DNA from: Castor canadensis
Taxonomy: Eukaryota; Chordata; Mammalia; Rodentia; Castoridae
DNA length: 64,000 bases
NCBI RefSeq assembly: GCF_047511655.1
Contig: NC_133399.1
Location: 8,745,333 to 8,809,332, forward strand
Reading direction: 5' to 3'
In this document: piece after piece, positions 1 to 64,000 of the stretch
Layout: every line of letters begins with the position of its first letter
Position numbering within the stretch: position 1 is the first letter of the stretch
The notes under the pieces: model-generated
Database searches by the model: none
Told to the model about the DNA's origin: nothing
Seen by the model: only the letters and a program-made list of their open reading frames with translations
Translations under genes and position numbers: made by a program

Positions 1-530
1 GTTGTACAGAGGGAGGGTTGTCATTGTGATTTTCCACAAAACGCATTGTATTTTAATGCCCCAGTGAGTCATTTCTCCTGGTTGTAAAGAATAAATTCGG
101 GAGGGGAGAGGTGAGGTTAGATCGCCAAGCTTGGCCTGTTATTCTGGAAACAGGCAATGACCAGGCTGGTCAGCGGTTCTCAACTGGGGGTAATCGTGGC
201 TCCCCCATCTTGTGGCAGGAGGTGTGGCTCACAATTAGGGAACAGAGGAATACTGACATCTAGTGGGTGGAGACTAAGACCTTTAATCCTGCAGTGCACT
301 GACAGCTCTTCACCCAGCAGAGATCCATTTTCCCCCAAATGTCAATAGTGCCAGACTGAGGTAAGCCCAACCCTGGACTGTGTGGTTCTATCATGGACCC
401 TGGGAAAAGTCAGTCACGCAAAATACACACGTATCCACTAGCGCCAGCAAGACAGGCGGACATGATTCTGTCTCTATTGCTTCTTAGTGGGGTAAGTCAG
501 TTAAGTCAGTTTCCATCCACTTAGGGCTCA

Positions 531-836
531 AGGCTGGGCACAGTGCCTCATCCCTGCAATCCCAGCTACCTAGGAGGAGGAGATCAGGAGGATCACAGAT
601 CAGCCTGGACAAAAAGCTAACAAGATCCCATCTCAATAAAGAAGCTATCTACTGTGACATACACCTGTGGTCAGAGCTACTTGGAGGTGTTTGTAGGAGG
701 ATTGTGATCCAAGGCTGGACCGGGGCAAAAACGCAAAATCCTATCTGAAAAATAGCTAAAGCAAAAAAGAGCTAGGGGACTGCCGCAAGTGGCGGAGCAA
801 TGCCTGACTTCAAACTCAGTACTGAAAAACAAAAGT
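531..836 (+). mobile_element. Two degenerate B1-dID-type SINE copies in tandem
   Basis: A B1-like unit (GGCTGGGCACAGTG, then a CAATCCCAGCTAC block, 531-640) is followed by a second, more diverged copy that ends in an ID-like right half with TTCAAACTCAGTACTG near 820. These define the main SINE type of the window: a 7SL-derived left monomer, an A-rich linker, then a tRNA/ID-like right monomer carrying a B-box such as GAGTTCAAACCC and an A-rich tail. Confidence 0.75.
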
Positions 837-1449
837 AGTGCTCCAGTGTTTCTGACAGGGTTTTGGTGAGGATTCAGCAAGTGAATGCACTTCAGTCCCC
901 TTTGACCTTGAGGTTGTCACAGGCAGGCTGAGATTTGGTGGCTGGAGTCAGGATGAGCAGCTGATGGCAACTGAGGACCCTCAGTTGGCATTGAAAGGGG
1001 GTTGGGGAGAGCTGATCAGATCCCAGATCTGATCTGGGGTGGGGGTAGGGAAGACAGGTGGAGATGGGAGAGAAATGACTGGAGAATGTCACTGTCAAGC
1101 AGCACAAACATGCTGTGTGGCTTTGCCTTCACATATCCAGGCCTCTTCCCCACCGGGTGTGTCATCCTCCAGCTCCATCCTTCGTAGCAGGGCCATCAGA
1201 TTTCTACATGGTGCAGGCTCCCAAGGCACAAAGCAGAAATGGCTAGGTCTTTGGATGGCTTCTGTCCACAGCTGGCACCGAGTCCACGGGGAGTGCAGGA
1301 GGGTGGAGGCTATAGTAAGCGAAGAGCAGGTACAGCCCCAGGTTCCCGTGGCTCTGTGTCCTGCTCTGTTTGGCACTGCTGGGGAAGGAGCCCAGGGTCT
1401 CCAGTGTGTTCTACCACTGAGCTAACCCAATGCCCCAGGTAGCAAAGCT

Positions 1450-2222
1450 TTTTTATTTTCTATTAAGACAGGGTCTCACTCTGTGGTCCAGGCTGGTCAC
1501 AAACTCGTCATCCTCCTGCCTCAGCCTCCCGAGTGCTGGGATCACAGATGTGTGCTTTCATGCTTGACCTAATGCTTTGATTTTGTTTTTACTTACACAT
1601 TTATTTTTGCAGAACTGGGGTTTGAACTCAGGGCCTCACACTTGCTAGGCGGGTGCTCTGCCGCTAGAGACACCCTGCCATTCCTTTCTTGTGATGTTTT
1701 TTTTCAAGATAGGGTCTTGGGAACTATTTGCCCAGAGCTGGTTTTGAACTGTGATCCTCCTGATCTCTTCCTTCTGAGTAGCTAAAATCACTTCCAAGTA
1801 GTGGTGATCCACTACTCCTGACTTCTTTTTCTTTTTTTTGTTTATATTTTTGTGGTGCTGGAAATGAGGCCAGGGCCTTGTGCATGCTTGGCAAGGGCTC
1901 TACACTGTTTTCCCTGTTATTTATTTTTTTGATGGTAGTGGGGTTTGAACTCCAAACCCCACAAATGCTAGCTAGGCAGGGGCTGTAGCACTTGAGCTAC
2001 TTCCCCAACCCTATTTGCTTTAGTTACTTCTCAGGTGGGGGTCTCGTGTTTTTACCCTGGTCAGCCTGAACATGACGTTCCTACCTAGCCAGGATTACTG
2101 TGCATGCTACCCCACCTAGCTTATTGGTTGAGATGGGGTCTTAGTAACATTTCTTGCCTGGTTGGCCTTAAATTGTGATCTTCCCCATCTCTAGGATTGT
2201 AGACGTGAGCTACTGTTCCTGG
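1450..2222 (-). mobile_element. Cluster of SINEs: B1, B1-dID, ID, B1-dID
   Basis: Read on the minus strand: a B1 monomer (1450-1570, CTGGGATCACAG block), a dimer (1605-1815, GGTTTGAACTCAGGGCCTC then the CCTCCTGATCTC block), an ID-like monomer (1845-1920), and a strongly diverged dimer (1925-2222). All four point the same way. Confidence 0.75.
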
Positions 2223-2758
2223 CTTCTCTGGTATAACAAATTGTTGCAGCCTATAGTTAACCTGTTTGCTGTAGGACATTAGACAACTCTCACATCCATC
2301 CTCTGCCCCTCCTCCCCTAGCTTTTCGAGCCTCGAGTGCCCCCTGCTCTGCTCCCTGCTTCGCTCCCGCCTTTTATTAGCTTCATGGTGAGGGAACATGC
2401 AGTACCCTGGTCTGATAGCACTCCAGGGCACTGAGTGTGAGACAGTACTGTCATCAGAGCCCTACTCTATGCCAGGCCCTTCCCCTCTTCACCTCTCACC
2501 CTTCCCCATCCCTGTCTGGATTTGTTTTCCACGAACTGTGCTTTGGTCCTTTGCTCGAGGACACAGGAGTCATGTGACAGCTTCCAGCAGCATCTGCTTG
2601 GCTGTGCTGGTTCACTTCCTGCGTCTCACAACCTGGGACCAAAGGGTGGCTGAGCCTGGAGTTGGGAGGAAGGGGGCAGCGCAGGGTGCACGGCCGTAGA
2701 CCTCAGCCATCTAGCTGGGAGAGCTCGCCACCTCACTCCGTGTCTCTTCTCTGTCCAG

Positions 2759-2812
2759 CAAATGGAAAGGATCCTAAAGAAAGCATCCAAGACCCACAAG
2801 CAGAGAGTGGAG
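2759..2812 (+). CDS. FAM32A: FAM32A penultimate coding exon
   Basis: Eighteen complete codons (phase 0 at both ends), flanked by a pyrimidine-rich tract with CAG acceptor and a GTGAGT donor. Confidence 0.95.
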
Positions 2813-3085
2813 GTGAGTGGTGGCCCGGGAGGAGCCACAGGCTCATGGAGGACATGGCTTCTGCTGTGGAGTGCTGCTGGAGTGTCAGTTTACCCAACAG
2901 GAGTGCGCCTCCTCAGCCCGGGCCGCAGGGTCTCTGTGGGGAGGGGCTGCGCGGGGCTACGCATCCCTGGCACCCTGCCCGGGCTTCACTGACTGGCTTT
3001 CCCCTTTGCTTCCCAGGACTTCAACAGACACCTGGACACGCTCACAGAACATTATGACATCCCCAAAGTCAGCTGGACCAAGTAG
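2759..3085 (+). CDS. FAM32A: FAM32A, last two coding exons (3' part of gene)
   Basis: Two exons, 2759-2812 and 3017-3085, join in frame to give 40 codons ending in TAG. Exon 2759-2812 starts after a CAG acceptor and reads QMERILKKASKTHKQRVE before a GTGAGT donor. Exon 3017-3085 reads DFNRHLDTLTEHYDIPKV then SWTK and stop. This is the C-terminal third of FAM32A (OTAG-12), a basic, lysine-rich nuclear protein of about 112 residues. From family knowledge it is reported in the catalytic human spliceosome near the 5' splice site, and was earlier linked to apoptosis. The N-terminal exons, with the start codon and the lysine-rich stretch, must lie left of the window; I found no match in bases 1-2758. 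The reading frame is intact. AP1M1 starts on the same strand about 2.8 kb downstream. Confidence 0.95.
3017..3085 (+). CDS. FAM32A: FAM32A terminal coding exon
   Basis: Twenty-two codons plus the TAG stop at 3083-3085, following a TTCCCAG acceptor. It encodes the conserved C-terminus, which ends in Lys after SWT. Confidence 0.95.
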   Translation, partial: DFNRHLDTLTEHYDIPKVSWTK

Positions 3086-3967
3086 CCTTCCAGGACAGCC
3101 CTCTGCCCTCTGCCCCTGTACGTCCTTTGCTGAGAGTGCACTCTGGAAACTGTGCCCCCATTCTGGAGCTGATTAAATTAGGACTGTCCTTTCAGTCAGT
3201 CTGGATTTCTGGGTCGCACTTCAAGGTAACTCTTTTAGTTTTGAGTGGAGCATTCTGGACTTGCCTCAAGCTTAAGGTCCTTTCTAGGTAAGGGCCATGT
3301 TACCCCTGACTTGCATCTCTCACTGAGGCCAGCCAGCCTTTTTCGCCTGCATGTCATGGCCAAGTTCAGAGGATAAGAATTTCACACCAGCAGGCCCTGC
3401 AACGTGCACACCCCTGCCGGGCCCTCTGGGGGTCGTCCTGCCACGCTTCCTCCAGCTGGGGACTTTTGCCATTCCATGAGGGCCCCAGAGAAGCCACTCA
3501 CAGCTCTGTGGCCTTCAGACCATCTCGGCCATCTGGCCAGTGACACCGTGTAGCTGGGGTAGAGCAACTCCTTAAGGCAAAGGTGGAACACAGGCCTTAT
3601 CCCCTTCTCAACCCATGGTGCCATGCAGTGTCCCTGGGTCTGCCTTGGCAGACATTGCTAGTCCATCACTGTTCGTAGTGATGGAGCCAGGGCCCAGAGC
3701 CTCCCTCCTTCAACCTGCTGCTCCACCCGTGTGTGTTCACACATGGCCTGTTTGACATCCTTGGCCTAAGGACACCTTGTGTGTACAGGAGCAGGCCAGA
3801 GCCCCAGTGTAAACACAGGTGCAGTAAGGTGGAAGGGCCCTGGTGTGGGTGCTGGAGAGCTGGGATCTGTGAGATTATTCTCTGTGAGATCAAACTGTGC
3901 TGTGGCCCGGACACTGAGCACAAAGTAGGAATTGGGCTTGGGGTCGGCATGGAAATCACAGAATAAA
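3086..3967 (+). other. FAM32A: FAM32A 3' UTR with alternative poly(A) signals
   Basis: Untranslated sequence after the TAG. An ATTAAA hexamer lies at 3172-3177, only about 90 bases past the stop, followed by T/G-rich sequence. A canonical AATAAA lies at 3962-3967, and another at 4613-4618 is just past a SINE. The 3172 and 3962 signals are the likely short and long 3' ends; which is used cannot be told from sequence. Confidence 0.6.
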
Positions 3968-4146
3968 ATGCAAGCCAGTCACCCAGTAGACTTCTGAGTG
4001 TCTCCATTACAGGCTGCAGTTGTCAAGGAAATGCCGTCTTCTGGATTTATTGCACAGGAAGAATGTGCAAGGCACAGAACTATTTCTCAGTTGGGAAACA
4101 CTGGGGAGACGTTTGTTTCCCCCCGGGGTTTGCCCCTGGCAGAGGT

Positions 4147-4408
4147 GACAAGTTGAGCATCTCTTATCCAAAATGCCTGGGACCATAAGTGTTTCAGATT
4201 TCGCATCCTTAGGGAGAAATATTTGCAAATACATAGTGTGGTATCCGGCGATGAACTCCAGTGTAAACATGGGATCCATTCATGTTTCATAAGTACCTTT
4301 CAGCCTGAAGGTCATTTGTATGTGTTCTTCATAATTTTGTGCATGAGGCAGTTTCATGGTGGGGAGTTTTCAGTTTGCAGCATGTCAGTTCAAAAAGTTT
4401 TGGGTTTG
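4147..4408. mobile_element. Tigger-type (pogo/mariner) DNA transposon fragment
   Basis: It starts with GTTGAGCATCTCTTATCCAA and continues with GGGACCATAAGTGTTTCAGA, TTTGCAAATACATAG, CAGCCTGAAGGTCATTTGTA and AATTTTGTGCATGAG, closing with TTCAAAAAGTTTTGGG. This order matches my memory of an old non-autonomous Tigger-like element found in many placental genomes. No transposase reading frame is present. The exact subfamily is uncertain. Confidence 0.65.
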
Positions 4409-4410
4409 GA

Positions 4411-4596
4411 GCTGGATGCTGTTGGCTCATGCCTAGCTACTCAGGAGGCAGAGGTCAGGAGGATCGTGGTTCAAAGCCAGCCTGGACAAATAGTTTGTGA
4501 GACCCTATCTTGAGGAAAAAAAAAAAATCACAAAAAAGGGCTGGTGGAGTGGCTCGAGGTGTAGGCCCTGAGTTCAAACCCTGGTACCACCAAAAG
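4411..4596 (+). mobile_element. B1-dID-type SINE
   Basis: Complete dimer: left half with AGCTACTCAGGAGGCAGAGG, A-rich linker at 4516-4528, right half beginning GGGCTGGTGGAGTGGCTCGA. Confidence 0.9.
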
Positions 4597-4667
4597 TTTT
4601 GTAAAACAGTGCAATAAATTGGACAAAGTATGAGGCTACGTTCAATACGGTTTCTTTTTAAAATCTT

Positions 4668-4855
4668 TTATTTTGGCAATACTAGGGTTTGAAATCAGGG
4701 CTCATACTTGCTAGGCAGGTCCACAGTAGGGTTTCTTACTGCAGCAGGCACTGTTACTTTATTTTTGAGAGGGTCTAACTATGCTGCCCATGCTGGCCTG
4801 GAACATGCTATCCTTTTGCTTCTGCTGGGATTACAGGCATGCACCACCACACCCA
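4668..4855 (-). mobile_element. B1-dID-type SINE, internally disrupted
   Basis: The ID-like part (TAGGGTTTGAAATCAGGGCT, 4680-4720) and the B1-like part (4755-4855, TGGGATTACAGGCATGCACC) are separated by about 35 bases of unrelated sequence. Confidence 0.75.
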
Positions 4856-5640
4856 ACACCATTGCCTCTTTCTAAACATCCTGATTTCTTCCTCAGCCGA
4901 ATTTAGTCACCATCCAATCTTTCTAATCAGATTCCTCCTAGAGTTTATTCGCCAGGGAACTGGTTTTCAAAGCACTTCTGGCTGCTTGTTCTATACTTTG
5001 CACAAGAATGCTTCCAACGCAGGATTCAAATATTCCAGCTTTTTTTTGGATGTTCTTGCACTTGTACCACATCCGAAGCAAAGGATGTATGATCACAGAG
5101 TTGCAAAAAGCATCTTTCCATCTTCCAGATAGGAAGATAAAAGACTCGTGAGACGCAGGCAGCCTGAGCACAAGCCTGCGACTGCGGGTTGGGTCCCCGC
5201 GCGCTGCGATGGTTCACTGGGACAGAATGCAGGTGGCTGAAAGCCCGAGTGCCCACAGCAGATTTTAAAACTGCATTGCTGGGGATGGAACCCTGGGCCG
5301 CCCACATGCGAGGCACCAGCCCCGGGCGTGGTTTTACGAGCGTATTCCAGGCAATAAACAGGCAGCGCGCGTTTACTGATAAAAGCTGACACTGACAGGT
5401 GACAGGCAATGAGGATGCGGCTCGATTGACATTCAGATGCTGACTGCTTTCATGTCATCCGGCCTAGCACCCTCGCCGACTGTAAGCTGCAGAGCTGGAC
5501 CTCGGGTCGGTTCCAGCACCAGGTTCCGTCACCCTCCTGGGCCCACAGCAGGGGCTTCCAGCAGCCCCGGCTTCCTCCCGCCGAGGCAGCCAGAGGGAGC
5601 CCCGATTTAATCAGCCCGCCACGCCACGCCCCCCGGAGTC
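4856..5640. other. Intergenic spacer between FAM32A and AP1M1
   Basis: Mostly unique sequence. No gene was recognised; GC content climbs towards the AP1M1 CpG island at its right end. Confidence 0.6.
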
Positions 5641-5892
5641 TTACTTCCGGGATGTTTGAGGCAAGGACCAGAAATAAGATCGCGAGGAATGCGCTGCGCC
5701 TGCGCACGCTCCGCTTCGCGCCTGCGCAGTCCTCGAAGCCCCGCCCCGGCCGGACATAACGGTCCGCGCGCGGCTTCCCCAGACCGGAAGTGGAAGTGAA
5801 GTGTCGCGGGGTGCGCCCGGCCTTGCTCAACGCCCGGCAGTCCGCGCCGCTGCCGCCTCCCTCGGCCGCTGCCGAGGCTTCCTGCAGCCGCC
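5641..5892 (+). promoter_or_regulatory. AP1M1: AP1M1 CpG-island promoter with ETS and NRF1 sites
   Basis: A TATA-less, CpG-dense segment directly upstream of the start codon. Two ETS/GABP cores are visible: ACTTCCGG at 5643-5650 and ACCGGAAGTG at 5783-5792. Between them are two full matches to the NRF1 consensus YGCGCMTGCGCR, at 5695-5706 and 5717-5728, 22 bp apart, about two helical turns. This ETS-plus-NRF1 makeup is typical of housekeeping promoters and fits a ubiquitous adaptor subunit. The transcription start is inferred to lie between about 5730 and 5870. Confidence 0.75.
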
Positions 5893-5934
5893 ATGTCTGC
5901 CAGCGCCGTCTACGTGCTGGACCTGAAGGGCAAG
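5893..5934 (+). CDS. AP1M1: AP1M1 coding exon 1 (residues 1-14)
   Basis: [14 protein letters not shown]. The ATG at 5893 follows GCCGCC, a strong Kozak context, and the exon ends at AAG/GTACTG in phase 0. Confidence 0.97.
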
Positions 5935-8900
5935 GTACTGAAGGTTCCCCACCCTCCCCGTTGCCAGGCAACCAGCGGGGCCCTCGCCCTGTGGGGGACC
6001 CACCCTGTTGCTAGGTAACCGGCCAATGGGCCCCACCCTGGCTTTAAACCGGGAGGCCCGATGTCCCTCACCTGAGGGACACACCCTGTTGCTAGGTAAC
6101 CGGGCGGTGGTCTTCACTCCGTGAGCCCCGCCCTGTCGCTAGGTAACGCGGTGGGCTGCGGCCGTTGCCAGGTTACCGGCGGCGTCGTTCTCCTGCCCCG
6201 CGCGCCTGGGTCCACCGTGGGGACCCGGAAGCCGCGTGGAGGGCGGGGTCCAGCCAGCCGAGGGTACCGCGCGACCCTTGACCAGAGGCGCCACTGGCGG
6301 GGACTGTGGCCCCTCGGCCAGTCCCGCCTCCCCGGAGCTCAGCAGCTCCTGCTTATCCAGCACTTTTAGCATTCGTGGTGACGTTGAGTTATCGGGGCTG
6401 GGGGAAGCCCGTGGTGGGAGCGCCACCTTACAGAGGGAGAAACTGAGGCACAGAGCGGTGAGGCAGGCTGTCCAAGGTCACAGCTGTCACCGAGGAGTAC
6501 CCAGCCTAGGAATCTCCAGTCCCTTGAGTTACTGTCTGCAGAGAGGCTGCTAGCAGGGTCCCCTGGAGTGGATGGTTAGCCGTCTCTGTCCTTAGGGAGT
6601 GCACAGTGGTTGAGGAGATGCACCCTCATCTGGAAAAGCATAAAGAAACGTTAAGTATGGTGGTGGGCAGTCAGCCTCGCTAGGGGTCCCCTGAAGGGAG
6701 AGTGACAAACCGTGCTGGGACACGGAGGAGGCGGACATGTGTAGGGTCCGGGCAGCGTCCCCAGAGGTATCTGAGAGAGAAGACTATTGTTGTGTGGTGC
6801 TGGAGATGAACCCATGACCTCATGTATGCCAGTAAGTGCTCGCCACAGAGCTGCGCCCCAGCCCGTGGCACAAAGGTGTAGGAGGTGACTGTCCTCTGGA
6901 ATGTGGAGGCATCAGGAGCAGATTCAGTGTTCATGAGTGACATGAGGGATCATCCTTCCTAGCTGAGGGGACCTGAGCTGCTCAGAAACGGAGCCGTGTC
7001 CCCCCCCAGCACCCTCGCCAGGTCTCTCGAGTGGGGGCCTGCCTTGGATGCCAGAGTCAGAGTCAACAACTACCAGTCCCGGTGCTGGTGCACCAGGGCA
7101 GGGTGGAGACAGTGTCCCCTCCACCTCATGGCACATGTTACGGTCCCTGCCCCGGCCACCATGTCCCTAGAGGTGCAGCAGGCTGTGTGTCTCAGCTCAT
7201 TCCTTCAGGAAACGAGGTGCCAGGCCTGTGCTAGCGCTGTGGAGAGAGGGCTAAGCTGTGTGCCATTCGGCAGGTGCCTTCCCCTCTCTGAGCCCCACTC
7301 TCTCTGCTGGGCTCGTGTGCGGGCATGTGAGCCAGGCCTGGTGCTGCCCATGGCTTGCGGTACACAGAGACTGCCAGAGCCGGGCCTGTGGCGAGGCCCC
7401 AGGTCACAACAGTTGCTCAGCCTTGCATTTGGCTGTGAGAAGGGGCTATTGCGAAAGGTTCCCTGGCAGAGTCTTGTGCCAGAGCTGGTTTCAGCAAGGT
7501 GACCAGGTGACAGTCAGGTGGACACATGGCATTCTGGTAGCACAGAGGGTGAGGTGCGAGCGGCCTGCGGGGCTGGAAGGCTGGAGATGGTAGGTAAGGC
7601 CTTGAACTAAACAGTAGGGCTTGCTGTTCTCAGGAGCGTCAGTCACAAAGGACAGAACAGATAAACATACTGCAGTTGATGGCATGGGTGGCATGGGCAG
7701 TGGGGGACGCAGGTCAGGGTGCGGGGGCTGGGATGTGGGCTCGGCCGGAGCAAGCAGGGAAGGCTTCCTGGAGGAGACGTGGTCCAAGCCAAGGCTTGAG
7801 AAAAGAGAAGGCCAGGCCAGGGTGTTCACACAAAGGACCTGAGGCAGGATCCCATGTGGGTGGCTCAGAGACTGCTCAGGCTCCAGCTGGCTGGGTGAGT
7901 GAGGCAGGGATGTGGACAGAGAGTGTTGGAGGGGCTGTGAGGAGCAGGTGAAGCAACTGATGTGACTGTGGAGATGGCCTTGGCTGAGGAAGCTAACACA
8001 GGTGACAGTGTTTGTAAGGAGAAACCGCATCAAGCATCTGTTGGGAACATTCACACTTCATGGGGACCCGGCAGGGGAAGGGCTGCCACCTCAGTGTCAC
8101 CTGCCCCCGTCTATCCTACTTTCTACTTTCGGCTCTCATCTGGAGCCCAGAACCCAGTTCCGAGATTGTCCTCACCCACTTAATCACGATTCCAGGTCCC
8201 TTGGTGCGTCCCCACTGGTACCTCAGCCATGCTGGTCCACTGTCCCCATCCCAGACTTCAGCTGTGCTGATTTTTGCCCTACCTGTCCCATCGGTCCTCG
8301 GTGGTTCAGGCCCTCAGGAGGTGCCCAGGTCCCCCTACAAATGCATCAGTGTGGGAAAGTGTATGCCTAGGTTACTGTTGTGTCCCCAGTGTACACAATG
8401 CCACACTGCAGGGCACAGGGTGCATGCTCACACTGTGAGTGACCACCTGGGCAGCCCTGCCACCCCTGTGCTGTCCTTGAGCTCTAGACCCTGGGCTCCT
8501 GTCATTGCCAGCAACAGCCACAGGAGCTGGATGCCTGGGACCCCAGGGGCAGAGGTGACCCCGAGGCAATCAGACGGGTGGGTGTCCTGCTCAGAGGCTG
8601 ACAGCTGCGCTTCTGCAGGCTTCAGGCAGGCAGTATCCCCCTGACCATTGCTGACATATGCCGAGGTGGTCATGCCTGCAGTCCCAGCACTCAGGAGGCT
8701 GAGAGGAGGATCGTGAGCTCCAGGCCAGCCTGGGCTACAGAGTGAGACCTTATCTACCTCATAGGGATGACAAGGAGGATGTGCGTGGGCACAAGGGAGT
8801 CCCTCTGCCAGAGCCAGGCCCAGTTCTCACAAGCCCACCCACTGGGTGCCAGGCCCCACAGAGCCTTCTGCGCCTCAGCTGCAGGATGGCCCAGGGTGCT

Positions 8901-11900
8901 GTGCCTGTAGAGGCCACAACAGACAGGAAGGCGCTCCGCCCTCTCTCCCCTCCCCGCTTACCCCCTTCTTCCGTCTTCCTCCCTGGCAGAAGCAGTAAGA
9001 CCACACATTTTCTGAAATGACAGGTCCCCAGCAGGCAGCTCCAACAAGGGCAACTCCACATGCCCTCAGTGTGTGCTGAGTCCCTGTGGCTGGCCGTCCA
9101 GTCCCCAAGAGCTGCAACCACTCCCTGCGGGCTGTGCCCAGGCTGGCAGAGCTCATCCTCCCATCCGTTCAGCCAGGTGTAGCTCACATGGATGAGGTCG
9201 GCAGGTGAACACCCCCGGGAAGCCAGAGTCCCAACCCGTCACCCCAAAGCTTCTGCACATCCCGCTGCTGTCCTGCCCTCTGTGCAACCCTGGCCCCAGC
9301 AGCTACTCCGGTGTTTGTCCCCATTTTCTGGGATTTTCTAAGTACTGTCAGCCCTCCCCCCGCCATCCCCATGTTCCTTGTCCTCATGGTCTGCTCTCCA
9401 ACCATGCGTGGAACTGTTTTTTAACTGCGTCTGTACTGAACGTGGTCAGACTTTCCCCTGTCACCATTCTGTAAACGTGGCATAACAGCCACGTCTGGAG
9501 AGCTCACATGTGTCAGGTGCCAGAAGTCGTCTCTGGAGATGAATGAACGCACTGTGTCACAGGACGGACTGCAGTGTCCTGAATGTCTTGGAACACAGCG
9601 GGTCCGTTCTTGTGGTTGCTGCCCCGTGTCTGCTTGGTGGCCTGTTGAGGGAAGTGGTCATTGGCTCCTCCACTGCTGTGCATGCTGGCGTGGGAGAGCC
9701 CCTGTGACTGTGTAGCCACCAGCTCCAGGAGGGACAACTGAGCACATGGTCGCTCTGAGCTTGGCTTTGGCTTTTTCTTTTTGGGGTGCTGGGGACGGAG
9801 CCCAGGGCCCAGTAAGTGCTCACTACTGAGCCACCCGGGCCCTGGCCGTCCTCTTTTGAGCAAGTGCTTGGCTTTCCAAAGCGATGTTTCCTTCCACGTT
9901 CCCACTGCAGTGCACCAAGGCCTCACATGCTGTCCACCCTATGCCACAGGCGTGGGGAGGGACCGGAAGCAGGGCTTCTGCACAGACCATGGGTGGGTCA
10001 GGGAACTGCAACCCTTCTGGGAACTCAGCATCCGAGCAGACCAGTGTGGGAAAGGCTCTGAGGAGGCCTGTGTGGGGACTGCAGGTCGCTCATGCCTGTG
10101 TCTCTGGGTGGCTGTGTCCTGGACCTGCGTCCCAGAGCCCTCTCCGCCCCTGGCCTGCAGAGAGACACTGACCGAGGAAGACACTGGCCTCCGGGGGTCC
10201 CCCGGGGTGGAGGTCAGATTGGCCTGGAGTTGGGTCCCTTCACGACAGGGCCAGAACCAGGGTCCCCAGGGAGGCAGCTGGCACGTCCAGGCCCGCCCTG
10301 GGCCCCCAGGCTGCAGAACTCGGGGTGAAAGCCTGTCCTGTGTCCCCGCCCTAGGTGCTGATCTGCAGGAACTACCGTGGCGATGTGGACATGTCCGAGG
10401 TGGAGCACTTTATGCCCATCCTGATGGAGAAGGAGGAGGAGGGCATGCTGTCCCCCATCCTCGCCCACGGCGGTGTCCGCTTCATGTGGATCAAGCACAA
10501 CAACCTCTACCGTATCCCACGTGGGCAGCTGGGGCTTTGCGTGCGTGCGCGCATGTGTGTGAGACGCAGGGCGGGGCTCGGACACGCCGGCCCTCCTGGA
10601 GATGGGCGGGGCACACAATAACACGTGTGGGGGTGAAAGGAGGGCTGTGACAGGAGATGACATCCTGGAGACCTGCGCACGGCCAGCAGTGCAGGCAGGC
10701 ATTGGATGGCACTGCAGGGAAAGGAGCATCAGTGGGGTGGCTGGAGCCCTGGAGAGGGAAGGTGGCAGTGTCCCCTTAAGTGTGATGGGACGTCCTTGGA
10801 GACTTGCAGGTACATTTGTTTCTCCAGGTCTGTGGCTCCTGAGTGGGACCAGACTGTAGGAGACAGGGGTGCACGTGGGGTGGGGAGGAGGCTGGGGCCA
10901 GCATCCAGAGAGGGAGATTGCTGAGCCGCAGGGTTAGGGTACAGAGCGGGAGGGAGTCCTCACCCCCCATCCTGATCCTGAGCCCCTGCCTCAGGCCAAG
11001 CCAGGTTCAGGCCCTGGGGTCCCTCAGACCTTCCTGGTCCCTTGCTGCTGACTGCAGGAAGGCCTGTGTGGACCTCATCCCCTTCTCCCAGTGCAGCAGC
11101 ACAGCCCATCACAGAGGGCCACCAGTGTCGGTGACTGCGTGCCCCTGGGGCCTCCAGGAGAAGGGCCTCTGTCCTTTCCCGTGTGCGTGAAGTGGTGGAC
11201 ACCTGAGCCTCCAGTCAGAAGCTGCAGGATGTGGGGAGTGGGAGGGGAATTTGCCCCTGCTTGGACCTCCCCTCTAACCTGGAGGCCCAGCTCTGGACAG
11301 TCCCCAGGCAATCCGTCCCCTGAAGCCGTCTGCTGTGGCCTGTGGTGGATCAGGGTGGGCAGCCAGAGAGGGGAAGGGAGGGCTGTCCAGAGTGAGGGGC
11401 ACCCTGTACCCTGGCCTGGCCCTGGGGGTCGGGGAGGCCCCCTGCGTGGGAAAGAGAGGCCAGCAGTACTTTACTGGGGAATGTGGGAACGTGCTGTCCA
11501 TCTGGCCCAGGCCCTCTATCCCATGATGCTAGGGCACTGGCCTGGCACGAGCAGGACGTCAGGGCACTTTCAGGCCTGCTAGGGAAAGAGAAACAAGAAG
11601 TGCCCAGTGTGGCCCTATGGCAGGCAGGAGAGGCTGCTAGGCCCTTTGCATCTGTCCCCAGGCAACAGCACTCACAGGCCAGAACTCGGAGGGCCCAGTA
11701 CCCTTTCCCCAGCCAGGAGGCGCTAGAGTCGGAACCAGCCGTGGTTGCTTTTCACAGAGCAGGCGAGGAGCCTGGAGCCCTCCAGGCCACACCCCCGCAC
11801 ACAGGACAGCCCCTGCCCAGCAGTGGACAGCTCCCTGTGTTACCTGCTGCCCTTGTGACTCTGTATCGAGCGCTGCGTGGGGCCCGAGACCATGTGTGGC

Positions 11901-14900
11901 TGATGACTGCTGTGTCCCAGGCCTGGGTCAGACCCAGGGCTCAGTGTCCCACCGTGGGCCACGTGAACAGCAGGAGTGGGCTGGGGAGACTGGGGACACA
12001 GGTCCGAGAGTGGGGCCATGCAGCCTCAGAAGAACCCTTGACTGCACTTCACACAGTGGTTGCCACGTCCAAGAAGAACGCCTGTGTGTCACTCGTCTTC
12101 TCCTTCCTCTACAAGGTGGTGCAGGTGAGGCTTGCGGGACCCGGGCACCACTGGCTCGGCCCTCTCCCGACGTGGCTGCGGTGGGGCCGGAGCCCTGGGG
12201 TGGGAGGGAGCTACAGCCTCCTGTGCGTGGCTTCTGGGGCCTCGTGGCAGTGGGCTCTTGGCAGGATGTGACCTCACCCTGAGACACGGGGCCTGGGTGG
12301 GCTCAGCCACGCCCTGCTCAGAGCCTTCCAGCGGGGGAGGCGCTGTCTGACACAGGTCAGGCTGCTGGCGGCACAACACCCACAAAGGCCCTGGACCAGC
12401 CTGGCCCTGCTTCTTCTGGTAGAGGGTCCTGGGACATGGGTCCCAGGGAGGTCAGAGCGGGGAGGGGACACAGAAGGTGGCCGTATTCCCTAGGGGAGGG
12501 CCGGCCCTCCCACTGTGCGTCGGTGCTAAGGAAAGGGCTGTGCCCTCTGCTCTGAGGGCTCTGCTTTGTTGCCATGTCCAGCGAGACCCCAGCCCACACC
12601 TGCATCCCTCCTGACGCTGAGGGAGTAAAGAGCCCCAAGTCTGGGCTCTGCCCGGGAGGCAGGCGACTGAGACGGGAAGGTGGGTCGGGGGTCACTGTCT
12701 GCCCTCAAGGCTTCGCGTGTCCCGAGCTGCAGGTGTTCTCTGAGTACTTCAAGGAGCTGGAGGAGGAGAGTATCCGGGACAACTTCGTAATCATCTACGA
12801 GCTGCTGGACGAGCTCATGGACTTCGGCTACCCGCAGACCACCGACAGCAAGATCCTGCAGGAGTGAGCGGTCCCCCCCCCCCCCCGCCCGCCCCGCGTC
12901 CTGTCGAGGGTCCTTCTCCCCCCGCTCCCCAGGCCCCGCCAATGTCCGCTTTCTCAGATGACGGCGCAGGACATTCCGTCGGCCCCTTCTGGCACCTTCC
13001 CTGCCCACACCTCCCACCCCACAATCCATAGCTAACGCACCTTGCCCTGCGTTACAGGGGGCACGGGCCGTGTGGAGAAGCCAGGGCTCCCCAGACAGGG
13101 TCAGTCCACCTGTGTGCCCGCAGGGACGAGAACAGCTCGCCTACCTCCTGTTCAACCTAACCCTGACCACTCGGCCACCAGATGAGCGCCGAGGGCCCCT
13201 GGGGCTGGGGGTGGCAGGCTGGGGATGTGAGAATGGCCCACTGCTGACCCCAGGGCCTCCCCCACTCCCAAGGGCCGGAGCTTCATGTCACCTCCTTAAC
13301 TCTGCATGGGGGTTCACAGGTACATCACTCAGGAAGGCCACAAGCTGGAAACTGGGGCCCCGCGGCCCCCGGCCACCGTCACCAACGCAGTGTCCTGGAG
13401 GTCAGAGGGCATCAAGTACCGGAAGAATGAGGTGTTCCTGGATGTCATCGAGTCTGTCAACCTCCTGGTAGGCTCCTGTTCCTGTGTGCTGAAATGCTAG
13501 CCTCCCCACGACAGAGAGGAAGCAAGTGAAAATTTGAAACTAGCAAAGCCTGAAGGGTCCTGGGCCCCAGGTGCTGGAGCTGCACGTGGGTGACTCGGGG
13601 GTGCCAGCCCGCCTTCGCCCTGCTGGACCGGGCTCTGGTTCGCAGTGTGCTGTCAGCACAGGCACAGAGGTCACATCTGTAACCCCTGCACTCAGAGGCG
13701 GAGGCTAGAGGAGCTGAGTTCCAGCCAGCCTGGACTGCGTAGTGAGACCGTGCCCAAATCACACACACAAAACACGTGGTGTAGGAGGCTGCCCTAGGGA
13801 CACGCCTTGTCCTCTGGGGCCGTCTGTCCGTGCGTTGTGTCTCTAGAAGACTAAGGCTGGCAGAGGCCTGCTGCTGCCGCTGCTCATTTGGCCTCGTGTC
13901 TTGGTGTTTGGATTGTTTGTCTGTTTTGGGTGCGAGGCCTTGCCCATGCCTGGCCAGCACTCTACAACGCAGCCACAGCCCAGCCTGTCTGGTTTTCTTA
14001 TTTTTCTCAGTCAGTTGCCTTCTGAGCACAGCTGTGCGCTGACTTGTACACCCCGAGACCACCCTGTGCTCTGCCTTCGTAGCTCCACCTCCCCCAGCCC
14101 TGGTGACCCCACTCCTTCCCTGTCCTCCATCCCCTGTGGGACCAGCACATCCTGCCCTGGCTGGCTTCCTTCCGTCCCCTCCACAATCCACAGTGCCTTC
14201 AGGGCTCATCCAGGCTGCAGTGCTGGGCAGGACTCCGTGTCTGTTCATTTATCATTTTGAGTGACAGTCTGTCTGAAGGACACTGTGTCTAGTCTGGGCT
14301 CTGATGCGAGCACTTTGTTTCCAGGTGTGGGTGGCGGGTAGCACAGTCCTAAAGGGCAGTCCTGGTGTCTGCAGTGTGCACTTAACGTGCATGTCCCTGA
14401 TGGCTAGTGATCTTTGGTTTTTTTTTGGTGGCACTTGGGTTTGAACTCAGGGCCTTGCTTGCTGGGCATGTGCTCCAGGTACTTGAGCCACTCCACCAGC
14501 CCTTATTTTGTGATGGCTTTTTCAAGGCCTGGGCTGGCTTCGAATCTCGATCCTCCTGATCTCTGTCCGACTCTATGATGGATTTTGAGTTAAGTTTTGC
14601 AGGAGGTGGGAGGTTATCACCAGCATCTTTTGCATGTGAAGTAGTTTTCAGCGCTTGTCCTGATGCCAGGTTTGCGAGGAGCCCCTTCTCCGTTGGGTCG
14701 CTTTTGCATTTTTGTCAAAGTAAAGTCCAGTACGTTTGTGTGGCACTGTTTCTGACCCGTCCTACTCCACTGATTTGTGTCTGGTCCAGCAGCAAGACTC
14801 GTTTTTATTACTGTGACTTTACAATAATTGAAAACGGGTAGTGTGATTCCTCCACCATCATTCCTTTCAAATCTTGTTTGCAGGCTTGGCGCAGCTCAGT

Positions 14901-17900
14901 GCTTAGCCTGTGTGGAGCCCTGGGTTCCGTCCCCAGCACTGCAAAAAGGAAAAAAAATGGCTTTGTTCTGAATTCCTTATAGAATTCAGCCCACAGCAGC
15001 CCTGTGGGGATTTTGACTGGTGTCGCGTGGCCTTCACAGATCCGTTCAGGAGATGGGTATTTTCACTATGTTAGGTCTCCCAGTCCAGAAACATGTCCGT
15101 CTGTCTGTCTACATGTATGTATAAAGATATGTCATTTTTGATTGCTTTTGGCGGTGTTTGGTGGTTTTCCCGCCCAGGTGTTAATTGATAGCTAAGCCTC
15201 GCCTTTGAGATTTTGGGGCAGGGCTGAATCACATGCGTCCATGCCTCCTTCCCCAGGGTGCAGCGATGGGGTTGGGGACCCGCCCCACACTCTTGCATTG
15301 TTTTCAGACTTTGGAACGTGTCTGGGACTTTGCACCTAGATGTGTGACTGTACAGAGGGACTTTGCTGGCTTCCTGTCCAGTTTAGCCTCGTGTCTCTTT
15401 CCTGGACGTCAATCAGACTTTGAGTACAGTGTGAGGGTGCCGAGGAGGACACTGGCCCCTGGCTGGCCTTGGAGGAGACGGTCAGCAGGGCTGGAAGGCT
15501 TTTGTCATGGTGCAGGCGCTCTGTTTACATCGACACCCGTGACTCTGGGTGTGTGGGTTTGTCCTGAGGATGGACCCTGGGCCTCAGCCTTAGGCCGGCA
15601 CTGCACCCCACACCAATTTCAGCCCTTTAGTGGCTGTAGAGGTTCTTGGGTTTTCTGTTTCATCTTGGGTGGGTTTTGGTGGTTTCGTTTTCGAGATAGT
15701 GGCCCATTCCGTGTCACTTGTGGAGTGCTGTTTAATAGCAATTCAGTATCTGCAAGTTCTAGCGATTGTGGCAGCTCTCTGTCCTCATTTGGGCTGTGAT
15801 TCTCTCATTGTCCTTTGTGGGTCCTGTGAGAAGCCTGCAGATTTCCTGGCTGTCAGCAGAACCAGCTTTTGATTCCTGATCTTCTCTGTGGTTTTCTGCC
15901 ACCATCTGGGTCCCTCCCCCCACCCCCCACACTTCAGCCTGGCCTTGGACTTCTGATTTTCTTGCCTCTACCTCCTGAGCGCTGGGATTGCAGGTGTATC
16001 TCACCATACTCAGCTTGCCAGTGATTTTTTTTTTTTTTTTTTTTTGGCAGCACTGGGGTTTGAACTCCGGGCCTCATGCTTGCTAGGCAGGTACTCTACC
16101 ACTCGATCCACGTCCTCAGTGCTATCATTATTTTTTAATGTACTCCTGCTTTAAATTTTCCCTGTTAGTATGCCATGTCACGCCAGCACCAGCCCCAAGT
16201 GTCTTGTGTTTACTGTGTCACTTGGTGGCTTCAGGAGGCCACGTCCACTGACTGAGCCACAGCGTGTAGACTGAGTGGTGTGCCCTATGACGTCATCTCA
16301 GGCCAGCACCACCCAGTGAGTCCTCTCAGAGCCCCACCTGTAGACTGTGTGTACTCGGGTGCACACAGGCTCCGTGGCTCCGTGTCGTGCCACTCCTTTG
16401 CAGTGTGGGAGCATCACCACCCCTTCTTCAGGTCGCCTTTCTGTCGTGTCTGTGCTCGGTGGGGAGGTTTGTGTTGTCAGTTGTCCAATGTGCTCTAAAG
16501 AACCCCAGAGGAGACATATCCCTGTGGCCTGCACTTCCTCCCTGACTCTACACATTTCCTTGGCATCACTGCCCACCCCATCCACTATGCGTCTGAGTTG
16601 TTCTCAAAGAGCAGCAGCATTGGCTGCACATGCCCCAGCCTCCCTCCCTGAGCTGTCTCTAAGTTGTACCTTTAGCTGAAGGGCGCTCGCTGGCCAGCAG
16701 CCTCCTCTTCCCACCTGGACAATTGGACCACTTCCTTCTGTGCCCACGGCTCCCACTGAGGAGCCCATATCCCTTGACTCCCCATGGGCAGCAGTATTCC
16801 CTCTGACTACTTTCCCATTCTTTTGTCTTTAGTTTGTAGCAGTTAGATTTTGTTCTTTTGTTTTCACTTTTTGTGTTGCTGGGGATGGAGCCCAGGGCCT
16901 CCTGCATGGTAGGTGAGCACTGTGGTCTGAGCCCAGCACCCAGCAGTTGGATTTTAATGCATCTGGGTGTCTCTGTTGTTTGGGGGGAATGTCTGGCTTC
17001 TTGCAGTCTTTTGCCAAAGTCATAAACCAAGAGGTTTCCCTCACTCTTTTCCTTCTGCACCCCCAGCACTAGCCCTCTGCCATTGTCTGTCCATCCCATT
17101 TCTTCTTGCTCGTGTACACTGGATAGTTTCTGCCCACTGTCTCCACGTTCCTGAACTCATTACTACTGTGGAACCCATCCAGCAGGATTTTTATTTATAT
17201 ATTTATTTATTTATTTTGGTGGCACTAGGGTTTGAACTCAGGGCCTCACTCTTGCTAGGCAGGTGCTCTACCACTTGAACCACTCTGCCAGCCCTTTTCT
17301 GGTTTGAGATTTTTGAGATAGCATTTAGTGAACTGTTTGCTCAGGCTGGCTTCGAACCACAACCCTCCTGATCTCTGCCTCCTGCAGAGCTGCGATTACA
17401 CGCATGAACCACTGGGACCCAGCAGGATTTTTATTTTAGTTCTTATAGTTTTCTGTGCTACACTTTCTGTTTCATTTCTCTTCAGTCACCTGCTTCTTCA
17501 CTGAGACTTCCTGTATCAGCATTTATTGTTGCTGTCTGCCACTTTTATGACTGTGATTCAAGTGTGTCTGGTTGTCCCAGCATTGTATGCCCACTGGTGT
17601 CTGCTGACTGTTCTCCCACATGAGTTGAAATCTTCATGGGTTTTCACAGGCCTGGTCATTTTAGATTATATCCTGGGTTTTTAAAATATTGTATGATCAG
17701 ATTCTAGGTCTTATATAAGTTACATGGTACAGTGGATATTTTTGTTTTAGCTGACAGTGATCTGGGTAAGTTCAGGCCAGGAGTGCTGCACCAAGCCTGT
17801 GGGCCATGACAATCAGTGTCACTCTCGAAGCCTCTGTCCCAAGCATGCTGTGCCCAGCAGTCAGCAAGGGACTGGGCAGCTGGCTGAGTCCTGCAAGTCT

Positions 17901-20900
17901 TTGGTAAATGATCAGACCTCATGTGCGCAATTCCAGGCTCTGGAGATGGATTTCTGTGTGCTCTCAGTCCCACACTTCTAGATCCCTGGGGCTTTCTGAA
18001 CTTGATCCTGCTGTGCTACGCACCGTCAGGCAGCCTAACAAAGTAGGTAGGAAAGAGCAGTGAGGTTTGCCCCAGGCTGTGGGGATGACCTGGCTCTGGA
18101 GGCCGAACCAACACAGGAAAGGAGGTGGCCATGAGCCCCAGTGTCAGGAGCTCCCCGTCAGCCTTCCCCACTGTCTGCACCACAGTGCTCAGCTCCACCT
18201 GCACCTGCAGGTGTCCACCGCACTGCCCCGGGACAGTGGGAGAAGGTGCCTGCCTCTCCTGGCAGCTCTTCCCAGCCCACTTGCCGCCCCTTCAGAACCT
18301 TCCAGCAGCCGCCAGGGCTCCCAGCCCAGGTTTGCAGTGGTGGTGAGTGGCAGAGGGAGGTTGGTGTAAGCTCAGAGCTGGCTCCTCCATGCCAGTTCTG
18401 TGCAGGGTCCCCAGGCCACCTGGCGCCTCTCCCTGCCTCACAGAGTGCAGGGCCTACTTAGCGTTCACTCCCGACTGTCACAGCAGTGGCCAGAAGGGCA
18501 TGTGTGCCCGTCTCCCCTACCTGGGATGGTCCTGAGGCTGAGTCCCCGGGCATGGAGTTGCCCATGGGAGTGCCTCCCTGGAGACCATTCCAGAACACCC
18601 AGCGCTGGCCCTTCACTTCTTACTGTTTAAGCTGTGGAGCAGTGGGGCGGCCACCTCACAACACATTGTCCTCCGCTGGGCCTTGTCTGCATGGCGATGG
18701 AGCTTAGGATGTGGCAACTGGCTCCAGGGTGCCCTGCGGGGAGCAGTGAGCCCCGGGAGCCTCTCAGAGACAGGGCGCGCGCCAGGAGCGGCCGCACGCG
18801 TCAGCTCAGGCCACATGTCCCTCAGCGAACCACTCTTCATTGAGCTGTGCACCCAGGGGCATCAGCTGTGAGTGGCCAGCCCTGTCCACTAGGGCCACCT
18901 GTCCTGATGGCTGCCTGCAGGTCTAAGGTTGATCGTATGTGCTGGGCGGCTCCTGGGTTCTGCTCTGTGGATTGACCTTCTAGCCTCGGTGACCACGCAT
19001 TTTCAGTGACAACCAAGACGGTATCCCTGAGACGGGAACAAAGGCTGCCACGGTCGAGTGGGGCCACAGGAGCCAGGCAGGTGCAATTGCAGCCCTTGGG
19101 AGCCCTGGCCCGTGGGGTGCCTGAGGCCCCTGTGCCCGCTAAGCAGCTCCCTACGCTGGGCCCAGCAGTGAGGGCAGGGCCAGCCAGCCAGGTGTGGCTC
19201 GAGAACATGGGATGGGGCAGCCGCTCGGCACCGTGGGACAGTGGAGAGTGAGCACCCATGGCCTGCTGGGCCTTGTCCTGCCTCTCGTCCTTCTCGGACT
19301 GTCATTCACTGGGCACCGGTCTCCCCTCTGCTCTCGGTGGCAGCACAGGTGGGACACTTTTTGGCCACTGTGTTAAAGACAGGACACTGGTCGTTCCTGC
19401 CTCCTCAGACAGGAAGAGCAGACCCCGCTCCATGTGCAGCCTGGGGGTCCCAGTTGGTGACCTCGAGGTGGGCATGCCTGCTGGTACAGATGTGGCCTCA
19501 CACTCTGTGGCTATGGGGAGTGGCACCGATGGACGGTTTGGCCCAGGGCTCTGGGCCTGTGGGCTGGGGAGGTGGCAGGCTGAGCCAGTGCTGTGGGCAG
19601 TCGATGGCCCCTTCATGTCCCCTCCACCCCCAGGTCAGCGCCAATGGCAACGTGCTTCGTAGCGAGATCGTGGGCTCCATCAAGATGCGCGTCTTCCTGT
19701 CGGGCATGCCCGAGCTGCGCCTGGGCCTCAACGACAAGGTCCTCTTCGACAACACGGGCCGTGAGTTCCCGTGAGGCCAGTGGGGGTGGGGAGGCTGTCG
19801 CCCTGGAGCAGCCCGTCCTGTGGCCAGGGCACGGCTCCATCCAGGGCACACGCACCAGCGCACCCTGCACATTTGCCTGGTCTCCTGGCGTGTGTGGCCC
19901 AGATGCTGTCGTGGCAGGGGTGGCCCAGGCAGAGCAGTGCCATGAGAGACCCTCACGTCCTGCCCGTCCTGGTCCCCACAGGTGGCAAAAGCAAGTCTGT
20001 GGAGCTGGAGGACGTGAAGTTCCACCAGTGCGTGCGGCTGTCGCGCTTCGAGAATGACCGCACCATCTCCTTCATCCCTCCCGACGGCGAGTTCGAGCTC
20101 ATGTCCTATCGCCTCAACACCCATGTGAGTGACCACGGCTGGGTGGCCGCACACAGGGCCCTCCCATGGGAGAGTGGGCCTGGCTCCTTTCCGGGCAGTG
20201 GGCTTTGTAAGGCAGGAGCCGGGGAGAGCCGTGGCTTCTCGCTGCCCACAGGTGAAGCCCTTGATCTGGATCGAGTCTGTGATAGAGAAGCACTCGCACA
20301 GCCGCATCGAGTACATGGTCAAGGTCAGTGGCTGGGGCTCGGGAAGGGACACCCCATGGGCAGGCGGCCACCCGCAGAGCTCCTCCAGGCCGTGGACTTG
20401 GGAACGCCAGCTGCAGCGGGGCGTGTGGCCCTGCCGGGGGCTGGACGGGCTGGCTGCCTCACCTTCCCTTCCGGTCCCTGACCCACCTGGCCTCCTGCAG
20501 GCCAAGAGCCAGTTCAAGCGGCGGTCCACGGCCAACAATGTGGAGATCCATATCCCTGTGCCCAACGACGCTGACTCGCCCAAGTTCAAGACCACAGTCG
20601 GGAGCGTCAAGTGGGTCCCCGAAAACAGCGAGATCGTGTGGTCCATCAAGTCCTTCCCGGTGAGCCCTCAGTGCCGCCCGGGCATCCAGGTTGGGAATGG
20701 GTGGGGTCCTTGGTGTGGACCAGCGTTTGGAAGCTGCTGCTTTCCCTGCCGGGTTCTTGGGAGCGTGGACTTTGTGACAGAGAAACTTCCCTGCACCCCA
20801 TGTTGCAGTTTCCCTGCAGGAGACATGGGGCGGGGACAGGGTGGGTCCGTCATCTTCACTGCAGTGCGGCTGCCAGCAGCCTCGGCGCGTGTCCTGCTGG

Positions 20901-23900
20901 TCCATCTGTCTGCTCTTGCTTTCTGTGGTTATGGGCAAGGAGCAGAGCCAGCTGTCTGTCCTTCCCAAGTGGGGCGGGACTGGGCGGGGCTGCAGGACCC
21001 ACCTCAGAGCCGTGTGTGCTGTCGGAGCGTCCCCGTGGTGTTGACGTCCTTCTGGCCGCAGTATGATAGTCCACAGAGGCAGCAACCGTCACAGGCCGTC
21101 AGCCCGTCTCCTCTTTCCCATCCCCTCTTCAAAGCAGTGCTTAGGAGCTGGGAGCAGAGGTTCTGCCTGTAGCCCCAGCACTTGGGAGGCTGGAGCAAGA
21201 GGGTTATAAGTTCCAGGCCAGGCTGGGAAACAGAGCGAGACTCCGTGTCTAAAAACAAAACAAAGTTACCGAGGAAGCAGAGATTGGGAAGATCGCAGTT
21301 CAAGGCCAGCTCCAGGGAAAAAGTCTGTGAGACGCCACATCAAACTGGCTGGACGCAGCCACGCAGGCAAGCCTGGCAGAAAGCGAGAGTCCATCTCCAA
21401 AGTGACCAGAGTGAAAAGGGCGGGTGGAGTGGCTCGAGTGCCGTAGGGCCTGCTTAGTAAGCAGAAAGCCCCGAGTTCAAACCCCAGTACTGCCAAAAAA
21501 AAACCAGGGCAGAGTGAACTCACTGGTGTGTCGGGTCGAGGACAACCACACACAGATGGCTGACCTCAGGCGCCATCCCCCGAGGAGCAGGGAACAGTAA
21601 AGCCATGGCTCCACGTCCATTTCCTCTACCTTATGACAGTGCGAAAGGGGCGCACTCAGCAGAAACCAGACCCAGAACCCACGAGCGTGGGTCTGTCCCC
21701 AGCCAGCCCATGTGGCCCCGTCCCCTCCTGCGACCTGAGCAGCAGTGCAGGGCCCATCGCCGCTCATGGATTGCCCGTGACTGGGAAGGAGGCATGGAAC
21801 GAGTTGTCCTCAGCACGGCCTCAAGTGTGCCGTGCAGTGGCCATCGCCAGGACCCTGTCATCCCAGACTGGCGCCCTGCCTGCCCGGCCCCCAGTGCACT
21901 CTGCTTCTACCACTGCGTCCTGCTCTGTCCCCTGGGCACCGTCATGGGCTCCTTCGTGAGCTGGGACAAAGGCTTGGAGACAGCCCACGGCGTGCGGTGC
22001 TGAGCTTGTCTTTCTGTCTGTCTGCTAGTGGACACTTAGCCGTGGAGTGTGAGGCTGCTGTGAGTGCTGGGGTCCGCGTGCCTCCAGACCCTGCTTGGGC
22101 GAGCAGGCTGCTGAGCACACGCTCGCATCCCCAGCACACCAGCACCCCACTTCTGTCCTTGCTGGAGCTGTGGGGGCGGAGGTGGCTGCTGTCCCAGTGC
22201 CCCTTGGCAGGTCCCCAACGGTCGGTGGCACAGCGCTCTGCCCATGTATGCTGTGGTCCCCTCCCGGTTCTCCTCGGGCCACTGGGTCTGTTTGGGAGCT
22301 TCATGGATTCAGTTCTCTGGAGTGGCCGCTCCCCAGGCGCCCCGCGGTGGCCCCCTTACAGTGGCCTTCCACACACCCAGTCTGCCATCTTTCTGCAGTG
22401 CCGGGGACAAACCCAGGGCTCCACACGAGCTGAGAACACACCCTCAGCTGTGCCACTCCGGCCTGCTGCTGGTCCTCATGAAGCCGGTTTGTCCATCCTT
22501 CCGTGTGTCCCCCGTGCTCTAGTGTTGTCCCAGGGAGCGGCAGTCCCATACTGGGGAGGCTTCGGCCCTGTTTTCTTCTAAGACTTTCTACTTTCACTCC
22601 TTGGGCGTCTCGACTTAGTTTTTGTCATTGACTCACGGTGTCAGCCAGGCTTCCTTCTGTGCCCGCGCAGATCCAGGGGCCACCCCATTCAGTGGACAGC
22701 GCCCCTTCCCCATTGTCACAGAAACATCCAGCTACTTGCGCAGACTTGCTTCTAGGCTCTTTACTCCTCTGTTCTACTTGTCTGTCTGTCTGTCTTTAGG
22801 TCAGAGCCACACTAGGGTTTTTTGTTTTGTTTTGTTTTTCTGCAGTGCTGGGGATGGGAGCCAGGGCCTCTTGCATACCAGATAAGCTGTCTGTCACTGA
22901 GCCCCACGCAGCCCCAACCATCCATTCCAGTCACTTACTTTGTAGTCGGTTTTGAAGTCGGCAAGAGTGAGTCTTCCAGCTCTGTCCTCTTTCAGCATTG
23001 TTTTGGCTAATCCTTACTTTTTTACCGCTGCATGGTGTCTCACTGTGTGACGTTAATTCAGCGTAGTCAGCTCCTCGCCCACCCTAAAGGACACTTAGGT
23101 TCCTAATTCCCGGCTTTAGTGTGTCACTCCATGCCGAGACTTGTGGCCTCAGGTGGGTTCTGGGGGTGGGACAGCTGAGTTGGGTTACGCAGAGCCTGGA
23201 TTTCCGTGCAGCGTGCACATCCCCTCTGTAGGGCTCACTAGTTTGGGGTCCACCAGCCTCACCTCCCACACATCACTGCGGAGTTGCTAGCAAGCTTAGC
23301 TGCAGCGCAGTTTTCTCCTCCTCCGGCGTCACCACAGTGGGCGTGCGTGTCTGTGTGACGCCGGGTGCCTTTCCTCCTCATGCCTGGCTCCTGTCTTGGC
23401 TCCCAGGAGCCCCGTTGTGGTGTCCTGTGTCTCTGGACACCTCCTCCAGCACGTTTTGCTGTGAGCTGTCTTCATCGCTTCTGTGGTAGTGGTGTCACCA
23501 GGTCACAATGTCCCTTGTCGGTCTTTTCCTTTGTTGGGACTGGAGTTGAAGTCACTCCCCTGGCTCTTCCCCGTCCACCTCAGGTCCTCCTGAAGCACAG
23601 CATGGTGGGTGGCGTGAGACACGGGCCGCTTCCCTCTGCCATGTCCCATGTCATCCTGCAGGCCCCTGTTCCTGGGGCCGTCAGAGCCGTGTGGCTCAGG
23701 TCCCACGTGCTCACGCAGTGCTGGGTTGCTTTCCAAGCAGCCAGCCTGTTCTCCCCAGAGGCCTTGCTATAAGCCCGTGTCCCACCCTCAGCTGTGGGCT
23801 CTTCCTTCAGCATCTGTGTGCCCGTGTGCAGTGACAAGGAAAAGGGGAGAATGGAGACATTTGTGAGGTTGAGCTCTCCTGCCCGCTCGCCCATCGCCCG

Positions 23901-26371
23901 TGTGCCGTCCACACTGTGTTTAAGCACTTTGTTTGCTTTAAATAGTGATTGTTTTGGTGGTGGTGGCACTGGGGTTTGAACTCTGGGCCTCACACTTGCC
24001 AGGCAGGTGTTCTACCACTGGAGCCCCTCCGCCCTCCTCCTTTAATGCTTCTTGATGCTGGCTTGTTTTTTCACATGTGGCCCTCAAGAGTGGCCTGGGC
24101 ATAAGCTGTACCCATCATCACTTCTCAGAGCCAGTGACACTCCTGGGCCAGCTGCCCCTGGGAGGACCGTGGCTCTGTGCACTGTGTCCTGCCACTCGTG
24201 ACACCTCCAGGGTGCTGTGTGTCCCTGTGCGCCTCGCTCAGTCTCAGCCTGCGGCCACGGGCCACAGGCTGGGCAAGGTTGCAGAGCGCCGTCCCTTGCT
24301 GCTGCTGGCGTGTCCCTCTGGGTTTCCCCTTTGCGCTGTGGGGCACCCGCCACAGAGCCACACCGGGGACGCTGTGTGGCGCTGGCCTCCCTTGTGGCCC
24401 TCAGGCTGCGGTGCTCACCACACTGGCAGCCCGTGGCTTCCCCCCAGCTCCGTTGCTTCAGCCGCTGCCCCGGGGCTGTGGACAGAGGGGGAGCTCTGCC
24501 AGTGACCGGGAACGGCCGCCCCTCTGCTGGGGCAGCGCCACTGCCAGGCTCCCTCTCCGATGGCCCTGACGTGGCCGGCAGCGCTGGGCAGGGCTTCCCT
24601 CCCCCTGCGTTGACTTGGTTCTGCTCAAGTAATTTTGCAGAGCTGGGGTTTGAGCTGGCGGTGACCTGGCGTTTGTTGGGCATCTGCGTTGGTCCGAGCG
24701 CATGAGCCCTGGCCGCCTGTGTCCCCGGAGGCCGTGGCCGCGTTGTGTGGCGTCCTTACCTTGCGGAGCTTCTGCGCCAAGCGAGCTTCGCTTGTGTTCT
24801 CAGAGACTCGGTGCCTCGTGGCTTTTATAGGTCACAGAGGTGTCCTTGGTGGAGGGTGAAGGTCATTGCTGTCGGTGACCCATGTACTTGGGAGGACGAT
24901 GGGGCGTCCGAACCACTGAGCAGTGTGACCCATGCGCCCACGAGGTGGATGTGACAGCACCACACTGTCCACCAGGACGCTGTTGAGCCGGGGCCAGAGC
25001 AGCACTGTGACCCACGCCCCCGGGTCTCCTCCACGTCCTGTCTTCTCTGTCCCAGAATGGGCTGCCGTGCTGCTTGGGGCTTTGTTGCCATAGCAACTCT
25101 GCCCTCCTGTGGCGTCAGGCCCGTCCCCACACCTGCCCTTGCTGCCCTGGTTCCCAGTGCTGTGCCAGCCTTGCCTCAGCCCCTGCCTCCGGCCATCGAG
25201 CGGCCTTTCCACTGGTGTGTGGGGTGAGTCTGTGAGCCAGTCTGCACATGTCGTCCCTGGGAGGAGGTGGAACCCGCACGGGACGGGCAGCCCTCCTGCA
25301 GCGCCACCTGCTTCCCTGCTCGCCTGTCCTGGTGTCAGGGACCCTCAGGCCTGTGCCTCATGCAGAACCTGATGGCTCCTCGCGTCCCTGCCTGCACTCG
25401 GCACCCGACACCGCAGCCAGGGTCGCGCTCACGCCTCCCACTGTGACCACGGCGAGGTGGAACCCAGCTCAGGCTCTGCGCCTCTCGGCCGGAGTCCAGC
25501 GTCCCCGTGTCTGTGCCAGATCTGGGACCTGGGCGAGGCCAGTACAGACACAGCCAGGCCAAGGCTGCCGCTCCTCGTGGCCAGGGCACAGCAGGGCTGT
25601 GGCCAGGCCTTCCTGGACCTGGGGACACTCCCCCTGCCCCCACCAGTGTCTCCCTGGGACCTCACCCCACTCATGGCCTCCATGGGCCTCTCGCTTCTCT
25701 TTCCCACGTGGCCCTGAGATGGGGTGCGGGGCCATTCCTGGGCCTCTGGCCTGGGCAGGTGGCCGCTGGCCTTCCGGCTGCCATGTGGGTTCTTCGGTGG
25801 CAACATTTTCTCCCCCCGAGAGGTCATGAGGCTGTCCTGGCTCCCTGGGTCCAGCTGGTCCCCATGCCCAGAGGACTTGGAGGTCAAGTGCGTTGGGAAC
25901 AGCAGGGCAGAGGGCGGCCCGGCCTGACCCCTCCGTGTCTGCTCCGCCAGGGCGGCAAGGAGTACCTGATGCGGGCGCAGTTCGGCCTGCCCAGCGTGGA
26001 GGCAGAGGACAAAGAGGGCAAGCCTCCCCTCAGTGTCAAGTTCGAGATCCCCTACTTCACTACCTCAGGCATCCAGGTGTGCTGCGTGCCCCCGCGCCCT
26101 GCCCCTGCGCCCCTTCTGCCTGTGCTGCCCGGGGTGGGAGGGCTGCGGGTTGGCGGGCGGCGCGCTCAGGCCGGTGCCGCACACGTGCGCGCAGGTACGC
26201 TACCTGAAGATCATCGAGAAGAGTGGCTACCAGGCGCTGCCCTGGGTGCGGTACATCACGCAGAACGGAGGTGAGGCCCAGGGGCGGGCAGGGCCGGGGC
26301 AGGACGGCCTGGGAGCGAGCCGAGGGTGACCCAGTCTCTGCTGCCCAGATTACCAGCTCCGGACCCAGTGA
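5893..26371 (+). CDS. AP1M1: AP1M1, AP-1 complex medium subunit mu-1A (complete, 12 exons)
   Basis: Exons 5893-5934, 10355-10511, 12057-12124, 12733-12863, 13320-13467, 19634-19760, 19982-20124, 20252-20323, 20501-20659, 25951-26076, 26195-26270 and 26349-26371 sum to 1272 bases: 423 codons plus TGA, the length of human mu-1A. The protein is the medium chain of the AP-1 clathrin adaptor at the trans-Golgi network and endosomes. Residues 1-139 form the longin-like N-terminal domain that packs on beta-1, and about 168-421 form the mu-homology domain that reads Yxx-phi sorting signals. F172 and D174 of the tyrosine pocket ([12 protein letters not shown]) are present, as are V392 and L395 of the hydrophobic pocket. 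All junctions keep frame. From memory, the few differences from human are conservative, such as MVK for MIK and AQF for AHF. Exon 1 stops after 14 codons and is followed by a 4.4-kb intron. Intron 2 has minor-spliceosome signals. The ubiquitous paralogue choice (AP1M1 over AP1M2) rests on sequence and on synteny with FAM32A and KLF2. Confidence 0.98.
5960..6176 (+). promoter_or_regulatory. Five RFX X-box-like palindromes
   Basis: GTTGCCAGGCAAC (5960-5972), GTTGCTAGGTAAC (6007-6019 and again 6088-6100), GTCGCTAGGTAAC (6135-6147) and GTTGCCAGGTTAC (6164-6176). The RFX-family X-box is an inverted repeat of GTTRCC/GGYAAC half-sites. A CCAAT box follows the second copy at 6023-6027. Copies 2 and 3 share flanking CACCCTGTTGCTAGGTAACC, so part of the array arose by local duplication. 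Confidence 0.75.
6423..6490 (-). mobile_element. MIR fragment
   Basis: AGAGGGAGAAACTGAGGCAC and CCAAGGTCACAGCTGTC are the reverse of the MIR core region. Confidence 0.65.
6791..6865 (-). mobile_element. ID-like SINE monomer
   Basis: GTGGTGCTGGAGATGAACCC through GCGCCCCAGCCCG, the reverse complement of a tRNA-derived ID unit. Confidence 0.7.
7228..7315 (+). mobile_element. Possible MIR fragment
   Basis: GCCATTCGGCAGGTGCCTTC followed by CCCTCTCTGAGCC resembles the MIR core; short and diverged. Confidence 0.4.
8660..8762 (+). mobile_element. B1-type SINE monomer
   Basis: GCCTGCAGTCCCAGCACTCA, then CCAGCCTGGGCTACAGAGTG, with no ID-like right half. Confidence 0.85.
9405..9560. mobile_element. 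Tigger/MER2-like DNA transposon fragment
   Basis: TCTGTACTGAACGTGGTCAG, CCTGTCACCATTCTGTAAAC and a diverged TAACAGCC...CTGGAGATGAATG tail follow the order of a MER2/Tigger internal region as I remember it. Strongly decayed. Confidence 0.45.
9772..9846 (-). mobile_element. ID-like SINE monomer
   Basis: GGGGTGCTGGGGACGGAGCC through CACTACTGAGCCACCC. Confidence 0.75.
10355..10511 (+). CDS. AP1M1: AP1M1 coding exon 2 (residues 15-67)
   Basis: Begins [19 protein letters not shown] after a CTAG acceptor and ends after the first base of Leu67. Its donor is GTATCC, the U12-type signature. Confidence 0.97.
10512..12056 (+). other. AP1M1: AP1M1 intron 2, U12-type signals
   Basis: The donor reads GTATCCCAC, against the minor-spliceosome consensus GTATCCTT. 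CCCTTGAC (about 12036-12043), close to the U12 branch consensus TTCCTTRAY, lies about 15 bases before the CACAG acceptor. There is no long polypyrimidine tract. The intron interior is unique, SINE-free DNA. Confidence 0.7.
12057..12124 (+). CDS. AP1M1: AP1M1 coding exon 3 (residues 67-89)
   Basis: Completes Leu67 and encodes [20 protein letters not shown]; ends CAG/GTGAGG in phase 0. Confidence 0.97.
12125..12732 (+). other. AP1M1: AP1M1 intron 3
   Basis: 608 bases of GC-rich sequence with no repeat or other feature that I could recognise. Confidence 0.7.
12733..12863 (+). CDS. AP1M1: AP1M1 coding exon 4 (residues 90-133)
   Basis: [18 protein letters not shown] and onward; last helices of the longin-like domain. 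The donor GA/GTGAGC is followed by a run of about 15 C. Confidence 0.97.
12864..13319 (+). other. AP1M1: AP1M1 intron 4
   Basis: 456 bases with a GTGAGC donor, a C-rich run directly after it (12871-12886), and a CTCCTTAACTC near the acceptor. Major-spliceosome intron. Confidence 0.7.
13320..13467 (+). CDS. AP1M1: AP1M1 coding exon 5 (residues 133-182)
   Basis: Linker and start of the mu-homology domain: [20 protein letters not shown], then [14 protein letters not shown] with F172 and D174 of the cargo tyrosine pocket. Ends CTG/GTAGGC. Confidence 0.97.
13655..13770 (+). mobile_element. B1-type SINE monomer
   Basis: TCACATCTGTAACCCCTGCA and CAGCCTGGACTGCGTAGTGA, ending in a CACACACAAAA tail. 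Confidence 0.8.
13908..13985 (-). mobile_element. ID-like SINE monomer, diverged
   Basis: GTGCGAGGCCTTGCCCATGC through ACGCAGCCACAGCCCAGCC. Confidence 0.55.
14418..14575 (-). mobile_element. B1-dID-type SINE, 5'-truncated
   Basis: GGTTTGAACTCAGGGCCTTG, CCACTCCACCAGCCC and CTTCGAATCTCGATCCTCCT; the far B1 end is missing. Confidence 0.85.
14576..15900 (-). mobile_element. Old L1 (LINE-1) ORF2-region remnant, antisense
   Basis: Blocks typical of antisense L1 ORF2 occur in order: TTTTTGTCAAAGTAAAGTCC, TTTTTATTACTGTGACTTTA followed by GGGTAGTGTGATTCCTCC, GGTATTTTCACTATGTTAGG, and near 15860 AACCAGCTTTTGATTCCTGA. The copy is interrupted by an ID SINE at 14880-14958. 15200-15630 aligns poorly and may be a gap or unrelated DNA. 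No coding capacity remains. Confidence 0.65.
14880..14958 (+). mobile_element. ID-like SINE inserted in the L1 remnant
   Basis: GCTTGGCGCAGCTCAGTGCT, CCTGGGTTCCGTCCCCAGCA and an A-rich tail, lying inside antisense L1 sequence, so it is younger than that L1. Confidence 0.8.
15925..16130 (-). mobile_element. B1 monomer and ID-like right monomer, adjacent
   Basis: 15925-16015 holds TGAGCGCTGGGATTGCAGGT (B1). 16027-16130 starts with about 20 T and GGGTTTGAACTCCGGGCCTC (right half of a dimer). Confidence 0.75.
16288..16295 (+). promoter_or_regulatory. Full palindromic CRE
   Basis: TGACGTCA, the consensus CREB/ATF site, in unique intronic DNA of AP1M1. A single motif; function unknown. Confidence 0.35.
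16865..16945 (-). mobile_element. ID-like SINE monomer
   Basis: GTTGCTGGGGATGGAGCCCA through GGTCTGAGCCCAGCACCC. Confidence 0.75.
17215..17425 (-). mobile_element. B1-dID-type SINE
   Basis: GGTGGCACTAGGGTTTGAAC, TACCACTTGAACCACTCTGC, then CAACCCTCCTGATCTCTGCC; near complete. Confidence 0.9.
19634..19760 (+). CDS. AP1M1: AP1M1 coding exon 6 (residues 183-225)
   Basis: [20 protein letters not shown] and onward, ending within Arg225 at a GTGAGT donor. Confidence 0.97.
19982..20124 (+). CDS. AP1M1: AP1M1 coding exon 7 (residues 225-272)
   Basis: [19 protein letters not shown] and onward to NTH; intron 6 is only 221 bases. Confidence 0.97.
20252..20323 (+). CDS. AP1M1: AP1M1 coding exon 8 (residues 273-296)
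   Basis: [20 protein letters not shown] then YMVK; 24 whole codons. Confidence 0.97.
20501..20659 (+). CDS. AP1M1: AP1M1 coding exon 9 (residues 297-349)
   Basis: [20 protein letters not shown] and onward to SFP; 53 whole codons, donor CCG/GTGAGC. Confidence 0.97.
21150..21505 (+). mobile_element. B1 monomer followed by B1-dID-type SINE
   Basis: 21150-21260 has CTGTAGCCCCAGCACTTGGG. 21265-21505 has GATCGCAGTTCAAGGCCAGC and ends AGTTCAAACCCCAGTACTGC. Confidence 0.8.
22818..22912 (-). mobile_element. ID-like SINE monomer
   Basis: A (TTTTG)n tail, then GCAGTGCTGGGGATGGGAGC through CACTGAGCCCCACGCAGCCC. Confidence 0.75.
22922..23110 (-). mobile_element. Old L1 remnant, antisense
   Basis: GTTTTGAAGTCGGCAAGAGT, CAGCATTGTTTTGGCTAATC and GCTGCATGGTGTCTCACTGT match antisense L1 ORF2/3' end blocks. 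Confidence 0.55.
23955..24042 (-). mobile_element. ID-like right half of a B1-dID SINE
   Basis: GGTGGCACTGGGGTTTGAAC through TACCACTGGAGCCCCTCC. Confidence 0.8.
25084..25097 (+). promoter_or_regulatory. Near-perfect RFX X-box
   Basis: GTTGCCATAGCAAC differs by one base from the 14-mer palindrome GTTGCCATGGCAAC bound by RFX factors. It lies in AP1M1 intron 9 in unique DNA. Confidence 0.55.
25951..26076 (+). CDS. AP1M1: AP1M1 coding exon 10 (residues 350-391)
   Basis: [20 protein letters not shown] and onward to TSGIQ; 42 whole codons. Confidence 0.97.
26195..26270 (+). CDS. AP1M1: AP1M1 coding exon 11 (residues 392-417)
   Basis: [20 protein letters not shown] then ITQNG. V392 and L395 of the hydrophobic cargo pocket fall at its start. 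Confidence 0.97.
26349..26371 (+). CDS. AP1M1: AP1M1 coding exon 12 (residues 417-423 and stop)
   Basis: Only 23 coding bases: DYQLRTQ and TGA at 26369-26371, after a TGCCCAG acceptor. Confidence 0.97.
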
Positions 26372-26970
26372 GGCCACCGCCCCGTGCTCCTGCCAAACCC
26401 ACGATGGAGCCGCCTGGACTCCAGCTGCCCAGGACCCCTCCTCGCCACCCTGCCAGCTGCAGACGCTCTCAGAAGCCCCTGCCCCAGAGAGCCTCGCGTC
26501 GCCCCGCCGCCCCGGGACTTCCGCCCTCAGCGTGGGCGGAGGTGACCTCGGCCCCAGTGAACAGCTCAGCCACCAGCCCAGGGACTCGATGCCAGCTCCG
26601 GCCTTGCTCCACAGCCCTTCTGTTGACCGCATCGACTATGGGGTCCCCGTGTTTCTGTGTGTTCATTGTTCTGTCCCCTCCCCATCCCCATGGCCACGGC
26701 CACCCAGTCCCGGAGCAGCTGGGCAGCGCTGGGCAGGAGGAGGCCTGGCCTGTCCTTGGCTGTTCCACCTGCCAGCAGCACCTTCCCGAGGCCTGCTGGG
26801 CCTGGACGCCATCCCTCGGCCACACCAGTGTTTCTTTCCCCAGGGGCCGGGGGCGCAAGGGCCGCGGCCCCAGCCTCTTCCCGCTGAGGGTCCTCAGGGA
26901 GGAGACGCTGGCCACCGTGCCCCCGTCCTGTGGGCCACCTGCATTAAACCGTGCATTCAGCTTGTTGTCA
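26372..26970 (+). other. AP1M1: AP1M1 3' UTR
   Basis: About 600 bases of GC-rich, SINE-free sequence ending at an ATTAAA hexamer (26943-26948) followed by a T/G-rich stretch, a plausible cleavage region near 26965. Confidence 0.7.
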
Positions 26971-28077
26971 CCTCCTCTCTGGGACACGGTGGTTTCCTGC
27001 TCTGAGTGCCCGACATGAGTGAGGGAAGGGTCTGCATGGTGTCACCAACCTGTGCGGTCCCATGAGGTGTCACCAGCCCCCAGCATCCCCCCCACCTCCC
27101 CTGCCAAGACCTGGAGCAAGCAGTGGGGATGAGGCCCTGGGGGGCCGCACTGAGGTGGGGTCTTCTCTGGAGCGCACCCACAGCTGCCACCCTCCCAGTG
27201 TCCCCCTTGGTGCTCCAGCAGCCCCAGAACCGTGTCCCCGCCAAAACAGGTGTGGAAACCCGTGGCCAAAGTGGTGGTCCTAGGAGGTGGGGAGACCACA
27301 GGCACCCCCGTCCCCGTCCCCGTCCTGTGGACAGGACTCAAGGCCTGGGGTGCAGCTCGGCGGTGGCCGCCTGGCTCCCGTGGGTGAGGCCCCGCTTCGT
27401 CCCCACACTGCTAAGTGACTAGAACGGACCGGGTGGAGGGAGCTTGCGTTTTTCGCCCTTCTGCCATGCGAGGAGGCCCCGGCCGCTTCCAGGGCCACGC
27501 GCGACACCCCCGTTCCTTCTAAATCACCCAGGCTGGAGCGTCGTCAGAGCAGCAGATCGTCCTGACCCGTCAGAGGGCGCGGCGTGGCCGTGCTCGCTGT
27601 CACACACCGCGCGATCGTCACTCACTCCCTGAGCCCCGCAGCAGGGCGACGACAATGCCAAAGGCGGCCAGGGAAAAACACATGGCTTGATTGCTTGACA
27701 GCCGACGCGGACCTGCAGCCCAAGTTCTAAACCTGGAAAGGCTTTCTGAGAACGAGGCTGCGGAGCGGCTCACGTGGAAGGGCGGCCGCCTAGCAGATTT
27801 AAGGCCCTGAGTTCAAACCCCAGTACTGGCCAAAAAAACCCCAAAAAACAAAAATAGGGCTGAAATGAAAACATTCCTCAAGCAAACGGGAGCCACAGAA
27901 AATCCCAAAGGGTGCACTTGAGACACAAGCAAGTGACCCAACGTGGAAGGTCACAACACGGTCAGGAGCGATGAGCCGAGGCGGGAGACGTGGGGAAGCT
28001 GGGGAAACTGGGGATTCACTGCCAGAAACTCAGGCTGTCTTCTGCAGCAGTGACACCGTTAAAATACACAGCAGAGC
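26971..28077. other. Unique intergenic DNA past AP1M1
   Basis: GC-rich sequence with one ID-like SINE right half at 27757-27840 (AGGCCCTGAGTTCAAACCCC). No gene was recognised. Confidence 0.6.
27757..27840 (+). mobile_element. ID-like right half of a B1-dID SINE
   Basis: GCGGAGCGGCTCACGTGGAA and AGTTCAAACCCCAGTACTGG with an A-rich tail. Confidence 0.8.
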
Positions 28078-28272
28078 CGGCGCCGGTGGCCACGCCTGTA
28101 ATCCCAGCTACTCGGGAGGCAGAGATCGGGAGGATCCCGGTTCAAAGCCAGCCCGGGCAGCTTGTTCACAAGCCCCTACCTCAAACACACCCAACACACA
28201 AAAGGGCTGGGGAGTGGCTCAAGATGAAGGCCCCGAGTTCAAGTCCCAGTACCGCCAAAAAAAAACACAAAA
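28078..28272 (+). mobile_element. B1-dID-type SINE, full length
   Basis: GCCGGCGCCGGTGGCCACGC to CCGAGTTCAAGTCCCAGTAC and a poly-A tail. Both halves are well preserved, so it is a relatively young copy. Confidence 0.92.
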
Positions 28273-28659
28273 AGTCTTGAAGTCTGAAGCAAGGTGCGTG
28301 TTCACGGGGCTGTGTCTTTAGGGGAGGACCCACAGGGTCAGGCGTCAGGTGTGCGGCTGGGTGACCCGGGGGCGTCAGGGAGGACCCCAGCGCAGTGACA
28401 GTGACAGTAACAGTGCAAGCGTCTTCCTCACCACACAGCCTCGGGCCTCCCCTGTGTTTAAAGGGTGCAGCACCCCCACAGCCACCAAAAAAGTAGGAAA
28501 AAAGTGAAGGTCGCAGTGTTGAGGACGCCCTCCCCTGCTCACCGCCCCTGGCTCCCGAATGCCCCGAGACACGCGTACAAGTGACACCTGTTCCTGGTGG
28601 CTGGGTCGCCCCCACCCTGCACCTCTGTGTCCCTGAGCCCCGGGCGGCACCCGCTGGGG

Positions 28660-28673
28660 CCACTAGGGGGCGC
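28660..28673 (+). promoter_or_regulatory. CTCF-type motif, forward
   Basis: CCACTAGGGGGCGC is a full match to the CTCF core CCASYAGRKGGCRS. It lies in unique DNA, not in a SINE. Confidence 0.6.
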
Positions 28674-28909
28674 ACGCCGCAGACCGGTCCACCGAGCGGC
28701 TGGGTGACCTCGCTGCCACCGGCTGGATGGTGACAGACGCTGACACCGAGGCCCAGAAAGGTCACACGCTCTGAAGGCTCAGCCACCACCCAGCTGTGTC
28801 CCGCTGGTCCCCACACAGGGAGGGACGCAGGACAAGCAGGGCCCGTGCACAGCCCGGCCTCAGCCCCCAAGGCCACGTGGGGAAACCGAGGCACGCCCGG
28901 CGGCCTGGC

Positions 28910-29000
28910 CGGGGACCCAGCTCCAAAGCAACCGCAGCAAGCGGTGCAGCGCCTGCTCTGCAAGCGCAAAGCCCTGAGTTCAAATCCCGGCCCCGCCAAT
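28910..29000 (+). mobile_element. ID-like right half of a B1-dID SINE
   Basis: GCAGCGCCTGCTCTGCAAGC and CCCTGAGTTCAAATCCCGGC. Confidence 0.8.
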
Positions 29001-29047
29001 GACAGAGAGACCTGGCTCCCAGCCAGCTGGGCGCATCGTCCATTCGT

Positions 29048-29062
29048 CCAGCAGGGGGCGCC
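29048..29062 (+). promoter_or_regulatory. CTCF-type motif, forward
   Basis: CCAGCAGGGGGCGCC is a second full CTCF core match, 388 bases after the first and in the same orientation. Confidence 0.6.
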
Positions 29063-29129
29063 ACAGCCCCGTGTCCACACGGGTTGGGAGCAGCAGGCGG
29101 GGCTGAGGATCCCTCATCCCTTATTGTTA

Positions 29130-29310
29130 CTTTATTGTCCTGTATTTGCAGCAGTAGGACTTGAACTCGGGGCCCCCACCTCGAGCCACTCCACCAGCCC
29201 TTCTTTTGTGAAGGGTTTTTGAGATCGCGTCTTGGAAAACCATTGCTCCAGCCTGGCTTTGAACCACGGTCCTCCCCATCTCTGCCTCCCGAGGGCCGGG
29301 ATCCTGGGCC
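29130..29310 (-). mobile_element. B1-dID-type SINE
   Basis: GTAGGACTTGAACTCGGGGC, CACTCCACCAGCCCTTCTTT and CTTTGAACCACGGTCCTCCC. Confidence 0.85.
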
Positions 29311-29329
29311 CCGCTGACCTCGGTCACTT

Positions 29330-29500
29330 CCTTGTGTTGGGGACATTGAGCCTCCTGTTCGCTGGTGATGTTGAAATAGCCAGGGACGCTGTGCTTCCAC
29401 GCTCCCTCCTCGGAGAAGCGGAGGAAAGTGCTCAGAGACAGGAGCAACCACCTGAGGTCACACAGCAGGGACGAAAGGCCAGGCTGGAGCCCTGAACAGC
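29330..29500 (-). mobile_element. MIR fragment
   Basis: GAAAGTGCTCAGAGACAGGA and CCTGAGGTCACACAGCAGGG give the reverse of the MIR core and 3' part. Confidence 0.55.
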
Positions 29501-29599
29501 CCAGGCCCCGGCCTCCCTGCCCCGGCCCCTCCTCGTCCCCTATCAGTGGGTCACCTACGATGTGGCCTTTGTGTCTGGCCGTGTCTCTCGGGCTCGCGT

Positions 29600-29740
29600 T
29601 TTCAAGTTCATCCATGTCGCGTGTGTCAGCACAGCACCCCATCACTTTTCATGACTGCGTAATACTCCACCGTGCAGCCGGGCCAACCATATTGTGCTCC
29701 CCCTCGCACTGCTGTGAAGCTCCGAGTGCAAGGCCTCGTT
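29600..29740 (-). mobile_element. L1 3'-end fragment, antisense
   Basis: AAGTTCATCCATGTCGCGTG and CATGACTGCGTAATACTCCA match the antisense of the L1 segment that reads TGGAGTACTATTCAGCC in sense. Confidence 0.65.
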
Positions 29741-30117
29741 CCAGCTTTGCCACACAGCTTTGTGTCCTTCAAACAGGACACCCCAGGTCCCCTCATTTCT
29801 CACCCACGAGATGTCCCCAACTTGTGTCTTCAATGCCCCAAATGAAGACTGGGAGGTGAGGGACGGTGACAGCCACACAGGAGAGGCCACTATGACCTTG
29901 AGGATCACCTGTGTCCCCCGCCTGTCCCCTCCCTGCCACTCAGCCTGCCCCTAGCCTGGCTGCAGCATCACCGAGGCCACCGTGGCCACCGCAGGAAGGA
30001 CCGTGACAGACCAAGGCCAAACCCCCGCTCGTGAAGACGTGGGGTTAATTCGAGAGCGGGGATTGTGCAAACTCACCGGGGTGGACTTCGTGTCACGCGT
30101 ACCCCAGGTGAAGGGCG

Positions 30118-30328
30118 CAGGCCGGGCACTGGTGCTCACGGCTGTAATCCTAGCTACTGGGGAGGCTAAGATCTGGAAGATGGTGGTTCGAGGCCAGCCA
30201 GAGAAATAGTTTGGGCGACCCCACCTGCAAAGGAACCGGAGCAAACTGGACTCAAGTGTGGAGCACCTGCTTTGCAAGCAGGAAGCCCTGAGTTCAAATC
30301 CCAATCCCACCTTAAAAAAAAAAAAGTT
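30118..30328 (+). mobile_element. B1-dID-type SINE, full length
   Basis: GGCCGGGCACTGGTGCTCAC, GAGGCTAAGATCTGGAAGAT, right half with AAGCCCTGAGTTCAAATCCC and poly-A. Confidence 0.9.
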
Positions 30329-30689
30329 TCCAGAGCCTGAGGTCCCGGTGGGTCTGAGGCCCTCAACTCGCCCTTTCCCAGTTCGGTTCCCCCTTACGAC
30401 ATGGCGACAAGGAAACTCCGGCTGCAAGCGTGTGCACGCGCCATTCCCTCAGCCTGCTGTTCCCTTCCATGCCATGGGCCTGGCGAGCTCCTACACTACC
30501 AGCGCGGCCCCAGCGGGGATGTCCCTGGTCCCGGCAGCCTCCCGGGGTTCCCGCAGCCCCAGCACCCCACACTGCAGAAGTGGGGGCGTCCGAGCGGCAG
30601 GGTCTCCCCCAGCCTGGGGGCCGCGCTGCGTCCAGCGCGAGTCCGCCTGCCCCCCTTCCCGCGGGACGGCCGGTCCCCGCCGTGTCCCC

Positions 30690-30835
30690 GGTCACAGATA
30701 AGGCCCGGCCGCTATCGGCAGGAAACATCTTGGCAGGACAGGAAGCGACGCCATGGGCGGCCACCCCGCCCCTCGGCCATCCGAGCCCTATTTTGGGAGC
30801 TGCTATATAAACCCGGGCTGGGAGCCGGGCAGCCG
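30690..30835 (+). promoter_or_regulatory. Orphan promoter: GATA, CArG and TATA boxes in register
   Basis: CAGATAAGG (GATA consensus) lies near 30695-30703. A perfect SRF CArG box CCTATTTTGG lies at 30787-30796, and a TATA box TATATAAA at 30804-30811, only 7 bases after it. A start would be expected near 30835-30840, on the plus strand. A CArG box abutting a TATA box is the layout of SRF-driven muscle and immediate-early promoters. No coding gene follows, so the product, if any, would be a non-coding RNA. Confidence 0.5.
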
Positions 30836-30836
30836 C

Positions 30837-30870
30837 GGGGACGCGGGGACGCGGGGACGCGGGGACACGT
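30837..30870 (+). repeat. Short tandem repeat, unit GGGGACGC
   Basis: Four near-identical 8-base units just downstream of the CArG/TATA pair, at the predicted start site. Confidence 0.8.
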
Positions 30871-31764
30871 CTCAAGTCCTGACTCGTCCTGGGCCTCAGT
30901 TTCCCCCCTTGCATCCTGACCTGGAACGGACAGGCCCAGGGTGACACCCGCGCCCAAGCACAGGGGACAGGGCCGGCCGGGGCACGGGGCGGGACTCGAA
31001 CCCAGGCCCACCTGCGTCACCGGCCCTGCTCGCCCGGGGCCAGTAAAAGTGAAACACAGAAGTGAGAGGGGAGACGCCACTCGGCCCCGGCCGGTGACAG
31101 ATGAGGGGCCGGTGGCCAGGCAGGCAGGGGACGCCAAGCGTGGCTATGTAAAGTGGCCGGGCCGGCGGGTGGCGGAGCGTGCAGCGCGGCCCCACCTGCC
31201 AGCTGCAGCGCCCAGATATAACTCAGCCTGAACCCCACCCAAGCCGGGCCCCGGGCGCCCCGGGGGGGGTCCCAGGGTGGCCGCGGCCCCCGTTTGGGGA
31301 CAGGGCTGCTGCTGTCTGAGAAGGGAACGGGGCCCGGGCTAAAGCACCTGCCTGGCGAGTTCAAAGCCAACGCCAAACCCGTGCGCACGTTAAGGAAATC
31401 ACCTCCTTCGTTCTGCGGGCGATACCTCTAGTAATGTGACACAGCCTCCATCCCACTTTTACTTATTTCGCCCTCCTCAGCTGGGTGCAGGCCTGGAGGC
31501 CTGTCCTTGTCACTGTCACCTCCATCCAGTTCGCATTTCATAACCGGGGCCAGCGGAGGTGGCTTTTCTGAGAAACCCGGCCCAAGAAGGAAATCTGCTT
31601 CTTCTTTTTTTCCAACCTGAGCAGAGTGGATTTTATTTTAAAGCTCTGATGAGAACGGTGGCCATGTTGTCACTTAGTCACCTGGGAAGCCCAGCGTGGG
31701 GACGCCAGCCTTCGAAGGTTTCTCTTCGTGAAATGCAAATGTTTATTCATTCGAGAATCCTTTT

Positions 31765-31960
31765 TTTGTTTTTGCGGTACTGGGGCTTGAACTCAGGGCC
31801 TCCACCTTGAGCCGCTCCACCAGCCCTTTTTGGGCATGGGTTTTTTCAAGATGGGGTCTCTTGAAGTATTTTCCTGGGTTGGCCTCAAACTGAGAGCCTC
31901 CGGCTCTCCGCCTCCTGAGTGGCTGGGATTACAGGCGTGAGCTGCCGTGCGGCTGAAAAC
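31765..31960 (-). mobile_element. B1-dID-type SINE
   Basis: GCGGTACTGGGGCTTGAACT, CCGCTCCACCAGCCCTTTTT, CTGGGATTACAGGCGTGAGC. Confidence 0.9.
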
Positions 31961-32854
31961 GCCCCAGGATTTCCCAGGGACTGGCGTGAAACCCTCGTCT
32001 GTGCACACCTGGGTACGAGGCGACAGGCCGGGGCCCGCGGGGGGAGGACGGGATTCTTGGGGTGCGGGGGCCCCTCGGGACTTGCAGGGAGAGTTTTAAA
32101 AAGGTCTGAGTGATGCAAATTCAGGCCCAGGGGGGCGAACGGAGCAGGAAAAAGAAAGTGAGCAAGGGGTCCCCACCTGGTGCCGGGCTGGGCCCACAGT
32201 GCCTCCCACTGCCACCACCACCTCTGCCCTCCGCCCAGGCCGTGAGCTGGCCTGGGACCCTGTCCCCCTGAGAGCCACTAACCAGCCACTCCTGCTGCCC
32301 CTGGTCCCTCTGGTCACCAGTCTACAGCTTGACACCTGAATGGTGTTTGTTGATTGAATAAGCGATGTCACTTTCAGTCTCTCAACAACAGGTCTAGAGG
32401 TCAGGCACACAGAATAAGCTTTGGTAAGTGGCCCCTGTCACCTCTGGGGGCCCTAAGGGGCCACTAGGGGACAGCGGGGGTAAGATGACCATGAGAGGCC
32501 CAGAGCTGTCCCTGCACACCCTGGGCTCTTTCTAAGAAGCCATGTGTGATAAGAGGCCCCAAAACAGGAACCGGGGCCGGGGTGGGGGGGGCGGGTACCG
32601 ATGCCACCACAGCTGCCGGGCCCTGGGCCACCCGGGCGGCGTCGGGGACCGCTGGGCCCAGCCTGGAAAGATCTGTGCTTTAAAAGTCATGGGCGCAGAT
32701 CCAAGGCCCCCAGGGACACCTGCCCCCCCCCCGCCCCGTCACCCGCTCGGGGACAGACCCAGCCTGCGATGAGGGGACAGGGCGGGCGGGACCCCAGCTC
32801 TCGAGGGCTTAAAAGAAGATAGAGATAAAAGCCACCATGTTATTTATTTAGGAT
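31961..32854. other. Intergenic DNA, mostly unique
   Basis: No gene was recognised. A CTCF-like CCACTAGGGGACAG (32461-32474) has one mismatch to the core, and two short G- or C-homopolymer runs lie near 32580 and 32720. Confidence 0.55.
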
Positions 32855-32935
32855 TTTTTTTTTGCAGTGGCAGGACTCGAACTCAGGGCCGGGGAAGCGC
32901 TCTCCCCACCGGGCTGCACGCGAGCGCAGTTGTGC
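32855..32935 (-). mobile_element. ID-like right half of a B1-dID SINE
   Basis: GGCAGGACTCGAACTCAGGG to CACCGGGCTGCACGCGAG; diverged. Confidence 0.65.
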
Positions 32936-33159
32936 AGCTTTCCTCGCGCAACCCAGCGCTGGCTTTCAGCACGTTCCCAGAGTTCTGCACCGTCCCCTCT
33001 GTTTCCAGAACATTCTAGGCCCCCAAAAAGAGACAAAGAGACCCCATTCCCTTCCCAGCCCCTGGCCGCCCCGCCTCTGTGGCTTTGTGTGCTCCCACCA
33101 GCGGGTGACACGCCGGTGGCCTTCACGCAGGAGCCAGGCTCAGTCACGGCCCAGTGCTG

Positions 33160-33395
33160 CCGCTTGAGTCCTCTTCACGGCTGAGTAGTACTCCAGCGCA
33201 CAGGGACCACGCTGTGTCTGTCTGTCCGTCTGGCCGTCTGGCCGTGCACGGACGCCTCTTTTGGCTCCTGTGTAGCGCAGCTGCGCGCACTGCCTGTCTT
33301 CAGATGGGGTCTCGCCAGACTCCAGCAATTCTCCCCCGCCTCGGCCCCCGGGTGGCTGGGATTACAGAAATGAGCCACCAGGGCCTGGGTGGGGC
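33160..33395 (-). mobile_element. L1 3'-end fragment and adjoining B1-like SINE
   Basis: 33160-33290 has CACGGCTGAGTAGTACTCCA (antisense L1). 33300-33395 has GGTGGCTGGGATTACAGAAA (B1-like). Confidence 0.55.
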
Positions 33396-34204
33396 TTCAG
33401 GACAGCGCTGACCCCATCCACCTTCCTCGGTCCCCATAAAATGTCCCCCGGCCTCCAGAGGGGCCTCAGTGTCCCCCAGGTCTCCTGTGGCCTCTCGCAA
33501 AAAGAAATCCCGGATTTGGAAAATAGTTGAGCGACTGCTTGTGATGTGGGTTCCTGGAGGAAGTGCTAGAACAGAAAACGGGCCCGACTGGAAAACTGGC
33601 GACACGGGATGGGGCCTGGCGAGGCTGGGGACACATGTGTCACCGCTGAAAGCCCGCCGGGGCCCCGGGATCTGAGAGCCAGTGGGGGGCCACCCGTGTC
33701 CTTGCGGCGAAACGGGGCCGGGAAGGGGACGGGGCCGGGACGCAGGCACGGCGGGTGCAAAGGCCCTGGGGCCGCTCTGCTGTCAGCCTCCGTGGAGGCC
33801 CAGCCTCGAGCCCCGAGGCAGGAGGACTGAGTGCCACACGGGTGCCTGTCCCCTCCGGCCATGGACACGGTTCTGCCGTCCCTGACCCCGGTGTCCCCAG
33901 CTCCGTCCCCCAGAAGCCACAGCCCGGGGCTGTTATCTGCCATCTGTGTGCCATGCTGGGTGCAGGTGGCTTCGGTGGCTTTGGGGACTGTCACTTCTCA
34001 GAAGCCATGGCTGACAAAAAAAAAACAAAAAAAAAAAGCCCAGCCTGGTTATCGGGGCCTCATCTGCCATCTCGGGAGATTAGTGACTCGTTGTCACCTC
34101 CCTGCCTGACCCAGTGCCTCCCGGAGGAGGGGACACCCGGGAAAGGGGCCCGGGTCAAGGCAGGCCGTGCTGTGCTCCCCGAGCCTCGGTTTACCCATCT
34201 GTGA
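33396..34204. other. Intergenic DNA, unique
   Basis: I see no gene or strong element here apart from a poly-A rich tract near 34014-34037. Confidence 0.5.
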
Positions 34205-34375
34205 AGTGGGCTGGCCTGGGGAAGCCGCCTGCAATCCCAGCCGCCGGGGAGGCAGGGGTCAGGAGGATCGTCGTCGGAGGCCGGCTCCGGGGAGAAAGGC
34301 GACACCCCCGGTGGCCGCTGCCTGGCAAGCGTGAGGTCCCGGGTTCAAATCCCAGCGCCGCCTCCGAAATTGGGG
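34205..34375 (+). mobile_element. B1-dID-type SINE
   Basis: CGGGGAGGCAGGGGTCAGGA and GTGAGGTCCCGGGTTCAAAT; GC-shifted. Confidence 0.75.
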
Positions 34376-34784
34376 AAAAACAAGAGAAGCCAAAAGGCAG
34401 AGCCGGGGTCCCCAGGAACTCGGGGGCGGAACCCAGCTGGGACACAGGAGCCGGGGCCCCTCAGATGTGGCAGTGCCACCGGGCCCTGCCCGCCCACGCG
34501 CCTGGGGTTTCCACGCCACCGTCGCTACCTGTCTCCCTGCAAAGCCACTTCCTCCTCCTCCCGCCTGGCACCGCCTGGCACCCGGCAGCCCGGGGACGGG
34601 GACCGAGTGACCCTGCGACGGGCACGAAAGCGCAGCCCGTCCTGCCTCAGTCAGGTCCGCTCCTCAGAAGGACCTCTGTCCCCGCCCTGTCCCCCGCCAC
34701 CCCTCTGTCCCCGTGACCGTGACCCCTTCTTTCCCCACGTTCCCCAGAACCACCTCCGGCCTCACACTTGAGCAGTCGGCCGGG

Positions 34785-35000
34785 CGCCGCGGCTTCCGCC
34801 TGTAATCCCAGCCGCTCGCAGGTGGAGCTCCCGTCAGCCCCGGACCCGAGCTGCGTGTTTGCAAAATCAAAGTCCGGGCCAAACAAAGTCCTCAGCGTCC
34901 CCAAGAGACGTCCCAAACCCAAATAAATAAATAAAATCCCAACCAGGACGCAAGGGACTCGACCCAGGTTCAAATCCGACCACAGGATGGTGTCTTTCCC
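34785..35000 (+). mobile_element. B1-dID-type SINE, diverged
   Basis: CCTGTAATCCCAGCCGCTCG in the left half, an (AAAT)n linker, and TCGACCCAGGTTCAAATCC in the right half. Confidence 0.6.
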
Positions 35001-35046
35001 ATGATATGCACCTGGGATTGCTGCTGTGCAAACCTGGCCAAGTGGA

Positions 35047-35057
35047 GGAGAGAGAGC

Positions 35058-35101
<44 letters not shown>

Positions 35102-35106
35102 GAGAG
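35047..35106 (+). repeat. (GA)n microsatellite
   Basis: About 60 bases of GAGA with a few C interruptions. Confidence 0.95.
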
Positions 35107-35602
35107 GCTTTTCTCCTGAGCAAAGCAAGCATGCAGCCAAGGCCAAGTTCAAAGCCACGGCCTCGAGGCAGCCAGCCCCAGCCCGGCTGCTCCTGTCATT
35201 TTTCCTGTCATTTTATTCCTGGCTCGGCTCGGGGACTTTCTGCGGCTGCCGGGGGCTCCGAGGAGGCCAGCGGGGAATGGCAGTCTCACGCCGCCCGCTC
35301 TGTCATTGTCCCAGCTTTTAATTAATAGGTGCTTCCCACAGGGCCCAAAGAGGCTGCCAGAGCCCAGGCCATCTTCGCAGGAGCCCCGGGGCCTGTGGCC
35401 GGTGACGTGTGGCAGTTGAAGTCAGTTCGGAGTTATTTGTGTCGGGCACAAAAAAATAAATAAATAAATAAAATGGAGGATTGTTTGATTTTGCCAAATA
35501 TAGCATTTGCTGGGTTTCTATAAGCACAGCCCTGATTTAAAAAAAAAAATCCCTGGATTTGGTCAAAATACAGGAAGGAATGACAATGTGTTTTGTTTTC
35601 TT

Positions 35603-35702
35603 TTTTGAGACAAGGTCTTGAGGCCGGCCTTGAACTCGAGATCCTCCCGCCTCAGCCTCCCGGGTGCTGGGATTATAAGGAGGTGCTACCAAGCCCGGCC
35701 TG
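35603..35702 (-). mobile_element. B1-type SINE monomer
   Basis: TTTGAGACAAGGTCTTGAGG and GCCTCCCGGGTGCTGGGATT. Confidence 0.85.
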
Positions 35703-35880
35703 AGTAAATGGAGCTCTGATCCATGGCACGGAGTGACAGAAGCCAGACACGAAGGCCACACGTCTGAGACCCCACTAACAGGAAATGTGCAGAGACGGAA
35801 GCAGACTCATGGCTGCCGGGGCTGGAGGAGGGACGGGAAGTGAACGCTGATCAGGATGGGGGCTCCTGGGAGGGCAGAAG
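35702..35880 (+). mobile_element. L1 3'-end fragment, sense
   Basis: GAGTGACAGAAGCCAGACAC, AACAGGAAATGTGCAGAGAC and TCATGGCTGCCGGGGCTGGA correspond in order to the sense L1 3' end. Confidence 0.6.
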
Positions 35881-37130
35881 GGACGCAATCCCGGGGGCTT
35901 CCTGGAGGAGGTGGACCCTGCAAGTGACATCCCTGGGGTCTCGCTGAAAGTCTGTCCCCGCCACCCCAGTGGGACAGCCCAGGGTTTCACTGCCTCTTTC
36001 AAGGGCTCATTTTCAGAAAGCCTTGGGAACGGGGACGAGGGACAGGACAGATTCCCGAATTCCCTCCTGGAGACTCAGTTTACCCTCGGGCCAAGGGGTG
36101 ACCTGCAGGCTGGGGTGCGGCTCAGGGGCGAGTGCAGTCCTGGCAGCCGTGTGGACCTTCCTTGGTCCCCAGCACCGCGGGGAAAATACAGAAATATAGA
36201 CGTGATGACACCATGATCCACACTGGTGCAGTCAACAACCCCAGCAACTGCACAAGCCGGGCCCATCCCCATTTGCCCATCCCATTGGGGAGGGGGTGGT
36301 CTCTTATTTCTGTCCCACCTCCCAGAAAACCAGGGCAGGTGGGGGGACAGGGTAAACGGGCAAAGTCTGCCATGTTGGGCTACGTGGCTTTGGGCCGGTC
36401 ATCAACCATCATGGCGAGGCAGGGTGGAGCACAGCTGCTCACATCATGGCCACCAGGAAGCAGAGGGAGAAGACAGGCCCTTTAGAAGGCCACGCCCCTC
36501 CAAGACCACACCCATCGAGGCCACGCCCCCCGTGACACGCCCTCGTGAGACCACGCCCCTCTTAAAAGACCACACCCGTTGAGGTTGCGCCCTCAGAAGC
36601 CACGCCCCTTTCCGGCCACACCCATCTAAGGTCATGCCCCTGTGAGGCCATGCCCCTTTGAAGATCACGTGCTTCCAAGGCCCTATTCCCCAAGGCCACG
36701 CCCCTCAAAGGCCACACCCCTTCCCAGGACACACTCGCTGAGGCCACGCCTCTTCGAGGCCACACCCCCTCGGAGACCACGCCCACCCAAGGCCACACCC
36801 TTCAAGCCATGCGCCCAACGGCCTAACTCACTCACACTAAGCCCCGCCTCTTAAAGGTCCCACCACCTTCCCATAGCTGGGGACCCAGCCATTGGGGACA
36901 CTCCAGACCCAAACTGTAGTCATCACTGTGGGTGACAAATGTGTTCGGTCATCGCTGGAACCCCAAAGCAGCCAAGAGGTGCACAAATGGGCGTGGCCAC
37001 GTGTCCATGACACTTTAAGGGACATCAGAATTTGAATGTCAAATATTCTTTTCTTTCTCATTTTCTTGTTTTGCAGCACTGGGCGTTGAACGTAATGTTA
37101 TTTTAACAGATTTTTCACTTTTTAAAAAGT
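35881..37130. other. Intergenic DNA with CACCC-box minisatellite
   Basis: Unique sequence on both sides of the 16-bp tandem array listed separately. No gene was recognised. Confidence 0.6.
36490..36814 (+). repeat. 16-bp minisatellite of KLF/CACCC boxes (about 21 units)
   Basis: A degenerate tandem array whose unit resembles AGGCCACGCCCCTTCA. Exact CCACRCCC cores start at 36490, 36506, 36521, 36551, 36570, 36600, 36616, 36696, 36712, 36760, 36777 and 36793. Degenerate units fill the intervening slots, for example near 36536, 36586, 36632, 36648, 36728, 36744 and 36807. Spacing is 14 to 19 bases, mostly 16. CCACRCCC is the consensus of KLF-family zinc fingers, KLF2 included. The array ends about 9.6 kb upstream of the KLF2 start codon. 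Confidence 0.85.
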
Positions 37131-37415
37131 CAGGGGCTGGTGGGGTGGCTCAGCAGTGAGAGCGTCTGCCTAGCGAGGGCAAGGCCCTGAGTTCAAATCC
37201 CAGCGCTGCCAAAAAAATCAAATTAAAGCCAGTGCGGTGGCTCACGCCTGTAATCCCAGCTACTCAGGAGGCAGACATCAGGAGGATCGCGGTTCGAAGC
37301 CAGGCCAGGGAAATCGTTCTCAAGCCCCTATCTCAAAAAACCCTTCACAAAAGAAGAGCTGGTGGAGTGCCTTGAGGTGAAGGCCCTGAGTTCAAACCCC
37401 AGCACCGCAAAAAAC
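37131..37415 (+). mobile_element. ID-like right half, then a full B1-dID-type SINE
   Basis: 37131-37215 reads GGGGCTGGTGGGGTGGCTCA to a poly-A. 37225-37415 begins AGCCAGTGCGGTGGCTCACG and keeps both halves, so it is a young copy. Confidence 0.92.
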
Positions 37416-38084
37416 AAAACAGAGAAAAGGCAGAGGGGGTGCAACCTGCCTCTGAGGACAGAGCTGGGGGACCCCGCTGGCCCTCCAGGGGGACAGAGTC
37501 AGAGCACTGGGAGCCAGGGGAGGGAGGGGAAGCAGCTCTGGGGACCGTGTTTCCTGTTGGGGTGACCCGCCACCTGCACCGCCATGGAGGTGACCCCCAG
37601 CACCCCGAGCGGCCGAGGCCCCCCCCCGGCTCTGAGTGGCCCCAGCCCTGCAGGCTGGTGTCCCCGTCACCCTGCGGGGAGGCCATGTGCACTTGGAGAG
37701 AGGGGCTGGGCAGGCCTCGTCCCCTTCGTCCCCGTGTCACCGTGTCACCGTCACCGCGTGGCCGGGCTGGCCTGCAGCTGCAGGACATTTCCGGACTTGA
37801 CAGCAGGCCAGGCTGCTGGAGCCGCACGGTCTCGCCGCTGTTCCTGGCCGGGCACAGGGGGGTGACACGGGGCCCGGGTAAAAATAACCCGGCTATATAA
37901 GGACAGCCGCAGCCCGGGCCGCACTCCACAGCCACCGCCGTCCGAGCAGGTGGCCCTGGGCCTGGCCGGCCGGGGAAGTCATGGCCGAGTCAAGCTCTCA
38001 AACGGAGTCACCGCTGTGGGCTGCTGAGTCCTTGTCCCCTGAGGCTGTGACACAGGCCTGGGCAGATGTGAGTCCAGCTGGGCC
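37416..38084. other. GC-rich unique DNA around an orphan promoter
   Basis: SINE-free, CpG-rich. It contains the TATA/MEF2 element at 37879-37900 and an ATG at 37981. That ATG opens an 84-codon frame which runs into a MIR, so I do not call it coding. Confidence 0.55.
37876..37900 (+). promoter_or_regulatory. Orphan promoter: MEF2-like site and TATA box
   Basis: TAAAAATAA (37879-37887) sits inside the inverted repeat GGGTAAAAATAACCC. A TATA box TATATAA lies 6 bases later at 37894-37900, followed by AGGACAGCCGCAGCC, so a start would be near 37925-37930. A MyoD-type E-box CAGCTG lies upstream near 37776. No coding gene follows. Confidence 0.5.
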
Positions 38085-38235
38085 TGGCTGGAATGCTGGT
38101 GGCCTGGGTTCGAATCCCGACTCCGACTCTTGGACCCGGGCCTCGGTTTTCTCACCTGTGAAATGGGCCCAGCGCTGGCTGGAGTGTTGTTACCGGGCCA
38201 GGAGTCATCGTCATTTCCAGGCTTGGGTTTTTTAA
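38085..38235 (+). mobile_element. MIR
   Basis: GGCCTGGGTTCGAATCCCGA, CCTCGGTTTTCTCACCTGTG and AAATGGG in order: B-box to core of a MIR. Confidence 0.8.
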
Positions 38236-38299
38236 CCCTGCTGGGAAAGGCAGGGGACCGGGCTTAACCATGGTCTCACTTGTCAGGGATTTCTGTTGG

Positions 38300-38525
38300 T
38301 TTTTTTCAATTTCTTTTTTTCCTTCTAGGTTTTTGCTTTTGGTTTTTCAGTCTAGCCCCAAACTCCTGGACTCAAGCGGCCCCCGGCCTCAGCCCCCTGA
38401 GTAGCTGGGATTATACATGCCTGGCTTGTCTGTCAAGATGGGGTCTCGCTAACTTTTGGCCTCAAACGTTGACCCTTTCAATTTCCCCCTCCTGAGCAGC
38501 TGGGATTACAGGCATCAGCTTTTAA
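38300..38525 (-). mobile_element. Two B1-like units, diverged
   Basis: CCCTGAGTAGCTGGGATTAT near 38400 and CTGAGCAGCTGGGATTACAG near 38500. Confidence 0.7.
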
Positions 38526-38534
38526 GAGACAGGG

Positions 38535-38835
38535 TCCCAGCTGGGCGCCCATGGCTCATGTCTCTAATCCCAGCTATCCAGGAGGCAGAGACCAGGAGGA
38601 TTGTGATTTGAGGCCAGATCAGCAAATAGCCAATCAAGCCCAGTACTGGCAAAAATTAATTAATTGACTAATAGTGATAAGCAGGAGAGCTAGCGCCTTC
38701 ATTCCTGGGAGAAGGTGACGTCCTTCTTCAACCCTTGCTCCCGGAGAGGGACGCCAGGCCCCCTGCGGTCATGAGGAGGAAACGAGGCTGCAGGGTCGAA
38801 GCCCTGAGTTCAAATCCCAGTCCCACCATAAAAAA
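38535..38835 (+). mobile_element. B1-like left half and a separate ID-like right half
   Basis: 38535-38660 has GGCGCCCATGGCTCATGTCT. 38785-38832 has CGAAGCCCTGAGTTCAAATC. Unrelated sequence of about 120 bases separates them. Confidence 0.65.
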
Positions 38836-39439
38836 GCCCCATCTCTGCTGCCCCCTGGCCTTGAACCTGGGGCTCCAGCGATTGTCCCCTTAGCCTCCTG
38901 GGTCACTGGACACAAGTGACGGCCACCCCACCTGGCTTAGTGTCAACTTTTTTTTTTTAATTTTCAAAACATCTCTCAACTTGGGTTCCTGCAGGAAGGT
39001 GTGGTGAGCGAGGACGCTCGGGGTCTCAGGACTCTTTGAAGGTCCCCAGCTGGCTCAGGTGACAAATGATCTAAATTTGTCATCACCCCAGGCTGCCGGG
39101 GGGCTGGGGACCGCAGGGGTGGCGGGGACAGCCGTGGACAGAGCTGCCATGGCCCCCGGGCACCACCGTCTGAGTCAGGCTTCCTCGAATTCACAGGGAG
39201 GCCGGGGCCGGAAGCGTGGCTCAGAGGGACGGTGACACACGCCAAGCCGTCACACTGCTGTCCCTCCATTCCTGGATCCAACACCCGAGGCTGAGAGAGT
39301 CAGGCAGCGTCCATGACAACACCGAGGTCACCGCCCCATGTCCACCGGGGACACCTCCACGGCCGGGTCACCAGCCGTCACAGGGGCCCAGAGGTTGGGG
39401 ACGCGTCTCTTATTTGGTACGTATTTAGAAAGTTCATAG

Positions 39440-40048
39440 TCGGGCCGGTGTCGTGCCTCACACCTGTAATCCCAGCTGTGTGGGAGGCAGAGATCAGGAG
39501 GAGCACAGTTCAAAGCCAGCCCCGGGCAAATAGTTCCTGAGGCCCCATCTCAAAAAACCATTCACAAAACAGGGCTGGTGGAGTGGCTCAGGCGAAGGCC
39601 CTGAGTTCAAACCCTAGTACCACAAAAAAAGAGAGACCCCATCTCAACCAGTAAAGCCAGGTGCAGGGTGCATCTCTGTAATCCTAGTTACATGGGAGGC
39701 ATAAATAGGAAGATTGAGTTTCAGATCGGCTGGGCATAAACGTGAGACCCTACCTCAAAATACGACCTAAAAGCAAAACAGGGCTGGCGGAGTGGCTCAG
39801 CTGATCCAGCACCAGCCTAGTGACTGTGAGGCCCTGAGTTCAAATCCCAGTATCACCAAAAAGTCCACTGCTGCCAAGCAAAACCTCACATGAACCTGGG
39901 CCTCCTGTGCTCTACTGTGAAGGGTTTTTTCGAGATGGGGGGGTCTCACAAACTATTTGCTGGGGGCTGGCCTCGAACCGTGATCCTCCTGATGTCTGCC
40001 TCCTGAGTAGCTGGGATTACAGGCGTGAGCCACCGCGCCCGGCTCTAC
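39440..40048 (+). mobile_element. Three B1-dID-type SINEs (two forward, one reverse)
   Basis: 39440-39632 (+) starts GGGCCGGTGTCGTGCCTCAC. 39650-39865 (+) is a diverged dimer ending AGTTCAAATCCCAGTATCAC. 39915-40048 is on the minus strand and ends in a young-looking CTGGGATTACAGGCGTGAGC. Confidence 0.85.
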
Positions 40049-40059
40049 ACGGGCTTTCG

Positions 40060-40620
40060 TTCACTGCAAGGAACGCACCAGCGACGGCCTTTTATGTAGA
40101 GGTCCGGCCCTCCGCAGCTCACGCGGGGAAGCAGCCTGGCTTAAGTTGGGGCTGTGCCTCAGTTTCCCCCTTGTGCGAGGAAGAGTGGAAAGACCCTGCC
40201 CGACTGGCTCACGGCAGGCCTTCGGCGACCCCTAGCTTTCACCCTCGTCCCGCCAGCTCACACAAGTGGCCATTTTACTCTCAGGCCTCTGACGTCTATT
40301 TCGGGAGAGGAAAGGAGGAAAACAGCTCGGCCCGATTCACATGTTTCCAAAAACTGCGTTTTCAGTGGAAAAAAAGTCTGGGGTTTTTTTTTTGGTTTTT
40401 TGGGGTTTTTTTACAGTCTTAAGAAAACCCTGACTGTTAAGCCGGGGTCTGCCGTACACGGGAGGCTATTTTTAGTGCCTGGGGACACACACTCCTGTAA
40501 TTTGGGAAGAGAAGGGTGGCTGTGTCCCCGTCCCCAGGGGACACAGCCGTGTGTACAGAAGCCGCCTAAAATATTTCAGGACATTCCTGCACAGGGCGGC
40601 AGACATCACCGTCCAGGCGG
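40060..40620 (+). promoter_or_regulatory. Candidate KLF2 upstream enhancer (MEF2, TEAD, CRE-like)
   Basis: A repeat-free 0.55-kb stretch about 6 kb upstream of KLF2. It holds a perfect MEF2 site CTATTTTTAG (40466-40475), a TEAD/MCAT core ACATTCCT near 40580-40587 beside an AT-rich TAAAATATTT, a CRE-like TGACGTC near 40290, and GGAA (ETS) cores at 40300-40330. MEF2 is an established activator of KLF2 in endothelium. The enhancer role is inference. Confidence 0.4.
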
Positions 40621-40664
40621 GGAGCAGGGAGGGGACGGAGAACATTTGAAGAGTTCAAAATGGC

Positions 40665-41015
40665 TCGAAGCTGGGCATGGCTGCGCCTGCCTGTAATCCC
40701 AGCCTCCCGAGACCAGGAGGACGCGGTTCAACGCAGGCAATCCCATCTCAACCAGCACATTGAGGGTGGCGGGGTGCTCCTGTAATCCCGGCCACTCGGC
40801 GGGGCACCTCGGGGGCAGCAGAGGGAGGACAGGGGAGTCAGGCGCTGGCCGGGTCCCCATCCTCCCCGAGGCCAGCGATGAGGGGACTCCAGCCGTAGCT
40901 GTCACCAACCATCCACGGGGACACGTGGGTCACCTCCTCCTTCTCTGTCGTTCTGTGCCACGCCGCCTCCTGCTGGCGGCCGGGATTACAGGCGTGCCCC
41001 ACCACGCCCGCTCCA
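40665..41015. mobile_element. B1-like SINE (+) and, further on, a B1 (-)
   Basis: 40665-40760 has GCCTGTAATCCCAGCCTCCC on the plus strand. 40925-41015 has GGCCGGGATTACAGGCGTGC on the minus strand. The second contains a reverse CTCF-like core at 40965-40976. Confidence 0.65.
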
Positions 41016-42219
41016 TTCCGCTCACGCCGGAGGCGGCTGCACACACGGGGCCGATTGTGTACCTCATCTGAAAAAGGGTCACACGGGCATTTGTGGGGCG
41101 CCTGCTGCATGCCGGGCCCCCCGGAAGCAGCGGCAATGGGGACCCTGTCACTTTGGGCAGCCAGGTCGGGGAGCGACAGGTGGGCGGCCATGGACCCAGG
41201 GCCCATCGGTCGGGGAGGTGTGTGGGGCCCCTGGCACCTCCCAGAGCAGGGACGGGGCTCTGTCCTTGTCCTGAAAGCCGGGGAGCCGTGTGCATCGGGG
41301 ACAGACATCTGTGCCCTGAAATCCTGGCTGTCACCCGCCATGGCCTCAAGATCCCCCCAAACACTGGCCACTGGGGACATGGGGTGTCCCCAGAGCCCCC
41401 GAGCCAGATTCGCCGTGGACTGTGTCATTTTGGCTAGTTTTGTCCCCAAAGGGTGCGGGTGGCATTGTGCCTACCGGCCACACGGGGACCCGGTGTCACT
41501 CGGTGTCACACACGGCAGCCACGGTGTGCCACGGGACGAAGGCGTCGGGTTATCTGGGACCAAACCCTCCATGGTCGCAAATCCATCAGCCGGCCTGCTG
41601 CCACCTTTCCACGTGTCCCCTTTGGGCTCGATGACAAAAGCCAGTGGTCACCGGGAGGCCCTGCTCTCAGCTGTGGCCCCGGGGACACAGCTCTCACGAC
41701 ATGGAACCACCGTCTTGGAAGGAGGGACACTGCAGATGTCCCTACAGATGGGGACACGGGGACAAGGCCACCCTGCCCCCATGTAGATCTGTCCAGTGGC
41801 CATCTGAGTGTCCTCTGAGTGTCCCTGTCTCCCCGGTCCCCAGCCTCACAGGGGTGAGGTGGACACTCAGGTCACTCTGACCTTTCATACGATCCCAATT
41901 CCTGTGGGCTGGTGTCCGCCCACACCTGGTGCAAACCCTCGAGTGCGGGGGACCAGGCCTCAGGTGTGGTCACAATTACGTAGGTGACGCTCTGAGGCAA
42001 AGGCGGAACTGAAGGCCCACGTCAGTCAGTTCGTTCCCAGTCCACTGGGAGGGTGGCCCCGCTGGGTGGGCCTGGCCTAGTCAGGTGAGTGCTTGGACGG
42101 CAGCGGTGCGCTGCGGCTCCTGTGTCGGAGCGGAATGAGTTTTGCTTATCGCGAAGGAAGCCGTGGGGTGGAGCCGAGTTCCTCAGCACACGAACAGACT
42201 CGCAAGCGCACCCTCGGCA
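41016..42219. other. Intergenic DNA, unique
   Basis: 1.2 kb of GC-rich sequence without recognisable repeats or genes. The open frames (up to 243 codons) match nothing I know. Confidence 0.5.
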
Positions 42220-42890
42220 AAGGCTAAGATGGTGCTCACGCCTGTAGTCCCAGCTACTGGGGAGGCTGAGAGCGGGACGATGGCAGTTTGAGGTCAGTGC
42301 AAGCAAACAGTTCTCAAGAGACCCCATCTCCACATTGACCAGAGCAAAGTGGACTGGAGGTGTGGCCCGAGTGTGCAGTCCTGAGTTCAAAGCCCAGTCC
42401 CACCAAAACCAAACAAAAGCAAGCATGTGATAAATAAATGAATGCATGGAGTGAGGCAGAGGCAGGGAGTCCACCTGCCCGTGCTGAAAGAAACTCTGGT
42501 CCCAAGCATCTCGGTGACACTGTGGCAGCAGCTGGGGTGGCCATGACTTCCCAGCATGTGACATGTTTTCTACACAGTTCCTGAGGCCGAGTGCACACAA
42601 GGGCTGTGTGCAACAGTACAGCTGGGGAGAGAGAGGAAAAATTCAGGGACTTACAGGCACGCACTACCGTGCTCAGCCCACCATTGTGAGGTCTCTACTG
42701 GGAGAAACAGGCAGGTACTTCTTTGTGAGGGAGACACTGCCCTGCTTGAGCCGCTCACCAGCCGGTTTTTGTGCATTGGGATTTTTTAGATAGGGTCTCA
42801 CTTTTTGCTCAGGCTGGCCTCGAACTGTGATCCTCCAGATCTCTGCCTCTGAGTGGCTAGGATTACAGGCGTGAGCTACCGGTGCCCAGC
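42220..42890. mobile_element. Two B1-dID-type SINEs in opposite orientation
   Basis: 42220-42408 (+) has TGTAGTCCCAGCTACTGGGG and TCCTGAGTTCAAAGCCCAGT. 42715-42890 (-) has TTGAGCCGCTCACCAGCCGG and GGATTACAGGCGTGAGCTAC. About 300 bases of unique DNA lie between them. Confidence 0.8.
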
Positions 42891-42983
42891 CAAACTAGGG
42901 ATTTCTGATCAGCAACTGCCCCTGAGCCTAGGACCACAGCCTGGCAGGAGACGTAAATGAAAAATTACAAGAATATCACTTAT

Positions 42984-43159
42984 CCAATCCTCTGCCGGTA
43001 ACGGACAGCATCAGCCAATGAGAGACGGGCCTGATCAGTCATTGTAGCACCAGCCAATCCCAGGCATGCTCAGGCATTAGTGACCTCCCGCCAATCCCAG
43101 ACAAGTGTGATCAGTCATCACGGCCCCAGCCAATCACGGTCAGCGCAGCACCAGCCAAT
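42984..43159 (+). repeat. Six-fold CCAAT-box array (about 38-bp unit)
   Basis: CCAAT pentamers, all in one orientation, start at 42984, 43015, 43054, 43091, 43130 and 43155. Four read CAGCCAAT, and two of these CAGCCAATCAC, a full NF-Y site. Spacings are 31, 39, 37, 39 and 25. TGATCAGTCAT is also repeated (near 43032 and 43108), so the array is a decayed minisatellite. Confidence 0.75.
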
Positions 43160-43239
43160 CACAGTCCACCCGGTCCTGTTTCACAGGGCTCACAGCAAAC
43201 AGAGTGTGGAGGTCCAGGGGCCCAGGAAAAATCCCGTGG

Positions 43240-43668
43240 TCCGATGAGGGACGCCTGTAGTCCCAGCTACTGGGGGAGGGGGGCTGAGGCAGGAGGATGG
43301 CTTGAGCCAGGAGTTCAAGGCCAGCCTGGGCCACAGAGCCAGACAGCTCAAAAAAGAGAAAAAGAGCAGGCCTGGGAGTGGCTCAAGAGGTAGTCGCCTG
43401 CTTAGCAAGCGCGAGACCCTGAGTTCAAATCCTGGTGCCACCAAACAAGGTTTAAATTAAAAAGTTTACTGCAGCCAGGCGCTGGTGGCTCACGCCTGTA
43501 ATCCCAGCTACTCAGGAGGCAGAGATCAGGAGGATCGAGGTTCGAAGCCAGCCCAGGCAAACAGTTCACAAGACCCTATCTTGAAAAAAAACAACACAAC
43601 AAAGGGCTGGTGGAGTGGCTCAAAGTGAAGGCGCTGAGTTCAAGTCCCAGTACTACAAAAAAAAAGAA
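43240..43668 (+). mobile_element. Two SINEs: B1 with dID tail, then B1-dID
   Basis: 43240-43452 has an Alu/B1-style left half (GAGGCAGGAGGATGGCTTGA) plus an ID-like right half. 43470-43668 begins GCCAGGCGCTGGTGGCTCAC and is full length. Confidence 0.88.
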
Positions 43669-43754
43669 AAGGCCACACATGTGACTGCCCCGCAGGCCAC
43701 CACCAGGGCATGGCACAGTCTCAGAACTCATCTGTGGCAAGAGTGACACGGGAC

Positions 43755-43855
43755 TGTGCTACCCATGAAGCTGAGGACTGAGGCTCAGAGAGGCTAAGCG
43801 GCTTGCCTAAGGCCACACAGCAAAGGAGACGCCGACGTTCCTGTTTCACTCCGTG
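43755..43855 (-). mobile_element. MIR fragment
   Basis: GAGGCTCAGAGAGGCTAAGC and CTAAGGCCACACAGCAAAGG. Confidence 0.7.
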
Positions 43856-44124
43856 CCTTGGTGGCTGCGTTGGCTGAGCCCCGCTGGAGCGTCTCACAGT
43901 GTCCTGGGAGGTCCTGGGTGGCGGCCACAGTCCCTCTGTCACATCTGAAAGGCGGGGAGGGGACCGTGCTGGAGGAGAGTAGGAGCCACCGCACCAAGCA
44001 GGTGGCTTCCAGCAAGTGATCCCCTGACGACTCCAAAGGCCACAGTGCAAACTTCAGGGATCAGCCGGCTGCTCACGCTGGGGACAGCCAGGCCTCCGTC
44101 CCGGCCCACAGGCCACCACGCACG

Positions 44125-44215
44125 GAGCGAGACCCGACTTCAGTGAGCTCTTTCCGCTGTGTGACCGGAGGCCACACGCAACCTCTCTGGGCCTCGGTGC
44201 GTTAGGATGAGAGGG
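44125..44215 (+). mobile_element. MIR fragment
   Basis: CTGTGTGACCGGAGGCCACA and CAACCTCTCTGGGCCTCGGT. Confidence 0.6.
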
Positions 44216-44307
44216 AGGTGCAGTGTGGCCGGCCGGCCTCGAGGCTCCTGGGCTGCTTCTGAAGTGCCCAGTGTCCTCCCTGTGTCTCCTTTGTCATTCT
44301 TTTTTAA

Positions 44308-44605
44308 TTTTGGCGGCACCGGGGTTTGAACTCAGGGCCCTGCACTTGCTCGGTCCCTCCTCCAGCTCTTTTTGCTTTCGTGATTTTTTGGACAGGGTCT
44401 CCTGTTTTTGCCCCGGGGTGGCCTGGATGGCATCCTGTTGCCCTACCGGGAGCTGGGATGACAGGCACAAGCCACCAGGTCCCAGAGTATTAATTGAGAC
44501 GAGGTCTGAAGCATTTTTTTTTCCCAGCTGGCCTCAAACCACAATCCTCCCAATGTCTGCCTCCCAACTAGCTGGGATTACAGGTGTGAGCCACCATGCC
44601 TGGCC
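44308..44605 (-). mobile_element. B1-dID-type SINE pieces
   Basis: GGCACCGGGGTTTGAACTCA (44315-44335), a diverged middle, and CTAGCTGGGATTACAGGTGT (44570-44590). Probably two overlapping insertions. Confidence 0.75.
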
Positions 44606-45004
44606 CTATGTCCTGCCTCCTAATAACACAGAGTGATCTCATCAATAGGACCCTGATTTCCACAGCAAAGATGTCCTTTTCACCTAAGGTCACATTCACA
44701 GATGGACGTGGGTGTCACCTTAAAGCAGGGGACATCCAACCCAATGCTCACAGTGACAGGCAGGTCTGTGGGAACCAGGCCAAGGCAGACAAAGTGGAGA
44801 ATCCTACAGGAGGGGCTCCAGGGAGACAGTCACTCAGTCACTCAACCATCCACCTCCTGAGTGTTTACTGAGCACCTATCGTGTGCCGTTGGAACACAGT
44901 GGTCCTGTGCACACTCCATACTGGTGGCTGCAGAAAAAGGCGACAGGTGCCTAAAAGTAACAACCAATGGTGAGAAGTGTGCAGGGGAGAAAAAAAGGGA
45001 AAAG

Positions 45005-45258
45005 AGCCGGCTGTGGCTGTAGTCCCTGTAGTTCCAGCACCCGGAAGGTGGAACCGGGCAGGAGGATCAGGGTCCAGATTGGCCTGGACAAAAAGCAGGA
45101 AGCCCTATCTGAAACATCAAATAAAGCCCCCACAGGTGACACACTTATTTTCTCTGAGGCAGGGTCTCCCTGTGTGACACGGGCTGGCCTGAAACTCGCC
45201 ATCCTCCTGCCTCAGCCTCAGGAGTGCTGGGATTACAGGTGTGCGCCACCTCGCTCAG
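45005..45258. mobile_element. Inverted pair of B1-type monomers
   Basis: 45005-45120 (+) has TAGTTCCAGCACCCGGAAGG. 45145-45258 (-) has GGAGTGCTGGGATTACAGGT. They face each other across about 25 bases and could form a hairpin if transcribed. Confidence 0.7.
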
Positions 45259-46080
45259 CTTCCAGGTCAGCAGCTGCCCGCCGCCCTGACTGCCTGCTCC
45301 CAGGTGACACCTTGCTCTCCCGCTAATACCCACACGGCTCTCGCTTGGATTCCCTCCAGATGCTGCCTCACTCCCTCCCATGTCACCTCCTGGGCGAGGG
45401 ACAGTACCTCACCACCTCCCCTCCCCCACCCACTGCCGCTTCCTCTCTCTTCCTTCCAAATTCCCATTTCTCTTCCTGACCCCGGCCCTGACATTTCCTC
45501 CCCCAGTACAGTGGCAGTCTCCAGGGGCAGGAACTCGGTCCCCAGAGCCCACCCAGGGCAGCAGCCACAAGAGTGACAGTCCCTGGTCAGCTGAGCTATG
45601 GCAGTGGGGGGGGGACACAGGTGGCCTTCTGAGGTCCCTGGAGGAGTGACTGTCACCGATGTCCTCTGAGCTGCTTCACTTACACGAGTCAGTAAAGACA
45701 GCCAGCTTGCCAGACCTCTGACCTCTCCCAGCCAGCACCCCTGCCTCAGTTTCCCTGCACTTGCAGGTGTGTGGGAATTTAAACACTGTTTTCTTTTGTT
45801 TTTTCTGTGATTTGGAGCCTCCCACTGGCAACCCTGCTGCCTCTACGTCCCGCGTGTGGGATTACAGGCATGCACGACCACGCCCGGGGAGGGGGGGCTT
45901 ACATTTCTTGACGTTATCCCGTAAGTTTTTTTTTTTTAATTTTTTGGCACACAAACACCGAGGGGTCCCAGGGATCGCGGGGACCCCTGAGCCCCCCGCC
46001 CCGGGAGGAGTCTGCATGCGAGCCGGTGCACCCCGGGCTTGCAGGGAGGCGCGGGGATCTCCGCCCCCCCCACTCCCCAT
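45259..46080. other. KLF2 distal upstream region
   Basis: Mostly unique, with one B1-like scrap at 45790-45890 (GTGGGATTACAGGCATGCAC). No gene was recognised. Confidence 0.6.
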
Positions 46081-46340
46081 CACCCCCCCTCCCGCTGTTG
46101 TGCGGCGCGTGTTGACGCGGTCGCCATGGCGACGGCGGGGGGCGTGGCCGGCGGCGCGCGCAGGGCCCGGGCGGCCACAGTGGCCACGGCCGCCGCCGCC
46201 CGCCCGGCTTTTATACCGCGGCTAAATTTAGGCTGCGCCCGGAGCTCGTCCCCATCCGGGACGCGTTTCCGCCGCCGCCGCCGTGGCCCGGCCCCCGCGC
46301 GCGCCAAGCCTATAAGGCCGAGGCCGGGCCGGGCCGCGGC
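46081..46340 (+). promoter_or_regulatory. KLF2: KLF2 promoter with MEF2 site and TATA box
   Basis: CpG island. In order: the perfect 14-base palindrome GTCGCCATGGCGAC (46120-46133; X-box- and YY1-like), a KLF box GGGCGTGG (46140-46147), CTTTTATA (46208-46215), and the MEF2 site CTAAATTTAG (46222-46231). Next come GC-rich sequence and a TATA box TATAAGG (46311-46317). The MEF2 element is the known target through which the MEK5/ERK5 pathway and laminar shear stress induce KLF2 in endothelium. The start is expected near 46341. Confidence 0.88.
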
Positions 46341-46427
46341 CACACAGCACAGCCGTCCCCGCGGTGTCCCCCGCAGCCACCCACCGTCACCCCCGTCCAC
46401 CCACCGTCACCCCGCACCCGCCCGGCC

Positions 46428-48323
<1,896 letters not shown>

Positions 48324-48790
48324 CCAGGACGCCCCCGCCACCCGTGCACGGCCGTGGCAGGCCCCATGAGCTGGCACTGGCCCCTTCCTAAACTGTGACT
48401 GGTATTTATTGGACCCTGGTGACCCGGCTGGGCAGTTGTGGCCATGACAAATGATGCCACCTCCCCGGCCCACATTGTGACTGAAGGCCCGGTGGGAGAA
48501 GCCACCCTTCTCGACGAGTTTTGTTTTCAAAATGGTGCAATAATAATTGTGACTTCCGCCCACGGCCAGCACTAGAGGACGCAGGCTGGGTGCCCCGTGA
48601 GCAATCAGCCCCATGTGTACTGTCGGCGACATTTTTATAATAGTGTACATAGTGACTGTGACAGATATTGTATTGCTGTAAATACGGGAGACAAGAGGGC
48701 ATTTTGGCTGCCTGGTTTTTTTTTTTTTTTTATATAAGAAGTGTCTTGCTGGTTTTTTTATTAAAATGAAAACTTTTGCATCTTTTGGAA
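48324..48790 (+). other. KLF2: KLF2 3' UTR with miR-92-family and Pumilio sites
   Basis: GTGCAATA at 48535-48542 is an 8-mer match to the miR-25/32/92/363/367 seed; miR-92a control of KLF2 is established. TGTACATA (48644-48651) and TGTAAATA (48677-48684) both fit the Pumilio element TGTANATA. The poly(A) signal is ATTAAA at 48760-48765, in a T-rich setting, so the message ends near 48785. Confidence 0.85.
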
Positions 48791-49191
48791 AAAAAGAAAA
48801 TCTCAGCTCTGGTCTGGCTGTGTGGAGGTTGGGGACCCTGGGGAGGGGACAGGACAGAGGAGCCAGTTCTGGTGGATGACTGCCTGGCATATGCAGGATG
48901 TGAGAAGGGTTTTGTGCCCCACCAGAGTGGCAGCTGTGGTCCCCAGCTGCCAGGACCTGTGGGTTTTCCATAATTTAAACACTGCATTTTAAGACCGAGG
49001 ACGGGTTATTTTAAGGTTCTTTGAGCCATAAATTGGCCTCTTTTTCCCTAGAACTGGGGAAAGTTCTGGTCCTACTGACGTGGCCTCTTCAGTGCTGAAA
49101 AAAAACCAAAAAACAAAACTTTACCTCTTTCTGGAAGTTTCTGAGGTTTTAGCCAAACTTCTGGAGTACACAGGCTTTGGTTGGTTGGTTG

Positions 49192-49392
49192 GTTGGTTTC
49201 GGTACTGGGGTTTGAACTCAGGGCTGTCACCTTGAGCCACTCCACCAGCCCTTTTTTTTGTGTGTGTTGAAGGGCTTTTTTGAGACAGGGTCTCTCGAAC
49301 GATTTGCCCCAGCTGGCTTTGAACCGTGATCCTCCTGATCTCTGCCTCCTGAGTAGCTGGGATTACAGGCGTGACCACCGGCACCCAGCAGG
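49192..49392 (-). mobile_element. B1-dID-type SINE, full length
   Basis: CGGTACTGGGGTTTGAACTC to GGGATTACAGGCGTGACCAC; a (GGTT)n stretch precedes it at 49176-49199. Confidence 0.92.
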
Positions 49393-50394
49393 TTTTTTTT
49401 TTTTAAAGGAATAAAATGCAACATGCTTTGCCCTGTAGGGGGACTGTCTGTTTTCCAGATGGGGAAACTGAGGCCAGGTCTGTGCCTCCCGAGGGTCTCC
49501 GACCCCGTTCTGGCTTTTTGCAGCAATGCACCTGCTGTTTGCACAGGATGGAGGACTGGGAGACCCTCCAGAAAGAGTCCCAGCATGCAGGGGTGCCCCT
49601 GCTTCTCCCAGAGGTGACCCACCTGGGGACACAGCTGTACCTACCCTGGGCGAGGCGATGGCTGCTCCCAGGCCACCCCTGGGCCTTCCCCTATCTCTCC
49701 TGGGTATCCATGGCTCAAACCGTTTCCAGAAAGTGAAAATAGCTTTGTGAGCAAAGCAGTTTGAAAACACTGTCACCGTGTTGCGACACAGGCTGGGATT
49801 CCCTCCCTCCCTCTGTCCTTCCTCCCCCAGGCCACAGCCTGGAACCAGCTGAGTGCTGTTGGGTAATCCAGAAAGCAGAACCGGGGCGCTCTGATTCATC
49901 TCTGCAGTCAGTACCCGGCTCGCTTCCGCGGGTGGCCAGGGAGTGGCTCTGAGTGGCTGGTCCCCTTCTGCCGGTGACTTCTGCAAAAGATGGGGCCTCA
50001 GGACATCGAGGTGGCCCGGCCACCCAGGCACATAGCTCCTGCGTACTCAGAGCACAGAGTCCATTCCAGGGTCTCCAGCGTCCCCTGCCGAGTGACAGCT
50101 CCCAGCTCTAAAGCCAGTGCCTGTTCTAAAGTCCCTTGCAGGTGTCCCCTGGAGGTCTCACGTCAATTACGGCCAGTTGTAAAGCGTCCCAGGCTGTTGA
50201 GTTTCAATTTCCTGCATGCCCCTAACGGATAGCACAAAAGCGTCATCCTGGGAGGCCCAGCTGTGTGTTTCAGCGACAGTCACCGGCTCAGCCAGCGCTG
50301 GGTCACACAGACAGATGACAGAAACACGTGTGTCATGAATCCTCCCCTTTGTGTGTGTGTGGGGGGGCTGTTTCTGCTTTGTGGCGGGTCACTT

Positions 50395-50520
50395 GCACAT
50401 GTCCTCCTTCTTTCCACAGTGACAAGCATTTTTTCCACAGCGTTTTACCCGGTGGTGTTTTCATGATCGCTGTTCACAGCTGCATACTACTCCACTCAGC
50501 CAGGCCCAGACACGGTCCCT
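50395..50520 (-). mobile_element. L1 3'-end fragment, antisense
   Basis: TTTCCACAGTGACAAGCATT and AGCTGCATACTACTCCACTC. Confidence 0.45.
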
Positions 50521-50948
50521 GCGTCTGAGGGTCCCGGATGTGCGTGTGCAAGCCACCATGGGCCAAAAATATTCAGGGCAAAATGGCATCTGTACTTAAC
50601 ATGTCCCCTACAAACTAGATGTGACACAATGTCCATAGCACATACGTTGCATAAGTGTGACATGAGGCAAGTCCACAGAGGACATGAGCAGATTCTGTGC
50701 AAAGCCACGCCGTGTCACCGTGTCACAGAGGGGATCCTGCAGCTGACACCCACCCCCCACGACGCTCAGGTCTCCAGCTGAGTGTCCCGGTGGGGCGAGA
50801 GAGCGGCTGTGACACTGTCACCCGGGTGTGGTGATGGGGAAGAAGCAGGGCATTTCCTGTATTTGTGGGGCCCAGCACCCTGCGGGCTGCAGGAGCTGTG
50901 GGGGAGGGGAGCCACCCAGCACGGTGACAGGTGACAGCGGCTGCTCCT

Positions 50949-50978
50949 TGACTCAGCACGGGCCACGCGGCTGAGTCA
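50949..50978 (+). promoter_or_regulatory. Inverted pair of ARE/MARE (NRF2/AP-1) sites
   Basis: TGACTCAGC at 50949-50957 and its reverse complement GCTGAGTCA at 50970-50978, separated by 12 bases. Each is a full antioxidant-response core (TGACNNNGC) with an embedded AP-1 site. Located about 2.2 kb past the KLF2 poly(A) signal. Confidence 0.55.
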
Positions 50979-51625
50979 CCGCCACCTTCCCGGAGCGCCA
51001 AGGCCCCAGGCCACCGCGGAGCTGCACGGGCACAGGTGGCCCGGCCTTGCAAGCAGGGACAGGTGGCAGTGGATCCTTCTCGGTGTCCCTGGCCTCCCTC
51101 AGGTCAGTCCCACCGAAAGCATCGCCACGCATTGTCCAGTGTCACCTGACGCGGGCGCACCTGTCGCGGCGTGAGCTGCACCCCGTGGTGACGCAGCCCG
51201 TGTGTGTCCGGGGACGGGGCAGGGTCCAGTGAGGCGCTGGCACAGATTGGGGCCACCACGGAACGGGGGACCTGAACCGCAGTCTCCCAAGTAACGAGCA
51301 AAACGATTCCCAACCACCGCCACCACTCACGTTTGGGGCCAGGTCACCACGGGGTGCGGACTGCCTGAGTCTTCACGGCCCCGTACGTCTCCAGCCTCTG
51401 CCAGCGGCCAGGGCCACCTGTCCCCACCGGCACAGTCACCGTGTAGGTGACTCCCTCAGAGCTGCCCTGCTGTTTGATGTCCCGTGCCTCAGTTTCCTTG
51501 TCTGGAAAATGGGGTGCACTGTGGAGAGCGAGTGAGTGGGAGTCAGCACCCAGCACCGAGGTGTGGCTGTCACTTGCGTCCCCGTGTCCCTGTGAGGCTG
51601 AGGTCCCTGTGCCTGAGGTCTAGGT

Positions 51626-51822
51626 CTCTTTATTGCTCTCATTCTCTCTCTCCCTCTCTCTCTCCCTCTCTCCCTCCCTCTCTCTCTCTCCTCTCTCCCT
51701 CTCTCGCTCTCTCCCTCTCTCTCTCTCTCTCCCTCTCTCTCTGCCTTCCTCCCTCTCTCTCTCTCCCTCTCTCTCTCTGTCCCTCTCTCTCCCTCTCTCG
51801 CTCTCTCTCGCTCTCTCTCCAT
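51626..51822 (+). repeat. Long (CT)n / CTCTCTCC polypyrimidine tract
   Basis: About 200 bases of almost pure pyrimidine, mainly CTCTCT with CCCTCT interruptions. The serine/leucine reading frames through it are artefacts. Confidence 0.97.
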
Positions 51823-51877
51823 CACCAGATTCTCCTCACATCTCAGCCCCGTGCCAGGCCTGACAAACACCCACAAA

Positions 51878-51895
51878 TGACTCAGATGTGACTCA
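51878..51895 (+). promoter_or_regulatory. Direct pair of AP-1 sites
   Basis: TGACTCA at 51878-51884 and 51889-51895, 11 bases apart (one helical turn), right after the polypyrimidine tract. Confidence 0.5.
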
Positions 51896-52079
51896 GCCTC
51901 CAACCTCGGCCCAGGCTCGTGCCAAAATGTCTGTTGAATGACTAACAAACGCCGAGCTGAATGCGGCCCTGCCACCTGGGCCAGCTGTTGTCACCCGGGG
52001 GAATCCTGAACTGATGCTCTCTCTCCCGGGTGGGGGTGCGACCCCAGCTTTACCTTCTTGCACATTTTGGTTTGTTTGC

Positions 52080-52150
52080 TCATTTATTTTGAAGCAGGAG
52101 CTGGCTCTGTGGCCCAGGCTGGCCTGGAACTCGCGATCCTCCCGAGCCAC
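52080..52150 (-). mobile_element. B1-type SINE fragment
   Basis: CTCTGTGGCCCAGGCTGGCC and GGAACTCGCGATCCTCCC. Confidence 0.7.
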
Positions 52151-52914
52151 GGCACAAAGTGGGAGCGGAAAGTGGGGCTCGGAGTGGGAGGAGTCGCCCG
52201 GGATCCCGTGGCGGGTGCAGGCGGGAGAGGGTCAGGACTCGAACTCAGGCCCGGTGTCCAGAAACATGCAAATGCTCACAGGGGTCCAGTTTGCTGTCAC
52301 CTCCCGCACCTGCAGTCCGGGGGTCCCCAGGAGCCCATTTTGCAGGGACATTCCAGAGCCCAGGACCGGGGGGCAGGGGGCTGAGCGGTCGTGGCTCCCG
52401 GGGGCCCCGGGGCACGAAATTAAGCTCAGCCCCCGGCCTCAGGGGACCCCATGGACGCTGCCTCCGGCTTTGGGGCTCCTGGTCAGCTGCCCCTGGGCTT
52501 TTGCACGGGCTGCGTTTCCACTGTGATCAGTCAACATCTTTCCTGAGTGTCCCATGGGTGCCGGCCCTGTGCGGTGACACAGAGTGACAGTCCCCACCTG
52601 GACGTGGGGCTTCTGGGAGGGGGAGGGTCCATCCGGCAGGGATGAGCAGGAATGCAGGGTGCCAGGGAGCCACGCGGGGATCAAGGCAGAGGGTGGCAGT
52701 CGGTCCTGTGTCTGGCTCCTCTGCGCTGCCCCTTAGCTGGGACGCGAGCCCCCAACTCCTTCTCTCAGACTTTGCACCCCAGATTCCTCAGGGGGGGCCG
52801 GGCTGGTTCTGACTGGACGGGGGGCTCCCTGGAGAGAAGGGCCAGGCCGGGCTGGTGTCCACCAGGAAAGCCACCTCCACTGCTGTGCAGGGGATTCTAG
52901 GCCCCAGACCGTAA

Positions 52915-52990
52915 GCCGGGCGCGACAGCTCACGCCTGTAATCCTGTCACTCCGGAGGCTGGGGCAGGAGGTGCCCAGGTTCAAGGCCGG
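52915..52990 (+). mobile_element. B1-type SINE fragment
   Basis: GCCGGGCGCGACAGCTCACG and CTGTAATCCTGTCACTCCGG. Confidence 0.75.
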
Positions 52991-53224
52991 CCCGGGCCTC
53001 CCACCCTCGCCCTCCTTAGCTGTTTCTCAATGCCTCCTGCATTCGGCCGCCACCTCCAGCGCCTCCAGACTTCCCTTGTGCCACCACGCTGATGCCCTGT
53101 CCCCGTCCCCTACCCGCCCCTGGCCACCACCACGGTCCTCCGTGTCTCTATGACTCTGAGGGCCCTGGGGCCTCCCGTGAGTGCAGTGCCACAGGGCTTG
53201 ACCTCTGGCGTCTGGCCGAGTTCA

Positions 53225-53632
53225 CCAAGTTCGTCCCTCGTTACAGCAGTGTCACAGTTTCCTTCCTTTTCACGGCCAGGTAATATTCCACGCCGTGGAT
53301 GGAGTCTCTGGATGATTCTTTGACAGTCTCACTATGAACTTGGGGGACAGACATCTGTTCTGGTCCCCGCTTGCAGATCTTTTGGGTGTCTACCCAGTGG
53401 AATCTTTATTTTGTTTGTTTTTGGGGGGACTGGGGTTTGAACTCAGGGCTTGGCACTTGCAAAGCAGACACGCTCCCACTTGAGCCTCACCTCCAGTCCA
53501 TGTGCTCTGGTTATTTGGGAGATGGGGGGTCTCCAGAACAATTTGCCTAGGCTGGCCTCGAACCTTGATCCCCCCAATCTCAGCCTCCCAAGTAGCTGGG
53601 ATTACAGACGTGAGTCACTTCACCCAGCCCGG
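53225..53632 (-). mobile_element. L1 3'-end fragment followed by a B1-dID-type SINE
   Basis: 53225-53400 has CACGGCCAGGTAATATTCCA and GTGTCTACCCAGTGGAATCT (antisense L1). 53418-53632 has GGGGTTTGAACTCAGGGCTT and AGTAGCTGGGATTACAGACG. Confidence 0.75.
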
Positions 53633-53699
53633 AATCTCAGGGGGTGAAGCCAGGCCGGCCCGTTTTTCTTTCTGAGCAGCTCATCCGGGGGCCTCAGCC

Positions 53700-53765
53700 G
53701 TGAATGCCCCACTTGTCAGCTCTGGGCCTCGGTTTCCTCTTCTGCGAAATGGGGTGACAGCTGGG
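53700..53765 (+). mobile_element. MIR fragment
   Basis: CTGGGCCTCGGTTTCCTCTT followed by CTGCGAAATGGGGTG. Confidence 0.6.
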
Positions 53766-54024
53766 GGCTGGAGGGCAGGGCCAGCGGCCCCGTGTCAGGA
53801 GCTGTCCGGAAATCGGGGTTTCTCAGCAGCCCGGGCTGTGCAGCCGGCCGGCCTGCGGTGAAGGTGCCACTCACACCCGGCCCGCCCGCTGCTCAGCCTG
53901 CAGGCTGTGGCATTGCTGCGACCTCCCCACGGCTGCCATCGCAGGCCTGGCCCTGCAGAGGGGACACGGCCCCCTGGACAGCCCCAGGGCGGCCGGGGCC
54001 CCACTGCACCTGGGGACACGGGGG

Positions 54025-54440
54025 CCGGGGGTGGTGGTGCACGCCTGTAATCCCAGCACTCAGGAGGCGGAGGCAGGAGGACTGTGAGTTCAAGGCCAGC
54101 CTGAGAGACCCCGTCTCAGAACAGCAAAAGAGGTGGCGCGGCTCACTCGCCTGCCTGGCAAGTGTGAGGCCCTGAGTTCAAACCCAAGTGCTGCCAAAAA
54201 ACCAAGTTGAGGCCAGCACAAAAACCCATGGCAACCACTCCCACTGCTCGAGGCCCTGAGCCACCAGCAAGAGCTGAACGTCCGTGACAGGCCTTTGGTT
54301 TTTGTTTTGTTTTGTTGTTTTCCCACTGAAGTCACAAGTGCAAAGCAGAGCCGGGCGTGGCAGTGCACGCCTGTAATCCCAGCTACCGGGGAGACAGAGG
54401 AAGGAGGATTCACCCAGGCTGCACAGCGAGACCCCGTGTC
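54025..54440 (+). mobile_element. B1-dID SINE and a second B1 monomer
   Basis: 54025-54202 begins GGTGGTGGTGCACGCCTGTA and ends TTCAAACCCAAGTGCTGCC. 54348-54440 has GCCGGGCGTGGCAGTGCACG. Confidence 0.85.
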
Positions 54441-55684
54441 ACAAACAGAATGAGAGCACACAGGCTTGGCGTCAGGCTCCAGTGTCACCTCCTCCGGGAA
54501 GCCGTCCTTGCTTGTCACAGTGGTCCCTGCACCTGTGGCAGCTGGGACCTCGCCAGGATGGAGGTGGCATTGGGTCCCCGCCCCTTGCCCTTCCCTCAGC
54601 AGTCCACAGCGAGGGGCCAAACAGCTGGGTGACCGGGTGGAGAAGCCACCGTGGCTTATAGCTGAGATAGTTGACTGAATGACAGAACAGAGCACCACAG
54701 CTGAGGCTTCTCGGGTGACAGAATTTCGGCCCCCCAGGCCAAGGTGAAGCTGGGTGGAGTGTGCGGTGTGCGGTGAGGACAGGACTTGGATCTGCTGCTC
54801 CCGGTGGCCCCCAGCTCTGTCACTGTCCCCATGGCCCCGACCCCGGGTCTCCCAGAGCCAGGGCTGCTCAACCACTTCCTGCCACACGCGCCTCCTCCTC
54901 CAGCGCCAGGTGGAATCCGGGGCACGGGGAGCCCTCGGGCGGCGGGGTGAGACCTCGACTTTTGAGAGCCACAACTGTCAACTGTCACCGTCATCCAGGA
55001 ACGAGTTCTTCCCCTGCTGAGTGCCAGACACTGGCCCACGGGCTCCTACGCTGCCTTCTAGGGCCCATCCTCAATTGCCCGTAGCCACAGTCACCCTGCT
55101 TTCAACCTTGACCCCAGGTTGGCCTTTTTGGGACTGTCCCCAGATCGAGGTGCACCTCTGCAGCCATGAGCCTCCACCTGCGGCCTCCGCGGCCTGTGGC
55201 GTCCCACGCACAGGTGACAATCCGAGCTTCGGGAACCCGGCCAGCTGCTCCCGACCCCCTGGCTCCGACCCAAGCCCATCCCGGCCCTCGGGGACCCCAT
55301 CTTCACATTCCCAGTGTCTTTCGGTTGAACCCCAAACCTCAAACACATCCTGATACCTCATTTCCTGCATGTGGCCCCGGGTGACGGCCACCGTGCCGGG
55401 GACTCGAGGCTGCATTTTGAGTCACCCCGAGGCGGCGGAGGAAACGCTGTCATCTCAGGAGTCAGTGGCCACACGGAGGTGGCCGTTCCCACCGGCCCGC
55501 CTCGTGACAGGGAGGCAGGGAGGCTGCGAGTTCTATTGTATTCGGGAAGGCAGCCTTGGCAGGAGGGAGTCCCAGGCGTGGGGACGGTCCCCATGTCACT
55601 GCTTGGGGCTCAGCTCAGCCCGGGGAGAGAGGCTGTGTCCTGTCCCCAGATGCGCGTCCTCTCCCAGCCATCGCCACCTTTTGC

Positions 55685-55795
55685 TTTTGTTTTTGGAGAC
55701 GGGGCCCAGCTGGTCTTGACCGTGAGCTCCTTCCTGCGTCTGCCTCCCGAGCGCCGGGATTGCAGGTGGGCGCCACCACGCCCGGCTCTGGCCGT
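55685..55795 (-). mobile_element. B1-type SINE monomer
   Basis: GAGCGCCGGGATTGCAGGTG and GGCGCCACCACGCCCGGC. Confidence 0.8.
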
Positions 55796-55984
55796 TCCTG
55801 CCTCTTGTGGATAAGGACACCGGGTGCCGTAAGGGACTGAGCGACAGGCGACTGCAGAACGGGCGTTTGTCAGGAGTGGCGTCCTCCCTGGCAGATGAGA
55901 CCGCGGCCGAGGCGCACACCGCGAGCCCTTGGATCGCAGCAGCAAACGCCCCGGCGCGCTTTCTCACAAGTTGTATTTATGGAG

Positions 55985-56175
55985 TAGAGCGAGGCGGCTC
56001 ACGCCTGTAATCCCAGCTCTCGGGAGACTGAGAGCAGGAGGCTCGCAGTTCGAGGCCGGGCAAATAGTTCTCGAGACCCCATCTTGAAATAACCAGAGCA
56101 AAATGGAGCAGAGATGTGGCTCAAGGGGTAAAGCTTCGCAAGGGCGAAGCCCTGAGTTCAAACCCTGGTCACACT

Positions 56176-56178
<3 letters not shown>
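55985..56178 (+). mobile_element. B1-dID-type SINE
   Basis: GCGAGGCGGCTCACGCCTGT to GAAGCCCTGAGTTCAAACCC; its tail runs into a (GA)n microsatellite. Confidence 0.88.

Positions 56179-56222
<44 letters not shown>
56175..56222 (+). repeat. (GA)n microsatellite at a SINE 3' end
   Basis: GAGAGA run of about 48 bases replacing the usual A tail. Confidence 0.95.
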
Positions 56223-56779
56223 GGAAGACCAAGCCCGTGGCCGCGGCCTCATGGAGTGACCCCCGATAGCCATCAGCTCCTGTCCCATGCTGTCCTTTCC
56301 CTCGGTGGCTCCCGATGCGTCCTGTCCTGCCCTGGGAACGCTGAGAGGGGAAAATTTTGGGGGAAAAAAAAGAAAAAGCCCGCGTCACGTCCAAGCCAGG
56401 CAAGCTGACGGGCCGATGTCCCCGCGCGTTTGGGGACAGGTCCCTTTGTTTGCGCTGCTTCCTGTTTGAGGCTTAAAAACAGCTGTGGACCTCAGCCAGG
56501 GCCGCGGCGCCCTCCGTGGTGACAGTGGCACCGAGTGTGGCCTTGCATCCCACACGGGGGCTTGAACACTTGGGTTCTGTGCAGGCCAAGGGCCACCCGC
56601 TGGGGACACGGCTGGCGACGGCCTAAGCCCGGCTTGGTGTCAGATGTCACCTGTGCAGAGAGAAGGAGGCCAGGGGTCACGAGGCCCGGACGTCACGGAG
56701 GCCAAGAGAGCAGGTGGCAGTGGGGACAGGTCGCCTTCCTAGAGTGTGTCTGGGGGCTTCGTGGTGGCAACAGGATTTT

Positions 56780-56985
56780 TTCTTCTGCTGGGACTGGGAT
56801 TTGAACTCAGGGCTTTGTGCTTGCAAAGCAGCTCTAGCACTTGTGCCACGCCTCCAGCCCAGTCCATTTTGGAATTGGGGTCTCAGGAGCTATTGGCTCA
56901 GGCTGGCCTCGAACCGCGATCCTCCCGATCTCAGCCTCCCAAGTAGCCGGGATTACAGGTGTGAGCCACCGCTCCTGGCTCTTCC
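56780..56985 (-). mobile_element. B1-dID-type SINE
   Basis: GACTGGGATTTGAACTCAGG, CTCGAACCGCGATCCTCCCG and GGGATTACAGGTGTGAGCCA. Confidence 0.9.
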
Positions 56986-57154
56986 TTGCTTCTTCAAACA
57001 GCCTTGTGGGTTTCACGGTGCTGTCACACGTGTGTCACACTTGGCCCCCCAAGTGTGATCATGGTTGTTTCCCACTCCGGGTCTACACCCTACATCCGAG
57101 TCGCCCCGAGCTCGGCTTATCTCATGCGGTGAGGCGACAATCCCCGCTTCCATT

Positions 57155-57265
57155 TCCCCGCAGATGACGATTTCACTCTTCTTCATGGCTGAGTAATACT
57201 CCACAGTGCAGCATCATCGTTCGTCGGGACTGGGCCGGCTCCACAGCTTGGCTCTGGTGAACGGC
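57155..57265 (-). mobile_element. L1 3'-end fragment, antisense
   Basis: CATGGCTGAGTAATACTCCA and CACAGCTTGGCTCTGGTGAA. Confidence 0.65.
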
Positions 57266-57674
57266 GGTGCCATGTTGACGTTGTGACAAAATGAAGGATG
57301 TTGAGTCAGCTTCAGAGTGTGGGTCTCGCTTTTGAGTGGGGCCGTCGCTGTGACCACAGAGGACAGAGGTGGTGCGGTGTCTTGGTGACAGGACGGGGAT
57401 TTATTCCCAGGGCCTCTGTAGGAGGAAGGAAGTTGTAGCGGTCGCCTCTGGCCGCAGTCACGTGCTGGAGGCCACTGAGGCTTCCACAGAGGATTTAGGG
57501 CCCCTCAGGGACCCCAGCCTTGGAACCTGCAGAAGGGGGCCGGCTGCGCTGTCCTGACCGGTGTCCGCCTCCCCCAACTCCACAGCAGCCTCACTTTCTG
57601 TTACTTTCAGTCTCAGGAACCACGGCCCTGAGCCCTGTGTAGCTGGGGCTGAAAAGCTGTCTCTGAAAAGCAAA

Positions 57675-57785
57675 TGCACCAGGTGCAGCAGTGCACACCT
57701 GTAATCCCAGCACGCGGGAGGCGGAGGCAGAGGGTCTCCAGTGGGAGGCTAGCCTTGGCTGCCCCTAAACAACCACAGAGAAAAA
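57675..57785 (+). mobile_element. B1-type SINE monomer
   Basis: CCAGGTGCAGCAGTGCACAC and CTGTAATCCCAGCACGCGGG. Confidence 0.8.
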
Positions 57786-58002
57786 AAGGAAAGTCAGGTC
57801 TTTGAGACTCTCCTCCCCTCCCCACCTCAAGGAAGCCCTGCAAGTTCAGGGAAACTGAGGCAGGGGTGGCTGAGAGAGGTAGGAGGTCCGGCAAGTTGGT
57901 GCCTTCACTGACTTGCATAAGTGAAGCAGCTCAGAGGACATCAGTCCCTGGGGACCTTGGGGACAATCCTGGAGGTCAGGTACCTTGAGACCGTCACCTG
58001 CA

Positions 58003-58425
58003 AGCTGGGCACGGTGGCTCACACCTGTAATCCCAGCTACTCAGGAGGGAGGGATCAGGAGGATTGCAGTTCAAAGCCAGCCCCGGAAAATAGTTTAGGT
58101 CACCTGTGCTCTCCATGCCATGGCCCAGCTGGCGAGACCCCATCTCACAAGACAGACAAACAAATGAAAAACCCCACGACAGCAAATCTGTCACGGGGGA
58201 TAAAGGTTAAGTCAAGCTGACAGCGACTGTTTATTTTGCGGTGCTGGGGTTTGAACTCAGGTCCTACACCTTGAGCCACTCCACCAACCCTTTTTTGTCA
58301 CAGGTTTCTCTGAGATAGGGACTTGGGAACTATCTGCCTGGGGCTGGCTTTGAACCGCGATCCTCCTGATCCCCGCCTCCTGAGTAGCTGGGATTACAGG
58401 CGTGAGCTGCGCCTCCAGCCCAGCA
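58003..58425. mobile_element. Inverted pair of SINEs
   Basis: 58003-58165 (+) has GGGCACGGTGGCTCACACCT. 58222-58425 (-) is a full dimer with GGGTTTGAACTCAGGTCCTA and GGGATTACAGGCGTGAGCTG. Confidence 0.88.
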
Positions 58426-58649
58426 GGTGTTTTTAATGGGAACACTTGACTCCTGGCCTTCCTGTCCCAAACCTCTCACCCCTGACTGGTTGTGGGGACA
58501 TCAGACAAATCCCAACCCAGGAACAAGGACAGAGCCCCGAGCAACCCTCAAAATGTCACCATCCACAGGTGCCTGAGGAGCTGGGAGGGTGACAGGCCAC
58601 CGTGGAGTGGAGAAAGGACCCGAGGGAGAAGGGAGGAAGCTCGGATGAA

Positions 58650-58830
58650 GTGTGGCCTTCAGTTAATAATACTGAAAACGCGCTGGCTTGTTCCTTGTGA
58701 CGAATATAGAGCAAGAGGTGAGGTGCCAGAAATAGGGGACCGATTGTGTCAGGGCTTCCGGGAACACGCCGTATGGTCTCGGTGACTTTCCTATCAATCT
58801 CAATCGGTCCTAAAAAAAGAACTGTGATCA
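58650..58830 (+). mobile_element. L1 3' UTR remnant, sense
   Basis: CTTCAGTTAATAATACTGAA, CCTTGTGACGAATATAGAGC and TCCTATCAATCTCAATCGGT followed by CTAAAAAAAG match the order of an old L1 3' UTR. Confidence 0.55.
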
Positions 58831-59469
58831 GGACACAAAAGCGAGGAAATAAACATCTCCCCGGGAAGGACTTCCCGCTGGGGACAAAGGACTCGGGCAG
58901 CGAGGAGCCGGCCCTCCAACTTCACAGGAAGGGGAGTGAAAGTGCCACCAAGCCAGGTGGCAATGAGGTCACAGCCAACCACAGGCCGAAGGGCCAGGGC
59001 CACAGTGTTTCTGACTGGCCAGTCTGGGGACGGGCCCGGGAGTGACCCGAGGACCGCGGGGCTGGGTGACACCTGTCGTTTTAGACACCCGTCCTCCGTG
59101 TTTCCCCGGGCTCGTCACCGGGCCAGGTGTGGCGTTTCCCACCGTGACATCCGTCACGTCCACGCTCCAAGCTTGGGCTCTGGGGTTTTCAGGTGAGGGA
59201 AGCCACGCGTCCCCGGGAGCACCGCGTGCGCATTGGGGAGTGGGGGACAATTTCCAACAGCGGCTTCCGCGGTGGCTCCACAGCCTCAGAAGGCACAGCT
59301 GTCCTCCTCCGTTCTGTTTCTCCGCGGGGACCCCGAGCCAGCGTCCAGGCTGGGGCACTTCCCTGAGGTGTCCCCGGCCCCAAGGCCAGGAAAACCTCTA
59401 GACGCATTCACCACGGTCCCCAACTTGGGGACATTACACCCCAGCTGTCTGAACAAAGAAGACTGTCCT

Positions 59470-59815
59470 GTTTTGTATTAAAATATTATATTAATCATTC
59501 AAACGTCATTTTTGTACAACGAATGCATCCATCGTGGGGACGGGTGCGGGACACGGCCGTGCCTGAGGCCAGGAGCCGGAGGAGGCAGGGAGGCACAGGA
59601 GGCCAGGCCTCCACCCCTCCGCCAGCCTCACGCTTCTTTCCACACAGGGGCTGGCACAGTGGACGTGGCCCTTCCCGCCCGCAGGGCTGGGCTGTGTTTG
59701 GTGGCCTGGGCTGGTCCCCAGAGCCGCAGCCCCTGCCAGCTCGTCCTTGCTTCTGGTGGCTGTGCATATCTGGACGCGAAGCAGGGACCCTGTGAGCGCG
59801 GGCTGTCCCCAGGGC
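59470..59815 (-). other. EPS15L1: EPS15L1 3' UTR
   Basis: Sequence past the stop, free of SINEs. On the minus strand an AATATA hexamer (a known variant poly(A) signal, 59487-59492) lies in a conserved-looking AT-rich end; the cleavage site would be near 59470. Confidence 0.6.
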
Positions 59816-59962
59816 CTAGGCGGCCGGCATGTCGGCCTTGCTGAGCGCGATGGCCAGCTCCAGGTCCTCCTGCTCCTGTCGCCGCAGCCTCGCCAGCCGC
59901 TCCTGCTCCGCCTTCTCGCTCTCCCGCTTGGCCCAGGCCAGCTGCTGCTCCTCATTGCCAAA
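59816..59962 (-). CDS. EPS15L1: EPS15L1 terminal exon (two UIMs)
   Basis: 48 codons plus TAG (59816-59818); acceptor TCTTGCAG directly upstream on the minus strand. Confidence 0.96.
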   Translation of the reverse strand, partial: FGNEEQQLAWAKRESEKAEQERLARLRRQEQEDLELAIALSKADMPAA

Positions 59963-62900
59963 CTGCAAGACACACGGGGGCAGGGTGAGGCCACTGCGGG
60001 CCAGGGATGCGGGCCACAAGGCCCAGGCCACCCACCTGCCCCAGCTCTGCAGCGCCACCGTTCGCCTGCGCTGGGGATGGGACCTGGCCTGGTACCCCAG
60101 GTCCCCAGAGCTACACCCCCGTCCCCGCCACTGAGTGTTACTCTTCTTTCCTTTCTGTTGTTTTTTTGAGACAAGGTCTCCCTGTAGACCAGGCTGGCCT
60201 CAAATGCACGATCCTCCGGCCTCAGCCTCCCAAAGGCTGAGACCACAGGTGGGCACCACCGCACGTGTCCCTTAAATTGTTCTCAAGATGGGGAGGAAAC
60301 CATCTCGGTCCTAAGACTGGTGACTGCAAACCATAAAGCCGCATCCACCAGCTCCTCTCGCCCTGGCTTCGGGAACAGACAGACCCGCAAATGACACCAA
60401 CGTGACCAGGCCCACTGGACTGGCGGACTCCAGCAGGGGGGCTGGAGAGGGAGGCACGGGGCCACCCCTAGAACTCAGCCCTCAACACCATCAGGGTGGA
60501 CCGCCATCATCTTGGTCCTCTGACAGCTGGGGACACCGAGGCAGGGGAAGTGGCTGTCCGCTGTAACTGGCGGGGGCAGCCTTTGGTCCTGGGAACCGTG
60601 GGAGGGTCCCCGTGGGAAGTTCAATGCTCTGCACTGCAGCTGGGAACAGAACTCGGGGTGGGAGGAGAAGGGGTCACAGGAGCCCAGGAAGGTGGAGCCC
60701 AGGCCTCCCTGTGTGCTCCTGGAAGGGAACAGGGGACGGGGAAGCAGGTGAGTGGAAGGGACCCGGCTCAGAGCCAGATGTGACCCTGAAGCGAGGCGGA
60801 GCCAGGAGGTTCCCTCCCCTTGGTCAGTGTCAGAATGAAGAAGGCGCCCCTGGGAGGAAAGGCCAGCCTTGGGCTGTCCAGATAAACCCGTGGGGTCCCC
60901 AGGATGGACCCCTGAAAACTGGCTCCTCCTCATCTGCTTCCACCATGAGCCACAGACACAGCCCTCCCCTTCCCTGCTTTTGGGAATTTTCCAATGCCTC
61001 TGGGAGAAAAACAAGGGGACATCAAATGCCAGGGAGCTGTCTTCACAGAGTGACCGACGACAGAGGGAGGGGACAGCTAGACTGATGACAGGGACCCTGC
61101 TGTCCTCCAGCATGGAGGGGTGGGGTATTTGGGGACCACAGCTCAGAACCTGGGCCCATGGGGCCAAGCAAGCAGCCTGCTTCCAAACCATGGTCTAGAG
61201 TCACAGAGTGTCACCCAGAGTCACAGAGCTCCATCAATGAGCCTCCACTCAAGGGATCCGAGCTTGCACGTGAAACGCAGTGACAGGAAAGTTCCAGGTG
61301 CCTTCAGAGACCCGGCTCCAGGCCAGCGTGGGGACCTCACGTGGAGACTGCCCTTGGGGACTGCAGTGTCGGAGAGAAGTTTCCAGAACGGGATTCTCTC
61401 TGGGGAGAAGACCTTCCCCAGGCTGGCTGGCGCCGCTGCGACGGGACGCCTCCTGCTTCTCTGACCGGGAAGGGCCACGACATGGGGCAGATCTTGGGGC
61501 ACAGCGGCCGGTCCTCGGCTCTGACCTGTGCTTCCTTCTGTGCCATCAGGGACAAGGACAGAGCAGGCACAGGGCAGCCGTCCTTCCTCTCCACACATCA
61601 CCGTCAACAGGCTGCACGAGAAGAGGCTTCATGTTGCAGCATCTCAGGAATCCACAGTCCACAGGTTCAGGGACAGAGGTGGTGACAGCCTTTCCTCTCG
61701 GGAAGCCACCACACTCTGAGGCAGTGGCGGCTCGCCCTCCTATAGTCAGCACTGGTCCTGACCGTGAACCTGCCCCGGCTACCCTGCGCGGGTCACTTGC
61801 TGACGGACACAGGGCCACACACAGGCTCGTTCTGAGGGGACTCTAGGCAGAAGACACTTGTCAAGCCAGCAGCACAGTCGGCCACTGAGGGAAGGAAATT
61901 CCAGGCCCATAAACTGGTGGCTCCCGTGTGTCCCTCTGCACGCCACGGGGAGGAAGGCGCAGCGTGCCCTGCTTTGGCACAGGTGACAGGAAGCCCCGGG
62001 CGGCTCTGATCCCTGCCGCCCATCCGTCAGAGAGTGATGGCATTTGCTACAGGTGGTGGAAACGCTGCGACCCAGAAGCCACCGGCCGATCGGCCAGGAC
62101 CTGAGAGCGGTGCTGACGCTCTGACCGAGGGGACGCCGTCCCTCCCTCACTGTGTCCCATCAGAGCGGGTGGTGAGCTGTCTGTAAGTTCAGCTGGAAAC
62201 ACGGTGGCCTCGGCAGTGGGAAAGGTGACTTTAAATAACAGACACCAGGGCTGAGGGCTACACCAGGCGGAATCTGATTTCTTGCCCGGGGAGGGGGATG
62301 CTTTAAAATCCCAGTCAGTGTCTGTTCTGGAAGGACCAGAAATGTTAGGCTGAGTGACACCTTGAAACCTTGGTTGTTTATTTAAAAAAAAAAAAAAGTT
62401 TTCAAAGCACGAGCCCTTTGGGCTTGGGGTCACAGGAAACAGAACTGTGCATCTCAGCAAGGACACCGCCATTTCTTCCAGCCGCCATTGGGCCCACTTG
62501 CCGGCTCTCCCCCAGACCTGGTACCTGAGTCCTGCGTGAACAGCGCCGTGTGTTTTCCTCCGCGTTGCTGACTTTTCCACCAAAAGCAAGCCCAGTGCTA
62601 CTGGAAAACCTCCAGACAAAGTGGCTTAGTTTGTGGCTGTGACTAACAAGGTTACCCTTCTGCACACATCCACGGTGTGTGCTGACCTGTGCTAGGCGTC
62701 GACGACATCAACCAGGTCGCCAGGCATGCACCGCGGGGGTGCAATGCTGGGGGACATGGCCGAGGTGGCTTGGCGAGGCAGGTGCACTGCCACTTCAGCC
62801 ACAACCCCAGGCCGTGCCCTCCAAGGCAAAGGCCTCAGCGTGGTTGATCCACGTTCAACTTCTTCTCATTGCTGCTGATCAAAATACAAATCGCAAATTC

Positions 62901-63704
62901 ATCAGCTCGCTCTCTCTTGGTGGCACTCGTCTGGATCCCAGCCCTCGGGAGGTGGAGGCGGGACGGTCAAAGGTTCCAGGCCAGCCTGGGCCGCACGGCA
63001 AGCCCCTCTCCTGTCAACGGTCAGCAGCCACCCAGCTCTCCCCTCAGCGTCCCGCCTGGCCCGGCCTTCTCCCCGCACCGCCGCACAGGACGCGCGTGGG
63101 CGGGACGAGCAGAGCAGGGCATAATGACTTTGCGGGGGACAGTGGGGTCCCACTGTCCACTTGGGAAGCATCTCACAGCATGGCTTCCAAAACTCAATGA
63201 GCAAGATGGTCCCTGTGTGACCCGGTCACAGAGCCCGCTGTGAAGAACAGAAACGGGCGTCCCATGCCACCCTACAGGAAGAAGGCGCCCTTGGCAGTGT
63301 CTCCCTTTCTAGAGAGGATGCGTTTCCTTACAGAAGCGGCAGGCCCCAGGAAGTGACCCGTGGCGGGCAGCAGGAGGGGCGGAGAGGCGCGAGAAGAGGA
63401 GACACCCACTGCGACCCCAGAGAGAAGCGGCAAGCAGGAGGGGTTGGCGGTGGCAGAGGCAGTGGCAGTGGCAGTTGCGGAAGGGGGACTCAACTTACAG
63501 AGGTGAAGTCCGCAAAGCCCGCGGAAGAGGCCTTAGAAGGTTTAGCTGAAGAAGAGGGGACAAATGGGTCTTTTCCACTAAACGGGTCCCCAAACCCCTT
63601 TTTATTTTGGAACGGGTCGCCGCTGTCAGCCCCGAGTGGCTGGAACGGATCGGGGGGCTCGGGGATGTCTGCAGAACCGAGCTGGCTTACGGGTGTGCTT
63701 TTAC
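59816..63704 (-). CDS. EPS15L1: EPS15L1 (EPS15R), last two coding exons
   Basis: Minus-strand exons 63499-63704 and 59816-59962. EPS15L1 is an EH-domain endocytic scaffold that binds AP-2, epsin and ubiquitinated cargo at clathrin pits. The upstream exon encodes [17 protein letters not shown] and then four DPF motifs (DPFQ, DPFQ, DPFS, DPFV), the docking sites for the AP-2 alpha appendage. It ends FADFTS at a GTAAGT donor in phase 0. The last exon reads [15 protein letters not shown] and on to [10 protein letters not shown] and TAG. It contains two ubiquitin-interacting motifs, each with the Ala-x3-Ser core (AKRES and AIALS). The EH domains and coiled coil are encoded beyond the right edge. 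The gene is convergent with KLF2. Confidence 0.96.
60160..60262 (-). mobile_element. B1-type SINE monomer
   Basis: TTTTGAGACAAGGTCTCCCT and GGCCTCAAATGCACGATCCT. Confidence 0.85.
62915..63005 (+). mobile_element. B1-type SINE monomer
   Basis: CGGGAGGTGGAGGCGGGACG and CCAGGCCAGCCTGGGCCGCA. Confidence 0.75.
63499..63704 (-). CDS. EPS15L1: EPS15L1 DPF-repeat exon
   Basis: 206 bases: two bases completing a Gly codon, then 68 codons. Acceptor TTTCCAG, donor TCT/GTAAGT. Confidence 0.95.
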
Positions 63705-64000
63705 CTGGAAAGTGTAGGAGAAACAAAACAAAACAAAACAAAAAACAGAAACAGAAAACAAAAAAAGGAGAAAGAAAAGAAACAAGTTACTCGCCAGGGA
63801 CAGAGCAGAGTGTGGAGCAGGGCCCTTCTGCCTCTCCGGGGAAATTGGAGAGGGGGTGCCCCTCGGGGACCCCCCCCCCGGCCTTTCTTTTGTGCCTGGC
63901 GCTGGTGGGGACGCGGCCCAGGGCCTCACCTCACCACGAAGCTGCACCCCAGGACAGGGGCGAAGCCAGGCCGTGAGTGACCGGAGCGCCCTGCAGCTCT
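63705..64000 (-). other. EPS15L1: EPS15L1 intron, window edge
   Basis: An (AAAAC)n stretch (63722-63765) and an ID-like scrap near 63895-63950 are visible; no exon. Confidence 0.6.

Follow-up and report, generated by a model that had tools for sequence, protein, structure and literature searches.

Five short inverted repeats resembling the X-boxes of RFX factors lie close together at the start of the first intron of AP1M1, and the question they raise is whether they form a regulatory cluster or a by-product of local duplication. Judging from the sequence, we give an about even chance to the array being a locally duplicated, promoter-proximal homotypic cluster of RFX-type sites. All positions below refer to the window, i.e. 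the whole 64-kb stretch of DNA analysed (G000:C14:8745333-8809332), which belongs to a genome of 2.81 Gb in 181 contigs.

Gene setting of the array

The exons of AP1M1 were located by tblastn with the AP1M1 protein and span 5893 to about 26368, with the coding part of exon 1 (14 residues) on the plus strand at 5893..5934 and the GT at 5935 as its probable donor. Pieces of FAM32A were found upstream (2756-3082) and pieces of KLF2 downstream (47446-48320); together with the exons themselves, they confirmed AP1M1 as the host gene, as named in the first-pass annotation.

A motif scan pointed to a probable core promoter, CpG-rich and on the plus strand, at 5644..5790, where GCGCCTGCGC occurs at 5696 and 5718, CTTCCGG at 5644 and CCGGAAG at 5784. 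We take the first of these to be NRF1-like and the other two to be ETS-like elements, and their combination upstream of the array appears to be as in a housekeeping CpG-island promoter. The surroundings of the array are CpG-rich (GC 0.70, CpG o/e 0.80), which speaks for regulatory sites of the RFX type. The sole CCAAT/ATTGG found by motif scan in 5500-6500 is a CCAAT box on the plus strand (6023..6027), 3 bp after copy 2 of the array. This box and the CpG-rich DNA that follows the presumed start could also belong to an alternative or antisense promoter in intron 1, driven by the array in place of the main start; we hold this to be quite improbable, as the motif scan of 5935-6500 returned neither TATAAA nor an NRF1-like element and a single ETS-like site, at 6225.

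It should be added that ARAGORN called a tRNA-Arg with anticodon GCG at 37138-37212 of the window. Such a tRNA is unusual in mammals, and the call is perhaps SINE-derived or false.

Structure of the five sites

Motif search identified five 13-base X-box-like sites, all on the plus strand: copy 1 (GTTGCCAGGCAAC) at 5960..5972, copies 2 and 3 (both GTTGCTAGGTAAC) at 6007..6019 and 6088..6100, copy 4 (GTCGCTAGGTAAC) at 6135..6147 and copy 5 (GTTGCCAGGTTAC) at 6164..6176. The core GTTGCYAGGYAAC is exact at 5960, 6007 and 6088 and carries one mismatch at 6135 and 6164. The positions that had been reported for the five sites were all reproduced, as were their start-to-start spacings of 47, 81, 47 and 29 and the start of the first site at the 26th base past the presumed donor of exon 1. 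Arithmetic on the coordinates revealed no helical phasing in these spacings, which counts against a working RFX cluster. All five copies align in one orientation, which for copy 1 is decided by the central base only.

The statement that the palindrome had been kept in every copy proved too strong, since only copy 1 forms a flawless inverted repeat and the motif is missing from a possible sixth unit, described below. As read from the sequence, the arms of copy 1 mirror each other perfectly around a central A, while two of the six arm positions are mismatched in copies 2, 3 and 5, and three of six in copy 4.

The published degenerate X-box, RYYNYY-N1-3-RRNRAC, combines degenerate arms with a spacer of 1-3 bases, as given in an excerpt of PMC2375033. 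Copies 1-4 fit it on both strands (4/5); copy 5 fails on both, which argues against an RFX cluster of five. The pattern GTNRCY-N0-3-RGYAAC is fitted by all five copies on at least one strand, copy 5 doing so on the minus strand. The earlier designation of the sites as RFX-type thus holds for the whole array under the latter pattern and for four of the five copies under the former.

The differences between the copies seem to sit at positions that an X-box tolerates, which favours RFX-type sites. When equal numbers of random changes were introduced into the commonest copy, the five matches were kept in 0.3% of the trials, or in 1.1% when transitions were favoured, and when they were introduced into copy 1, all five matched in 0.001% (0.02% with transition bias), in a test that leans upward, towards kept motifs, because the copies had been found by motif.

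Inverted repeats in a transcribed intron might alternatively work as RNA hairpins, in splicing or in RNA-protein binding. Sense copies 1-3 do pair along the whole 5-bp stem if G.U wobble is allowed, and in copies 2 and 3 the antisense stem has one break, which was counted on the same side. Copies 4 and 5, however, each break the sense stem, 5-bp stems with 3-nt loops would be weak, and 5/5 copies fit the DNA X-box pattern. With the stem broken in two of five copies, we consider a role as RNA hairpins very improbable, and DNA binding appears to be the better fit.

Clustering in the window and rarity across the genome

Searching both strands of the window for GTNRCY-N0-3-RGYAAC returned six sites, five of which make up the AP1M1 array. 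In 4000 dinucleotide shuffles of 5701-6500 the mean was 0.0275 sites and the maximum 2, against 5 observed, and a chance origin of the five-site cluster was therefore rejected. The excess of five sites over 0.0275 expected also speaks for a module of RFX-type sites. At up to two mismatches, the whole window contained 8 sites with 6.89 expected; 40 of 100 shuffles reached 8, so that the number is not significant; what is unusual is the clustering and the exactness of the sites. By the shuffles and by the genome-wide pair searches described below, the array is a short stretch with sites above chance, that is, a homotypic cluster.

Genome-wide, the exact core GTTGCYAGGYAAC occurs at 618 sites and the reversed pattern at 14, a difference from which no enrichment is claimed because a CpG within the reversed pattern makes its depletion expected. 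Same-strand pairs of the exact core with a gap of 8-38 were found in two places in 2.81 Gb, AP1M1 and locus L090 on contig C11, while about 0.002 such pairs would be expected if the 618 sites were spread randomly, which again supports an RFX cluster. Pairs of the looser GTYRCYNRGYAAC were present at six loci (L090, L112, AP1M1, L114, L115 and L116), AP1M1 being the sole one with two of them; the reversed control gave 5 matches, so that some of the single pairs may be due to chance. Pairs of GTTGCYWRGYRAC occurred at five loci with gaps of 8-38 and at two, AP1M1 and the L090 cluster, with gaps of 39-69, with 0 controls in either case.

A baseline was drawn from the first 100 of the 618 exact sites as listed by position, a non-random sample in which one repeat family accounts for at least 13 sites. 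Within 300 bp and at up to one mismatch, 92 of these were solitary, 7 had one extra site, 1 had two, and none reached a total of five. Only 2/100 were located in CpG-island-like DNA, the baseline being mostly GC-poor. The genome-wide counts back the earlier description of the X-box array as unusual: it is real and rare in its own genome.

A repeat family comprising L062, L063 and L069-L079 carries GTTGCTAGGCAAC with near-identical flanks and inflates the genome-wide X-box counts; 11 of its members are found on C3 at 0.6-4.8 Mb.

The 261-bp DNA of the array (5940-6200) matched only itself in the genome, in a search that skips very common words. The first-pass annotation had named membership in an annotated repeat family as one of the findings that would speak against it, and at the sensitivity of this search no match other than the array itself was returned. 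CCCTGTTGCYWGGYRAC occurs 21 times genome-wide, twice in AP1M1 and once at JOSD2 (L115). The X-box-bearing repeat family mentioned above (13/80 loci, by eye) shows that such repeats are present here, but its flanks are unlike those at AP1M1. The self match and the count of CCCTGTTGCYWGGYRAC make it extremely improbable that the array belongs to an interspersed repeat family.

Origin of the array

Copies 2 and 3 are carried by a 45-nt direct repeat on the plus strand at 5992..6117 (5992-6036 / 6073-6117; 82% identical), and, in agreement with the earlier remark that two copies share flanks, they have 11/12 bases in common to the left and 8/12 to the right. Across all copies, the 12-bp left flanks are alike beyond chance (value reached by 0.02% of random draws) and the 12-bp right flanks weakly alike (1.4%). 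Spacers 1-2 and 3-4, of 34 bp each, are 50% identical, a similarity matched by 2.0% of letter shuffles and by 0.8% of random local pairs.

Furthermore, local alignment with the copy 3 unit indicated a possible decayed sixth unit on the plus strand at 6034..6056 (CACCCTG...AACCGGGAGG), in the 81-bp interval between copies 2 and 3, from which the motif has been lost. An equally good alignment was obtained in 17/2000 shuffles, this being one of four stretches tested; two others gave nothing and the score of 6101-6134 was a trivial overlap with the copy 3 unit. The 45-nt repeat, the alike flanks and the possible damaged unit make local duplication the likely origin of the array, as had been proposed in terms of local amplification, and some copies may have lost the motif. 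A regular tandem repeat or minisatellite with a constant unit was rejected, as Tandem Repeats Finder, run on 5000-7500 at score 30, reported nothing at 5960-6176 and the spacing is irregular.

Boxes of CACCC at 5950, 6001, 6034 and 6082 and of CCGCCC at 6128, which we take to be SP/KLF-type, immediately precede copies 1-4 and the possible decayed unit on the plus strand (5950..6134). Each of copies 1-4 has CACCC/CGCCC in the 12 bp to its left, as against 0/100 genome sites, which speaks for an RFX-type cluster, the absence at the controls being partly a matter of base composition since these are mostly GC-poor.

The chief rival explanation starts from the same duplication and regards it as neutral or nearly so: a young irregular minisatellite that grew around one chance X-box and has no role in AP1M1. 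The 45-nt repeat with copies 2 and 3, the half-identical spacers and the possible decayed unit all agree with it, and for copies 2 and 3 a young duplication suffices because their left flanks resemble each other almost as closely as the cores do. Against it, inter-copy identity falls to 8-50% in the flanks beyond 12 bp and amounts to 77-100% in the cores, which were picked by likeness; the changes spare the fixed X-box positions, under the same bias of the motif search; and the array adjoins a CpG-island promoter. In our judgement, neutral duplication is a possible account of the array, though less likely than not.

Other X-box clusters in the genome

A cluster longer than that of AP1M1 was found upstream of the coding start of JOSD2 (L115:1179-1654, minus strand, G000:C16 at about 22.046 Mb). 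It comprises twelve X-box-like units in 476 bp when up to two mismatches are allowed (none in 3 units, one in 5 and two in 4), counted on the sense strand alone and without a shuffle control, so that the weaker units may be chance. Seven of its 11 spacings are 25-35 bp, many of them about 28 bp, and Tandem Repeats Finder scores part of the array with period 28. When a narrower pattern was used and one mismatch at most was allowed, nine sites on both strands were counted in the central 800 bp of L115. CCCT or CTCT immediately precedes 5/12 units. The exon downstream of the array matches Josephin-2 (6pgv, E 1.9e-23), and the array adjoins a GC-rich stretch that may contain exon 1, which would place it in the promoter or in intron 1. 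Being longer and more decayed, the JOSD2 array fits neutral duplication.

Locus L090 (G000:C11:27772611-27772717) holds three mismatch-free X-box sites within a stretch of 107 bp; two of the three are identical and lie at a distance of 23 bp. Its DNA is CpG-poor (GC 0.42, CpG o/e 0.08), so that clusters can form outside CpG islands, which counts against an RFX module at AP1M1 and in favour of neutral duplication. At L045:1001-1141 (G000:C1), X-box sites occur at offsets 0, 62 and 128, the second of them with one mismatch, and a half-site at 28 was seen by eye. They immediately precede an exon that encodes part of a CH domain of the EHBP1 type. The clusters at JOSD2, L045 and L090 point at X-box clusters having arisen more than once and not always at CpG islands. 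New findings beyond the AP1M1 array are the JOSD2 array, which is longer and shows more decay, and the small clusters at the EHBP1-type gene and in the CpG-poor DNA of L090.

Possible role of the array

If the five sites do form an RFX-type cluster, the following course of events could be envisaged. A short unit of about CACCCT-X-box-CGG would have multiplied by local duplication immediately 3' of the AP1M1 core promoter, and selection may have acted on the resulting array. RFX dimers of the RFX1/2/3 type would occupy several sites simultaneously, with SP/KLF factors on the adjacent CACCC/CGCCC boxes, and both would modulate transcription of AP1M1, as the presumed target gene, starting at the CpG-island promoter that lies some hundreds of bases upstream. 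The effect might, for example, be higher AP1M1 expression in secretory cells or in cells that bear cilia, where the AP-1 mu1 subunit has a part in polarised sorting and in sorting to cilia.

That RFX factors might control AP1M1 is plausible, and the literature makes it look sensible. In the worm, unc-101 is the AP1M1 orthologue and daf-19 the RFX factor, and UNC-101 is treated as part of the ciliary protein secretion pathway, according to excerpts of PMC10917524; two papers on UNC-101/AP-1 and cilia are cited, by title, in PMC5461114. On the opposite side, an upstream X-box alone did not predict RFX dependence in flies, as stated in an excerpt of PMC2375033, which counts against reading the array as an RFX module. 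Among the matches listed from the open-access literature, titles and abstract beginnings named neither AP1M1 as an RFX target nor an X-box array of this kind. By term search, AP1M1 was absent from the main texts of PMC5838959 and PMC5245798, and "ap1m" from that of PMC4498915.

As a broader and unlikely generalisation, GTTGCYAGGTRAC-type X-boxes might repeatedly expand into short arrays immediately inside or next to CpG-rich gene starts. Housekeeping genes of trafficking and proteostasis would in this way come to respond to the dose of RFX factors, X-box minisatellites acting as evolvable promoter-proximal enhancers; AP1M1, JOSD2 and perhaps the EHBP1-type gene would belong to this small class. 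Should RFX act at AP1M1, the AP-1 mu1 subunit would be linked to the principal transcription factors of ciliogenesis, and the natural series of one, two, three, five and perhaps twelve X-boxes in this genome would lend itself to tests of how output depends on site number. Should the array be neutral, it would serve as a warning that duplication alone can yield dense X-box clusters.

Comparison with known systems

The MHC class II S-X-Y module consists of X, X2 (CRE-like) and Y (CCAAT) elements in a fixed order and at set spacing. The AP1M1 array shares with it an X-box-like site adjoining a CCAAT box, and this part of the earlier comparison, the CCAAT beside copy 2, stands. The likeness to the X-Y layout does not: the gap at AP1M1 is 3 bp, the array is intragenic, CCAAT accompanies 1/5 copies, and the single TGACGT/ACGTCA in 5500-6500 is at 6379, with none between copy 2 and the CCAAT box to serve as X2/CRE. 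An X-X2-Y layout was rejected on these grounds.

The JOSD2 array resembles that of AP1M1 in having several sense-strand X-box-like units beside GC-rich DNA, and differs in its twelve units, their stronger decay and the presence of GTGAC besides GTAAC arms. RFX2 sites from ChIP are described in an excerpt of PMC4498915 as 14-nt repeats, mostly very near the TSS, whereas the AP1M1 sites are 13-nt and intronic, which counts against an RFX role.

Down-regulation of c-myc by RFX1 via an X box in intron 1 is the subject of a title cited in PMC8106159. The likeness to AP1M1 lies in the placement of an X box in the first intron, a precedent that favours an RFX-type cluster. The c-myc X box is reportedly a single site, whereas AP1M1 has five, and CACCC/CGCCC boxes accompany four of these.

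Inverted repeats of the EF-C/EP/MDBP class serve RFX1 and RFX3 as sites of transcriptional regulation, according to an excerpt of PMC5760533. The AP1M1 copies resemble X-boxes of this class as 13-nt inverted repeats with GTTGC and GYAAC arms and differ in that five of them are gathered within 217 bp of an intron. The array is a fresh instance of an already known type of element.
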